Shown here: positions 1-64,000 of the stretch, in pieces
Layout of the letters: each line of letters starts with the position of its first letter
How positions within the stretch are numbered: position 1 is the first letter of the stretch
Assembly: GCA_028456385.1 (NCBI GenBank)
Contig: JALNQF010000038.1
Coordinates: 186,001-250,000, forward strand
Length of the DNA stretch: 64,000 nucleotides
Reading direction: 5' to 3'
Source: Ophiosphaerella korrae
Taxonomy: Eukaryota > Ascomycota > Dothideomycetes > Pleosporales > Phaeosphaeriaceae
Notes under the pieces: generated by a model
What the model saw: the letters and a program-made list of their open reading frames with translations, nothing else
The model's database searches: none
What the model was told of the DNA's origin: nothing
Program-made: the position numbers and the translations under genes

Positions 1-645
1 CATGTCTTTGTCCGCTGTTGTTTGAACGCCTGTGTGCTCACCTGGCTAGCTTTTTGTCTTGACCATGGATGCTCAGCCTCGTCACAGGGAGTCTTGATCA
101 GTAAGTTTTTTTGTACTGTGATGGCAGATGTGAAGCATTGCAGGGCTTGTAATGCAACGCGCAGAGTAGTTTGAAATAGCGACTGGGCCTTGTGAATGAG
201 AGAGAAGGCGACATGTTTGCCACAAACGCTGGAGGCTCAGCAATGACGCATGTCACGTGGTGCGCGACTTGGTCGTGCCAGTCTTACCGCGACAAACGTT
301 AGCGGGGTGACGGGCAAGTGGGGTGGTTCGCATTCCCGCCCGCCGTGTCGCGTTTGCGATACGCCATTCTACCACACAGGCAAGCTAGTCACTAAGATGA
401 CACGAACACCATGGAAAAGGCCCTAAATGCCATCCATCAAGCCCGCTATATATACCGATCTGCCAATCGTGGCTGTCTGTGGCGCCTCCCAACAGCCGCT
501 ACCCAGTAGTGAGTAGTATAGTAGAGACTAGCCCACCAGCTTGCGAAGGGCTGCCGCAATATCGCAGCTGCCTTGCCCGTATAATTCATGACGTACCAAA
601 ATCGTAGGCACGTCATGTCTTGATGCAGTGACTCCATCAACCATG
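1..645. other. Gene-free upstream region
   Basis: No supported gene. Short ORFs here lack family resemblance and coding character. The right part is the presumed promoter of the HSP12-like gene that follows. Confidence 0.5.
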
Positions 646-653
646 TATATAAA
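646..653 (+). promoter_or_regulatory. TATA-like box of HSP12-like gene
   Basis: The octamer TATATAAA lies about 130 bp upstream of the ATG at 783 and is followed by a pyrimidine/CA-rich leader, as expected for a strongly inducible fungal gene. I found no clear heat-shock element or STRE next to it. The assignment rests on sequence and position only. Confidence 0.4.
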
Positions 654-782
654 CACACTCTGGTCCTCTCGACTGTCTCCCTCTTTCATCACACCACTGC
701 TCCATCAGATCCACTTGTGCACACCAATTTCAACTCTTCCACCCAACCCACCCTTCCATCCATCCAACAACCAATAACCAGC

Positions 783-1190
783 ATGTCTGATTTTGGACGC
801 AAGGGACTCGGCGAGCAGGCCAAGGAGAAGGGTAAGCACGCTTGCCATGGCATCCCCTACCATGATGCTAATGCCCCTGCTAGTCACTCCTGATTCGCAG
901 AAGTCCACTCTTGACAAGGCCGGCGAGGGCATCTCTGGTCTTGGTGACAAGGCTGCCTCCTCTGTCCAGCCTGGTTCGTACTCTCCTCTGCCTCAAGTCT
1001 GTTCTCCATCTAACGTAGCGCAGAGGGCCAGAAGTCCGCCACACAGAAGATCGGCGACTCCACCCGTTCAGGCGGCGACTCGGCGCAACAGCAGGGTAGT
1101 GGCATCCTCGACTCCGCTCAGCAAGGCTTGAGCAATGCCGGCCAGTCCATCTCCGATACCTTTAACAGCGCCACTGGCCAGAAGAAGTAA
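783..1190 (+). CDS. HSP12: HSP9/HSP12-family stress protein
   Basis: Three exons: 783-831, 884-973 and 1024-1190, with introns 832-883 (GTAAGC, TAG) and 974-1023 (GTTCGT, CAG), encode 101 aa. The start reads MSDFGRKGLGEQAKEK and continues with TPDSQKSTLDKAGEGISG. This is the hallmark of the HSP9/HSP12 family of small amphipathic stress proteins; yeast Hsp12 associates with membranes and is induced by heat, osmotic stress and glucose exhaustion. The chain is rich in G, S, Q, D and K, has no cysteine, and ends in SATGQKK, in keeping with intrinsic disorder. The first intron joins G|TC to give V, exactly as the family motif requires. The function here is inferred from the family. Confidence 0.9.
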
Positions 1191-1461
1191 ACAGCTGCCC
1201 TCTTCCCGTCCCGACCATGACCCACCTTCTTTGGTGAATCGTCTAGGGAACTGCCTTGACTAGTTAGTTGATATTATAATATACCCTTACAACCCACAAA
1301 TGGAATGAGATTGCGAACAGCTTGCCCCTACTGTGATGCAATGTTTGAATTGCGGTTGTGTATAGCCGTGCAATTCCTTGCCATCCATCGTGGGCCTGAC
1401 ATATACTTACACGCTCATTCGCACATTTTGGGTAATCGTGTGATTAGACAAATTTGTATAG

Positions 1462-2400
1462 CTAAAGATCCTCGTCCTCCACCTCTTCTATCCCCACATG
1501 TCGCAGCTTGTTCTCCGCCACCGCAGCTTCTGTTACGATGTTCTGGATTTCGCCAGCCGCTTCGGCTGCCATCATTCCATACTCGGCTTCCTGTATCGCT
1601 GCCTCGACTGCTTGATCCGCCTCTGCCACGGCAGAAGTATGTTGATCTTTTAAAAACGCCCCCACTTCTTCATCAGTCTTTTCTATAGGCTTCGCTCCAA
1701 TGGGCTTCCTTGTTTCCATGTACCCTTGATCCCGCAGCTGGTCAAACTCTTCTGGCTCTAGAAGCTTACCTTCGCCCTTTGCTAGCTTCATCTTGTTTGC
1801 AACGGCAGTGGGCGTAAACTTGGTAGCTTCTTTGAGAAAATCTCGGACTTGAGGCGCTGCTTCGTACACAATCTGAGCCTTCTTCGGCTGGGATGCTGTA
1901 GGGCCTGCCCCCTGCGCCGGTTGACCGTGAGATCGGGGCATAGGCGGCGGCGTATCTCGTGGCATGGGAATGTGCCGTACATCGGAGTCGGTATCGCTGC
2001 TCTCATCGTCCTTCCTTTGCCCATCTCTCGTTCGTTTCCCCAGAAGGCCCGCTCCTCTGCCACCACGTTGGCTCTCTCTTGCACCTCTGTCCCCGCCATC
2101 GTTATGCCGGCGCTCTGGTCTGAACTGTGGCGCTTTGTCGCCCAGTGCCTCTCGCGCCTTGTTGACTGCGGCAAGGTCTCTCTCAAGCTCAGATAGCCGC
2201 TGGCGTTCATGCGGGCGGAGCGAGCCACTCTGCTCGGCTTCTTTCAGATTATCAATGTCGCGCTGGATGCGATTGGGGTTGCGTCGCGCAAGCTTCTCGT
2301 TGCGTTGCGCCTGGAGGTTAGCCTTCTGCTTCTTGATCTGCTTCTGCTTCTCCTGCTTCTTGTGGTCCTGGACAGGATTGTAATTCTTTTCTTTGGGCAT
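1462..2400 (-). CDS. WBP11-like pre-mRNA splicing factor
   Basis: Single-exon gene of 312 aa. I start it at the ATG at 2400 (MPKEKNYNPVQDHKKQEKQK), because the frame upstream is open but unlike the family. The N-terminus is the WBP11 domain: a K/R/Q-rich stretch with AQRNEKLARRNPNRIQRDI and a helical segment LSELERDLAAVNKARE. A charged and proline-rich middle follows (PRDTPPPMPRSHG, a possible WW-domain ligand), then VYEAAPQVRDFLKEATKF and an acidic C-terminus. Human WBP11 (SIPP1/NpwBP) acts in spliceosomes in the nucleus. The gene is divergent from the next one over about 150 bp. Family assignment is good; the detailed role is inferred. Confidence 0.8.
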   Translation of the reverse strand: MPKEKNYNPVQDHKKQEKQKQIKKQKANLQAQRNEKLARRNPNRIQRDIDNLKEAEQSGSLRPHERQRLSELERDLAAVNKAREALGDKAPQFRPERRHNDGGDRGARESQRGGRGAGLLGKRTRDGQRKDDESSDTDSDVRHIPMPRDTPPPMPRSHGQPAQGAGPTASQPKKAQIVYEAAPQVRDFLKEATKFTPTAVANKMKLAKGEGKLLEPEEFDQLRDQGYMETRKPIGAKPIEKTDEEVGAFLKDQHTSAVAEADQAVEAAIQEAEYGMMAAEAAGEIQNIVTEAAVAENKLRHVGIEEVEDEDL

Positions 2401-2549
2401 CGTGCTGGCGAATGGACTAGTAACAAATTCAGAGCAAAGAAGCAGGTTGAAATTTGGGAGGTGACGTGGGCCCAAGCTCCAAGGACGCGCCGCGGGCGTG
2501 ACTTTGGCACCAACCATCCCACACCAACCACACCAACTCATCCTGCACC
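2401..2549. promoter_or_regulatory. Short divergent promoter
   Basis: Only 149 bp separate the two start codons at 2400 (minus) and 2550 (plus), so both genes must share this control region. No TATA box is obvious. Confidence 0.5.
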
Positions 2550-3631
2550 ATGTTTGTGCCGCGCGCTTTGAGGCTCAAGGGTGTCCGCGAAGGGACAAAC
2601 ACGAATTCGCATACATCACCCCATGAGCACACTGACTCTGCAGCCCCTAGCCGTGGCCCTAGATTTACAGTCAAGCCAGTTACTCCAGAGTACCTTGCTC
2701 AGCTGGTGGCTGGCGTAGAGCTCATATTCTCCGACTACGCACATGAGGAGGATGTGCGAGCAGCATGGCTACAGCAACGGTACAGGACGGTGGATGGAGA
2801 GCGCACATGTCTGTCGGTGCCGCTTCATGGTTCAAGACGACCTACTAATCCCATGCCATAGTCATCCACCTTTCAGCTGTGCTGGAGCATCCAAACACCT
2901 CAACCTTGAAACCACAAGCAACCCAAATCTTGCTCCAACAGGCGTTGCGAGAACATGCCTCCGAGTTACTCGAGCTCGCCAGCAACGGCTACTATGTCCG
3001 CCGGAAGCCATCGTCTTACCCTCCTAGATTCCTAGCCCCCAACTCATTTCAATCTGCCAACGATGATGGCTTATCCTTCTGGGACCAACGTACCGTATAC
3101 GTTGAGCCACATCTGCGCAACATCTGCCAAACTCCCGCAAAGCTGACCCACTGGCTTAAGGAACATGGCCAATTGAAATCCAAGTGGTTACCTATTCAGG
3201 CTGTACACGTGCTTTGGAACAGTTGTGCATTTGTCATATTCAGTGGCAGTGTCATGCATGAAGACACCTGGCTCAAGTGGAGAGCGACAGGAAAGCCAGA
3301 CAACTGGAACATCATGACCAAAGCCGAACATACAAAACGTACCGCCGAGTACGTCGCATTGCTCGAGATGCAAAATCCGAATGGCATGCGTAAGGTTGCA
3401 GTTGATAATGCGACGCTCCCAGCCATCGCAAGGCCAGCAGTTCTAGCAATGGAAATCGACCTTGTCGCAAATCATCCAGTAACTCCCCCCCTGCCCAAGC
3501 AAAAACGAAAGCGCAACAGAAGAAAACGACCAGATACGGATGACCAGAGTGAAAATTTTGAAGTTAATGACGGTGATCCTACAGCCAAAGCAGTGCAAAA
3601 CAACAGACCGAACAGCAAACGTCAGGCCTGA
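2550..3631 (+). CDS. Possible La-module RNA-binding protein (LARP7/Pof8-like?)
   Basis: Two exons, 2550-2808 and 2862-3631, give 342 aa. The intron has donor GTCTGT, branch CTAAT and acceptor TAG. Residues about 45-125 (LVAGVELIFSDYAHEEDVR ... ASNGYYVRRK) resemble a La-motif winged helix, where canonical forms read QVEFYFSD...DG..VRR. After that, RTVYVEPH ... HVLWNSCAFVIFSG looks like strands 1 and 3 of an RRM. The C-terminus is basic (PKQKRKRNRRKRP) and then hydrophilic. The arrangement recalls La/LARP7 proteins, which bind RNA polymerase III transcripts and, as S. pombe Pof8, telomerase RNA. I recognise the pattern but not the exact orthologue, so the function is tentative. The non-consensus donor also leaves the intron edges uncertain. 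Confidence 0.6.
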
Positions 3632-4070
3632 TGCCCGCACCATATCCTTGAGTTTGGCAGTGCCTCCACAAAACTCAGCCGCTTTATCAACTTGACAAGC
3701 GGGAAATAGTGCACGTCAGATGTAGCAGTTAGACGACACTTGAAATACTTATAATACCTTTCCTATAGAGTTAATTTAGATAAGCTAAACCCAATCTACA
3801 GTTTTTCTCTGATAGATCTCTAGCATTGATAAGAGTGATTTCTTCATTTTTTTCGGTTTCCTGAGAGCCTCATTGATAATGTATTTAGTACATTCGGATC
3901 AGTTTGTTGAATTTTGAAGTTATTATGTTTGTACTTGTTGATTTATGAGTTCTTGCGCAACACAGCTTTAGTGGGGCTGCAGCCCATTAAAAACGAGCTT
4001 CTTCCAGTCCCAGTCCACAAAACAGGATCAAGTCACCCCAAAATATATAAAGAAAATAATAAAAAAGTCC
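3632..4070. other. AT-rich intergenic region
   Basis: No gene seen. The region becomes AT-rich towards the tRNA gene and contains no recognisable repeat. Confidence 0.5.
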
Positions 4071-4075
4071 AAAAA
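4061..4075 (-). terminator. Pol III T-run terminator of tRNA-Lys
   Basis: Read on the minus strand, TTTTT (4075-4071) and TTTTTT (4066-4061) follow seven nucleotides after the tRNA 3' end, as expected for RNA polymerase III termination. Confidence 0.7.
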
Positions 4076-4081
4076 CGTAGC

Positions 4082-4209
4082 CGCCCGATGAGGGACTCGA
4101 ACCCTCAGCCTTGAGATTAAAAGTCTCACGCGCTAACCAATCTGGAGGGTGTGTTAGGTACTTGGAATGGACCTAGAGTCGGTGGGATAACTTACTGTGC
4201 CAACCGGGC
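4082..4209 (-). tRNA. tRNA-Lys(UUU) with a 54-nt insert in the D-loop
   Basis: The minus strand gives acceptor stem GCCCGGT pairing with ATCGGGC (one G-U), discriminator G, anticodon stem TGAGA/TCTCA with loop CTTTTAA (anticodon UUU, Lys), and T-arm GAGGG-TTCGAGT-CCCTC. The D-arm is split: 14 nt (GCCCGGTTGGCACA, 4209-4196), a 54-nt insert (4195-4142), then ATTGGTTAGCGC. The insert begins GTAAGT, contains CCTAAC 12 nt before its end, and ends CAG: the full signal set of a spliceosomal intron. There is no insert at the canonical 37/38 site. Removing the insert at GT/AG leaves the ordinary D-loop AATTGGTTA and a 74-nt tRNA; A15 can pair with U48. One D-stem pair (A12-C23) is mismatched. The A box is interrupted and the B box (GGTTCGAGTCC) is intact. 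Confidence 0.85.
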
Positions 4210-5184
4210 TTTGAATGGGCAGTTGCAGACTTTTACAATATAGATAGTACATTTTTTTCACGCGTCTTTTGTGCTGCTGTGTATCCTCGCCGTGGGGATT
4301 CCCGGTAGAATGTACCGCGGGGCACACAAAGAGCGAGTCATCAGTGCTTGTCCATGAGCGGCTGGTGGGGCTCGGAGAGAATTCGGCGAACCGCGGTGCA
4401 AGATGGCAGCACTGCGTGACTGCCTCGGACTTTGAATTATGAACCCTTGAACCTCATCTTCGAAATCGGCAGTCTGATACACCTGAAGAGCCGGACTATT
4501 GTCTCAGAGCATGCTGTGTTGTCTACCGAAGTGTTCGCTTCATAATGCAAATAAGCGCATGGTATTCAAAAGTAACACACTACTTGCATGCCTTGCCCAC
4601 TGCAACTCTCTAGGAGAATATTAAGTCCAAAAAGACGGTTCTCAAGCTGCAAGTATCACAAATCTAATCTCGATGGCATGCGAACGCCTCCAAACCCATC
4701 CCAAAGGGGTAAGGGCAATTGAACTAGGCAGACAAGTTAACTGAGCAGGATTTGCCTCCAGGATAGGGCAAGATGGAATGATTGGATGCCCACCTAGGGA
4801 CTAGGGGCGGGCCCTAGAGTGTGATGGAGTAGAGTCTTAGGGTATAAAAATCATTTCGTATTCTGTGTGAAAGCCTCGCACCGTCTGTTCTAACCTGATC
4901 CTCCCACACATATCCAGCACCGCAACGCTTTTTCCATGGAGAAACACAGTGCCTAGTCACATACAACGCCGTCTATGCCGCCATGCCCATTTCAGTGCTA
5001 ACTAGAGGCTTGAAATCAAATTAAAGGTGGTGCAAAAGAACTCCTCGAAAAAGAAGGGTTATGGAAATGAAGCGTGACCTTTTGTGAAATACAGGTGGCG
5101 AAAGAGCAGTAAAATGATAGAAGTCAGGGAAATATGAGGGCACACCTCGAGGGGACCGACTGCAAAATGCTGGCGTTGCACAGC
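4210..5184. other. Intergenic region without recognisable gene
   Basis: About 1 kb, moderately AT-rich. Short ORFs on both strands are not convincing. I see no repeat or RNA gene here. Confidence 0.5.
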
Positions 5185-6030
5185 TTAGATACGCTGAGGC
5201 TCAGGCCGTCGACCTACGGAAACATGCTGTCGCCGATGTCTCCTCTCCTCCCTCTCCCGCCGAGCCCCTCTCCCATTTGTCTCAACAAAGTTACCTGGTG
5301 GGTGTTCAAGGTTATGATTTCCGCCGTTCAGCTCTTTTAAATCCTGAGCATCTATTAGCCTCTTTCGCCAGAGGTGGTAGAACAGGCCAAAGTCAGGCCT
5401 CGAGGTCCTCAATGTTTGCCCAAGCATGGTATGCTCACGGGCTAGATGTCGCATTCTGGCACTCCAACTTTCCCGGCCACTTTCCGAAGTAGTGGCCCAG
5501 TCGCACAACGGACACTGAACCGACTGTGGCGGCTCTTCGCCCCGAAAGTGGCTCTCGCAATGCATCACCCATTCCTCTTGGTTGGGAGATATGTAGGCAC
5601 AATTCAAGAACCAGAAGGTGCATTCGTACACGGGCATGCGTGTCTGTGCGGGTGGGAGCTCCAAGACGCCGTTGTTTTCCTCGAGCAAAGGCACGCCAGT
5701 AAAGTGACTTGCAAGGCCTGTGCTGATTGACGTTTCCGTAGGCGTGGCTTCGGTGAAGTAGGAGCACAGCGACGGCGGGTGTGCAGAGGCAGTCGGCTGG
5801 TGGATCAAAGCAGGCGCCATGGACGAAACACAAGACCCGCTCGGAATGGAACAGGAGTAATGTTCTTGCCGCGGACTCGAGGGCCCGGTGATGGAGTTGT
5901 CCCGTCCTTCGGTTGACTCGAGGTCAAAATGCACGCCGGCAAGGCGAGCGTGGATGTTCGTCGCAGATTGGCGCACCCAATGTTCCGTCTCGCGAGTAAC
6001 GATACTTCGTGGTCTTGCTGAGCTCGACAT
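5185..6030 (-). CDS. C2H2-like zinc-finger protein
   Basis: Open frame of 281 aa from the ATG at 6030; codons further upstream are open only to a GTG. The N-terminal half is Ser/Thr/Pro-rich and probably disordered. About residues 150-225 hold two irregular fingers: YECTFWFLNC ... WVMHCESHF, then VQCPLCDWATT ... MRHLAREHTM, giving C-x5-C...H-x3-H and C-x2-C...H-x4-H spacing. A basic C-terminus follows (RGARREREERRHRR). This finger pair is seen in many fungal proteins of unknown role, probably DNA- or protein-binding. An additional upstream exon cannot be excluded. I cannot name targets. Confidence 0.65.
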   Translation of the reverse strand: MSSSARPRSIVTRETEHWVRQSATNIHARLAGVHFDLESTEGRDNSITGPSSPRQEHYSCSIPSGSCVSSMAPALIHQPTASAHPPSLCSYFTEATPTETSISTGLASHFTGVPLLEENNGVLELPPAQTRMPVYECTFWFLNCAYISPNQEEWVMHCESHFRGEEPPQSVQCPLCDWATTSESGRESWSARMRHLAREHTMLGQTLRTSRPDFGLFYHLWRKRLIDAQDLKELNGGNHNLEHPPGNFVETNGRGARREREERRHRRQHVSVGRRPEPQRI

Positions 6031-7041
6031 GGCAATGCGAGAGCTGGTGGGATCGTCTGTGGCGCAGCCTGCCTCAGCCTCGTTATTAGAGAAGCGCACG
6101 CAGTTCCGCCTTGTGGAGAGGTATCTGGAGCTCGCAGGGCAGACGAATCAAAACGCAGGTAAGGAGAGCTTGTTCACAACTGGATTAGGTGAAGCTACCA
6201 CTACTAAGAGATATGGCAGGTCAACAGGGTTGAGCGGCCAACAAGGCAGTATGTTCGCAATATCGATTTTAGTAGCCGTCGCCGGACAACGCTGCTGCAC
6301 AAGAAGCGCGACCGAGAGAAGCTCAAGTACTCGCCCACCTTTGCGGCTCTGTGGCCGGCGGGGCATCCCCACTGCCATTGCTCTCGTCAAATTACTTCGA
6401 CACATATCATTGGCAGCCGCCAAACATCACCCAGCTAAGTAAAATAACTAGAGCAACTCCCCAAGCGCCCCAGAGCGACGCTCCAAACCACTGCAAACCC
6501 TATTACTATTTCCATCACATATAACTTACATCTGCGGGGTTCCGAAGATCTCTTGCCCCGCCCGTAGGCGACTGTATCACCACGGAAGCACCTTTTTGTT
6601 TTGAAGATTCCATCGCCATGCTCGCGACATTGTTTTTCCATATATACCGATACCTTCGAAATGTTTAGCATAAAGCCTACGGAAGTTGCGCCGAGTGGCT
6701 GCGTGGTCAGAGTGGGCATCATAGGGTTGATGAGGAAATACAACGCTCTGATTTGGAGCCCATGCTGATTGTTACGCAAGTCGTCCACACCTACGCTGAA
6801 CTTTATGTCCCATCTTTTTCAGGCCACGTATCTCTGCGATATCTCTGAAGATGCTATGAGACACAGCCAGCTCATACTCAGTACCTAAAGCTCGAAATAG
6901 ATTAGAGAGCCTCTAAGTCTAGATTAGTTAGCACTAATAAGTAGATCTAGATATAGAAGTTACTATAATATAATTCTATTATTTTTAAAAATAAATAAAT
7001 ATATATATATATATAAGCTTATATTATAATAATAGACTTTA
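6031..7041. other. Intergenic region grading into AT-rich DNA
   Basis: No supported gene. From about 6,890 the sequence becomes very AT-rich and ends in an (AT)n tract at about 6,999-7,014 directly before the transposon. This marks the left edge of the accessory island. Confidence 0.5.
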
Positions 7042-7043
7042 TA

Positions 7044-7072
7044 CGGAGGTCCGTTTCAAAAGTCATGTCTGA
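7044..7072 (+). repeat. Left terminal inverted repeat
   Basis: 29 bp, identical to the reverse complement of 8562-8590; the match stops abruptly after CATGTCTGA. Confidence 0.9.
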
Positions 7073-7200
7073 AGCCACAAAAACGCCACATTGGCTATAC
7101 GCCGGCAATACTATCCTTGGCGTGAATTTTCTTTCGTGAGCTCCTTCTTGAGGCTAGTGATACCTTATATCTCTTCTTTTTGTGAGGTTTCTTTGTCGTA

Positions 7201-8508
7201 ATGGCTCCCTAAGGTCCTGTGACAAATGCTCCTATGCGTTCAATAATTATTACTTTGAAGTCTCCTTCTATAGGCAAGTCTACCCTTGAGATCGCTGCCC
7301 TAACTAGGATCAATCTACGTACTATTAATCGAATCTATAGCAGAGCTATTGATGCTGGTTTTAAGCCTAATGGGTTCCCTCTCACGATTGATCCTGCTTA
7401 CGTTGCAGACGCTCTACGCTCTAGTCGCCCCCCTAAACAGACGCCTATGGTTAAAGAAGAGGTGGTTAAGCAAGTACGCCGTGATCAATACGGACGTAAG
7501 AAGACATGTGCTGACGTTGCTAGTGATCTCAGCCTCTAAGGAGTCGATATCTTAGCTACTACAGTCTAGAGAGTCTTAAGAGAGGCTGGATACAGGAAGA
7601 CTAAGCCTACGAGGAAGCCTGGGTTAACATAGGAGATGAGGAATCAGAGACTTAAGTAGGCTCAAGACTATAAGGACTGGACGCTTGAGGATTAGAAGAA
7701 TATAATCTAGACTAATGAGACCTCTATAGTCTTAAATCACCGGCGTGGGGGCTATAGAGTGTAGAGGAAGGTAGATGAAAGAGTAGTTAAGTCTTGCATA
7801 CGAGAGAGATAGAAGGGCTACTCTGAGTTTATGTTTTGGGGCTGCTTTACGTACGACAAGAAAGGTCCCTACTATATCTACAAACTAGAGACTAAGGCAG
7901 AGAAAGATACAGCTACTCTTAAGATCAATGAATTGAACACTGAGTTTGAGCCTATAATAAGAGAGGAGTGGGAGTTGACTATAGCTATGAGGAGGATAGG
8001 TCTACGCAACAAGCTAGGCAAGAAGCCTAAATAGAGATGGACTAAGAAGAATGGGAAGCTTGTACGAGGAGGAGGAGGAGGTATTGATTGGTGGAGATAT
8101 CAGTCGTGCGTACTTCTTCCTAAGCTTCTTCCCTTTGCCAAAGAGTGTATGAAAGATAGGCCTTAGACTATGGTAATGGAGGATAAGGCACCTGCCCACG
8201 CTCATCACTATCAGGAGGTTGTATATTCAATTTACTACGTCTAGAGGATGCTCTGGTGTGGTAACTCTCCTGACTGCAATTGTATTGAGCCTTGCTGGTT
8301 CTATATGAAGAGAGAGACTACGAAGAAAGGAGCTCCTTATTCAAAGGCTGAGGCTTATCGAGTATGGCAGAAATGTTGGAGAGACCTCCCACAACAGAAG
8401 ATTCAATCATGGATTGAGCGTATCCTTATCCATATCCCAAAAATCATTGAGTTAGAGGGTGGCAATGAGTATATAGAGGGCAGGAGGTTCAGGGCAAAGG
8501 TAGATTGA
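7201..8508 (+). pseudogene. Degenerate Tc1/mariner transposase
   Basis: The transposase reading frame runs through the element but is broken by at least ten in-frame stops. The first ATG is at about 7,201 (followed almost at once by a stop). The longest open pieces are 7219-7539, 7831-8034 and 8248-8508. Most stops fit Gln to stop and Trp to stop transitions. The DDE triad is incomplete because the first Asp position reads Asn. It is non-functional. Confidence 0.8.
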
Positions 8509-8561
8509 GAGAGAGATCGGCGTTTTGGTGGCGTTTTGGGTGGCGTTGTGGCGTACCCCTG

Positions 8562-8590
8562 TCAGACATGACTTTTGAAACGGACCTCCG
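8562..8590 (-). repeat. Right terminal inverted repeat
   Basis: 29 bp, perfect inverted copy of the left terminus. It also encodes the last nine residues and the stop codon of the HET gene that reads into it from the right. Confidence 0.9.
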
Positions 8591-10607
8591 TACTTGCGGA
8601 TTGATATATACTACTATTATTGCTTAGGGTTCCTTTTGGACGTTTGATAACTAGAAGACCAATCCGTTCATAGCGATTTGGTAAGTTAACAACTCTTCTT
8701 AGTACTAGCGAGATCAAGAAATCGTTTGGACCTTGTTGTAATAGACTCATGCGAAGGCATATCGCTGGAGACCCTGGAATCACCTGATTATGACCTTCAT
8801 GGTCCAGTACGTAGTCCGAGTTGAAGGGTAGTCGCAAACCCTTGAGAGCAACGTAATGAGTCGTACACTCCTCGCCGTTGTTTTGTGCAACCTCGCGCTG
8901 GATTTCGCAATCCACTACCAGTCCAGATAACGCGAGCGATCCTTGTTTGATGGGTCCAAATTCATCAACCGCCGCTTTGGTGACCTCACAATTTTCGATA
9001 AAGCTAAAGTGCTCCCGCGGCTCTTGTTCCTCATAACTATCGCCCTCCAGATCCGTAAACACAATCGTGTCCCAATATCCTACACCGGCAGTAGATTCAA
9101 TACTCGCCCACGACCACGTCGGAGCATTCCTTGGCTCTGGCCTCGGAGCCTTCAACTTATTCAATGTATACACATTCCAAAGCAGATCCTCTTGAAGCGA
9201 GTCCCCCCATAACCCAGCAAAGTACTTTGCTTTTCTCACTGCGCTCATCTGTTTCGCTAGACCGCCAAGCGCAGGTAATCGATCCTTAGTCTTGGTCAGT
9301 TTTAGCGCAGTATAACACGATATTATCGTCCGCCAGAGTCGTGCGCCATGATACTCGATCTTCTCACGAGCTTTGCCTTCATGCCCCGCTTCATAGCCCG
9401 AGATTGCATCTGCGTATTCGACCTTGATCAACGGCACAGGTTCATCTATCGTTGTTCCTTGCACTATTATTCCCCCACATTCACACTGTATAGATGATTT
9501 GCACTCGAAGAATAACTCGTAATGACCAAAGTGTATCACGCGCGTGGAAAGCATACGCTCTTGATACACCCATGCGCGAGTCAAGAGCGGGTAATACCAT
9601 TCTGAGGGTGTCGCCCCGTAAGATTCGAGGATATTGTCGAGATGGTGATCGATGCGTTGGCGGAAGTACACTGCGTATTCTTCGCCTTCAGGAGTTTTGC
9701 CGGCGAGTCGAAGGTCTGGAGTGCGAGCAAATAGACCGCCGCTGCCGCTAGAAGATTTCGTTCCTGCAATAGCGAGATAACTGTTGCTATAGATGGATGC
9801 CATTTTGGCGGATTCAATAGCCCAGTCTGATTCGGAGTCTTGGATGATACACAGGCTATCGATCCAGATGTATCTGCAACCGAGGGTTCGTGTCAGGGTT
9901 ACAGCGTCTTGGAAGGTTCTGGAGAGAGTATCCCATGGGATGCTGCGTTTACGGTCTAACAGTGTTGATTTTGTGGTCGTGATGATTTGCTCGAGGCCCC
10001 AACAGTGAGAAAGACAAATGTATGGCTCTTTTGCACCGTTGGGTTCGACGACTTTGATAATTCCGCCACCGAGACCGACGTCTACAACACGCTTAGGAAG
10101 TTCAGGTGATTGAAGAGAGGTGCAAAAATAGTCTTCCTCTATACATTCCACTATCCAATTTTTGATCTTCTCCATCGCTTCTGGCGAATCAGTTGCAGGT
10201 GAAGTCCTTGTCAACGTGGGTAGATAGTCCCATGCATCTGGAATCGGACTCTCATCATCGTCAGCGCAGAACATCTCTACCTCAAAAGTCCTTTCATTCT
10301 TGAGGTGGAAGGTGAAGTGCTTGGTGCAGCTGGCCTCATCCACCTCTTCCACAAACGGCGGATAGTTAAACCTGAGACTTCCGTACACAATATTTGTCTC
10401 ATTAACGTCTTGTGCCGAGCAGACTCCCTTGCAACCATTGAGAATGATCTCACAACAATAGCATGAATCCGCTGAGCGAACCAAAGTTTCCCAAGCAAAT
10501 TTCGATACGGTGTGGTTACGGCTACCTTTATAGGTATCCTGTTCAGTGCCTTTGCGACTGGCAATTGTATACGCTCCCTGGAACTGGTTACACACAGTAC
10601 ATATCAT
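8562..10607 (-). CDS. HET-domain protein with transposon-encoded C-terminus
   Basis: Uninterrupted 681-aa frame from the ATG at 10607. An N-terminal CxxC (MICTVCNQF) and further cysteines precede the HET domain at about 195-350: YICLSHCWG, RYIWIDSLCIIQDSESDW and SNSYLAIAGTKS...GGLFART are its three signature blocks. HET proteins take part in heterokaryon incompatibility and regulated cell death in fungi; the specific partner cannot be told. The frame ends inside the transposon's inverted repeat, so the final residues TEVRFKSHV and the TGA are mobile-element sequence. Without the insert the frame would continue into AT-rich DNA and stop after about eight other codons. The gene sits at the edge of an AT-rich island but is not itself full of stops. 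Confidence 0.85.
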   Translation of the reverse strand: MICTVCNQFQGAYTIASRKGTEQDTYKGSRNHTVSKFAWETLVRSADSCYCCEIILNGCKGVCSAQDVNETNIVYGSLRFNYPPFVEEVDEASCTKHFTFHLKNERTFEVEMFCADDDESPIPDAWDYLPTLTRTSPATDSPEAMEKIKNWIVECIEEDYFCTSLQSPELPKRVVDVGLGGGIIKVVEPNGAKEPYICLSHCWGLEQIITTTKSTLLDRKRSIPWDTLSRTFQDAVTLTRTLGCRYIWIDSLCIIQDSESDWAIESAKMASIYSNSYLAIAGTKSSSGSGGLFARTPDLRLAGKTPEGEEYAVYFRQRIDHHLDNILESYGATPSEWYYPLLTRAWVYQERMLSTRVIHFGHYELFFECKSSIQCECGGIIVQGTTIDEPVPLIKVEYADAISGYEAGHEGKAREKIEYHGARLWRTIISCYTALKLTKTKDRLPALGGLAKQMSAVRKAKYFAGLWGDSLQEDLLWNVYTLNKLKAPRPEPRNAPTWSWASIESTAGVGYWDTIVFTDLEGDSYEEQEPREHFSFIENCEVTKAAVDEFGPIKQGSLALSGLVVDCEIQREVAQNNGEECTTHYVALKGLRLPFNSDYVLDHEGHNQVIPGSPAICLRMSLLQQGPNDFLISLVLRRVVNLPNRYERIGLLVIKRPKGTLSNNSSIYQSASTEVRFKSHV

Positions 10608-11474
10608 GCTAGGCAGCTTGTAATTTGCGTTTGAGACCCGTGGGCTTCAATATGTCAATATTACTTATTATCATGCCAAGGCAGTACTCACAATAAGCGT
10701 TGGTAATCAATTATAAAATGGGCTAACCCTTCTCATACTAGTGTTCTTATATAAAAGCTACGAAATTTCAACCTTTTAGATATCTTCGTGTGGTAATAAA
10801 ATACAAGTGTGACCCCACATGCAATCCCCAGGCGCCTACCTGCATGCAAGCGAACGCCTTCTCACGCCGCTCCCACCGTGCGAACTTCCAAGGTTAGATC
10901 AAGTTTTCTGCAATCCACGCCTGCCTAGTAATTTTGGAACGCCACTCTACTCCGTTGTGACAAACAACGAGAAAGCTGAGAAATAAGCAAAAAAAAAGGA
11001 TCTACTTAATATCCAGGAACCTGCGCTTTCTATCGACAAGTCTAAAATAAATTCAAGTAGCTTCTGGCACGAAGGGGGCTTTTTAGGCTCCATATAGCTT
11101 GTAATCTACGCGCAACAAGATATATGACAACCTTTCCAGAGGTATTTATAGCGTACTACACTAAAGATAACCCAAGATATTTCTTGTTCGAATAATAAGT
11201 GTGTAACCTAGGTTATTAAGAGAGTCTTCTTCCGTTCCTGGACATACAGAGGACTAGCGATAGTATAGGTCTACATAAGATAGAAATAGTATCCTCTTTA
11301 AGATTGATCTGCTATATCTTTTGAAAGGAAATTATCAACGAGCGTAGAGGCCGTACGTTAGGCCAAATAGTGCCAGAAACTGATTACTTGGAATTGTTGA
11401 AAATTTTACCCTTCCTTAATGTATTAAACGATCGGTACATACGCTCTTCTTGTAACGGAGTGAAATCGTAGAGG
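10608..11474. other. AT-rich gene-free stretch
   Basis: No recognisable coding sequence. High AT and TA-dinucleotide content fit an old RIP-affected region. It is upstream of the HET gene and downstream of the M43 protease gene. Confidence 0.5.
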
Positions 11475-11498
11475 CTAAATTAGAATTAGCAAAGGCAC

Positions 11499-11530
<32 letters not shown>

Positions 11531-12415
11531 GGCTGGAGATTACGTGCCAGTCATGGCTGCTGTAGTCCATGTAGTTATGAATGGGATCAAGGCCAGCTTG
11601 CTCTGGGCATGAATCCTTTTGCGAAGGGCATCCGACAGTCGCCTCTGAAGTTACTGGCGTGTCTTCAATAAAGTCACCTTTCCCCGTGCAGCCGAAACCT
11701 TCAAATACATGGAACAAGCCTAGCCAGTGTCCCACCTCGTGGATTGCCGTCTTGCCCTTATTATCAGACGGGTCCCAAGGTACACCAGGTCCACCAGGCA
11801 TGGTGCCAGGGCTAACATGGCAGCCATCATGGATAGCCCAAGATGTACCGTTGATACCTGTGTTGACGGGATCTTCGACTGGAAAGCTGCAAATACCTGT
11901 TACTGATCCTGGTGTTGTCATAAGACCTGTCTCAAAATAAATGTTTAGCTCGTCGTAGTTGCCCTGGCGAAGTGCGATGTCCTTTTCTCTAAACCAAGTC
12001 CTCATTGCCCAATTGTCGTTGATGGTACGCGTGGTGTTCTTCACGATGAACTGAATATTATAAGGCAGGAATGTTTCTTTGAGAACGTTCACCTTTCGAA
12101 CGTTAATTCTGATGTTGGAATGTGTTACATCGAAACCAAACTTACCTGGTCATTTAACATCTTATTGGTGATAAATCCCGCTAGTGCTTCGGTTTCTACC
12201 ACATGAAGATACGTTGTAATAATGAGTCCCGGTGCATGCCCTGATATCCTCGACGACAAATGCCGTTCGTCAGCCTCTTGAGCACTTTGCATGATTCGTG
12301 CAGCAGCAATAGCTTCGGGAGGAGGGTTGCTCGAGCCGCATGATTGGTGAACAGAAAGTTGGGACGACAGGGACAGAAGCCCGGTGAAAACTACCGAGAG
12401 CGTTTTTAGCCTCAT
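11475..12415 (-). CDS. Secreted M43-type metalloprotease, C-terminally altered
   Basis: Two exons, 12415-12146 and 12092-11475, with a 53-nt intron (GTAAGT...AAAG), give 295 aa. I start at MRLKTLSVVFTGLLSL, a good signal peptide; the frame is open further upstream without a better start. The catalytic motif is AIHEVGHWLGLFHVF (HExxHxxGxxH, metzincin zinc site), followed by the Met-turn region HNYMDYS. It matches fungal MEP1-like extracellular metalloproteases (pappalysin family). The family normally continues about 25-35 residues past NYMDYS. Here the frame turns into SSHDWHVISSHIYIYIYIY, encoded by a (TA)n microsatellite, and stops soon after. It may therefore be inactive or unstable. Confidence 0.75.
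11505..11530. repeat. (TA)n microsatellite
   Basis: About 13 uninterrupted TA units, lying inside the 3' end of the metalloprotease frame, where they encode Ile-Tyr repeats. Confidence 0.9.
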
Positions 12416-13376
12416 TGCGAATGCGTAGATTCGAGAGTTGTTGCATGGGCCATTCCAAGGTCCCAAGTTGTAACTTGACAAGACACTTTCGACCATATTT
12501 GTATACTCGAGTTTGCGTCGCCAAGTGCCGAGTCCTATTCGGTCTGGTACCCTTGCGTATTTACCTACCTAATTTGTTCAGCAAATAGATTGATTATTGG
12601 CAACAATAGTGGGGCGACTACCTAGTTAGGGATGGCCAGTAACGCACTAGAAACAGCCCGTGTGCATATTGAAACCTCAAGGAAGGATTAATTTCGAACC
12701 ACCTGCTGCTTAATCTGACTAATGGATAGTGACTCGCTACAATACTAATAAATATATTGAGTACCTACCAACAAAGCGGCCCCTCTTTTGAAAGCGAAAT
12801 TGGAATTAGATAGATGTAGAGGATAATTATAGGCCTACATGTTATATTAGTTATGTAAAGGGTTAATACTTCTACGCCGCTAAGGTGCACTACAATTAGC
12901 TGTGGTGGCACCTGTTGATATACGAAGTACTATACCTTGTTAGTAACTATCTTTGACCTTTAGTAAACAGCTTGATTCTGATGCACGCCTCAAAATTGAC
13001 CCTAATCTATATTATCTCTGTAGGCACTTATGAGGGTAGTGGAGAAGGTTATCTCCGCTTCTTGAAACGCCGATGTATTATAGCACATAGGAGTTCTATA
13101 ACTACTTTTCCTGATTGAGGACAAGATCAGGTTAGATTTTTAGGGAACGAGTGGCTATACCTCCCGTCACCTTATTAGAGCTCATGGCTGATATTTTATC
13201 TACCTAGGTGGGTTTTATTCTACTGTATATTTTGGTTCTAGTTAGAACGTAGCCTACATAGAATTGGTAGACAAGTATTTACACTATGGAGATTCCAAGG
13301 TTCACCGAATCTTGCAAGATATGACGTTGTAGCACCTAACTGCCTCAGAATCTCCCTATAGTATATACACGCTCTG
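12416..13376. other. AT-rich gene-free stretch
   Basis: No gene or clean repeat recognised. The base composition matches the rest of the 7-14.5 kb island. Confidence 0.5.
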
Positions 13377-14520
13377 TTATAACTTTGAGGTCAGTTCTCT
13401 CTTTGCTATGAGACTTAAATCTTTCCTTAGTATCTCCCCGCTTGGGCTTTTTGGAACAGCATCTAGAAATACAACTTCACCTCTTGACTGCTTGTGATTC
13501 GCTACACGGCCCTTGATGTAATCTGCAATCTGCTGTGCACTGATCTTCCTAGCATCAGCGACAACATATACCCTTGGGGCCTCATTAGCTCCATCGTCAA
13601 TACCCACACCAATAACTGCGGCGTCTAAGACGCCCGGATGATTCAAGAGCAAAGCTCCAAGCTCAGCAGGGGTAACTTGCAAGCCCTTGTATTTGATGAG
13701 CTCCTTTTTGCGATCAACAATATAAAGTAGCCCGTCATGGAATTCCGCAATGTCACCTGTCAGGAACCAATCGTCCGTAAAGCTGTCATTATTTGCTGCC
13801 TCACTTTGATAATAGCCTTTGAAAACTACTGGGCCTTTGACATAGACTTCGCTTGATTTACCTGGCTCAACATCGTTACCTTCATCGTCTACAATGCGAG
13901 CCAACATGTATTCTCGGACAATCCCCATGTCTGGCTAATGAAGCATTGCGGCCCGCCAAGTTTTTGGCTTGCTGCGTATCGTAGTTCTTTGCCAAGCGGC
14001 GCAGCGCCTGATATTTCAATTCCAAGGGTCTTAAACTGGTCCCTCACTGCGGTTGACTTCGCAATAAGGAGGTAGGTGGTACTGTAAAAAGAGATGTGAT
14101 CCGGTATCGAGCATTGCACTCGAGGAATTGAACAAAATCGAATCGTGGCATCCAGTACACAGGCCCAACCATGTAGAATGGATTGATGAGATACCCCTGG
14201 ATACCGGCGATGTGTGCTGTAGGTAAGCGAGCCAAGGTACGATATTCAAAACCAGGTCGAGAAGTGGAAATCCATGCTTTAAACATATCGCCTGAAATGA
14301 CTGCCTCAGCAACAAGGTTGCGGTGGGAAAGTTTGACACCTAAGAACCCATCAGCTTCGCATCTTATGTGACGACAAGATTCAGCGCTCTCACCTTTTGG
14401 CAATCCCGTTGTTCCCGAGCCATAAATCAGAACAACCAGACTGTTCTCCAATTCATACGGATCTATAATCTTCTGCAATGGCAAATTTTCACGCTCATCG
14501 GTGAAAATCGAAATTGAAAG
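13377..14520 (-). pseudogene. Adenylate-forming (4CL/acyl-CoA ligase-like) pseudogene
   Basis: Reading from right to left: LIYGSGTTGLPKG (the ATP/AMP-binding P-loop, usually SSGTTGLPKG), a probable 54-nt intron (14340-14393), then VKLSHRNLV. The frame shifts near 14,060; ISGAAPLGKEL follows in a second frame. Around 13,920 the sequence jumps to a third frame beginning after ISQTWG and lacks the usual segment there. It ends with WFLTGDIA, DRKKELIKYKGLQVTPAEL and PKSPSGEILRKDL. The last motif should carry the catalytic Lys (PSGKILR) but has Glu. About 190 N-terminal residues are absent. It is therefore truncated, frameshifted and catalytically dead. Confidence 0.85.
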
Positions 14521-14587
14521 GGCGTCGAAGCCGATACTTTACATTCCAAACTATGCTATATCCAGTGTATGCCTCCAATACATATTC

Positions 14588-16189
14588 CTACCCCCTTGGA
14601 CTTGCCACCCTGCCTGCCACCAAGGCAATCAAGGCCGCACCAACACCTGAGCCGTCCTTGGCAATGCCAATTCTGATGCGCTTCTCACCCTGCTTACCAA
14701 TCTCGGGCACCTCGCGCAGTGCCTGGCGAATATGTTCCTCAAAATTGGGATAGAATTCAACGAGCGAGCCGTCGACGCCGACGTCGATCATCTCCTCGTT
14801 GGTGATTTGTAAGCGACCTGTATTCATGACAATGGCTGCAATGGCTACGGCAGAAAGACGAGCCGCGCGGCGGCCAATGGCGCCAGCAATTTCACGCACT
14901 GCCTCTGCGTCTTCAGCGCTGACGGCAGATATGTCATAGTCCTTGTCTAGAGTCTGCCTCAACATGCGCAATCCTGGGCTACTATCGCCAGCGCATACAC
15001 TGAGGAAGCTGGTATCAATGCCCCACTGTTTCCACAGTGGACTGCTGTCGTGTATCTGTGTGGTGCTGTGGACATCGTTCGACGCAGAGTTGTCGTCGGC
15101 AAAGAGCGGGACAGCAGGGTCGTTGATCAGTCGTATGAGCGAAAGTCGGAGCAGTTCGCCCAAGAACATGCCTGAAACACGCTTCTCGAACATCTGGATG
15201 CCAGGATTGACGGACTTTTCGTCCAACTCGATATCGTACGGTGTGTTTGGGAGTGTGCGTAGAGAATTATCGAACGAACCCCATTCGGTGTTGACAATCA
15301 TCTCACCAGTGGACTTGTCGTAATCCCCAGCGCTGTTGTTCTTGGTAAGCTTGGTGACCTTGTCCAGTCTCTCGACGTAGGCGCCATTGGTACCGGTTCC
15401 GAAAATGGCGCCGAGCAGCGTCCCTGTCTTGCCTGGGGATGTGTATGAGCGGGCCATGAGCGTTCCCACGGTATCATTGACCAGAGCAGCTACCTTGACT
15501 GGAAGGTGCAGCTCGTCGATTTCGGCCTGGAGCAGAGCGCAGACGTCCTTGCCAACCGCATCCTGGATATCGAAGCCTTTTGTCCAGCGCATCAGCATAC
15601 CCTTGTTGATGCCGATCTGGTTGACGGGGAAGGAGAAGGTGAAGCCTAGGTTGAAGATTTCTTCTTCCGAGACATGGCCGCCTCCTGTCTCTCGACGCTT
15701 CAGTGTTCCGGCATAGTGCTGCTCGTGGTGTGCTTTGAGAAAGAGCTCGATCTGCTTGGCGAGGAAGGAGAAGAGTTCTTTAGATGTCTTTGCGACCATG
15801 AGCTCGCGCGGGATGGCGACCTTGCTCTGAGTAAGGGAGAAGGTGGTGTTGCCGTGCAGCTGGATCGAACAGACGCGGAAGTTGGTGCCACCCAGGTCGA
15901 CGGCCATGTACAAGCCCTACATTTCAGTCAGCGAGGCTCTGCGCACACCAAGTGCAGCCATACCTTTTCTGTGCCATTGGGCACGGCGGTAACGTAGGTG
16001 GGGATCTGGCTCAGCTCGGTGCCCTCTTGCTGTAGGCCCTCGTCTACACGCCATCAGCTCTGGACCGGGCCAATTGGCCTGCAGGCACATACCCATCTCG
16101 CGTATAAACTCCCTGACGGCCTTGTTGACCGCATCCTTGCCAAAGTCAAACTCGGCCGCGATGCGCTTGGCCTGGTCTGCCAGTGCCAT
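14588..16189 (-). CDS. glkA: Glucokinase (hexokinase family)
   Basis: Three exons, 16189-16093, 16043-15964 and 15916-14588, with introns of 49 and 47 nt, give 501 aa. It phosphorylates glucose with ATP at the entry to glycolysis in the cytosol. Visible signatures are SQIPTYVTAVPNGTEKG, the phosphate-binding MAVDLGGTNFRVCSIQL, LGFTFSFPV, the substrate region LVNDTVGTLMARSY, GTGTNGAY, NTEWGSFD and the C-terminal GIAKDGSGVGAALIA. It follows the filamentous-fungal glucokinase pattern more closely than hexokinase. The start at MALADQAKRIAAEFDF is chosen by family; the frame remains open for another 115 codons upstream, including a hydrophobic stretch. Its 3' end lies only about 70 bp from the ligase pseudogene, so the island ends sharply here. 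Confidence 0.95.
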
Positions 16190-17535
16190 GCTGCGCTCTG
16201 GTCTGGTGTTGAAGGTGCCCTTGAACTCGGTGTGCTGTTCGGGCCGGGGGCAGATCTGCGCCTCGTCGAGCACAAAGGGGTTGCGCAGCGTGATGGCCGG
16301 CGAGGAGGGGCGCCAATGCTGGTTGCTGTGAAGGAACTGGCGCACCGGGTGGGTGAGACGGGGAGACGGCGGAATGCAGAGCGCCAACAGCGCAACCAGG
16401 ACCAAGACAAGCGAGTGGGCTGCTCTCCACACGGGTGTTGGGCGGGCGTTGGGCACCGCGGTGGCTTTAAGTGGGCGCGCAGCAGAGCGGTTGTGTCTGT
16501 CCATCACCTGCCCCGCCTTTCTCTGGTACGACAAGCTCGACTAATGACGAAAGAGGGGTAGGCTCGGGGGAGGGCAGGGTCGCGCAGGGTCGCGCAGGAT
16601 AGGCTCAGGTTAGGTCAGGCCAGCGTCTGCTGTCTGTCTGTACGAGGGACACGGGCAGCCCTCTGCCATCAATTCGTCGTCGCGACCATTGCGCCTGCGC
16701 TAGTCACAATTAGACAAAGCGACACCTTGCCCAAACATGTCGTGAAGCAGCATCACTCTCATCAGACCTCTTGCTTGCAACCCATTACGTCGGCGGCTGA
16801 GTCGCCTCGCACTAGACTCCACACAATGCATAGCAGGAAAATTAGCCAACGGCTGCGTCACGGGACCTCACACTTCACTCCATCCAAAGAGAACACACTG
16901 CTTTTGTTGCTTACCAACTATGTATGCAGCGCCAGCCGTCGCCTGCTCTCTCTTCCTCGCTCTTACTTCCGCCATAGTGTTGGTATCGCCCCCAAGAATA
17001 CGAAATGTTATACACTCTGTTAGAAGATGTAGCACCCAGAAATGTGATGCCTCTCTGGCAGAGATACCGGTAGATGCCCAGAACAAAGGGAGAAAAAAGC
17101 ATGTGCATGTATCGACAACTCGTAACAAAACCTGCCCAAACCGACTGCGCAACCCATGCAAAGAGAGAAAAATCCTTAATTAGGGGTGTTGCCAATGCAA
17201 ACAAAGCAGCGCCACCAAAAAAAGCCGTTTACAATATGTACTATAAAGACAAAGGGAAAAACCAGAACAACCCTATCTCGAGGCTGGCCTGTATACGTGC
17301 AAATGTCCCCCTGAGCCAATTCTAATGTTCGTCGTTAAGTGTCCGCCATGAGCCGCGAAGTCAGCCTCTGGTCATATACGTATGCGATTCAAGGAGAGTG
17401 GTTGGATAATCGAGAAATGGAAACCTCGAATGAAAATGGGTCGAGAATAAGCTTCAAGTGTCGCCGAGTTGGTCCATGAAACTTTGCAACATGTCCAAGT
17501 TGATAGCCTCAAATGCAGTTGATAGATTCCTTCTA
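16190..17535. other. Glucokinase promoter region and 3' flank of next gene
   Basis: No additional gene recognised. Around 16,580-16,600 the octamer GGTCGCGCAGG recurs in tandem. The right part is AT-richer and probably belongs to the 3' region of the minus-strand gene that follows. Confidence 0.5.
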
Positions 17536-20064
17536 TTAACGGACGCCGAGTGGAGGGCGTACTCCTAGGCTGCTCTGGCTGCTTTGCGCAGAATTATCCG
17601 AGGTTTCAGTACTAGCAGAGGCCGAACCCGTTAGACTGTGATTCTGAGGACGAGATTTAGGCGGGTAAAGGTTGCTCACCCCAGCATGTTGTTCCACTTG
17701 ATGCGGTGCTACTGCATTTCCCATTCCTGGAGGGTTTCTTGGCACAGGTTGCCTCATTCCGGGAGGTGAAGGACGTCCGTTAGGCGGCATGCCATTCATG
17801 GCCATGCCGTTTGGTGGGGACGGCCGGCCCATTGGCCGTGGGCCAGGGCTGAGTGGATTGCCAGGAGACTGGCTCGTTCGACGACTGTTGGGTGGGTAGG
17901 GGCCATAGCTCCCACCCATCTCATCTAAGCGGGCTGCAGTTAGTGAGTTGCTTCTTGATTGCGCACCCATTGTGCCACGGTCGACGTCCCCATAGCGATT
18001 AGAGGAATAGCCCATGAGAGGGTTGTTCATAATAGAGTCATGAAGCCCTGGCAAATCTGCTGTTATTCTTGCGCTACTCCGATTCTTGTTCATCCCTGGG
18101 CGAGAAAATGGGTTCCTTGACCGGCCACCATGCTGAGGTGCAAATCCACCCTCGGGATTCTTTCGAATTTGGCTGGCACTCGGCATTTTGCGGTTGCGAC
18201 GCGATGTAACACTCATCATGTCAAAGTTATCTGTGTCAATAGGAGGGCCAGGAGCGCGACCGCCCATTGGATCGAAATAATCGTCTTCATCGTCGTCGTC
18301 ATCGTAGCCTCCCATTGAGGGAGGTGGTGGCGGTCGGCCTCGACCCATTCCTGGACCAGGTGGGCCACGCCGCATGTTAAGCTCTTGCTCTCTAAGCTGA
18401 AGTTCCCTCTGTCTCAGCATCAACTCTCGTTCCCGGAGAGAAATATTATTGGGATTGCCAGCACCGTCGTAGTTGCCGCTGAGGCCCCCATCATCGACCA
18501 TGTTGTCGTAGAGCATCAAATGTGAAAATTCCTCCAAGTTGCTACCATCATCGAATGAAGGCCGCCGTTGCCCGTTAGGACCGCCGTTCATCCTTGGCGG
18601 GTAGCCATTGGGGCCAGGCGGTGGCCCTCGGCGCATTGGAGGGCCTCCGTTGACGGATGGGGCACGACTCCCAGGGCGTGGCCCGCCCTTCATCATCGGG
18701 CCATTACCATTCATCATTGGTCCATTTCCGTTCATCATTGGCCCTCCTGGGCCGGGAGGGCCTCGTGGCAATGGGGCTGACGAAAGTCGTGGAGGCGGTG
18801 GCGGCTGAGTCCCATTAGATGGAGAAGGGGTAGCAGCTGCTATAGCAGGACGATTGCGGTTGGCGATGTTGAGATGGTGCAGGACAGCGTACAGGCTTTC
18901 GATACGTGGGACGGAAACATTGCTCTCCTTGGCAAGCTTCAATGGTGATCCGAGGTAGGTTTCGATCTCCATTGGGCGCCTAGCTTCGAAATCAAGCCAC
19001 ATGGTACTGTTGTTTTCTTGGGGCTGTGTCATTTTCTGGAGAGTTGTTTCTCGGAAGTCGGCGGGTAATATGCACTCCTGAGCCTTGGCTAATGCCAGCA
19101 ACTCGTCCAAGACACCGGTGATGAGAACGCGAACGCCGACTTTATCAATAAGCTCGGCATGGTTTGGTGTTTCAAAGAGAACGCTGGCAGGGTGGAAGGC
19201 GATTGGACTGTGATATGTGAGAAAGGAGAAGGTGGGAAGGAGAGGAAGAGACGTACCCAATCATGCGTTCGTACTGCTGTTGGCGTATGTTTGGCGAAAC
19301 CTTGCAATCGACCTGCCCAGAGCTCAATGTCATAGTAAGGGCTTCGGCCATGTCTGACTGTATTTGTGCGGGAATGGAGGCATTCTTGTTTGCCGGGCCC
19401 ACCCAGATATCGGTGGCTCCCTTGTGTTCAAACTCGCTCGCTCCAAGTTGGACTATCTCTGCTCCGGATACTAATGACAAGACAACATTGGTGGGGAAAC
19501 GCTGCTCGAGGTATGATTCAACTCCGATACTATGTGTCGTGTTCATGAGGATGCATGTGTGTTGGGGGGAGACGACGGATTCGATAATGTTGGCGATATC
19601 GTATACGTCGGGGAGCGCTTTTACGCAAAGAAGGACATAGTCGAAGGGCTGTTTAGAAGAATGTGCGGCGTCTTCAGGTGTTCGAACGACTGTCTGGGTG
19701 TTAGAGCGGTGACGGGGGTTGAGATAGGGCAGGGAAGGGGACATACCAGCATATGGCTTGAAACGCTCGTTGCCATACAGGGCAGATCTAGATCAAGGTC
19801 AGTGGGCGTGCCGAGGGCGTAGCATGCTTGTGCAACCTACTTGAATGAGATGCCGTACTGGGCAACGCTGTCAAAGCCGGACTTCCATACGAGCGTCACG
19901 TCGCAGGCATTGGTGGCTTGTAGCCGCCACGATAGAAAGGCAGATACAGCGTTGCCGCCGACTGCATCGGGTCAGCATAAACGTCTTTGAAGGCTCGACG
20001 GCGCAGGGCAGGGAGGGAGGGACGGACCTGACAGGATGCGCAATCTGGGCACTGCTGGAGCCAT
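17536..20064 (-). CDS. Ketopantoate-reductase-like protein with long Pro/Gly-rich tail
   Basis: Five exons, 20064-20028, 19961-19841, 19787-19747, 19689-19257 and 19207-17536, give 767 aa. The start MAPAVPRLRILSVGGNAVSAF carries the Rossmann dinucleotide loop. FDYVLLCVKALPDV, ILMNTTHSIGVE and the C-terminal helices (YERMIG, IAFHPASVLFETPNHAELIDKVGV) match the ApbA/PanE 2-dehydropantoate 2-reductase fold. The remaining roughly 400 residues are disordered: PPPPPR runs, the repeat PMMNGNGPMMNGNGPMMKG, an RERELMLRQRELQLREQEL coiled-coil-like stretch, an acidic DDDDDEDD and many PP/NG motifs. Classical KPR is about 300-350 aa, so this is a fusion-like architecture. The tail suggests a scaffold or RNA/protein-binding role beyond pantothenate synthesis; that is inference. 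Confidence 0.85.
18690..18750 (-). repeat. Short in-frame tandem repeat in the KPR tail
   Basis: About three copies of an 18-bp unit encoding PMMNGN within the Pro/Gly-rich tail. Confidence 0.7.
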
Positions 20065-23000
20065 GTGGACGGGTGCTCGGTGGGGTGTCCGGAGAAGGGT
20101 GGTGGGAGGAGAAGCGGGCAAAGAGGGCGAGCCAAAAAGCTGGCTGGGGCCGCACTACGGGGTGACGCGACGGCGCAGCAACAGCAGAGGGCCCGGGGGG
20201 GGGGGAGGAATTATCGATTAAGATAGCAAAAGCAAAGGAAAACGAGCGTGCAGGGACCGATGGATAGACGGTTCAATTGGGCGACATGAGACAAACGGCC
20301 GGCAGAGACGGATTAGCTAGGGTGGAGGGGGAGGTGAAGGGCGACGTAGATGCAGTCACGGCTGTCGTCGTAATGGTCGCGGGCAGGGCGGAGGCCGGAA
20401 TTGATAAATGGACAATGGGACGGCGGCAGCGGCGAATAAAGGAGGGGGGAGCGGAAAGAGCGGGCGCAGGTTGCACGACACACGACTGCACGCTGGCGGC
20501 TCGGCGAGGGAGAAAAGGGAGAGGGGGTGCAGAGAGCAGGCAGAACCAGACAAGAGTGCGCAGCGCAGACAAAGAGCAATGGACTGGCGAACCGGCGAAC
20601 TGATGAGACATGGGCAGAACAGGGCAGGGCGACGGTGCTGCACTGATCGCTGCCAGCCACGCCAGGGCCAACCTCGATTCAATCACTGATCCTATCATTA
20701 TTATCGCAGGCCCGTGCTGGCCATGGACATTGGGCCGGCGGTCGTAATTTGCCTATCGCGCACACAATAGATGCTGATACTACGGATGCTACTGATACCC
20801 TAGATGCTACCGATGCTATGGATGCTGCCGATACTATAGCTGCTACCGATACTACCGATGCGACAGATACTTCTGATGCCACTGATACTCGACACCGCAG
20901 CCTCGAAAACACGGCCGGCAGCTTTTCTGTGCATTTGCCTGCTCTCTCCCAACAACACGCACACCCAATCACGCCCCCACCTCGCCTGCGCGTCCGCGTA
21001 TGACGTCCTCGGTTCGCGTCCCCACTGCCAACACGGCCAAGCCGTCCAACGCCATCCGTGCAACGCCTGCCATTCCGCGTCCTTGGTCGCCTTCCCAACG
21101 GCAGCTTGCAAATACACTAAAAGGGGCACTCACGCCTGTCCTACAGATAGCGCCCGGCACAAGGCCAGCTTCATTTCAAGCGCATGCCTCCATCGGGTTC
21201 CCATCCACGCACCGCATGGCTCAGCCGCCCACCAATCTGCAAACTAATATTTGCTGCTGCTATCTTGTCTGCTCAAGCGGGAAATCATGCCAAGAGCCCG
21301 TTTTGCGCTCTCCGAATGGTGCCCTGTCTATCTACTGTTCCACCTTGATCGAAATTTGACGAGGGCCCTCGCTCCACACAAATCTTAATTCTCTTTTCGT
21401 TTGCTTCTTCTCTGCACCCTAAACTATAACGCATTGGCTTCTGCCAGACATCTCGCTTCACGCAGTGACAGCTGCACCTTCTTCAGCCTGAGGGTGAGTT
21501 TCCGGAACGCATGGCTTTGCTCTTATCAACTTCACTTCGCTTCGCTCAATACCAGGCCCCTTATACCCAGGGTCCTTCGTCATCATCGTGTTTCCGTCGG
21601 CTTCTGGATGCCGTTCACGACCGCAAATGTTCAACGCGCTATAGAATGCCATCACTTCCAGCATCGCGAATAAAAAAACCTTGCTGCTCTTATCGCACCG
21701 CTACAAAAACCTGCCCTCGTCAACCCAATCTAAATAAAAATAAAATAAAATGAAATGAAAAGATAAAAAATACTGGCGCTTCAGCCCGAGGCAGCAGACG
21801 AGCGCGTTGATGCTTGCCACGTCGACAACAACGCGCTCACCGACAGTCTGAGATTTCGGACGTGTGCCTCTTCCCCATCGAATCACAGCCTCATGTGGCT
21901 CAAGCCTTCCAAACCCACCGCAAAACCACAGCCCATGTCTCATAATCTCGTGCTTCTGAACGCCAGACCCACCATGCCATCCAAGCGTGGCCAGCAATTC
22001 CTGTTCCTGACGTGTGACGCTACGGCGGGTCGGTAGTGACTGGCTGCCGAGCATCTGTGGATCGCCGCTGTCGATCCCACATCATCAATATTTCCCAAAT
22101 AGATATATCGAACCACCTATAATTGTCGTATTGAAGATCGTACCATAGTCGATCCGACGAGGTCCGGCTTCCAGCGCCCCACCATAAGCGCATTCGATCG
22201 TCAATCAGCTAGGTGCATAGATGATAAAAGATTCAAGCAGCATCCCAAGGCTGAAATCCCACATCACTCCAGCCACCGGCCCGGAACCGGATACAGCCGT
22301 TCTGCTTCTACTGGTTAGGAATAACACCAGTCGTGCTCGCCGGGTTAATGCAAGAACTATAATTGCTCACGTACACCTACCATGGGAGGCAATCAAGCTC
22401 ACCTACCAGCATTTTCGAAACTATCCCAATCTCACCAATCGCGAGCTAATCACCCCTCTCTGCGGACGAACCCACGTTCCGAGGGGACTAGCATCTATTC
22501 CCTATTCTCCGCTGCTGCTCTATCCCTGACGGCACATCTTTCGTTGCATGGGCTCTGCGTTGATAAGACACCAATCACGCTATGCTCGCGCTCGCACTCG
22601 GCTTACAAGCCACAACTTCAGGTACTCTCTCAGCCGCGCAGCAATGTTTCCGAATCGAAATTGATCTTGTGGAGGCATGGTTCTACTTAATGCCGCCTTG
22701 TATAGGGATCATGGCAACAGGCATTCTTCCAGGTTTTTGATGTTGATTTAAACGGCACAGTCAGCGTTCCTATCTATCCTTCGCCAGCATGCAGAATCAT
22801 GTTGATTGCGCTTTCAGTCCGGGTCTGGCGCGGTACATGGGCAGTGCTAAGAAAGCAAATAGATTTTACTTGTGCAATCAGCACGATCGTGACCACTTCT
22901 GCTGCCATGCACCGGCAGATGAAATTGCGATGGTATCTGCAGCATGTCAGCCAACCCCATATGCTAGGACGGTATGTGAGGACGCTTCATCAAAGATATC

Positions 23001-23237
23001 ATAGCATATCACCACAATGCAAAAGAATAACAGGCTCAAAGTACGTTGTCCATGTCGTGATCCATTCGTTGCTGGTGTAGTCTACCAGGGTAAAGTACAA
23101 AGGTCGTTTCAATCCTGAACCACCTACATCGTGTTCATGCTTTTCTTCGCAGCCCTATCAGTCCGTCTTTCATCCAAGCATATGATGCATTTACATCAAT
23201 ACATATGGCACTGCCAATGTCTCCGCAAAATTCTGGC
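20065..23237. other. 3.2-kb stretch without recognisable protein gene
   Basis: Contains a G-run near 20,195, a degenerate GATACT/GATGCT minisatellite (20,770-20,890), and pyrimidine-rich tracts at about 21,380-21,480 that resemble fungal 5' leaders, followed by a possible GTGAGT donor. A 47-codon ORF lies at 21893-22036. No ORF shows family resemblance. A non-coding transcript or a small-exon gene is possible but unproven. Confidence 0.5.
20770..20890. repeat. Degenerate 9-bp-type minisatellite
   Basis: Roughly 120 bp of variants of GAT(A/G)CTACC. In one plus frame it reads as alternating D, A and T residues and stays open, but I see no gene context for it. Confidence 0.75.
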
Positions 23238-25032
23238 TCAGTTGTCCATATAGCTTGAGGAGTCGATACCAGTCTCTGGAAACTCGGGGATCTCGGCGGC
23301 GAAGCGCTCTTCAATGGCCTTGAGAACCGTCTCATCATCTGGGCTACTGACGAAGGAGATACTCAGACCCTTGGTACCGAAACGACCCGCGCGACCGACA
23401 CGATGGAGGTACGCATCAGCCTTGTCAGGCATATCGTAATTGATGGCAACGTTGATACGCTCGACATCAATACCGCGACCAAAGATGTCAGTAGAGACAC
23501 AGATGCGGGTCTGAAACTCCTTGAACTCCTTGTAGCGCTTGATACTGTAAAGAAAGTCAGCATGTGAACAACAAATCAAAAAGTTGTGATAACATACCGC
23601 TCCTCTTGACCGATACCAGAGTGAACCGCAGTACTAGGGAAATTGCACTCGCGGAGAAGTTTGTCAAGCTCCGTGCAGCGAAGAGTGGAGCGGACAAAGA
23701 TGATAACCTGATTAAACTCCAATGTATCAAGAAGATCATTGAGCTTTCGGTTCTTCTCGCGCTCATCCAACTTCACGTAGAACTGCTGCAAACCGTGCAG
23801 AGTGAGCTTCTTCTCGTCATCGACATAAATCTCCAAGGGGTCCCGCATAAACTTCTTGCAGACACTACGAATCTCTTTGGAGAGCGTGGCCGAGAACATC
23901 ATAACCTGCTTGTGGGCGGGTGTGGCGCGGAAGATCGACTGTACATCGTTGCGCATATCTGTAGGCTGTTAGGCTAGCTCAAACATGTGCAAAGGGCCAT
24001 ACTAACCAGGCTGGTCCAACATCTTGTCACACTCATCAAGGACAAAATGCTTCAAAGAAGCAAGACGTAGATGCCTATCGCGGACGAGCGCGTTAATACG
24101 ACCAGGCGTACCGACGATGATATGCGGGTGTGTCTCTTTGTTAGCAAGAAGCTCGATATCCTTCTGCACGGGAGTACCGCCGTAGAACACTCCGACCTTT
24201 ACGTCAGGCAGGAACTTGGCGAAACGATTGTACTCGTTGCGAATCTGATAAGCTAGCTCACGAGTGTGGCACATGACTAGAATGGTTGCAATACCAGGCT
24301 CAGGCTTATCGTCCAACTGCTGGAGGGTGGCGAGGACAAAGACGGCAGTCTTACCGAGACCGGACTTGGCCTGGCAGAGGACATCGTTACCAAGTATGGC
24401 CTGGGGAATGGTGACTTGTTGGACTATGTGGCACAATGAATGTTAGAAATAGTCTTCAAACGGGCGAAACAAAAACGAAGCGTCCGTCCATCTTGCGAAG
24501 TCGAGATTGTCCATGGTATCCAAGCCAATAGCCTCTTGTATGCCCGCGAAATTTGCGCATTCACGAGACATGCGCTCCGGAACCACTGAAGTGAACTATC
24601 AAGAGTCAATTGACTTCTTGGTGAGCGGGATCGCGTTCAGGCACAGCATGTCGGTTCGGGGCTCGGACGTGGCGGAAGGAAACGGTTCCCTCGCCATTTT
24701 GCTCTTTTATATATAGACTTCCACGGTCGCAATCAGATGCGGCTTGATGCGCAGATGGACGGACGCTTTGAGGTGCAACGCTGAGGGGGATAATTAGACT
24801 AACCCTCGGAAGGATGTTCGAACCCGCAGTCGGTAATGGCTCGAACGAGCTCGTCTCTCAATAGAAAGTCGCGGAAACCGGTGGAGTGAATGCCGACGTA
24901 GCTGCCTTTCTTTTCACCAGACGCGTCAGGCGCAGCAAGGCCACCCTTTGCCGCACCTGCGCCATTCGCAGGCACCTCTGTTGGCTGAATCTCTTCATCA
25001 GAGTAGTCGATAAGGTCTTCTTCGTGCGACAT
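23238..25032 (-). CDS. SUB2: ATP-dependent RNA helicase SUB2 (UAP56)
   Basis: Four exons, 25032-24804, 24423-24007, 23958-23598 and 23544-23238, give 437 aa. The DExD/H-box helicase acts in spliceosome assembly and, in TREX, in nuclear mRNA export. Motifs: [14 protein letters not shown] start, Q-motif GFEHPSE, Walker [15 protein letters not shown] equivalent [17 protein letters not shown] box (VLDECDKML), SAT (MMFSATL), then [17 protein letters not shown] and [10 protein letters not shown]. The DECD variant is diagnostic for SUB2/UAP56. Introns are 380, 48 and 53 nt. The first is far longer than any other intron I resolve in this window and carries a perfect inverted repeat near its ends. Divergent to the Rpr2-like gene. 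Confidence 0.97.
24478..24493. repeat. Inverted-repeat arm near intron 3' end
   Basis: AAGCGTCCGTCCATCT on the plus strand, exactly complementary to 24753-24768. With one bulged base, pairing extends by three more bp (GCG/CGC). Confidence 0.9.
24753..24768. repeat. Inverted-repeat arm near intron 5' end
   Basis: AGATGGACGGACGCTT on the plus strand, the perfect partner of 24478-24493. It begins 35 nt inside the splice donor. Confidence 0.9.
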
Positions 25033-25415
25033 GATTGTTGAGTTACTGAGGTTGAATGTGGATGAATGTGGAAACGGGCGATGTCGGTGGGTGCGCGGTT
25101 GCCAGGCGAGGCAACGAGAGAAAGTACTCAAGTGAGTTGTAAAACTACAGGAGCAAGCGTTAGACCGAATCTGCGCTTGCAAAGCAAATGTAGGCAAGCG
25201 GGCGACAGCAGCGTCACAATCGGATGGCGGGGTTGGGTGTAGAAGGGCGTTAGAACAAAGGTGCGACGGCGATGTCGAGCAAAAGGCATGCGCGCAAATT
25301 GCCAAGATGCGCTAAACTAGGCAAAGAGTTGGGCGGTCCGTGCATTACTCGACGAGACGAATCAATCCAACATCAATCAACAGCAGATCAGATACAGCCA
25401 TCGATTAGGAACATC
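25033..25415. promoter_or_regulatory. Divergent SUB2 / Rpr2-like promoter
   Basis: 383 bp between the two start codons. It shows no gene or clear TATA box and presumably drives both genes. Confidence 0.5.
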
Positions 25416-25934
25416 ATGAGCAAGGTCAAACCGCCAAAGTCCAAGGGCATCCCAAGCAAGCACCTTCATGCTCGAACCACATTTCTATATCAGGCCGCCA
25501 CGTATCTCACTCTGCAAGCGACAGCAAATCATGATGCGACTGACAGTCGTGATGTTCGACCACATTCACCTCTCGCCCTCCAGCTTGCCTCTGACCTACA
25601 ACAAGTGTCACGTAAAGCACAGCTAAGGCTGTCTGTGGATCTCAAGCGCACTATGTGCAAACGTTGCAACGCCATCCTTGTGCCAGGGCGCACAGCATCT
25701 CAAACGGTCAAAAACGCAAGCAAAGACGGCAAGAAGTCATCAGCCGACATTCTTTTCATCACCTGTGACTTTTGTGGTGGCCAAAAAAAGTTTCCGGTTG
25801 GCGCGAAAAGACAGTCCAAGAAGGTTGATCGAAAAGCTGTTGCTGTTGACACTGTGTCAATTAATTATCAGCCTGAACAACGACCCGAGCCGATCGTGAA
25901 GACTACTTTTAAGAATGAGTCAAAACTTGTATAA
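25416..25934 (+). CDS. Rpr2/Snm1/Rpp21-like RNase P/MRP subunit
   Basis: Single exon, 172 aa from MSKVKPPKSKGIPSKH. The N-terminal part is helical (ARTTFLYQAATYLTLQ). A zinc ribbon follows: MCKRCNAILVPGRT with CxxC, then FITCDFCGGQKKFPVG with a second CxxC. This four-cysteine arrangement is typical of the Rpr2/Rpp21/SNM1 family, protein subunits of RNase P (tRNA 5' maturation) and RNase MRP (rRNA processing) in the nucleus. Yeast Snm1 and Rpr2 are paralogues and I cannot decide which this matches. Its divergence from SUB2 places two RNA-processing genes on one promoter. Confidence 0.85.
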   Translation: MSKVKPPKSKGIPSKHLHARTTFLYQAATYLTLQATANHDATDSRDVRPHSPLALQLASDLQQVSRKAQLRLSVDLKRTMCKRCNAILVPGRTASQTVKNASKDGKKSSADILFITCDFCGGQKKFPVGAKRQSKKVDRKAVAVDTVSINYQPEQRPEPIVKTTFKNESKLV

Positions 25935-26428
25935 ATACAAGGTGCTTCTTCCTATAGATGAGTATTGCGCTTTCATCAGCTGTATCGCCCAAACTTCAAC
26001 GAATCGACGTCTTATAAACTCTCAATATCAACGAGTAAACCAACGGAAGGAAGACTAAACTAGATCAACAACAGCTCTCATGGAAATATCAACCCATTTA
26101 TAATGGTTCGACAGGGTATTCTTTTGGGTATTCTTTCATATGGAGCATAGGAGCTTGGGCCCTGCTTACCCACGGCTAGACTGTTTTACAGGACTGAGTA
26201 CTTGCAGGAAACACTCAAAACGGGTCAGTGTTGTACTATGCCATCGACCATGGCATAGGGAGGTTGCACATAATCCGCCCCACAATCCACGACCAAGCGA
26301 GTGGCTTGAACCACTACAAACATGTACCATTGTTCCCTTGGAAACGCGTCAGTTATTTGCGGCGTTAAGAGCCCCCTGCCAGTAGCCAAATATATCTACA
26401 TCACTCTGCCCAAGGCAGACCTACTTTC
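25935..26428. other. Intergenic region
   Basis: No gene seen. It marks the change from the core block to the second accessory stretch. Confidence 0.5.
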
Positions 26429-27311
26429 ATGATCTTTGACTTAAGTATAGCATGTATGACTGTTTTGTCATTTGGACTTCCATTCGTTTTCCTCGTGTTT
26501 TACCCGGTTTCTGGCATTCCTGTCCTCGAACGAGGTACTATACAATCCAAATATGATCTTATATCGGATTACGACTATGCAAAATATAGCGGAACGCTAT
26601 CAGTAGGCTACAAGCTTGGCGCATGTTGTACAACCCTGCCTGATCCTACAGTGTTAACAATCTTGCAGATAGACTTACAGAATACGAATCGCTGTGATAC
26701 GGACTTCTGTACCGAAGCCATCAACTCCGGGAACCCTTCATATGTGTGCGGCGATGCACGCCTCGGCCCTGTGCTTCTTCCATCCTGTCTGCTCTTAATC
26801 TCCCTTATTCGACAGCAGCAGCACCTACCGACGCTTTGAAGGCTAATGCCTAGGTGAATTTCTCGCCTCTTGGACGAACTACGCGCCGCCTGGGCAGGCA
26901 GGATGGTTTTTCTACCCTTTCGCCGAGGGCTTTGCAAATAATACTGCGGGAGTTCCTATACGGGGTCGCATAACTTTAAGGCCAGGCGTACTAGTCGATC
27001 GGTTTGGTGGTGTGCAAGGCAAATTTGTAGCACCTGCTGGAAGCCCATACAACCAAAGAGCGCTGCCGCCTGCAAACCTGAATTTCGACTCCTGCAATTC
27101 CTCGTTGGTACCATATAACTATCATGTTTATGAAGTAAAAAAGCCGGTTGGGGTAATTAGCGGACCAGTGACGCCTTGGCTTGGGCAGCCTGGCTTCGGG
27201 CTCCAATTTCGGCTTCCAACGAGCATAGCAACATTTTTGAGTGACAAAGTGTTAGTAGAGGTGGAGGCAAATGAGATATGTAGCAGTACTAACGGAGTCC
27301 GGGTGGAGTGA
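26429..27311 (+). pseudogene. TNT-domain (NAD+ glycohydrolase-like) pseudogene
   Basis: The first open piece (26429-26839) starts with a hydrophobic signal-like segment and reaches YVCGDARLGPVLLPS, a conserved block of fungal surface NADases. The following conserved sequence lies in another frame: FYPFAEGF, VLVDRFGG, FVAPAGSPYNQRALPP, YNYHVYEVKKPVGVISGP and PWLGQPGFG are the TNT-domain core (NAD+-cleaving fold, also in the mycobacterial necrotizing toxin). The frame change is near 26,800 and an in-frame TAA lies at 26844-26846. No intron of plausible length joins the parts. The TAA is followed by CTA where the family has Pro (CCA), a C-to-T change. I read it as a disabled secreted NADase gene. 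Confidence 0.75.
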
Positions 27312-28453
27312 TTCAAAATAGTTGACGACTCGAAGGTACTTGGAGAATTCCAATTCTAGCACATCGAAGGCATAGCATCTCAATCAATCTCTTCTATTAC
27401 GAGTTCCTCCAGCGATATAGTAAAAGCACTTTTACGCAATTCTTCGGCTAAGACATACAATAGTGTAGAATACCCTAAATGCCTATATTATTATCCCTAC
27501 ATAGTTTTACAAAGGTCACATCGAGGATCAGTTATCTTGATGCCTAAGATACAAGCAACTCTGAGTTGAATCTTACAAGAGAGGTTCCCGAGGTTGATAT
27601 GGATGATTGGGGCTACGGTATGCTCTATCTTTGTGACTAGAGCGCTGCAGAATTTTGAGGGTGCGTGTTGTATTCACTCTCTTGTTAGAGCTATGTCAAT
27701 TGGGTAGGTAAAGGAGATCTCCGATAGGCAATAGTACGGGTATACCTATGTAGCAGAAACTCATCAATCGAGATATTCTTTATTTCTCTGACTGCTCAAA
27801 AACGATAATTGAGTACTCTCTTCAAGAAGAACTATTTATAGCTGTCATTTATTTTGCGGCTGTTCCTTTCCTCATTCGCTGTACCTAAGGAGGGTAGAAT
27901 TAGAAGTTGCCTATATCTTGTAATAGTTCCACTCCAAAAAAAAACGTTGATGAAACATAATAGTAGCATAAACCGAAACACAGCCTTACGAGCGAACAAA
28001 GGTCGCTGGATGCGCATATTTTATTGTGCTGCTGCACAAGGCCGACGGAGTTCAAAATTAGCGTCTGCCACTGGTTGTCTCGCGTGTTCTTGCCTGACAA
28101 GCCTAAAAGTCAGCACTAAGTATAAATGTGCAGGGCGTGCTTATATTGGGCGCTATGTCGTACAACAGTAAGCGTCCAAAGACCGAGCAATCGTGTGCGA
28201 GGATTCAAAGAATATGTGCACAATTATGTGGGCCTGAGCTGATTGGGGCTGAGGCGGAGTCTGCAAAAGGATGCGACATGCGTGCGGCTTTGCGGCTGAG
28301 CCCTGGGCTGCCTGACGGCGCCTTCAGCTGTTAATCTGGTATAGACCCCTCGATCTATTGTACGCTTCTGTTTGATTCTTCTCCTCTTTTTGGCTTTTTC
28401 ATTATCCTGGCTTGGCCTTTGAGGTTCACTGGATATTTGTTTGTCTGATAAGG
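27312..28453. other. AT-rich intergenic region
   Basis: No recognisable gene. Several short ORFs on both strands lack support. Towards 28,400 a pyrimidine-rich leader precedes the next gene. Confidence 0.5.
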
Positions 28454-29889
28454 ATGTCTGATACTAGCAAACCTGGGTTGTTAGGGCATCAATCTTTAGA
28501 TCCAGCAGCGCCAACCAGAAGTAGTGATGATACAGATGCTGGTCCAAATATTTCGGGAAAGCCTTCAGTATCATCACCAACTGCAAACCCAAACCCCTTG
28601 GAAGCTGCAGTAGCTACTGGTACAAACACTCTAGATCCAGCCAGGTCGCAACAATCGCAAGCCGCTCCAAGCGTGACATCTATCGTATCATCATCTTCAA
28701 ATTCCGGAAGTGGTCTGAGTGGTGGGGCGGTAGCAGGAGTCGCCATTGCATCGTAAATATTCCCAATTTATATCCCCGTTCTTTGTGGAATTTTCATCTG
28801 GCTGACTAGTTTCTCGACATAATAGCCTCGTTTTCGGAGCAATCCTCGCTTTCGTGGCCGCATTTTTTTTATTTAAACGTCGCAGCAAGTCTAGGAATGA
28901 TAATGTCGCATATAACAATTACACTGATTCCAGCCCTGAGCTCGTTATGATGCAAAAGGCAGCGGGGAGAAACAGCCCCTACGTCCAAGTCTCTCAAACA
29001 CCTATACCAACATCAACTGCTCTAGCTCCTACGGCTGCCCCCCAAACCAACTTGTCGGATACTATTGCTTCCATTTTACCCACTGCAGCACATGAGAGCG
29101 AAATCCAAGGTAGAATTGTAGCGTTATTCCAGCAAGTACATCGACATGTTGAAGCCTATTACCGCGATGTTCATGCTAGCATAACACCCAGGTAATTAGC
29201 AAATATGAATTAAGATGCTCGGCATGTGAGCTAATCTGGTAAATTAGTATGGAGCCGGAACTAGCAAGATTTGGTGCGGAAGAAGTCAACATGGCAGAAC
29301 TCTTACAAGATTGCTCAAGCCCAACAACAGCTATTAAGCACGCCCTCGCAGTCTACGTCCTCGGCATCACAGGCCCAAACAAAAGTCATGAAGCAGAAAC
29401 ATTATTCCCCGAAAACTTAAACAGCATCCTATCACACACTGTTCCGTCAGGTACGTCACCATTCCAGGGCTCTCACAATAACCCAAACCCCACGAGCTGA
29501 TCTATTTCCTAGATTCGAACCTCTCCACCGCGCAAACACTCCACCGTCGCCTCTCAGTCTTCCTCTACACCGCCTCAAACTCTCACTCAGTTACTCGCCA
29601 CTCTTGGTCCAGCCAAAGCGAGATCCGTGAGGCAGCAGAGCACTTTAGCCTTTCGTTCTTCAGCTGGACAAATCCAGCTGCCGACGATCAGGAGAAGGAA
29701 GATGATCTAACGCGCATCATATCCGAGGCATTGGAGACGCGGATCTGGTTGTTTGGTCAGCCGAGTGAATTTCAGTTTCGGTGGGATGGTGTGGGAACAA
29801 GAGGGTTAGCAATTAGTCCCGAAGTGGTGAGATTGGAAGGAGAGGAACGGGGCAAGGTTGTATTGGAGACAAAGGTTGTGGTAATATGA
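28454..29889 (+). CDS. Single-pass membrane protein with cytoplasmic domain
   Basis: Four exons, 28454-28752, 28826-29191, 29248-29450 and 29513-29889, with introns of 73, 56 and 62 nt, give 414 aa. The first about 100 residues are Ser/Thr/Pro/Asn-rich with no cysteine and no clear signal peptide. Then comes GGAVAGVAIAS plus a second-exon hydrophobic run (GAILAFVAAFFLF) and the stop-transfer KRRSKSR: a type III-like single membrane span. The C-terminal part (about 270 aa) has helical segments such as SEIQGRIVALFQQVHRHVEAYYRDVH and ends in a region with DDLTRIISEALETRIWLFGQPSEF. This resembles a common fungal layout of surface-sensor-like proteins of unknown function. I cannot name the family. 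Confidence 0.75.
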
Positions 29890-30527
29890 AGTAGGGTTGT
29901 TACCTAGCTAGCTTATCTAAATGGGTCTCCGGGGCGTTTATCGTTTTATTGTGACGTCTGTGAAAGTTGTGCTAATGAGGCAAAGGTACATGAAAATCTT
30001 GTAGGATGTAAAATAGTAGGACAGTATCTGTTGAGCTGGTGACATAGGTAGTTTGTATTGCGGCGCGCCCCCATACCCAAGGGAAGTCTACTATAAACCA
30101 ATTGAAGAGTAAAACTGTAGAACTACCAGGCAACTATATGGAGTACTTTCTCAAGGTCATGGACGAAGTAATCTTCAAAGGTTCACGGTACAAGGTCAAA
30201 TGACCAAAAACAATAAACAAGTACCTCGGATTTCCAATCATATATAAATATGTATATCACCAGAACTATGAGTTATCGTGGTATCTCTACCCCATGCCAC
30301 AACCCAAAGCTATCATATCCAATCCCGATTTTCCTTTAGAACCTCTTATGCAGTTAAAAAAATTGGCTGTCTAGCCAAGATACACCAAAACGCCATGCAA
30401 TGATGCAACAAGTATTGTGCAAGTTAATGAAACACCAAGCAATGTCTTGTTCCCTGGTGTTAAATAACCAAGATGAGAGTGTCGTCAAAAGCGCACTGGG
30501 AGTGAAAAAAGGAGAAGGACTAGAAGG
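29890..30527. other. Intergenic region
   Basis: 638 bp between convergent genes. No additional feature seen. Confidence 0.5.
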
Positions 30528-33006
30528 TTACGCATAGCGCACAGAACCCCGGTGGTAGAGAGGCGGTGGGCTTTGCATTGGTGGTGGTCCGTGGTTTGGA
30601 TTTGGGCCCCATTGGCCTTGGCCGGGTCGTGGGCCAGTTTCAGTCATGAGGGCCTGTCCAGACCCATGAGGGCTTTGAGGGCCGCGGTTGTGCCCTCTGT
30701 TACTCTGGAAGGGTGGTGGTTGTGGTGGTGCGACACCAGCAAATTTCTTGGCATATTGTCTCTGCTTGCTACGGCGGCGGTAAGATCTGCAGCAACAGAG
30801 AAGAATACAAAGCAGAAGGAGGCCGCCGATACCAGCGGATAGACCAATAACAAGTGGCATATGTCGTTCAACCCAGGATTTGATTTCTCGGCCGACGGAA
30901 CCATTGGCACATTGACCCTATGAATAGTTAGTTTATTCCATCTGACAAGAGAAAGGGGACATCTGAACTTACGTTTTGACAAGTGCCACCAGCAGTGCAG
31001 GGAGTTCCGTCCAAGAAGTTCTGTTGGAGTCCATAACATACACCTCGTCCGAACTCGGGGCTTGCGCAGCTAAGCATACAATTGCTCCTATCGCAGGCAT
31101 ACGTGTCGTTGCCCTGTGTATAGCTTCCCATGACCGTCTTGCACTGCTGATCCCTGGACGTACACTGGCCACTGGCGCAAGTCATTCCATTCCCGCAACC
31201 TTCACCGTTTGGTTTTGTTTTGTCCTCAGGACAATAAGGGCTGGTTCCAGAGCAGGTTTCTTGCGGATCGCATTGGCCAGCACTGGGCCGACAGACAGTG
31301 TTTGCGGAAGCAAATTGACAATTGCGGCAACAATCTTCGTTGGAGTCGTCGCAAACAGCGTTGGTTTTGAACTTGCAAGTAGCTGGGTCACAGCACTTAT
31401 TATTGCCACAGCCAGCAGTTCCACCACAGTCACACTGCTCATCACCTTCCACAATACCGTTACCGCATGTCTGACCTGTGACGGTACCGATCCTTCGGTT
31501 GTTGGTAAGACACCCTGATTTGACGCTATTGCGTCCTAGTGCTGAGCAAATATTTCCGATGGAACAAGCAGAGAAACGAGTGATACCTCGGGCAGTCGAC
31601 GGATTCATAATGAAGCCTTCGCCAGCATTGCATGTGCTGGAACTGAGCGGGCAACACTGTTGAGCATTGACTATGTTGGAGTCGGCACATTGGGATGCGG
31701 TACAGTCATGCACGGCACCGTATGTATGGCCAGTTTCATGAGCAATGACTTGCCACTCAGTGGAAGTGCGAATGACGACATTGGCACCAGCAACGGTCTC
31801 TCCGCTGTTTCCAGAGTTGCGTTGAGAGCCTTCGGTACAAGCCTGGCCGAGCCATGCCAGACCAACCGCCTGACCTGTGTTGCAGGTTGAGAGTAGAGTC
31901 CAATGAGAAAACTGGTCCTTCTGTTGTCCTCTCCACTGGGAAAATTGGTTCAAGCGGTCCTGAATGCTGATGCTGCCACTGCAAGCCTGATTCCAGGGGG
32001 TGGCCTGCTGTTGCGTGGTCGGGCAGTCGGGTTCGGTCACAACCAAATTGGCTAATCCAAGGGAGATGTTGAAGGTGCTCTCGAAAAGCTCTGATGCCTG
32101 ATTTATCTGGTCAATGACGTTGGTTTGCGTCTGGTTCCGGTCCCTATTGAAGGACTGGACGTAGGTGCAATCAGCCGCCACGCCTACGAGGGCTACTTTG
32201 CGGGTACTGGGGCATCCGGCAGTGTTGCCAATCGTCGACACCAGGTTGACGCCGGCACCGTTGCCTCCAGGCTGGCCATCGAGTTGGCGTTTGCCGAAGA
32301 GAGATGAGACGGGAGTAGAAAAGAAGCTCTCTTCGCTACGGGCGCGCATACTGGAGTAAACCGGGTGGTCCTCGCGCTTGTTGAAGGCGAGTTCGTCACT
32401 GAGACAGGCTGGCGCAGCCTCGCGCTTCCTCAGTTCCGATTGCTCGTTCCACCGACCCATGTCAGAATCCCGAAAGACAACCATGAACTCGTCGTCGCGC
32501 AGGTCGACATCCGGGTCGTCGTGCATGCGTGTGGCCTTGTAATTGGAGGCCAGTTTGATATGATGGTGGTCATGTGAAATGGTGAAGTGGCCCTCAAAGA
32601 GGGGCTGTAGGCCATCACGACGAAGGCCTATCCGGGCCCATCCCACCTGGTCCCAGCGATTCCCCCTCTTGGCCCAAGCAGTGCCCTTGAACACTCGGTG
32701 TTGCAGGCGGTCAATGGGTTCGGACTTGGCTATGCTGCCGTCTGCAGCCAGATAGGATATGCTGCCGCCTTGTACAAAGAGGTCGTGGTTTGGCTCGAGG
32801 CTGAGGCGGATGCGCTGGCCGGATACATCAAAGGCAAGGTCGAAGGTCGACACGGCAGTCACGCGATGATTAGGGGTGAGGATATCGGCATTCTTTGCGA
32901 TGTTGATTTGGCGCAGCGGCTCTCGCGCGGTCGAGTCGGCGGCCGTGAGGGTGAGTGAGGCGAGTGCGACAGTGAAGGCCGTGGTCACAGTGCGCAGGAT
33001 CAACAT
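30528..33006 (-). CDS. ADAM-type membrane metalloprotease
   Basis: Two exons, 33006-30973 and 30917-30528 (55-nt intron), give 807 aa. Order: signal peptide (MLILRTVTTAFTVALASLTL), prodomain with likely kexin site (SSLFGKRQLDG), reprolysin-type catalytic domain with VIAHETGHTYGAVHD (HExxHxxGxxHD), disintegrin domain (QTCGNGIVEGDEQCDCG and many cysteines), a Cys-rich region, a transmembrane helix (LVIGLSAGIGGLLLLCILLCCC), then a short Pro-rich cytoplasmic tail (PPQPPPF, PPPMQSPPP). Fungal ADM proteins have this layout and are thought to shed or process surface proteins. All zinc ligands are present, so it is probably active. Confidence 0.92.
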
Positions 33007-33680
33007 GTCTCCAATGGAGGGGGCGTCTCAGGAGACGGTGGATGGGGGTAGAGGAGGAAGGAAACAGACAAGGCACTACAACAACAACAACAGCGACGCA
33101 GCAAACGACATAATAACAGACAGTATGTAGGACGAATTAGTCTAGAAAAATAGAGAGCAGAAGCACGACGACGAGTGAGTGTGAGACTCGTAATCGCCTG
33201 CACAGCCCGGCCAGCCAGCCTACCAATCAGGCTTGGCGTCCGGCAGGCGGCGAACGGGGGCTGGGCGCAAGACCGCGACACGGATGAAACAGCAATTGGC
33301 CGCCGAGTCTGCCTATGCCATCGCCTGTGAGGCTTGTGTGTGTTTGAAGCGCCGTCACAGCGTTGCCCACGGTCCTTCGACGTTGATACTCTGTGTTGTG
33401 TACTTACTACTTAGGCACTTCATGAAGCATCTGGTTGACCAGGCCACGGCATTGCTAAAAACAGCTTCGCGCCGGAATTACCACGCTATATATCCACACA
33501 ACCGCTCCGACACGGCACAAGCGGCATCAGCTCGTTCAGCCCTACATGAACACGCGCCCTTCGCTTACCTAATGCCCACGACCTGTCTGCACCAAACCAT
33601 GCCATACCCAGTAGTCTACCTTCCAACCCAACATCACAAAATACTTCAGTCGCCCAATACCGCTCAATACTGCTCGCCTC
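33007..33680. other. Intergenic region
   Basis: Promoter side of the ADAM gene and 3' flank of acetyl-CoA synthetase. No separate gene recognised. Confidence 0.5.
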
Positions 33681-36074
33681 TTATTTCTTCTTCGACTGGT
33701 GCACAATGTCGATAATCTTATCCACCACCGAAGGGTCCGAGAGCTGCGAGGCGTCGTTAGTCCGGGATCCCCACCATAGAACGCGTCACCATTTCAACTG
33801 CCCAGCAACCGCAAAGAAATGTCTTGCTTACCGTTGACGTATCACCTAATTGGTCCTCCTCACCAGCCAAGATCTTGCGCATGATGCGCCGCATGATTTT
33901 GCCTGACCGCGTCTTGGGCAGATCTGGCACCACAAAGATGGCCTTGGGTGCGGCAAATGGCCCAATCGATTTGCGCACTTGCAGGATCAAGTCTTTCTTA
34001 ACCTGCTCACTCGACTCACTGCCCCCCTTCAGCGCAACAAAGGCATTCACTGCCTGGCCAGTCAACTCGTCATTGACTCCCACTACTGCTGCCTCAGCCA
34101 CTTGGTCTGGAAAAAAATGTCAGCATCTCACCAACAGCCTTGACCTCTGCATAGTACTCACGATGCTCGATGAGAGCGGCCTCAATCTCGGCAGTAGACA
34201 GTCTGTGCCCAGACACATTGACGACATCGTCGACGCGGCCTCGGATCCAGTAGTACCCTTCATGGTCACGGCCAGCACCATCCCCAGTAAACTGAACCCA
34301 TTAGCATACATCCAAGTCATCCTCGCTGCATACTCACATAGTAGCCTTTGTACACGTTCAGATATGTGTCCATGTATCGCTGATGTGCTCCCCAAACCGT
34401 GCGCGCCAGACTGGGCCACGGCTGCTTAAATGCGAGCACACCCTCCACATCGTTGCCATGAATCTCCTCACCGGAGACGGGATCGATAATTGCAGGCTCA
34501 ATGCCGAAGAAAGGAAGCGAGGCGGACCCGGGCTTTGTAGGCGTAACACCACCGAGCGGTGTGATTACATGCGAGCCTGTCTCCGTTTGCCAGTAAGTCT
34601 GTTCAGGTATCAGTGCATTTTTCCACAAAGTCTTATGATGTAGTAAACTTACATCTACAACATGTGCTTCCTCCTTGCCAACAATCTCAAAGTACCATTT
34701 CCAGACCTCGGCAGCAATCGGTTCACCAACAGAGCCGAGAATTCTGAGATTCTTCATCTTATGCTTAACATGGCTGTTGCCGGCGCGCTTAAGCAGCCTC
34801 AACGCAGTGGGGGCAACGTAGAACTGGCTGACGTTGTACTTATCCACAATATCCCAGTATCGCGAAAAGTTCGGGTAAGCAGGTGTGCCTTCGAAGACAA
34901 CAGTTGCAACACCGAGAAGCAGGGGAGCATAAACAACATAGGTGTGGCCAGTGATCCATCCAACATCGCCGCCACAGAAGAATACATCATTGTCATGAAT
35001 ATCGAAGACATATTTGCCAGTTGCAGCAGCTCCAATGAGGTAACCACCAGTTGTGTGCATGACACCTTTAGGCTTGCCTGTGGATCCGGACGTGTAGAGT
35101 AGGAAGAGAGGATCCTCCGAGTTCATTGACTCTGGCGCAATGTAGTTGGGATACTTCTCGACCTCTTCATGCCACCACCAATCTCGCCCCTTGGTCCATG
35201 GGATCTCGGCACCCGTGCGTTTGTATACCAGACAATGACTGATGCCAGGACACTGCTTTAGGGCTTCATCAACAATCTTTTTAGTGCTGATGACCTTGCC
35301 GCCGCGTTTACCCTCGTCCGTAGTAATAACGACTTTGCACTCGGCGTCGATAATCCGGTCACGCAAGGAATCGGAAGAAAATCCGGCGAAAACGACCGAG
35401 TGCACAGCACCAATGCGAGAGCAGGCCAAGAAGGAAATAACCGCCTCTGGAATCATAGGCAGATATAGAGCAACAGTATCACCCTTGCGCACACCCATTT
35501 CCTTCAGGGTGTAGGCGAGCTTGGAGACTTGGCGGAGAAGTTCACCGTAGGTGATGATGCGGCTGTCGCTGGTGTCGTCAGCCTCGTAGATGATGGCTGG
35601 CTTGTTTGGGTCTTTGAACGCATGTCGGTCGACGCAATTGAAGCTAGCATTGAGTCTGCCCTCTACGAACCACGCATTGTCGCCGCCCTCGAAGCTGCCA
35701 GCGTGTACCGTCTGAAAGTCGCGCTCCCACGTGAGCAATTCGCGTGCAAGCCGGCCCCAGAACTGCTTTGGCTCTGTGATAGACTCCTTGTACAGCCTCT
35801 GGTACTCCTCGAGGCTACTCAGATGTGGCTTCGAGTGTGGATGTTTTCTATTGTGCTTGTTGTCAGTCTTGTGTTGACACGAGACTGGTGATGGTGGGGT
35901 CACCCCGCACTGTCGCGCGTTGGAATGACGCCACGCTGTCTTGTCTTGGTAGATGATGCAATTTTCCAAACAAACGTCTACTTACTCGTAAAAAGCCTTG
36001 GGGACGTGGAAAGTATCTACCTCATGCGCTTCGGCCACGACGCGTACAGTCGGCTTCTCACTTCCTTCAGACAT
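33681..36074 (-). CDS. facA: Acetyl-CoA synthetase
   Basis: Six exons, 36074-35986, 35847-34653, 34598-34338, 34291-34162, 34106-33832 and 33743-33681, give 670 aa. It makes acetyl-CoA from acetate, ATP and CoA. Motifs: [20 protein letters not shown] (adenylation P-loop), [70 protein letters not shown] and [15 protein letters not shown] with the catalytic Lys. All core residues are present, in contrast to the dead ligase at 13.4 kb. The first intron is long (138 nt). The second (54 nt) is in frame and without stops, so retention would add 18 residues. The final exon is only 21 codons, ending SKKK. Confidence 0.95.
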
Positions 36075-37449
36075 GGTCTGCGGCTAGACCGAGCGGCTAG
36101 AAGGGATGGGGGGGGGTGAGGCCGTCGCTTTTGTCGCGCTTCAAACCTTGCAAATTGCTGCGTGTGCGAAGGCTTTAGGGATATGCTCGGACGCTGTATC
36201 AGTAGCGGGGAGCAGGAACGGACAAGCCCCAAAGCGAGTATAAGTCTGACTCCCGGATAAAGGGCTCGGCAGGATGTTGGAGAGCGGGCGCGGCCCAAAT
36301 TCAAATTACAGTTACTAGAGGACACTTGGAGAAGCGAACAGTCGCGTCTCTTCAAGTGGTGCTATGTGAATCGTGTGGGAGTAATCAAAGAAGCGGGATA
36401 ATTCAAGAGGCGCGTGGGCGAACGGCCTCCTTATGAGCAACCCCTTCCCCAAGACGAACTGCTGGGCCGCCGATTACTACCCCTCGTGAGCTCGTCTGCG
36501 GGGACATGGAATATGACGAACATTCAGTCTGTGTGGTCTTTGCCTGGGCCCACACGAATAGCCTCGATCGGTCCCTGTGCGTGCCTCCGTTCCTCCGGAT
36601 CACCCGTTAACCGCAGCCGCAGCCGCCAATGGAGAGAAGCATTTCAAGTGCTGTGCGCTGATCAACCGATTTACTTACTTTTGCTGGGGCCGCTGTGATT
36701 CGATAGGCTCATTGTGCCTTGCTTATTCTGTGCTGCTGCCATTGCTGGTGATGCGGGGAGCTCCATATGAACCGACCACCGAGCACTCGGGGTAGTATCA
36801 ATACGCTGGGACAGTGGGGACCCCTGTGCAATATACCACACTGCAGCAAGACAAATACATGGGTGATGGCACAGCAACCGTTCACGAACAACTATCCACG
36901 GTAAAGATCCGCATGTAATGCAAGCTGGGCAACACGCGATACTAACTTTGCTAACCACTCCGTCGGTCTTGAGGAAGCAGTCACCGCACATCTTGCCCGA
37001 GGCACCGGCAATTCTTCTCAGAAGACCTGACACGCGGCTTGATCTACCAACACTATCCTATCTATTCTACAGAGTCTACGGAGCCAGGTGAGAGCACTTG
37101 AGAGCCTCCTTGGCGCACTCAGCCGTCGTCGTAGCGACGACTGTTATCTGCGAACAGTCCCGGCAATGCAGGGCGCTTACACCGAAGCATTGGCTGACGT
37201 TTTGTGCAGCCCAGGCGTATATTTTGTGTCCAATGAGAGACAACGGAGTATGATTGACTTGGTGGAAAATAGGGTGCGGGGCCGCACGTGGCTGGAGCTG
37301 CTGCTGGTGCATCTCTGCTGGTGTCATTCCCGCTAGCACGAGGTCACAGAATTGACGTCTGAAGCATGCTAGGTGCAAGCTCAGTCCTCGAATAAGTACA
37401 TCATTCTAGTACTATGAGTCGTAACCGGAAGCTATGCATCTAGTGCAGC
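36075..37449. other. Acetyl-CoA synthetase upstream region
   Basis: About 1.4 kb with no recognised gene. A run of about ten G lies near 36,108. It probably contains the facA promoter; I did not identify convincing regulator sites. Confidence 0.5.
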
Positions 37450-39502
37450 TTATGTGTCTTCTTTCAATAACTTTGCATCTTCCACCGACGTTCTTGCGAT
37501 ACGCTTCAAGATTGACTTGAAGTCTGCCTCGCGGAATCTGTCCCATCGATCCAGATCCTCACTAGTGTCGATCAACAAAGTCTCGTAACCTTGCTTGATT
37601 ACATCGCTGACTTCACGTAGGCTGAGGTTCTTGCTACGAGACTTTCCATTTTCACTACCTCCGAGTAGCGAGTGATAATGTGACGAGACATTGATAAGCG
37701 TCTGCATAGGACCAGTTTTGCTCGATAGCCCAAATGCATCACGAAATTTTATCAGGACATCGCCAGATTCAGTCAGTTTGTAGAACAAGTCGTCGTACGC
37801 GGCCGAATCAGGGAGGAAGTTCTCGCCACTTGAAAGAGCGAAAGCTAATAAACCGACCAGAGTGTTGGTCATTTCAGAAGACTTATAGTTTGATTTGATG
37901 TCTGATTCGTACGTTGTTAAGAAACGAACGAATGTCAGCAACGTTCTCCAGACCTCCGACCAGTGATAGGTGAGGCGGACTTTGGCACGGCTGAGAAATG
38001 AGAGAATCCGAAGTATAACACCAAGACACAGGCTAAATCAAAATTAGTTGGACACAGAAGGTATAGGGAAAGGGCTACTGACGTGTAGAAGTCGACATCG
38101 AGTCGCCTCCGTAGATTGTGATTGATACCGTCAATCATCAAGTCTAATATGACAGTAACGGGAACCCGGTCGCCCTTGACAATAGGCAGATAAGGCTGTC
38201 TCTGTCGACATAGGCGGACAGAAAGTTTACTCTCGTCGCTGCACAGTCGTTTGATAAGTGGCTGATCCTCAACCAGAATGCGTAAGACAAAGAGGCTAAT
38301 ATACGAGTACAAAGCTGTTCTAGCAGAGCGATGGGCATGCTGAAAGAGATACGAGATCAAGGACAGATAGGCACTCAAGGGGGAGGGATCAACCTTGGTC
38401 TCTGGCTGTATGGTGACCAAGTTGAAGCAGAAGACCTTGTTGGCGTTTGTGAATTCATATGTCAGGAGCAGGGTGCCCATTTCTGGGCCGGGGAGGGCAG
38501 CGAAGACCGATTTGGTCTCGTCAGCGGCTGGAGTGGGAGTCGAGGGCCGAGAGCCGGGAGCCAGAGCGCCGAGCCCGATGTAGGACAGGGTGGAGCCCAG
38601 AGTCCATCCCTCTGGCAAGTCGTCTTGGACGGCTATGTAGGCGTCTCGCAGCTTGAGGCACGTGTGGCCAAAGCTGGCAATCATCTTCTGGATGATGGCA
38701 TCGTTGACGAAGTCGTCGAGCCGCAACCGGTAGGGGTTCTGGAACTCAAACTTGTTGTAGTTAGTGAGGAGGCCCAGCAGGTAGAAGGCCGGGACGACGA
38801 GGGCGGTGTGGTCGCAGTCCTGCACGTACTTCATGAGCGAGGGGAACAGGTCGCGGTGGGTGAAGTAGGACGGCAGGGCCGTGTGGAAGCCGGCGGCGGT
38901 AATGGTGAGGGTGGCGCGGACAGCCTTGAGGCGCAGAGGGATGGTGCGTCCGCTGCGGATGACGGTGTCGAGGGTTGCGATGAAGTCGGTCATGACGGCG
39001 TCGGCATTGTGTAGGCCGGCGAGCAGGGAGATGACGTCGGAGCTGGGGTTGGTGTACTTTTTGGCGAGGGCAGCATCAAGGAAGACGGTCAGGGTCTGGG
39101 CCGTCAGCGGGGGCGGCTGGTGGCCAGCGTTTGGCGGGGGTGATTGTGGTGGTGGTAATGGTGGTGGTGGCAGCGTACCTCGAGCGCAACCTCGTCGGCC
39201 GGCGGCTGGCCCTGCTTGATGCCCTGCACCGCCCGGCGCAGGAGCTGCTGCGAGCGGTGCTGGCGATGCAGCATCTCGTCGGCCGGCACCGCGCCCACGA
39301 TGCGCTGCAGGCCCGCGGCGTCTGGCCGGTGCAGGAAGAACTCCTGCCAGAAGCCGTCGGAGAGCTCGGCGTCTTCATCGTCGTCGTCGTCGTTGTCGTG
39401 CGTGAAGAGTGTCTCGTAGAGATGGATGATTTTGGGCTGGAAGACGTCCGGCCGCGAGTCCTGCGTGAGCGGCGAGGGCTCCATGGCTTGTCCTGCAGTC
39501 AT
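37450..39502 (-). CDS. ARMH3/DUF1741-like armadillo-fold protein
   Basis: Three exons, 39502-39179, 39095-38083 and 38032-37450 (introns 83 and 50 nt), give 639 aa. The N-terminus has an acidic run (HDNDDDDDEDAELSDGFW). The rest is alpha-helical armadillo-like. The stretch TYEFTNANKVFCFNL and the C-terminal block (FVRFLTTYESDIKSNYKSSE and following) match my memory of the DUF1741/ARMH3 (C10orf76) family. Human ARMH3 is a Golgi protein that works with GBF1 and PI4KB in phosphoinositide production; the fungal role is unknown to me. It is head to head with NRK1 with 54-90 bp between starts. The first intron is a CCA-rich tract. Confidence 0.8.
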
Positions 39503-39592
39503 GATGGGTATTGGGGAGGTGGCCACGACGAAACCGAACCATGACCACTACCCCACATGCAGGAACTATTCCTTAGTTTGATACCAACCACC

Positions 39593-40339
39593 ATGCCCCC
39601 CCAACCCCTTCTGGTCGGCATCTCAGGCCCCTCCTCGTCTGGCAAAACAACGCTGTCCCGTCTGCTGCGCGACATCTTCCCACCCTCCACCCTCTTCATC
39701 CTGCACCTCGACGACTTCTACCTCACCGACGCCGAGATTCCTATCCGCAACGGCATACAGGACTGGGACTGTCTCGAGTCACTCAACCTGCCCCAGCTCG
39801 AGCAAGCGCTACAACATATCAAGCAGCATGGCACAAGCCCAGAATGGCTGCAGAGCAAAGAAGACCAGAACAGTGTTGGCGAGCATGGCGTCCCCCAACC
39901 CGACATCGACCACTTGAAGGCAAGGGTGCAGTCGTGGCTGGACGCCAACCCAGAATGGCGGCACCGGAGAATATGCATTGTTGACGGCTTCCTCCTCTTC
40001 TCAGACAGCATGAAGCATATTCGCTCCCTTTTCCAGGTCAGGCTTTTTCTACGCACCAGCTACGAAACCGCAAAGCGGCGGAGAGAAGCAAGGACTGGTT
40101 ACGTAACCATCGAGGGCTTCTGGGAAGATCCGTCTGGCTATGTAGACAAGGTGGTGTGGCCCAACTACGTGCAAGATCACAAGTTCTTATTCCAACATGG
40201 CCGTGTAGAAAACGAGCTAGATGAAAGCGTGTGTCAGAGTGTGGGCATCAGCGGAATGCCAAAGCAGGCAGAAGAGAACATGTCAAAGTGCTTGGAGTGG
40301 GCTATTGGAGTTTTAGAGGGTGTTATTAAGAACTCATGA
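39593..40339 (+). CDS. NRK1: Nicotinamide riboside kinase
   Basis: Single exon of 248 aa from MPPQPLLVGISGPSSSGKTT; an earlier in-frame ATG at 39557 would add 12 residues. It contains P-loop GPSSSGKTTLSRLL, the HLDDFYL acid motif, QDWDCLESL and the lid-like SYETAKRRREARTGY. It phosphorylates nicotinamide riboside to NMN in NAD+ salvage; the uridine-kinase-like fold is shared with other small-molecule kinases, so substrate is inferred from overall pattern. Its spacer with ARMH3 is extremely short, which implies a shared promoter. Usual family length is about 240 aa, so it appears complete. Confidence 0.88.
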   Translation: MPPQPLLVGISGPSSSGKTTLSRLLRDIFPPSTLFILHLDDFYLTDAEIPIRNGIQDWDCLESLNLPQLEQALQHIKQHGTSPEWLQSKEDQNSVGEHGVPQPDIDHLKARVQSWLDANPEWRHRRICIVDGFLLFSDSMKHIRSLFQVRLFLRTSYETAKRRREARTGYVTIEGFWEDPSGYVDKVVWPNYVQDHKFLFQHGRVENELDESVCQSVGISGMPKQAEENMSKCLEWAIGVLEGVIKNS

Positions 40340-40560
40340 TCAAAGCTCCATCTATCGACAAACAACACTTGTATGTAGATCTGCCATGTGCCCCTTGAGA
40401 ATGCGCACAGGTGGGTGCCTTGCTAAACAGTGGACAACGCCCAACACCGGATCCCAAGCCGCCAAAGCGCCGTGACTATGCTCCGCCACCTTTCAGATGA
40501 TGCAAGAAGAGGTGATACAGAAATAATGGAGAGAGAGGGAAGAGGTGGAGAGCACGTTGC

Positions 40561-41896
40561 TCACGTGCTCGACTTGACTTTGTCAATGTAGGCCTGTCCT
40601 GGGCTCTCGTAGACCGATGCGAAGAAGGTGTTGACTTGGGCGTCTTTGCCGAGCCAAGTGGTCATCTGACGAAGTTCTTCACGAAGGCGATTGACAGCTT
40701 GGGAGTCCATGTTGGTTTGCGCGATGAGCTCCGGCATTGAAACTAGATGCTAAGTCAGAAAATGTGCAGCATGCAGATTCTCAGGCCTGAGCTTACCAAA
40801 GAGACGTAGCAAATGTTCACCACCATATATTTCGGCAAGTGTTTTACCAGCGAGCTCGTCTGTTGGCGTCTCGATACGCGTGTAGATGTCGTAGAACTGT
40901 TCACGCTCAAAGCGATACAAAAGCAGACGACCAAGACTCTTGTTAAAGTACTCCTTCAAGCCGGCGACAACTTCTTCGATGATGTCACACTCTGTGCTGT
41001 TCCTGGTGCCTGTCGAAAAGGCATACTCTTGATACTTGTCCAGGATAACGCCGGCTGGCTCACTTGATGGGAGTTGAACAAGCTGCAGATTCTTGGTGAT
41101 GTTCTCCCAGTCGTCTACCAAAAGGCTCTTTAGCCTGTCTGGCATGCCGATTTTCACAGCACGCTTGGCCTGGAACACATCCTCCTAGGTTGAGTTAGTC
41201 TATGGGCTAGAGAGGGAGCAGTGCTACACGGCTGTGTGCAAAGCCAGTGAATCCTCGGCCAAACGCACTTACCTTTTCAAGATCATTATCGCGCATGCGC
41301 TTCTGGCCACGAGGTGCTGCGGCAGATGCAGACATCTGGCGCTCCTCGCTACCTCGGGCTGATCCCTGAGCCTTCTTCTTGGGAGGCTGAGGCTGCGCTC
41401 TAGCGGCACGCTGAGCGGCAAGCATATCGTGCCTCAAGCTGTTGGCTAATTCACGGTTCTCAGGGCTCAGCTTGCGGAGCCGGTCCTCTGGGACCCAGTC
41501 ATCCCAGCTATCATCCATTAGCAAATTTCGAAGACAGTAGTTAAAAAGTCTAGATGCAAAGCTAGTGGCGGTAGTGTAAGGTTGGAGGAGTGTGGGAGCG
41601 GGTTGATAAAATGTATGAAGAGGTAAATTTTTCACGTAGTGAAAGCCAAACATCAAACAAACGGAGTCAAACCAAACTCAGAAAATCGTTTAGGAAGTAA
41701 GATAAATGGAGACGAGGGGAACGTACGTATTTTTCCAGCCTTTGTAATGAACCTTGTACTGGAAGCCACTCTTCTTGTCGTCACCCTCGATGGGTTTCAC
41801 TTCCAAAACCTTGGCTTCATACAACAGCTCATGGTGGAAACAAAATACCTTCTCGTCTTTCCGATACGATGGTTCTGGAGCAGGCGCAGGTGCCAT
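40561..41896 (-). CDS. EAF3: Chromatin protein EAF3 (MRG15)
   Basis: Four exons, 41896-41727, 41507-41273, 41184-40797 and 40742-40561, give 324 aa. Start MAPAPAPEPSYRKDEKVFCF. The chromodomain runs through ELLYEAKVLEVK, QYKVHYKGWKNT and WDDWVPEDRLRK. A basic/low-complexity linker follows (QPQPPKKKAQG), then the MRG domain with LKSLLVDDWENITK, YNKS-like LKEYFNKSLG, LLLYRFEREQ and HLLRLFVSMPELI. Eaf3 reads H3K36 methylation within NuA4 acetyltransferase and Rpd3S deacetylase. Introns are 219, 88 and 54 nt. Divergent from the Cnl2/Nkp2 gene. Confidence 0.93.
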
Positions 41897-42278
41897 GTTG
41901 ATTCTGTGCTGGAAGTGAAGTTTGAGGGTATGTCGTGTCTTTCCTATTGCCAGTAGACGCGCAAGCAAGGATGTTTGACAGCACAAGATGATGGTTCGGA
42001 TGTTTACACCCGTCTGCAGTCAAAGATATCTTAGGAAATCAATGAAGGCACAGCAATGAGGTTTGTGTGGTAGCACGTGTAGGGAGGGAGGAGGCGCATC
42101 TCGCAGGTGTCTTGTCTCGCAAGGCCCGTGCCATGTCTGCACGCGACGCGCCTGGGTGCGTCAGCCCTCAACTGCATGACTCTCGTTGCCATATCTCTGC
42201 ATTCTATACTCTACATCACGCCTCTGCTCGGCTTCAGCATCAACGCCGGCGTCAGTCCCAGCGTCTCTCACGGCCGCC
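41897..42278. promoter_or_regulatory. Divergent EAF3 / Cnl2-Nkp2 promoter
   Basis: 382 bp between start codons, no gene inside. Confidence 0.5.
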
Positions 42279-42915
42279 ATGTCGTCGCAGGAGGCCAAGA
42301 TGCTCAGTGACTTCCTCGTTGCACCAGCCGCGCTTCGAGACTGTATGACCCTGCGCCAATTCACTGACATATTCCCCAAAACCCACCGCACCAATCCTGC
42401 TGTCCAAGACCTGTATCGAGAACTGCAGCGGCTACGTGAAAAGGATGTGGACTTAGTGCGCCGCGCCATTGCCGATGAAGTCAACAGGTCAAAGCGGCTG
42501 CGACGAGAGTATGCAAGAGAAGGGCGGCAACTAGATGATGCAATTGTTGCTGGCCTGGACCCTGTTGTGCTTCGGATGGAAGAAGAGGTACCTTGATTAC
42601 ATTTCTCGTTCTCATCCAATACAATCATAAATACTGACATGCTACAAGCTTTCGGGCCATGGCCGCAAGAAACCCCACACTCTCGCGTCTGTTCACTCTA
42701 GTATGGTAGAAGCATGCCAAAGCCTCGAATCGCAAATCGCAGAAATGGAACATGAGAACGCAAGAGCTCTGGAAGAAGTTCAAGATGTCGTAGGCGCTCT
42801 CAGTGATCTCCGATACGGCCGCTTTGCACAATCAGCCACTGGTGAGAACCTGGGAGAGGAAGTGCTGGCCACCCTGAAGAAGCTTGAATCCGTCTGTACA
42901 AACCCAGGGGGCTAA
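42279..42915 (+). CDS. Cnl2/Nkp2-family kinetochore protein
   Basis: Two exons, 42279-42587 and 42649-42915 (61-nt intron, GTACCT...CAAG), give 191 aa. Start MSSQEAKMLSDFLVAPAAL. The LRQFTDIFPKTHRTNPAVQDLYRELQ segment is the family core, followed by a long coiled coil (LREKDVDLVRRAIADEV, then SQIAEMEHENARALEEVQDV). Cnl2/Nkp2 proteins are small subunits of the inner kinetochore COMA/CCAN complex at centromeres. Length fits the family. The assignment rests on pattern memory and is good but not certain. Confidence 0.8.
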
Positions 42916-43693
42916 TATCTATCACTGTGCAACGTGCCACTGTCCATTATAACCCAATAAACCTGACTAAATGCCCAGGTCTCAAGGACTCCTTCCGGCC
43001 AGCGAACGTTCCCTGAGATTGGGACGAGGCCGGATCTACTCATAAATGTGGACCCCTATGAGCCTTCATGACCGTGGGCAAAGAATACCTCACCACAGTT
43101 TTCAATTGTGCTCGTCGTCCCGTCAGATCAATAGGTGGCATGATGCAAGCTGGAATACAGCAGTTGAAATTCCGCCGAGCCACTTTTCAACCTAATACAT
43201 GGGCATCAGCCGTCCCAACAGCCCAGTTCTGTCACGTCCCTGTAAATCTCCATAGAGGACTCAGGAAGGCAACCCACATTTAGCAGTATCTCGCTACAGT
43301 ACTCAAATCGAATAATTTTCGGCCCGTGGCGGCTACTCTTAGTATTTCTTAGCCCCACTTATCTTTGGCTCACACAACACGCATCAACCATCACCCTGTC
43401 TTTTCCATGCATGTGAGCATGTACTATCAACCGTTTTAGTGCGCCCGTGCTCCAGGTTTGCAGCTTCAAGGTAGCTCAGTCCTCAGCCTGCTGTGATTGG
43501 CCACTACACCCTGGCAATTAATATACATGAACTGCCTCAATATGGGCAGCACAACCACAAGCCTTAACCTCCGTAATTGAGATCTGGCTATAGGGACCAC
43601 CTACACGTGTCCACACGATGACTACAATACGTTATATCGGAGCAGTTTGCGTGTTACTGCGAGCTCGCTGTGTGTCGGCCTGCTCTCTTCGTT
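42916..43693. other. Intergenic region
   Basis: Promoter side of the GH5-like gene. No other feature recognised. Confidence 0.5.
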
Positions 43694-45956
43694 ATGCGTT
43701 TCCTAACCGCTCTAGCCACGTTATTATCCGTGGTATCATGGACAATTCCCGTAGCTGCCAACCTCAGAATCAAAAGTGATCTTCACTCTTGGGGTGGTGT
43801 CAATTACCCTACATTGCAATTCTTCACCCCCCAACATCGAGATGATACTATCCAAGAACTCGTCAAGGCCAAAGTTAGGGTTATTCGACTATTCAGTAGG
43901 TCCAGCAATACCAATACAAGAGGCTTTGACTCATTTCGTTACAGTACGCCCTGATAGTCAACATTCTGATGTATGGCTAAGAGTAGATACACCCTAAAAG
44001 CGAGTGCTAATCCCTACTAGCCCGAGCATGAGTTGGGTGGTTTCGACAAATCTCTCCTTGACCAGTTCGATGACTGCTTGGCTGCCATTCACCACATTTC
44101 GAAGGGCACGCCGCCCGAAGCCACTGGTAAATTATTTGAAGACTAACATGATACAGGCCAAATGAAGGTCATTATCGTCCCTCACGATGCTCATGCCCTC
44201 CGTGGCACAAATGATGTTCCTTGCGATGCATATTGTCAAAAATTGAATGGGGCATTTCTTGATTTTTACAGTTTAGATGAGTGTAGGTAGCATTTTCCTT
44301 CGAAATGGAGGTAGCACATACTAAGATTTCCAGACCGCGAATTATACAAAACAAGACTCGATGTATTTTTCAAGCACTATCCCTCCAAGGCATTTGACGG
44401 ACGACCTTGGGGCGAACTTTCGGAGATCATCTTAGTTTGTCGCTCATAACTCCGTGTGATTAGCACAAAGTGGGCTAACACGTGCAGGGTGTTGATCTAC
44501 AAAATGAGCCTTTCAGCGGTATCTGGCCTATTCCTGCTGGTGAAAGCTGGCTCTGCGACATTGCCAATCACCTAAAATTTAACCTTGGCCTTGACAGTGC
44601 CAATATTGCCGTGATTAGTGGAGGCATTTCTGGACCACAGACTGTTGATGGCATCCAAAATTTTCCTGACAGCGCAATGGATTGTGTAGCCATTGATGTC
44701 ATTGGAATTCACGGGTACTTCCAGAAGGAGGTGGATTCTACGGCCGGGACTCCGTGGGCTCATTTGTTCGTCCCAGGGAATACGCTCACCGCCAGGGCGA
44801 AGGGCAAAAAGGGCAATAGCAAGCTACTAATGGTGGAGGAGTGGGCGTATGTGCACACCAAGTTTGGGCACTTCTACAAAAAAGAGGCGATTTTCGATCA
44901 GGGCAACGCCTTGAATCTCAGGGGTATTCCATGGGTAAGTTACTGTGACCCTATGGGTCTGCATTTTGATACATCAAACTGACCTGGGAACAGTTATACT
45001 CTCATCTAAGCACTATGGAAGAAGGGCTAACAGCGCGCGTCAACCCACTGCGCCCAGAGTTCACATCCTGGACCGCTCTCAAGGACGTTCTCCAACGTTC
45101 ATACACTGCACGCAGTAACTTCGACTGGACAAAATACCTCCCCGCACCGCAAGGCACCGGCCTCACAAACATCACAGTAACACCTCTGAACCCCTACATT
45201 CTGGAACAGAGCGATTGCACCTTTGGATGCGATGGCCACCTCTGCGACACAGCCGATAGCTGCGCTCCATCCCTAATCTGTAAAAACAGCGTCTGCCAAC
45301 AAAACGCTGAAACCCAACCAGGGAAATTCGGCGACCGATGCGACAGCAAGAAAGTTTGTCAAGAGCACATTCGTTGTTCCGGCGGCACGTGCCAGGAATG
45401 CTCTGTTCGGCCATCTATAAAGCCTTTGTCGCGGAGAAAGCGCTCGATCCCAGATGAAATCACGCCCGAGGACCCGAGAACTGCAGTTGTCGCAAATGAT
45501 ATCAATGCTTCGTGTCACTCCGACTCACTTTCCAGTATATTTGCCCTCTCCAAACGCCGCGCTTCACCTACACCACCAATATGTCTTTCTCCATCAACCC
45601 CTCCGCGCGGTAATCCGTGCGAGAAAGCTGCGCATTGCGACGCAGACCAATACTGCAACTGGGGCCTTTGCACAAAATGCACGGCCCGAGACGCGTGTCT
45701 GGGTGCTCGATGTCGGAGCAACAACAAGTGTAAGACTGGGTTCTGCAACGACTTTGGACGGTGTGATTACCCAGGGCAGAAGAAAATTGTGTCGGGCCCA
45801 GGGGTCTTCGGGAAGGGGAAAAGTAAGAGGGTTCCTGGGGTGCCGAAGGGCCATGAGAGGGGGCCTGCAAAAGTTAGGGACGAGGCTATGAGGATTAATA
45901 TTCCAAAGGAGGAAGTAGCAGAAACAGGGCATGGGAGGCCTGTGGCGACGGCCTAA
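43694..45956 (+). CDS. Secreted GH5-like glycoside hydrolase with Cys-rich tail
   Basis: Seven exons: 43694-43895, 43945-43970, 44021-44126 (or -44105), 44157-44282, 44334-44434, 44488-44934 and 44994-45956, giving 656 (or 649) aa. Signal peptide MRFLTALATLLSVVSWTIPVAA. The (beta/alpha)8 hydrolase fold shows VRVIRLF, VIIVPHDAHALRG, GVDLQNEPFSG (probable acid/base Glu in NEP) and LLMVEEWAY (probable nucleophile Glu). The C-terminal 250 residues carry about 26 cysteines in CxxxxC-type groups, separated by a dibasic, likely kexin-sensitive linker (LSRRKRS). It probably acts on cell-wall or plant beta-glycans outside the cell; the substrate is unknown. The second exon is only 26 nt and the third intron is ambiguous. 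Confidence 0.85.
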
Positions 45957-46184
45957 GGGGGAGGTGAATTTAGGGATTTTCATATCATTCGTTAAAGGTA
46001 TTGTCATTACATGAAGGTTCAATCATTCTCGTTGTTGCGATAGATTCTGACTTGCTGCTCCCTAAGGACCATTTTGTGGTGTCGGGGACAGTGAAAGCGA
46101 TTGTACCCCTTTTATTCCGCTTTTTGCACAGTCGCATATGCTTTTCGAGTCTGCTCATGTCAAGCGTTGCCTTACTCTAGTCAA

Positions 46185-47685
46185 TCACTGAAGAAGGCTC
46201 TTCAGTATTTGAACCTGTTCGAGAACAGCACTCCTACTTGTACCCCCGGTTGCGTTCTTCAACTCCACGGCACGTTCGTAATCTAAGCATTCGACTACAT
46301 CATCGCCTAACCTAGAGTCAATACCCTTGAGCTGCTCCAGGCTCAGCTTATCCATGGGTACATTCTCGTTTTCTGCCAAAGCAACCACACGGCCTGAGAT
46401 GTGATGCCCCTCACGGAACGGTACACCCTTTCTGACCAGATAATCCGCAAACTCGGTAGCCAGCATCTCCGGGGCAAGGGCGGCATACATCTTCTCGGCA
46501 TTGACAGTGAGTGTTGACAAAACGCCCGTCGCAATTTGTATTGAGTCGCTAACAGTCTTAATGTGATCGATGAGAGGCTCGACAGACTCTTGCAAGTCCT
46601 TGTTATACGTGGTTGGTAAGCCTTTAATAGTCACGTATAACCCGGCCATATGACCAAATGCACGCCCACTCTTTCCACGAATGAGTTCTAATGAGTCTGC
46701 ATTTTTCTTTTGCGGCATGAGCGAGCTACCAGTCGAGTATGCGTCTGCGAGTCGAACGAAGCCAAATTCAAGGCTAGAATAGATGATGAGATCCTCGGCC
46801 CAGCGAGACATCTTAAGCATGAAGCTTGATCCCCATTGTAGAGTTTCAAAGACGAAATCGCGGTCACCAACTGCGTTTAGCGAGTTTGTTAGGAGTCCAT
46901 CGAACCCAAGTTCCTTGGCCATAGCATCGCGGTCAATATTGAATGGGTTGCCGGCAAGGGCACCACAACCTAGTGGTGAGCGATTTACCCGCTTTATAAC
47001 TTCACGCAAACGCTCAAGTTCGGTGGCAAAAGCAGTAGCATGTGACAGAATCCAATGTGACCAGCGGACAGGTTGGGCTTTTTGGAGATGGGTGTACCCA
47101 GGCATCTGTAGAATCAGTACTCATGACCATGTTTCAAGAATGGGATCAGCGCAGGCTTACCAAGACGTCGATCTCCGCCTCCGCTCGTTGTATAGAGGTC
47201 TGGATAAGGAGTTTCAGATAGCCTTCAAGGGTCTGCAGTTGCAACCTGAGCCATAAGCGCATATCTGTCGCAACCTGCTCGTTCCTGCTTCGGCCGGTAT
47301 GCAACTTTCCGCCGATATCCTTGCCAATAATCTCGCTCAGCCTTCTTTCGTTGGCAGTGTGAATGTCTTCGTCGTTTTCCTTGACTACAAAGTCATTTGA
47401 GGCCCACTCGTCCTTGATCTGCGCGAGGCCTTTCTCGATAGCAGAAAACTCGTCTTTGGTGAGTATGCCATTGTTGAAGTTGGCACGAGCGAATGCAACA
47501 GAGCCGGCAATATCTTCTGCATAAAATAGGCGATCATATGGCAATGAAGCGTTGTACTGCTCCATGACTGGGTCGAGGCCCTCTGCAATTGTCAGTACCA
47601 GAGTATAATTATGTTGTTGGGAGCACTTACGCGTGAAACGACCTCCCCAGAGCATATTTTCTGCCACCTTACTGTCGGATACCAT
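46185..47685 (-). CDS. ARG4: Argininosuccinate lyase
   Basis: Three exons, 47685-47631, 47582-47161 and 47105-46185 (introns 48 and 55 nt), give 465 aa. It cleaves argininosuccinate to arginine and fumarate, the last step of arginine synthesis. Motifs: [65 protein letters not shown] and the lyase signature [13 protein letters not shown] start at [15 protein letters not shown]; an ATG at 47763 would add 26 residues without a clear targeting sequence. The first intron is in frame and free of stops, so an unspliced message would insert 16 residues right after GGRFT. Complete and likely active. Confidence 0.95.
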
Positions 47686-48088
47686 TCTTGTAACAGTGAT
47701 TGGGTTTTCTATGAGCCGTGACTGTTCTTGGTCCAGAAATTTGATAGAAATGACGCTCCGCATCGGCGGCAGGGGTCGGTATTTGAAAGATAAGCTATCG
47801 ATTTTGGGCTTAGTGCGGCACGCTCTGCAAAGCCCCGCACCCTCCGTCTCTCCAGATATCAGTTCACTTCTCCCAAATCATGTCAGTGAAATACTCCCAT
47901 CGAGAAAGAAGAACCTAGGTCATGAATGCAATCTTCGCTGTATACAGGGTATCTGTTAACTGTGCTATCTAAATTACCATCATTTTGCCCATCATCTACA
48001 ATCTAATCGTTTAATGATATCATGCCCCTTTTCCATCTTTTGTGATTTTTACCGCCTTCGAATAAATCGGATTTGGGCAAGTGGTCAT
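47686..48088. other. Intergenic region
   Basis: ARG4 upstream region and 3' flank of the signal peptide peptidase gene; nothing further seen. Confidence 0.5.
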
Positions 48089-49949
48089 TCAGCTTAGCTT
48101 TACTCGCTTGCCAGTGGGCTCCTTGTTCAGGGTAGCCTTTGAATTCGACGGTATCCAGTTGTGCTTTTCACCTTTATTTGGAGAGGTGCTCTTCACATTC
48201 TGCTCACTTCGAGGCTCTTTTCGCACAGAACGTGGCTGCTTCAACTTCCAGGGTGCTTCGATCGAGAAAGATAGGACTTCGCGTTCCGATCGGTGACTCG
48301 CAACGCGACTGATCTTTCCCGACTGTTTACCCTCCGTACCACTGGTTGAAGAACTATGACCCGGTGGCGCAGTCTTCTTCTCCTCGTTTAGTTCTTTTGC
48401 ATTTTCCCCGAGTGTGTCCGCTAAGCCCCCCTCTTCAATTTCTTCTGTGTAGTTCCATACTAAGTCAAGCTCTCCACGCACAACAGCGGTGAGCCAGATA
48501 CTACCGAGGACGCCTGGTACCAGGTACAAAAGAGCTGGCTGGGCGTGGTTCCACACCATCATCACGCCCAGCGTAGCCAATAAGCCAAGCACATATCCCA
48601 CTAGACTGGCTTTGAAATATGTCTTTGGGAAAGTAAAGGGTGCTTCTGATTTGCTGTGTTGTGCTGTGGCAGCCCAAAGCGGCCGACCGAGAAGCGAATG
48701 GGTCCAAAAGTGGTCACTCCAGCGGCCCGCCAGCGAGTAGTATTGCGGCTTCTCCACAATGTCTGCCTCACCTTGTTTCAGGGCAGGTATGCGTTTCTGA
48801 CGACGGAGGTAGAAGACATATAAGTCGAAACGCAAGGCCAAGCCAATCATGATTCCGGGCAGCACAACGTCACCAAGGCCAAGCATGGCATGAGAAGGGG
48901 AAGCGGAAGGGTCATCGGCTGAGGCTGGTTTTGGAAACATGAGTTTGATGGGAACGTCGAGTGATTTTGCTACGGTGACCATCATGGGTCTTGAGTGGCA
49001 GATGTCAGCATGGCATCAGAGACAGACATAGACAGACTGCTTACGTGTAGAAGACGAAGTATATGTCATAGAAGAAGAGGGCACCAAGGATAAGGCTTCC
49101 CGTAGCAAAAGTAGTTGGCGACATGAGCTGCAGTGCGCCGTAAGAAAAGCCGAAGCCCAACAGGTTAGTAAGATACCAGGGCTTGCCGACAAAATTAAAG
49201 TATGTCACAGTAGTCAAACCAGCCAGCAGGCCGACGATGCCGTGAGGGCCAACCTTGAACCTGCCGGCGGCGATGCGATAGAGATAAAGGCGCAATGTCC
49301 ACTTGTTGCCAGGCATTGCCCGATCAGCCCACAGCATTTTGCGCGCCCCCTGCGAGAGTGGAATGTCGGCTAAGAAGCCTGGCAGCGGCGAGACAATGGG
49401 CTGCTTATCCTTATGAGAGCCTGGGGCAGGCACTGCTTTCTCGTCCTTAGCATCGACATGGTATAGTGTGCCGTGCAGCACGTGTCGATGAGGGAAGATG
49501 ATGGAGTGGCCAATGTCGAGAAGGTCGGTGATGAGCCGCGAGACAGAAAAGACACCAAAGATGGCGAAATAGGCGTTGAGGATCTTATTGAGAAGGGCAG
49601 GGTCCTTCATCCATTTAAGGAGGAAGTAGAGCGAGGCAAGTGCCCCTCCTGCGAAAAGTGGCATCAGCAGCGCATCTGTTGGGGAGAGCCCCTCCATGAT
49701 ACGTTCTTCGTCTCCGTCTTCTTCCTCGCCATCATCGTCGTCTTCTTCGTCTTTGGACACGCGCTTCTTTCTGGAAGCCTTGGCTGCCGAGGATGGTCGA
49801 GACAGCGAAGCATGCGCACCCGCGTATATGGGAAAGAGGGCAGAAACGACAAGATGGACGTAGACGGGAAGCATGGGCTGTGCTTTGGAGAACTCGTAGG
49901 CAGCGCGGCCAAGCACCTGTGCTATGAAGCTGAGGTCTGGTTCGGCCAT
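48089..49949 (-). CDS. Signal peptide peptidase (presenilin-type aspartyl protease)
   Basis: Two exons, 49949-49045 and 48989-48089 (55-nt intron), give 601 aa. An intramembrane protease of the ER that clears signal peptides and takes part in ER-associated degradation. The two catalytic aspartates are in FFYDIYFVFYT and LGLGDVVLPG (GxGD), and the QPALLYLVP motif is the PAL signature. About nine membrane segments can be traced. Two additions stand out: an acidic cytosolic loop (SKDEEDDDDGEEEDGDEE) after the first membrane segments and a hydrophilic C-terminal tail of about 130 residues, making it longer than typical 350-400 aa relatives. The start at MAEPDLSF is the first ATG. Confidence 0.93.
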
Positions 49950-50824
49950 GTTTGGGTGTGCTGTCAAGGCCTGCTCATGCGAAGGAAGCTTTCTCAGGTA
50001 AAAGAGTGACGTGGCCACTCGAAACCCTAATGCAGCAGGGTCATGTTCGACATCAGGCCAGGGAGCCAGAGACTATAGTTATGCCATAATCGAGGCAGCT
50101 GCAATGCGAGAACCGTTCACCACGAAGCAAGCAGCCAGCCTCAGGCGCGTGAAGGATCGTTGATGGCCATCCGTAACGGATTGCCCAGCAACGGAGCTGG
50201 GCCGTGGGGGCTCGGTTGACGGCTATCAGACAAACCAATCAAACATGACGTAAACACTAGAGCCCCTCATTGATCGACGCTGCATGACCTCCCGTTCCTC
50301 AGATCTGCATGGACGGGACCTTGCAGCTCGAAACCTTCACCGCTCCCAAACGACCAAGCTTAGGCGCCTGCATTCAGCCCTGCCAGGCACGCTACTCCCC
50401 GCTTCCAAAATCGTTCCTCACTAATTGTGCTTAGGTACACGGGCCATGTCTCCACCAAATGCTAGTAGATATAATAATGTTCTGTTGATGGGCTTCACCC
50501 AGATATATAACCTGCTTCCTATATGTACAAAAAAGGAAACTCCCCAGCCGGAGATTGGTATCGTGTGCGTCATACGCTCGTGAAGTCTAACTCCGAGCAA
50601 ACCAATACTGAGTGAGGCGCCAGAGCTGCAATCTATGTGAAAACCCCAAACCGAGAAAAAAGAAAAGATTACAAGACTGTATTTTTAGAAAGAAAAAAAG
50701 GCAAAGCGACAAGGTTACTAATGTGACAAGGCCAGCTCGACCTCATATGGCAACCTCAGGTATACACGAAAGAACAGACGCGCTAGAAAAACGAGACATG
50801 AGATAATAAGGAGAGAGGTGGCCG
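49950..50824. other. Intergenic region
   Basis: 875 bp between minus-strand genes. An A-rich patch lies at 50,650-50,700. No gene recognised. Confidence 0.5.
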
Positions 50825-52039
50825 TCAGCAGGGAGTTGTAACTCGGTTTGGCGCACTAAAGTCTCCCAGCATATCGAAAGACATGCCATCAACGTGGATA
50901 CGTTGTTGTGACTCCACAAAGACATCGTGAACGTTGGTAATAGCGCCTCCTTCCCATGGTGAGATGGCAGGGATGGTCCTTCTATATACATGGGGAGGCG
51001 TCAGTGCCGCTATGACCCGATCCTTCAGCTGGGGAGTGATGGCAAGGGGGGGTCTGCACTCGAAGTACGATGAAACTGAGACGGATGTCAACGAGTGCGA
51101 ATGGGCTGACGCCGATGATGTGGTGAGTTGTGGCTGTGTGAGATACGATGAAGGGTAGTCGTCATGTTGATGGGGCTCAGACGTGGAACCTGGCAGTGCC
51201 GACTGGTCGGGGAAGGAGACGGCCTTGGCTGTGTCAGGCTCATTCTCGTCCTCTATTGGTGTTGATGAGAATAAGAATGAAGCATTGTTCGAGGCTCCAT
51301 AGTAACCGAGGACGGATGCTGCATAGTTGCTGCCCTTGGACGTGTCACCTTTCCAATAGTCTTCTATTTCTGACAGAGAGTGAGCGTCATCGCCAATCTC
51401 ACTGTCATCGTCGGTTGAGCTCCAGGCGGAGAAGGCACTTCGCATTGGAGGCCGCACCTGAGGAATCTCTATGGCCTTGGGTGCGTCGGCAAACCGTCGT
51501 ATGGGCTTGTCAGACGACAGCGGGGATAACTGTCTTGGGAACGAGAAGTCTGGACAGGATTGGGGTGACAATGGAGTGGTAGAGTGCTGTTGCGGCTGGT
51601 ATGTGGGGATTGACTGGAGCTGTGCCTTGATGAAAAGGGCTAGATTGGCAGAATAGTCCCCCAGAGGACTAGGAGACGCCAAGGCAGCAATGTGGGCGTC
51701 ACGATATTCTGGGACTATGGTCGAAGTGCTCCGATCTGTTGTATTGGAAGGTATCCTGGCGTGGCAAGTCCTGGCATCTGATGGTGTTGCTCGGTCGAGA
51801 TACTTCAAGTGGTCCTTGGGACGGTAAGTGACAAGAGACTCGTCGTCAACAGAGCGACTGTATCGTTGACGGGCACGGCGTTTGCGGACAGCAGCTCGGC
51901 CTTCAGCTAGGATAAGCTGGGCCTCTGGTGTTGAGCATCCCAAGACCTCGACCATGGGAAAAGAGTTACTTCGCTGCCTCTGGGCGCTGGGCCTGGGGCT
52001 CTGGAGGCGGCCGGATGGGGAAGGAAGCGTAGAGGGCAT
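50825..52039 (-). CDS. Disordered protein of unknown function
   Basis: Single exon, 404 aa from MPSTLPSPSGRLQSPRPSAQ. No recognised domain. The composition is Ser/Pro/Thr-rich and many SP motifs suggest phosphorylation. Two islands look constrained: near the N-terminus VEVLGCSTPEAQLILAEG followed by basic AAVRKRRARQRYSR (possible nuclear localisation), and the C-terminus IPAISPWEGGAITNVHDVFV then IHVDGMSFDML. The long uninterrupted frame and biased codon use support a real gene. I do not know its function. Confidence 0.7.
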   Translation of the reverse strand: MPSTLPSPSGRLQSPRPSAQRQRSNSFPMVEVLGCSTPEAQLILAEGRAAVRKRRARQRYSRSVDDESLVTYRPKDHLKYLDRATPSDARTCHARIPSNTTDRSTSTIVPEYRDAHIAALASPSPLGDYSANLALFIKAQLQSIPTYQPQQHSTTPLSPQSCPDFSFPRQLSPLSSDKPIRRFADAPKAIEIPQVRPPMRSAFSAWSSTDDDSEIGDDAHSLSEIEDYWKGDTSKGSNYAASVLGYYGASNNASFLFSSTPIEDENEPDTAKAVSFPDQSALPGSTSEPHQHDDYPSSYLTQPQLTTSSASAHSHSLTSVSVSSYFECRPPLAITPQLKDRVIAALTPPHVYRRTIPAISPWEGGAITNVHDVFVESQQRIHVDGMSFDMLGDFSAPNRVTTPC

Positions 52040-53685
52040 GTTGGGCAGTGGCGGATCAGGAACTCGCAGGTTGGTTTGCAGGCCTCATGCCATGGCGGTG
52101 CTGATCAGGATCGATGGTGAAACGAGAGAAGGAGAACAAAGAGAGCGTGGGCAGGCGTGTGCTGGTAAGAAGAGTAAGTAGAGAGGCAGACAAGGCAGGC
52201 TGATGGCAGCAGTGGGCCGAGTTCGCGTCCAGTTCCGAGGAAGCCTCAGCTCCATGAAAATAGAGCAGCCATGGAAGCCAAAAGCTGCCGCTTTAGCAGG
52301 GTCAAGAGGGTGCACATGACGTTGGCACTGCTAACAGGCGCTGGCCATGGCTGCGGGCAAGGCTTGCCCGGCTTTGGAAAGGCGCTGAGGGACGAACAGC
52401 CCGTGGTCGACCGGGCCAAGGCCCTCCCCTGGCGGTGCCGGATCCCGCTAGCGTTTTGAGGCCACGATCCAATGGGCTGCCCAATGGTGCCTAGTTCCAA
52501 ATGCTGTGGCAATGCCGCCTGTTTTTTTCTTTCGCGTGATGCCATTGACTTTATGGCGTCGTAATTTGGTACACGCTGCTAGCCCCTCTCCGGCCTTACC
52601 ATGGCCAAACCCAGGGCCAAGTCCACCGCGTGCGGCCTCGTCAGCTCCCAGAGCCATCGTGATTGCGCTGTGCCAACTGCCCCCCTTCACCTCGACGTCG
52701 CAGCAAGCGAGGCCAATCGCCCTCATCGCCCAGAGATCGCCGCAACCCTTGCCCTTCCAGCAAGCAGCAGGCGTCTGTGTTTCCATCTTGCCTGGTTGGC
52801 CTGTCACAGATGATACGTCTGCCCAAACGCGGGGCTCAAAAGGGCGCTGTCCCATTTCCTGGTGTGCTGCTTGGAATGTGAGCATCGAGCGTTTTTAGCT
52901 CTACCATCCCAACTCGAACAATGCGAGTATTGAGAATATTGATTGCACCCGCCTAGCGTCGGCTTCGGTCCGAGGCCTTCAAACGCAAAGCTCCGACTTT
53001 TCCCCATGGTCCACGCAACCAACATGACCGCGAAACCATTTTCATTCATACGCAAAAGTATCAGAGAGCGCTACAATACCGCCGGCGCTAGCCCGGACGA
53101 AAAACGTCTGCCCAAATCGAGTCTGCACCTGTCAGCACCTGTGCCACCCCCCAATTCTGATTCTGGTCGCCTACCCGGCCCAACCCATGTGAGCCCGACT
53201 CGACACATTGTGCCAGCCCACGTGCGAACCTCGCTTCCCAATTTTTGTACCCTTGGACTGGTCACTGCATAGTAATTATCGTAAAAATGCTTCGGCTCCA
53301 AGATGATGTCTGCTGTCCAAAATTGCCATCAGGACTAACATCATAGGGGCAACCGCACTCCAGAGCCACGCGAAACAACTCGTGCTTGAACCAACTGCCA
53401 AAACATAACTGCCGATCCTGGTCTCTGTTTCCGTGTTTCCGCGCTTCTGTTCCACTAGGCAGCGACTGTGTGATGACTTGTTCTCCTTCCGACGCTGTCG
53501 TGCCCTGTTTCCCCACCTGTTTCGCTAGTTTCCACAACAGCAACACCACGGCTTCCTCAGCTAAGCATCGCCGATCTACCTCTCATCCATTCCAATCACC
53601 TTGAAACTACCGTATTCATCTCCTTCATACCCAATCTTGTTTCATTCTAGAGCACTCCAACACCACCATCCAGAACTTAGCGTCA
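52040..53685. other. 1.6-kb gene-free stretch
   Basis: Several overlapping ORFs on both strands, none convincing. From about 53,390 the plus strand is pyrimidine-rich, resembling a long 5' leader running up to the ATG at 53686. Confidence 0.5.
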
Positions 53686-54906
53686 ATGTTATTCGCACCT
53701 TATGCCGCCGGGTCGGCTAGCCTAGCAGTAATTCCATTAGTCTTTTTCCTCGCTCGTTCTTTATCAAAACGCGCCAAGGGTTTACCGTGGTCTATTGACG
53801 ATACACTTCTTCTACTTTCTTTGGTAAGGCGCCAGTCTGTATCCCACGCGTATCCGTAACTGATAGACAACTAGGCCTTCCTATTTCTAATTATCGCTAT
53901 GTTCTTATTCGGCAAGCTAAGATATCTACTCACCTGCCGGCACAATCCGGCAACGCATTTTTGCTGACCCGTCCAAGCCATGATCGGAGGGTCTGTCCGC
54001 CAGCACGTTGACCCCACGCTCGAAGCAGGTCTGCGCAAAACTCTTCTGGTAATCCCGTAAATAAGTTTCCCAGCCGTGATGCTCAACTATGTAGGTTCTA
54101 TGGTTGTATCGAATTCCAGTGGCTTTCAGCTTGGCCTTGACTCGATGTGCCATCACCACTTTCTTTATCCGAACGTTGTTCACGCATGCCTTCCCATGGT
54201 TGAGACGCATTGGTAACCATGGCCACGAGCACGATGCATTCTTTCATATGATTGCTTTGCTGAGATCTTGTGGCAGCGATCACTTGCATTATCTTCTCCA
54301 TTACCCTAGGCCTTGCTGCCATCACAGGCATCTTAATCCATTGCCTGCCAGTCCAGTACAACTGGATCCTACCATCAGAAAATCCCCACTACTGCTTCCA
54401 AATCGAGCCCTTTGTCGTTACATTAGCTGCTATTGGAGTCGCAATTGATGCTACTACCTGGATCCTGCCACATTTTGTTGTTTGGGGACTGCAATTGCGT
54501 TTCGCCGACAGACTTGCTATCGCAATTGTATTTGCTTTCGGTTTCCTGTTCATAGCTCGCCATTGATCAATCATCATGCGCAATACGCTGACATCCCTTC
54601 AGCAATATCGCTATTGGAGGTCTACGGATCAACGTGCTTGCGAATGCGAAACACGATGAAGACGTCACCTATAATATTGGCACTACCCTGATATGGAATA
54701 TTGCTCAAATAAGCACCGGAATCATTGTCGCTTGTTGTCCGCACTTGCGCCCTCTCTTTGAGAAGGTCCTAACTTGGAAGTTCACTCGAATGCCAGTGTC
54801 CATGTCAACAATCGCACTGGAGAGACCTGCTATAATGACGGAGACAACAAGGAATGATGTTTTGGACAGCCAGTCATCGCCGTCGATTGGCAACTTCTCT
54901 CAATAA
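53686..54906 (+). pseudogene. PTH11/rhodopsin-type membrane protein, middle part replaced
   Basis: Exon 1 (53686-53823) and the start of exon 2 (from 53875, after a 51-nt intron) encode two membrane segments with the family turn SKRAKGLPWSIDDTLLLLSL, then FLFLIIAMFLFGK, and run into a stop at 53965. The conserved second half resumes at about 54,264 (ITCIIFSITLGLAAITGILI, VAIDATTWILPHFVVW), continues across a 55-nt intron (54548-54602) to IAIGGLRINVLANAKHDEDV and TGIIVACCPHLRPLFEKVL, and ends at 54906. The expected extracellular loop and membrane segments 3-4 are missing, replaced by about 330 bp of unrelated sequence with an open frame on the other strand. These proteins are seven-helix surface proteins of unknown ligand. 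As read, the gene is broken. Confidence 0.7.
53926..54210 (-). other. Foreign-looking ORF inside the broken membrane-protein gene
   Basis: A minus-strand frame of about 94 codons, hydrophilic (YNHRTYIVEHHGWETYLRDY), unrelated to the surrounding membrane protein. It ends just at a GTGAGT sequence that looks like a splice donor, so it may be one exon of a captured gene. Not recognised. Confidence 0.35.
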
Positions 54907-55101
54907 AACGTCCGAAATCTCAGTCTAGTGTTTATGGCTAATTCTGGCCTATAACATCATTATGTTGCACATCCCTTTAGGGTAAAGGTCCTCACATGGC
55001 CACTGTGGTTCCTGTCCAGGCACTCTTTCACCTTCAACGACTTTCTCCACATTCGATGTATATAAATCGGATTAAGCCCGTAAAGATGCGATCGATTTAA
55101 T

Positions 55102-56337
55102 TCAATCATTCATCGATGTCAATATGGTAGTCCACGCCGATGCAATCATTCCCTCCACCCTCAACCCCCGTAACAATATTACTTCCTCAAAATTCTCCAC
55201 AAAGCCCTCTTGTATGTCAAGTCCCAGTTGGTTTTTCCTATTGTCGCCGGCGCCAAAAACCGCTCGCTTCGTAACATGCCCAACTGTCCGCACTTCCGCC
55301 GCAACCAAAATGTGACCATGCCCAATCGTCATATCATATACATACGCTTCTTCACCTTCAATTCTGACTTTCAAACACTTGACTATCTCGTCCTGATCGA
55401 CGTTGGCGCTGACACCGTTCACCACGAGCTTCTCCTGTTCATTATCCGAAGCTGATTTTCCGCCCAATACCGTGATCACTCCATTACACCCAGGGTTGGT
55501 CTGACCCCATAAGAACAACTCTCCGTCTGAGCTCAGAGCTGCAGAAATATACCCACCAGAGGCAATTTTCTCAATTCGCGTCTCAGAAAAATATGGTATC
55601 GTCTCGAAATGAACCGTTCCTTCATATTCTCGACCAAGGGAGTTTGGATAACGCGGGTCGCAGGTTGCGGTGTATAATCGGCCACTATCATCTAGAGCTG
55701 TAGCTGTCGTTGAATTTGTACACCACTGTGCCACCTTGAACAAAGCGAGTGCGCGAGAAGAATCAACGAGCACTGACGTGGCGTCGAGACAGTTTCGCAA
55801 CTCTGTTAGATCTTTCAAAGGGATGACTTGCTCTTCGCCAGTGATACAAAACACCAGGTGAACCAGAACGCCTCTGCTTGTCATGCGAATTCCTCGTATT
55901 TTCGTATGCCCATTCATAGATTGAAGGTGCACTTCCGCCGTACCTGCATCCACTTCTAGGTCCGTGGCGAAAATAACAATATCATTGCTTTTAACTCCCT
56001 TTGGATCATACAGCACATAACCCTGCAACCCATGGTGCATATCAGTGCCAAAAAAGTCGATTTCTGTGTCGGTGTCATCAATGGCTTCCTTGATTGCCTC
56101 GGAATTTGCTATGTGCTCTTTTTGGGGAGAAGTGAGCCCCGTGCCACGATATTCAATTGTCCACGTTCCCATGCTATCTTGATATGCAATGACTGCATCG
56201 CACCATGATACCCACAGTGCCTTGACATCTTGGACTTCGGTAGCGCCGATTGATGGGATGACTTCCGCGGAAACTCTGTTCAGATCGGGGGCCGGCGATT
56301 GAACGCAAGCATTGTATCCAAAGATGTGAAGGTTCAT
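55102..56337 (-). CDS. RCC1-like repeat protein
   Basis: Single exon of 411 aa, start MNLHIFGYNACVQ. RCC1-type blade ends are visible: the N-terminal FGYNACVQ, YISAALSSDGELFLWGQTNPG and AVFGAGDNRKNQLGLD. Other blades are diverged. The layout resembles small ATS1/SERGEF-like RCC1 relatives rather than full nuclear RCC1, whose repeats are much more regular. Possible roles are protein scaffolding or tRNA wobble-modification-related (as for yeast Ats1), but this is not shown by the sequence. Confidence 0.75.
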   Translation of the reverse strand: MNLHIFGYNACVQSPAPDLNRVSAEVIPSIGATEVQDVKALWVSWCDAVIAYQDSMGTWTIEYRGTGLTSPQKEHIANSEAIKEAIDDTDTEIDFFGTDMHHGLQGYVLYDPKGVKSNDIVIFATDLEVDAGTAEVHLQSMNGHTKIRGIRMTSRGVLVHLVFCITGEEQVIPLKDLTELRNCLDATSVLVDSSRALALFKVAQWCTNSTTATALDDSGRLYTATCDPRYPNSLGREYEGTVHFETIPYFSETRIEKIASGGYISAALSSDGELFLWGQTNPGCNGVITVLGGKSASDNEQEKLVVNGVSANVDQDEIVKCLKVRIEGEEAYVYDMTIGHGHILVAAEVRTVGHVTKRAVFGAGDNRKNQLGLDIQEGFVENFEEVILLRGLRVEGMIASAWTTILTSMND

Positions 56338-57339
56338 TTCGGGCTTTTAATATCGAACTCCCCCCAAGGTTGCATGTGGCGTCTAATAAAGTGTGCAAGT
56401 CCAAGCTAACGCCCACGATGATCTGTGCGAAGTGGGGAGCAGGGGTATACGCCTTGCCAGCAACAAAAATCTTTCAGCATATGACTACTTTATAGGATAA
56501 TCAATCACGAATCCACGATGCCATCTTCGATATCTTTCCGGCAGATCGTATTAGACCCTGCATGGATCTGCACCCACTCCTGGTTGCATTACACAATGAC
56601 GTCACGGGAGATGATGATAGCCAGGCAACGATTCGCGTCTATCAAGTGTTGCGCAAGGGCTTGTATCCTGGTCAAGCGCACATGCAAATATCAATGAATC
56701 CTTTTGCTTCACGATTCCGACCAGGGAATTGTGATCCGAGATAGGGGTTAGGCGCGTATCCTAGCACGTCATGTCTTGATGTGCAGAAAGGTACTTGTCA
56801 ATTATTAGAAACGAGGAATTGAAACAGCCTGGATAAGAGATAGGGGTAATGAAGATTAGTGCTCATGATGCAACGAGATTTTGCTGTTGCGATAGGCAGA
56901 TAGGCTGATAAGTTGATGACTATTACAGTGCGCAGGGCAAGCGAGCATCATACCACTTCATACATCTACGCAAAGTGCACGACGCTCTGTTAATTAACTG
57001 GCCTACAATACGTTAGGATGCAAAAATTGTGTAGTTGCATGCAGAGTAGCCAAAAGCCTGCAGTAATAGTGTGGGATTTGCCAAAATAGCTCAAATACAT
57101 CCCGTTCACCAATATAAGTTTGAATCAACCCACAATCAAACAAGATAAGAAGGAAAATATCCAACAAAGGTAGAGTCGGTTACGGATACTGCTGGTCTGG
57201 ATCGTTCTCAACATGCAACCAACATTATCTACTCTGTACCCATTTACCATGTTGAGAAGACAATAATGAACCCAGAACCCACAGAATGCATTAGAGGGGG
57301 TCCAGCTCCCATCGAATCACCTTACCAGAAGTTACACAC
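56338..57339. other. Intergenic region
   Basis: About 1 kb, AT-rich, no gene recognised. Confidence 0.5.
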
Positions 57340-57957
57340 TTATGACCCGCCAATTACACCCACGGTCCTCCACCGCTGACTATCTCCCCTGGCAACGGGT
57401 GTCTGATCTCTGACAGCCTGCGGCGGGATACGATACATGACTAGATATTCACCCCAATGTAACCAGTCCTCAGCCTCCTTCCCCTCACCAGCCCCTTCCT
57501 TCATTAGATCTGCCGCACGAAATACAGGGCCCCTCGCAAGATGCTGCGTGTCTACCTTAACGACACACGTGTCCTCGCCATACTTCTGACCAAAGTGTCT
57601 CGCTACGTTTTCTGCATGGGCTTGGTTGTCGTACACGCTAATAAAGGGCGAAGAAATATTGGTTTGGTGGTGTAGATGAGCGAGGCCGAAACGCGAGAGG
57701 GCAGACGTGTAATTTAAGATTGTGGTTTGGTTTTTTGCCATGAAACCGGTGGAGAAGGTGTAGCGTGTTTGAGCCGATGTGCGGTGAACACGGTATACGT
57801 ACGGTGGAATGGCGGTTGGTGTCGCTGTCGATGTTGCTGTTGGGGCAGAGGTTGTCGGTGATAGAGGGTGAGATGGGGACTGGGTGAGGGTGAAGAGCAC
57901 TATTGAAACCATTAGTATATTGTCTATGCTGGATGGACGGGCGTATGTACGGCTCAT
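57340..57957 (-). CDS. DUF7587-like protein, possible ADP-ribosyltransferase fold
   Basis: 205 aa, single exon, start MSRTYARPSSIDNILMVSIV. The N-terminus has a weak hydrophobic stretch and a Thr/Ala/Pro linker (TSAPTATSTATPTAIPP). The domain begins PPYVYRVHRTSAQTRYTFST, continues ISSPFISVYDNQAHAENVAR and ends WLHWGEYLVMYRIPPQAV. This fits the fungal DUF7587 pattern as I remember it. The order R (YRVHR), S-x-F-x-S (SPFIS) and E (HWGEYL) resembles the R-S-E triad of ADP-ribosyltransferase-like folds. Family and fold are inferred from pattern; no activity is claimed. Confidence 0.7.
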   Translation of the reverse strand: MSRTYARPSSIDNILMVSIVLFTLTQSPSHPLSPTTSAPTATSTATPTAIPPYVYRVHRTSAQTRYTFSTGFMAKNQTTILNYTSALSRFGLAHLHHQTNISSPFISVYDNQAHAENVARHFGQKYGEDTCVVKVDTQHLARGPVFRAADLMKEGAGEGKEAEDWLHWGEYLVMYRIPPQAVRDQTPVARGDSQRWRTVGVIGGS

Positions 57958-59499
57958 GGTGATTTTAATGTGTTTGGTTGCGATCCGTGTGTCCAGCTCT
58001 AGGGTTTCAATAAGAACGGATGAAACTAGCCAAGGAAAACTATTATAAGAATATGTTGGGCTGCAAGATAGTGCCCACGACGCTTGAACAGACAGCGAGG
58101 GATGTTACTACTTGTAGACACAGAAATGACATTGGCGACTCTGCGATATTATAAAGTTTGGACGACTAGTCGTGGGGCGTGGGAGCTATTTTCGAAAGCT
58201 ATCTTATCTGCTTTAAGTACACCAACTTCAGCAAAGCGGTGAAGTAATCATTCTAGACGGCGTTGGGATGTCTCAGCGTTAGAAGTCTGCGGCTATGTGG
58301 ACTCCCTTCCCCGTGCGGGAAGGTACTCAAGTCTACAGCTCATATTCCATATATCGACGGGAAAGTTAGCATGCGAATGCAAGCGACCGTATAAATATGA
58401 GAGGAAAGATTGGGCTTGCTATTGAGCATAGAGAGGCTAGGGCCGACCCCACGCATGTACCCGTCCTAATGGATCCTTTGGGCTTTGGTCATCGGGGGTA
58501 TCGTGCAATGCTTCGACACTTGCGTGCGGCTGGCGAGGTTGGCCCACACCTTCCCGTCTGACATGTCATCGTCCTTGGGCCAATAGAGGTACTGTATAAG
58601 TATAGTGTAACCAATTATGGGGCCAGGTGTGGGGGCGATGTCGATGCAGACGACAACAATCCTTCCTGGAGCAAATAAACTATGGAAGGGCTTAAGGGAG
58701 ATATAACACGTTATATCATACATGAAAAACGATAAAGGATTAGGCATCATGGCGAGAGGCGTTTTGACTGAGGCTGTGACGAGAAGAACGACATGCGGCG
58801 TAGATGTAGTGAAACATGGTCAGCTTGTTTGAATCCTCCTGCAAGTGATCTATGTTTGGTAATAATTTGGATCCTTCAAAGCGCAGTCGCTCCAGGGTAG
58901 CCAATCGTGTCGTTGTGGGTGAAGACAGAGTCGTGCAGATAGACGGACAGATGTCGCCGTCCCCGCGCAAGTTTGGATTGATTTAATCCGAGGGCGATAT
59001 TGCATAGCCCGCTCCAAGACTGGTTCAGGGAGCGGAGGACTGCATCTTAATATAGTGGTACAGAAGGATGCATGCTTTTGCGTTGATTTGTTGATGACAC
59101 CTAACAGAATCTGCTCACTGCAACTTGACGTGAACGAGTTAGTTTGACTCTTCGAATTAGTTAATCGAAGAACTCTTCGCGAGTGGACAGGAATAGTGGG
59201 TAGGGTACAGGTGAATGTTCCAAACACGTGCATCGGCTTCAACCCTGGTAGAGCCTAGTCCAGTTCAGGAAAGGCCTGCATTTGCACACAGATGTTGCAC
59301 AAGACGGCATGGAGTACGGCTGCGCAAACCAAGCGGCTATCGCACCACAAACCAAAACCAGCTGCCAATAAGCCATACGGTATATATCAGCCCTTGGCAA
59401 TTTCTTGCGACGACAAGTCAATTGACCTTTACAAAGCTCCCCCGCTCCTGTGTCACCCCACCGCGGTCGCGCCTGGCCTGCTTGCCACCCATTAACACC
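57958..59499. other. Intergenic region
   Basis: 1.5 kb, no recognised gene. A short perfect hairpin CCTTCCC-CGTGC-GGGAAGG lies at 58305-58323. Confidence 0.5.
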
Positions 59500-59778
59500 A
59501 TGTCTTACTTTCGAATAACTCTCATGCGCTCCGGTATTGGCATGCCCCAGAAAACCCAAGGCGTCCTTCACGCGCTCGGCCTCCGCAAACGCATGACAAC
59601 TGTCTACCACCCTGTCTCACAATCCGTGGCCGGTCAGATCATGAGGATAAAGGAACTTGTGGACGTCAAGGAGGTGAAGAGAGCCATGACTAAGGAACAA
59701 ATGCGCGCGGCGAGACGACCAGACCCTGGGTACTTTATTGAATCTAGAGCAGGAGAGGTAATGCCAGGCTACGAGTAG
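59500..59778 (+). CDS. MRPL33: Mitochondrial ribosomal protein uL30m
   Basis: Single exon, 92 aa from MSYFRITLMRSGIGMPQKTQ. The L30 fold is clear: FRITLMRSGIG (strand 1), the helix TQGVLHALGLRKR, VYHPVSQSVAGQI and the second strand IKELVDVKEV. It belongs to the large subunit of the mitochondrial ribosome (yeast Mrpl33). The N-terminus itself has the expected short form without a long presequence. Length fits the family. Confidence 0.92.
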   Translation: MSYFRITLMRSGIGMPQKTQGVLHALGLRKRMTTVYHPVSQSVAGQIMRIKELVDVKEVKRAMTKEQMRAARRPDPGYFIESRAGEVMPGYE

Positions 59779-60010
59779 GATCAACAACATGTTCAATGTA
59801 TCAGCCAGGTTAGCATGCATATTTGGCGTTTGGGGGATGGTACAACGAAATATAACATCTATCAGTGTAAAAACATTGCATTTTGGTTTTGGTTAATGGT
59901 CAAACATGTAGTATTCTAATATTACTTGATCATGTCATGAAAATCATCTCTTGAGATTGGGATACATGACAGCATATCCTAGGCTTACTTCTTTCTCGCC
60001 GGTTTTCTCT

Positions 60011-60310
60011 TTACTGCTCGATCGTCTCCTCTGAACTTGCAGGAGATAACGGCTCCAGTGGAGGAAACGACTCGAAACCAACTGGACGCACAGCTACAGG
60101 TTTTGGCTTATAACAAATGGAACCTAGAGCCTGAGTGTTATCGGTAGGAGTGAGATGGGCGGGGCAGGTTCCTTGAATTTTCTTAGTTTTGGCCACTTGG
60201 TTTATTGAAGCACTTTGGCCTACTAGACAATCCATCTGTTGTACCACAGCGATACTGGGTTCTGGTTTTGTTATATTCCGTGTCCGGGACACAAACTTGG
60301 TGAAAAACAT
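60011..60310 (-). CDS. Hypothetical small protein
   Basis: 99-codon frame from the ATG at 60310 (MFFTKFVSRTRNITKPEPS) to SSEETIEQ. No family recognised. Pro/Ser-rich C-terminus (ESFPPLEPLSPASSEE). It could be a real orphan gene or chance. Confidence 0.3.
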   Translation of the reverse strand: MFFTKFVSRTRNITKPEPSIAVVQQMDCLVGQSASINQVAKTKKIQGTCPAHLTPTDNTQALGSICYKPKPVAVRPVGFESFPPLEPLSPASSEETIEQ

Positions 60311-61012
60311 ATTCAATCTGAAGTTTGGAGTCTTTTGCGCTTGAGCTGCGGTAGGGCGAGATAGAAGCGAGATATTGAAATCTGTCTGGGTGATGAGTTT
60401 GTTTATTGATTAGTGTTTGAGGACTGTTCGATATTTAAATATGCATTCGAATGAGTGATTTGGTATTGTAGTGTAGATACATAGTATTGTAGACTGTGTA
60501 CGCAGTGATCGCGCACCGTGATTATGTGTAGACACAGTGTTTGAACATGCATCCAATATTTGTCGAAATTGTTTAACAATGCGCCAGAGCAACATCCTTC
60601 TCGGTAAACCGAACAACTAGGAGATGAATCACCCAAGAAATAATGGCCAAAAATCACTTAGGCTTCACGAAACTTTTTTTTAGGGTAATTACAAATATGG
60701 CTGGGGTAGTTTAAGACTACTGGTTGAATTATGCGGCAGCATGGTATCTATTGTAGTTACACTCCTTGTATTGAAATAAGGACAGTTATTTTCTCACTTT
60801 TCCAAGTTACCGAGAGCCAATACACTATATCGGTGTGTTTCGTCGCAAAAAGGGGAGATTACAGACCCTAAAATAACCAGCAGGGTCGAAAGGACAATCT
60901 CATCACTTCCAACCCTACTCTATCCACCATGCAGGAGTTATTCCAACACTGAAATAGCGAATCAAATCGCCTTTCTGCCAACCAGTGGCGGAACAATCCA
61001 TCACTTTATACC
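60311..61012. other. AT-rich intergenic region
   Basis: No gene recognised. Confidence 0.5.
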
Positions 61013-61606
61013 CTAGCCATCGTTTTCCGCTGTACCCATACCTTTCCTCCCCTGCACCTGTGCCTTTCTTTTCGCCATAGCCGCCTCTAGCCTCGTTTTC
61101 CAGTCTCCCATTATCCCGGTCAGGCCCTTACCGTACCAGTCTCTCAACCGCATAATCGCCACATCAGCTGCTCCGTCGGGCGCACACGGAATTCCATGGT
61201 CATGGTGGAGAGACTCGAATCCCGTGCTGCGCGTCGACAGTGGCGTGTACAAGTACCCAGATGGGCCTTGACTGAGAGTACTAGGAGACAACCCTGATGG
61301 AGGTGTGGAGGCATGGGGATTCAAAGCAAGTGGGACTAGCTTCTTGGGGCGGCGCGATTTCTTGTTAGGAGTGCGAGGGGTACGGATAATATGGGTGGGT
61401 TCCCGGAGTGGCAGGGCTGGTAATGAGGTGATACTTACAGTGATTGTTTCTTCGTTATCTTGGGGCAATAATTTTTGCTCGTTTGCTTCGTCTTGAATGA
61501 AAACTACCGCGTCTCTTCGGCGTCTACGAGTGTTATTAGTTTCAATGCCTGCATTGTCTGTAGATTCTGGTAGATCAGTTATAGATATATATGCTGTCGT
61601 AGACAT
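61013..61606 (-). CDS. Hypothetical protein
   Basis: 197 aa from MSTTAYISITDLPESTDNAG. Basic patch TRRRRRDAVVF, a Pro/Arg/Lys-rich middle (TPRTPNKKSRRPKKLVPLA), a Ser/Pro stretch, and a helical C-terminus (RLRDWYGKGLTGIMGDWKTR then LEAAMAKRKAQVQ). No domain recognised. A GTAAGT-like sequence lies in the frame near codon 55, but no matching acceptor at normal distance was found, so I keep it unspliced. Confidence 0.5.
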   Translation of the reverse strand: MSTTAYISITDLPESTDNAGIETNNTRRRRRDAVVFIQDEANEQKLLPQDNEETITVSITSLPALPLREPTHIIRTPRTPNKKSRRPKKLVPLALNPHASTPPSGLSPSTLSQGPSGYLYTPLSTRSTGFESLHHDHGIPCAPDGAADVAIMRLRDWYGKGLTGIMGDWKTRLEAAMAKRKAQVQGRKGMGTAENDG

Positions 61607-61958
61607 AGTAATGTACGTCTAATTTGGGTAACGATAGTACTGGAGTAAGTCGTGACTTAGATTGCTGCACACTTTTTAAAATTTTTGTGTCAATGCACTC
61701 TGCTAGCTGATTTGTGTTGCTAGATGAGACAAGGCAGTAACTTTATGTAGAAAACCTGATATAAATTCTTAGCATGTGTTGTGACTTCACATAGTCACTT
61801 TTCTGAGTATGGAGCAAAACGATGGAGACTAAACATTCGACAAACATAGTTTAGAGAAATCTTGATTATATGCTATGCTGCGAAAGCTCTCGATGAGACT
61901 TAACAGTCTTTAGTTGGAAAATCGTATAGCTTGCTTCACTGCACAGTCCTGGAAATCC
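61607..61958. other. AT-rich intergenic region
   Basis: No gene recognised between the two minus-strand genes. Confidence 0.5.
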
Positions 61959-62925
61959 TCAAGCGAAGCCAAAGAACTTCATATCATCCGCACCTCGGAT
62001 CGGCACACTGTGTCCGACGTTCTGGGCATAGATACCTTGCACTGAAGGCCCATAGATGGTCCTGGTATATCCGCCCTGAGGATCATTAGCCTTGGTGCTC
62101 TGGGGCTTGTCATAGTTGTAATTGAAAACACCGGCCCATTGCTTCATCGTTTCTTGGTAGTTTTGCGGCTTCAGAGTAGTATCAGCACTGCCATGATAAA
62201 TCTGCATTCTGGGACGGCTGCCAGTATAGCCAGGGTACATGTTCAAAGCTACCTGCGCCCATGCCTTGGGAGTTGCAATGGACTGGCCGCCGGAACATGT
62301 GCTGTTCCAGGCATCGACAGCGCCAGAGTTGGACATGAAGCAGCCGGCATTGACGCCAGAGTAGGCAATAGCAGCCTTGAAGAGGTCGGGGTAGGTTGCA
62401 GCTAGAACATTCTAAATTGTAAATTAGTATTGTGATGCACAAATAATGTGCCTCGGAGGTGCCAATTCAACTTACTGTCATCATAGCGCCACTGCTGGAG
62501 CCTGTAACGAAAACCTTTGACGCATCCGCCTTATATTCCTTTACAGCCCATTTGACCATATTTGCAATGGTGTTGCTATCACCACCACCCTCATGGCTCA
62601 AAGTCTTCTTGCTGCTAACATCCCAACATGTTCCAGAGTGGGGTGAACTAGGATAGACGACGACGAAGCCATATTGTTCGGCAAGTGTCTTGTAGGGGGT
62701 GCTTCCATAATATGATTGTGCAGTACCTTGGCAGTGGTGAACAGCTGCGACTATACCAGGGGATGCGGCGAGCTTCTTTGGCACGTAGATCCAGAAACCT
62801 GCATTGGTCGGGGCAGTGCCGAAGGATGTGACTTGAGATAGGGTGCCCGGTGTTGGAGCGCGCTTTCCTAGAGTGGCAGCCGTGGCGACTGAAAGGCAGC
62901 TTGAAAGAAAGGTAAGGAGATGCAT
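61959..62925 (-). CDS. Secreted CE1-type esterase (acetylxylan/feruloyl esterase)
   Basis: Two exons, 62925-62476 and 62411-61959 (64-nt intron, GTAAGT...TTTAG), give 300 aa. Signal peptide MHLLTFLSSCLSVATAATLG followed by a KR site. It is an alpha/beta hydrolase: oxyanion region AAVHHCQGTAQSYYGSTPY, GFVVVYPSSPHSGTCWDV, nucleophile elbow VTGSSSGAMMT, and the catalytic His in QNVGHSVPIRGADDM. This matches fungal acetylxylan esterases of carbohydrate esterase family 1 (PHB-depolymerase-like), which remove acetyl groups from plant xylan. I choose the start MHLLTF because it gives a clean signal peptide. Complete. Confidence 0.92.
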
Positions 62926-63443
62926 TGTGACCGGCAGGTGGTCAAGATTGAAACACTGTTCGACCTGGGTGCTGAAGACAAGCAAAGAAGCCAAGGACGA
63001 GCTTAAATAGACATTGGAGACTCAGAAGCGCTGGCACGGTTGAATGGAGTGAGTATCTTTTACGGATTTATTCGCAGAGCCATAGCCTAGAATAGTAGGA
63101 CTTACATGGTCTTTGACGGATTCGCTGTGTCCTATAGAGTGTTTCCTTCCCCACAGTATCGGCCATCGAACCATGCGTAGGCTGTGATTGGTGGAACGCA
63201 CGCCCGGGAAACATTATTAGTGATCAAGCATAGATTGCACTTGTTCAAGCTTCGCTTCGATACTGCGTATGCGCGACGAAGCGTGCACACTGTACCCGGT
63301 CGAAAAGCCGATCCTGGTTGATGGATTTGAAACGGGGTGCATGTGCATGAGTCAGGCTGATGACAGTGACGTGCCAATATGCCCATGACACCAGCGGCTT
63401 CCCTGTCTTGGAGTGCGCGTCTTTCTTTTCCAAGCTTGCGTCT
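62926..63443. other. Intergenic region
   Basis: Promoter side of the esterase gene; no further feature seen. Confidence 0.5.
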
Positions 63444-64000
63444 TCATCTTGCCGTCCAGATACTCTCTCCACCGCCCCTGCCCAAGCCACCAAATGTCAA
63501 ACCCCCCAGCCCACTTCCGCCACCACCACCTCTGCTCTCGTTCACTGGCCTCTTTGCAACCCTGCCCTGCGCCTTGACTCCCTTCACCACCTGATCTAGC
63601 TGTGTTTCCACAACCACGCCTCCGACAATCATCTCACCAAGGGTGGCGTGCAGCGTCTCGAAGTTGAAGATCAGGTCGAGCTCGCACACATTCTCGAAGA
63701 GGCCATCCAGGGCCTGGACGAAGACCTGGATGAGATCAAGGAGGGCCAGCGGCGATTCGGTGGATGTGCTGATGACAATGAAGTAGAGGGTGGCATAGTG
63801 GCGATAGGTGACGAGCGAGGGCGTGTCGTTGTGTGGCGTGGTCGGAGTCGAGGACTTGGAGGAACTGGCGAGCAGTGGCGGAAGGCTGCGGCGCTGTTAG
63901 CACGCGGAAGGAAACGTCACATGACATGGCATGGGATGCATGTGTTGCACATACGGTAGGAAGTTGCATGCTGAACTGGGGCGGTTGGCGACGAGAGTGA
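63444..64000 (-). CDS. APS3: AP-3 complex sigma subunit (partial, 5' end outside window)
   Basis: The last exon is 63885-63444. A 69-nt intron (63886-63954; GTATGT...CGCAG) separates it from an upstream exon 63955-64000, which runs off the window. The protein shows TYRHYATLYFIVISTST, LALLDLIQVFVQALDGLFEN, VCELDLIFNFETLHATLGEM and IVGGVVVETQLDQV, the longin-type sigma-adaptin core of AP-3 (Golgi/endosome to vacuole transport). A Ser/Thr/Pro insert (KSSTPTTPHND) lies before RHYATL, and the C-terminal tail is Gly-rich (SRGGGGGSGLGGLTFGG). Confidence 0.93.

Follow-up and report, generated by a model that had tools for sequence, protein, structure and literature searches.

Probable introns with spliceosomal signals in nuclear tRNA genes of Ophiosphaerella korrae

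Textbooks keep the splicing of mRNA, which belongs to the spliceosome and Pol II, apart from the splicing of tRNA, which belongs to an endonuclease and a ligase. Introns of the mRNA type are found in U6 RNA, including that of fungi other than Schizosaccharomyces pombe. In S. pombe itself U6 is a Pol III RNA, and its U2-type, mRNA-type intron is removed by the spliceosome (PMC10484740). The inserts described here resemble the U6 intron as apparent U2-type introns of a short Pol III RNA and differ from it in that the host is a tRNA and that several genes are involved at once. The U6 gene of the present genome appears to be intronless, as its single match (C185:41983-42081, plus strand, 99 nt) leaves no room for an intron. 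In lichen-forming ascomycetes, spliceosomal introns leave Pol I transcripts of the nuclear rDNA, and they do so after transfer into yeast as well (PMC8527467). These introns, which are ectopic and of U2 type and measure 57 bp in the tested case, likewise reside in structural RNA genes that are not made by Pol II, whereas their host is a Pol I rRNA rather than a tRNA, and the main text of that paper does not contain the term 'tRNA'.

Ectopic tRNA introns have been described from archaea, nucleomorphs and Cyanidioschyzon merolae. Like the inserts reported here they lie outside the 37/38 position, and several may occur in one gene; however, they are removed by an endonuclease via a BHB motif, whereas our inserts display GT-AG ends and a branch site (PMC4090602). 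Those of Guillardia measure 3-24 nt, and their mode of removal is given as unknown in the same review (Yoshihisa 2014), which treats nucleomorphs and C. merolae as exceptions to supposed pseudogenes and whose available text lacks the string 'spliceosom' (PMC4090602). Kanai 2015 sets mRNA introns against tRNA introns, each with a machinery of its own (PMC4390854), and the available text of Soma 2014 has a single mention of spliceosomal introns, which concerns protein genes (PMC3978253). Among open-licence PMC papers we found no description of spliceosomal introns in tRNA.

The window analysed here is a stretch of 64,000 nucleotides (contig C312, 186001-250000) from the O. korrae genome, which comprises 63.03 Mb in 974 contigs. 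An initial annotation of the window had described a tRNA-Lys(UUU) gene with an insert that starts with GTAAGT, contains CCTAAC, ends in CAG and sits after nucleotide 14, away from 37/38, all of which is borne out by the sequence (Table 1). The spacing of CCTAAC, put at 12 nt from the end, requires a slight correction, since eleven nucleotides follow the element and the distance from the branch A to the insert end is 13 nt. Exact excision at GT/AG produces GGCACA-ATTGG and the D-loop AATTGGTTA, with A15 and T48 as claimed. The proposed similarity in length to protein-gene introns holds for two 55-nt coding introns of the window, both of which keep the frame at the junction; one (47160-47106) lies in a gene read as argininosuccinate lyase and the other (49044-48990) in a gene read as a signal-peptide-peptidase-like protein. 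The Rfam tRNA model matches 4142-4082 with 39.3 bits, and hence only the part behind the insert together with the last insert base. ARAGORN makes no tRNA call in the entire window, the interrupted gene included, and returns tRNA-Lys(ttt) when the insert is removed. Our analysis confirmed that the insert is real and that the phenomenon is larger than first claimed.

Table 1 Features of the interrupted tRNA-Lys(UUU) gene (window positions) and of six further interrupted nuclear tRNA genes (contigs)
Feature	Location	Strand	Size or insert	Remarks
tRNA-Lys(UUU) gene	4082..4209	minus	128 nt with insert, 74 nt without	Rfam, ARAGORN, sequence
5' exon, nt 1-14	4196..4209	minus		acceptor 5' strand, D-stem 5' strand, A-box first half TGGCACA
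GT-AG insert	4142..4195	minus	54 nt, after nt 14	GTAAGT 4195-4190, branch-type CCTAAC, CAG 4144-4142
3' exon	4082..4141	minus	60 nt	remaining D-loop, D-stem 3' strand, anticodon arm (TTT), variable loop, T arm, acceptor 3' strand, discriminator G
B box GGTTCGAGTCC	4093..4103	minus		intact
TATAT, 5' of the gene	4238..4242	minus		at -33
T5 run, 3' of the gene	4071..4075	minus		at +6, Pol III terminator-like
T6 run beyond the T5 run	4066-4061	minus
Lys-CUU	C168		50 nt, after nt 11	GTAAGT...GCTAAC...CAG, three bases earlier than the Lys-UUU site
Gln-CUG	C52		50 nt, after nt 11	identity by our reading
Cys-GCA	C18		53 nt, after nt 23
Pro-UGG	C973		50 nt, after nt 33	identity by our reading; site read as between anticodon bases 34/35
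Leu-CAA	C126		48 nt, after nt 85	identity by our reading; site read as the junction of variable arm and T stem
Thr-UGU	C534		59 nt, after nt 22

Inserts of 48-59 nt also interrupt six other nuclear tRNA genes (Lys-CUU, Gln, Cys, Thr, Pro and Leu), again away from the 37/38 position. The interrupted genes surfaced through a Lys anticodon-arm search, a search for a B box with a T run and an Rfam tRNA search; none of these selects for intron signals. The Lys anticodon-arm search returned three places, namely the window gene, an uninterrupted Lys-CUU gene (C201) and the interrupted Lys-CUU gene. GT-AG inserts off 37/38 are present in at least seven genes (7 of the 39 nuclear tRNA loci read) and occupy six distinct sites, nucleotide 11 being common to two. 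The 39 loci consist of 34 tabulated ones (including a locus on C274 described below), two extra Ile-AAU genes, Arg-ACG on C201, Thr on C534 and Ala-CGC on C334, and are counted apart from the mitochondrial-type contig C92, a mitochondrial-type Val on C2 and the tRNA-like sequences of five further contigs. Some locus names are our own where ARAGORN disagrees (e.g. Asn on C50). Chiefly because like inserts occur independently in these six other tRNA genes, the sequence strongly supports reading the window locus as a Pol III tRNA gene with an intron of the mRNA type.

The signals of the inserts are uniform. All seven begin with GTNNGT (GTAAGT in five, GTTAGT in Cys and GTACGT in Thr), contain a CTAAY whose branch A lies 10-14 nt before the end, and terminate in YAG, and their lengths fall in the same class as those of the two coding introns. 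With criteria that were fixed after the inserts had been seen, 200,000 letter shuffles of each insert yielded no match for Lys-UUU, Lys-CUU, Gln or Cys, two for Pro and one each for Leu and Thr. The motif by itself (GTAAGT N20-50 CTAAY N4-14 AG) is only mildly enriched in the window, where it occurs three times against a shuffle mean of 0.58, with 7 of 100 shuffles reaching three. The weight lies instead in the agreement of its start and end with the demands of tRNA structure and of the nearest homologue. Two patterns combining GTAAGT, CTAAY and a B box matched 13 and 12 places in the genome against 5 and 7 in the controls, and at least 5 of these 25 places are tRNA genes, all of them already known.

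Introner elements of fungi would spread introns into many genes. The seven inserts differ from such elements in having no common sequence outside the signals: none of the 21 pairwise scores rose clearly above those of shuffled cores, the lowest shuffle count being that of Cys and Thr (12 of 200 shuffles reach the score). A single mobile or introner family was rejected as a source, as near-identical copies are absent among the seven inserts. The search for further insert copies compared six of the inserts with the collected tRNA loci.

Insert-free homologues within the genome allowed the excision boundaries to be compared for four genes. Against the Lys gene on C201, the GT-AG cut of Lys-UUU is the sole best of 429 excisions, and against the Lys gene on C390 that of Lys-CUU is the sole best of 418. 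For Cys, compared with its homologue on C57, the GT-AG cut is among three of 407 that yield an identical perfect product, and only one of these three has both a GT start and an AG end. For Thr, two of 407 other excisions fit the homologue on C20 better, and by our reading the gene's own D-stem pairs under the GT-AG cut. Across the four comparisons, each with about 400 excisions, the GT-AG cut accordingly ranks first in three, alone or jointly; for Gln, Pro and Leu there was no homologue in hand. A D-arm template score, which uses no homologue, placed the GT-AG cut on top of 246 cuts in each of the four genes tried, alone in Lys-CUU and together with 15, 13 and 3 others in Lys-UUU, Gln and Cys, respectively.

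The inserts might alternatively be non-canonical tRNA introns of the kind seen in nucleomorphs and Cyanidioschyzon, cut by the tRNA splicing endonuclease, with the GT-AG signals being incidental. Anticodon-loop introns are indeed numerous in this genome, ARAGORN marking an intron in 17 of the 28 tabulated loci without a GT-AG insert. The fungal endonuclease, however, measures from the mature tRNA body, which the inserts would disrupt, and none of the seven insertion points in Table 1 is at 37/38. Certain D- and T-arm introns of algal tRNAs are removed even though many have no defined BHB motif (PMC4090602, PMC3978253). In the six inserts other than that of Thr, the BHB central helix at GT/AG reaches at most 2 of 4 pairs, against 1-3 of 4 in four ordinary-intron controls. 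With boundaries shifted by up to 4 nt, inserts and controls both total 7-8 of 10, and this measure does not tell the inserts from ordinary introns. Endonuclease cleavage would leave the GTNNGT, CTAAY and YAG of all seven inserts unexplained, and these intron signals appear to disfavour it; we regard it as very unlikely.

Ordinary eukaryotic introns at 37/38 coexist with the inserts in this genome and differ from them in position and signals. By inspection, five of the seven interrupted genes (Gln, Cys, Pro, Leu and Thr) also possess such an anticodon-loop intron, whose limits in Gln, Pro and Leu are placed as they appear in our reading. ARAGORN was run on spliced and unspliced versions of the six interrupted genes other than Thr. 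The interrupted Lys-CUU gene is named Lys(ctt) when spliced and wrongly when unspliced, and the Cys gene is found only after removal of the insert, with no anticodon-loop intron marked. Removal of the insert gives Pyl(cta) for Gln, Leu(taa) for Pro and Val(cac) for Leu, each with a residual intron, while the unspliced Leu gene is called Leu(caa). Since ARAGORN missed the window gene and the unspliced Cys gene and misnamed Lys-CUU, tRNA finders can evidently overlook or misname such genes. Minimum-energy folds from RNAfold of the spliced sequences gave a full cloverleaf for Lys-CUU, a structure without a regular D-arm for Lys-UUU and no cloverleaf for Gln and Pro.

Runs of at least four T begin within 23 nt downstream in all 34 tabulated loci, and runs of at least five T lie behind all seven interrupted genes, with six T at Thr. 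TATA motifs occur within 70 nt upstream of six of the seven (Cys has none within that distance) and of 18 of the 28 other tabulated loci; because of this wider occurrence they are a trait of the gene class and not of the inserts. At the window locus the tRNA structure without the insert, the B box and the terminator-like T run are all present. The A box is split by the insert, as the initial annotation had stated, yet by our reading the first bases of the intron extend its first half to TRGYNNAR. The A box is split in three genes, and in each the first intron bases seem to complete the element (TGGCACAG, TAGCGTAA and TAGTGTAA), which is a possible reason why these sites were tolerated. Runs of four T are absent from six inserts; avoidance of such runs was rejected as proof of Pol III transcription, given that only 9 of 51 other intron-like stretches contain one.

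A further possibility is that a Pol II transcript contains the tRNA and undergoes splicing, after which RNase P and tRNase Z release the tRNA. A Pol II precursor would be a normal substrate for the spliceosome. The TATA element and the T5 run of the window gene nevertheless stand where those of other nuclear tRNA genes here do, and no listed open reading frame of at least 150 amino acids covers the gene, the neighbours lying at 2879-3631 and 5185-6099. We consider embedding in a Pol II transcript highly improbable and favour direct transcription by Pol III.

Anticodon-arm and pattern searches identified no second nuclear Lys-UUU gene among the places read, a set that stands apart from C634:17700 and from seven loop places with room for an intron. 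The loop CTTTTAA at the proper distance from a B box was found at five places against three in the control, namely the window gene, C92, two places whose text is not tRNA-like and C634:17700; when room for an intron was allowed, it was found at seven places against three. A further Lys search gave two matches, the window gene and the Lys-CUU gene on C201, and missed the Lys-CUU genes on C168 and C390, so it was not exhaustive. The window gene is probably the sole nuclear Lys-UUU gene, and because no second one was identified it is probably needed. The third Lys-CUU gene (C390:204500-205600) has an ordinary 36-nt anticodon-loop intron, and the three Lys-CUU genes therefore show three architectures, with no intron on C201, a GT-AG insert in the D arm on C168 and a 37/38 intron on C390.

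These data also bear on the proposal that the interrupted genes are dead tRNA copies struck by introns or random DNA, with no functional splicing. The tRNA consensus at position 18 is G, and the Pro gene has a C there; in addition, insert-free homologues exist for Lys-CUU, Cys and Thr-UGU. According to the 2014 review, short D- or T-arm insertions in eukaryotes usually affect a single gene among many synonymous copies, and such genes are presumed to be pseudogenes (PMC4090602). The A12-C23 mismatch of the window gene, offered by the initial annotation as a warning of decay, does not serve as such, because the D-arm (GGCACA...TAGCGCG) is shared with the Lys-CUU gene on C201, which is uninterrupted. 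Random insertions, moreover, would hardly bear GT, a branch site and AG seven times. The intact B box and T run of the window gene, the recurrence of the insert and the likely uniqueness of Lys-UUU disfavour dead copies as the explanation, which we hold to be just as improbable as a Pol II precursor.

The census of tRNA genes is a lower bound, 63 of 1896 candidates of the Rfam search having been scored, and on this basis tRNA genes are few for a 63-Mb genome. The nuclear tRNA genes read do not include, for instance, those for Phe, Tyr, Trp, His, Gly-GCC and Val-AAC, which may hold further inserts. An early B-box pattern, too strict at position 60, matched 13 places against 24 in the control. 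Seven places from the B-box searches were rejected on reading as not tRNA-like; another eight were read, of which three are tRNAs (Arg-ACG, Thr-UGU and Ala-CGC) and five are not. The reading of B-box and T-run places covered the matches listed apart from C135, C523 and one place on C223. A locus on C274 (28900-30000, 323-553, plus strand) is tRNA-Ser-like by our reading, with fitting ends and T arm and a long insert that has neither GTAAGT nor other signals; it gives a weak match to the tmRNA model (22 bits, below the family cut-off). Contigs C35, C171, C477, C656 and C769 contain tRNA-like sequences, and those of C477, C656 and C769 have TTAAGTATTAA-rich flanks that closely resemble one another and give the impression of a repeat family derived from a tRNA. 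A mitochondrial-type tRNA-Val copy on the 568-kb contig C2 (112442-115513) is close to copies on C92.

We consider it very probable, judging removal by the signals of the inserts, that U2-type spliceosomal introns reside in working Pol III tRNA genes of this fungus. The B box, the first half of the A box, which is retained, and the upstream TATA element would recruit Pol III, whose product would be a pre-tRNA holding the 54-nt intron. The nuclear spliceosome would then excise this intron at GU/AG by way of the branch site CCUAAC, and cloverleaf folding, end-processing and modification would follow only after its removal. At least six further tRNA genes would take the same route, and in five of them the tRNA endonuclease and ligase would have to take out a second, ordinary intron.

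Seven GT-AG introns in the tRNA genes of one genome would join mRNA splicing and tRNA splicing. If this interpretation is correct, spliceosomes accept Pol III transcripts that are uncapped and very short, introns sit inside internal promoters, and translation capacity is coupled to spliceosome activity. The finding also bears on the origin of new spliceosomal introns, for example by reverse splicing into any nuclear RNA. It is likely that spliceosomal introns have broadly invaded the nuclear tRNA genes of this fungus, in the D arm, the anticodon and the variable arm, so that part of the tRNA set, apparently including the only tRNA-Lys(UUU), would depend on the spliceosome and some tRNAs would need two unrelated splicing machineries in turn. 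The sequence evidence thus suggests that the fungus needs its mRNA-splicing machinery for some of its tRNAs.
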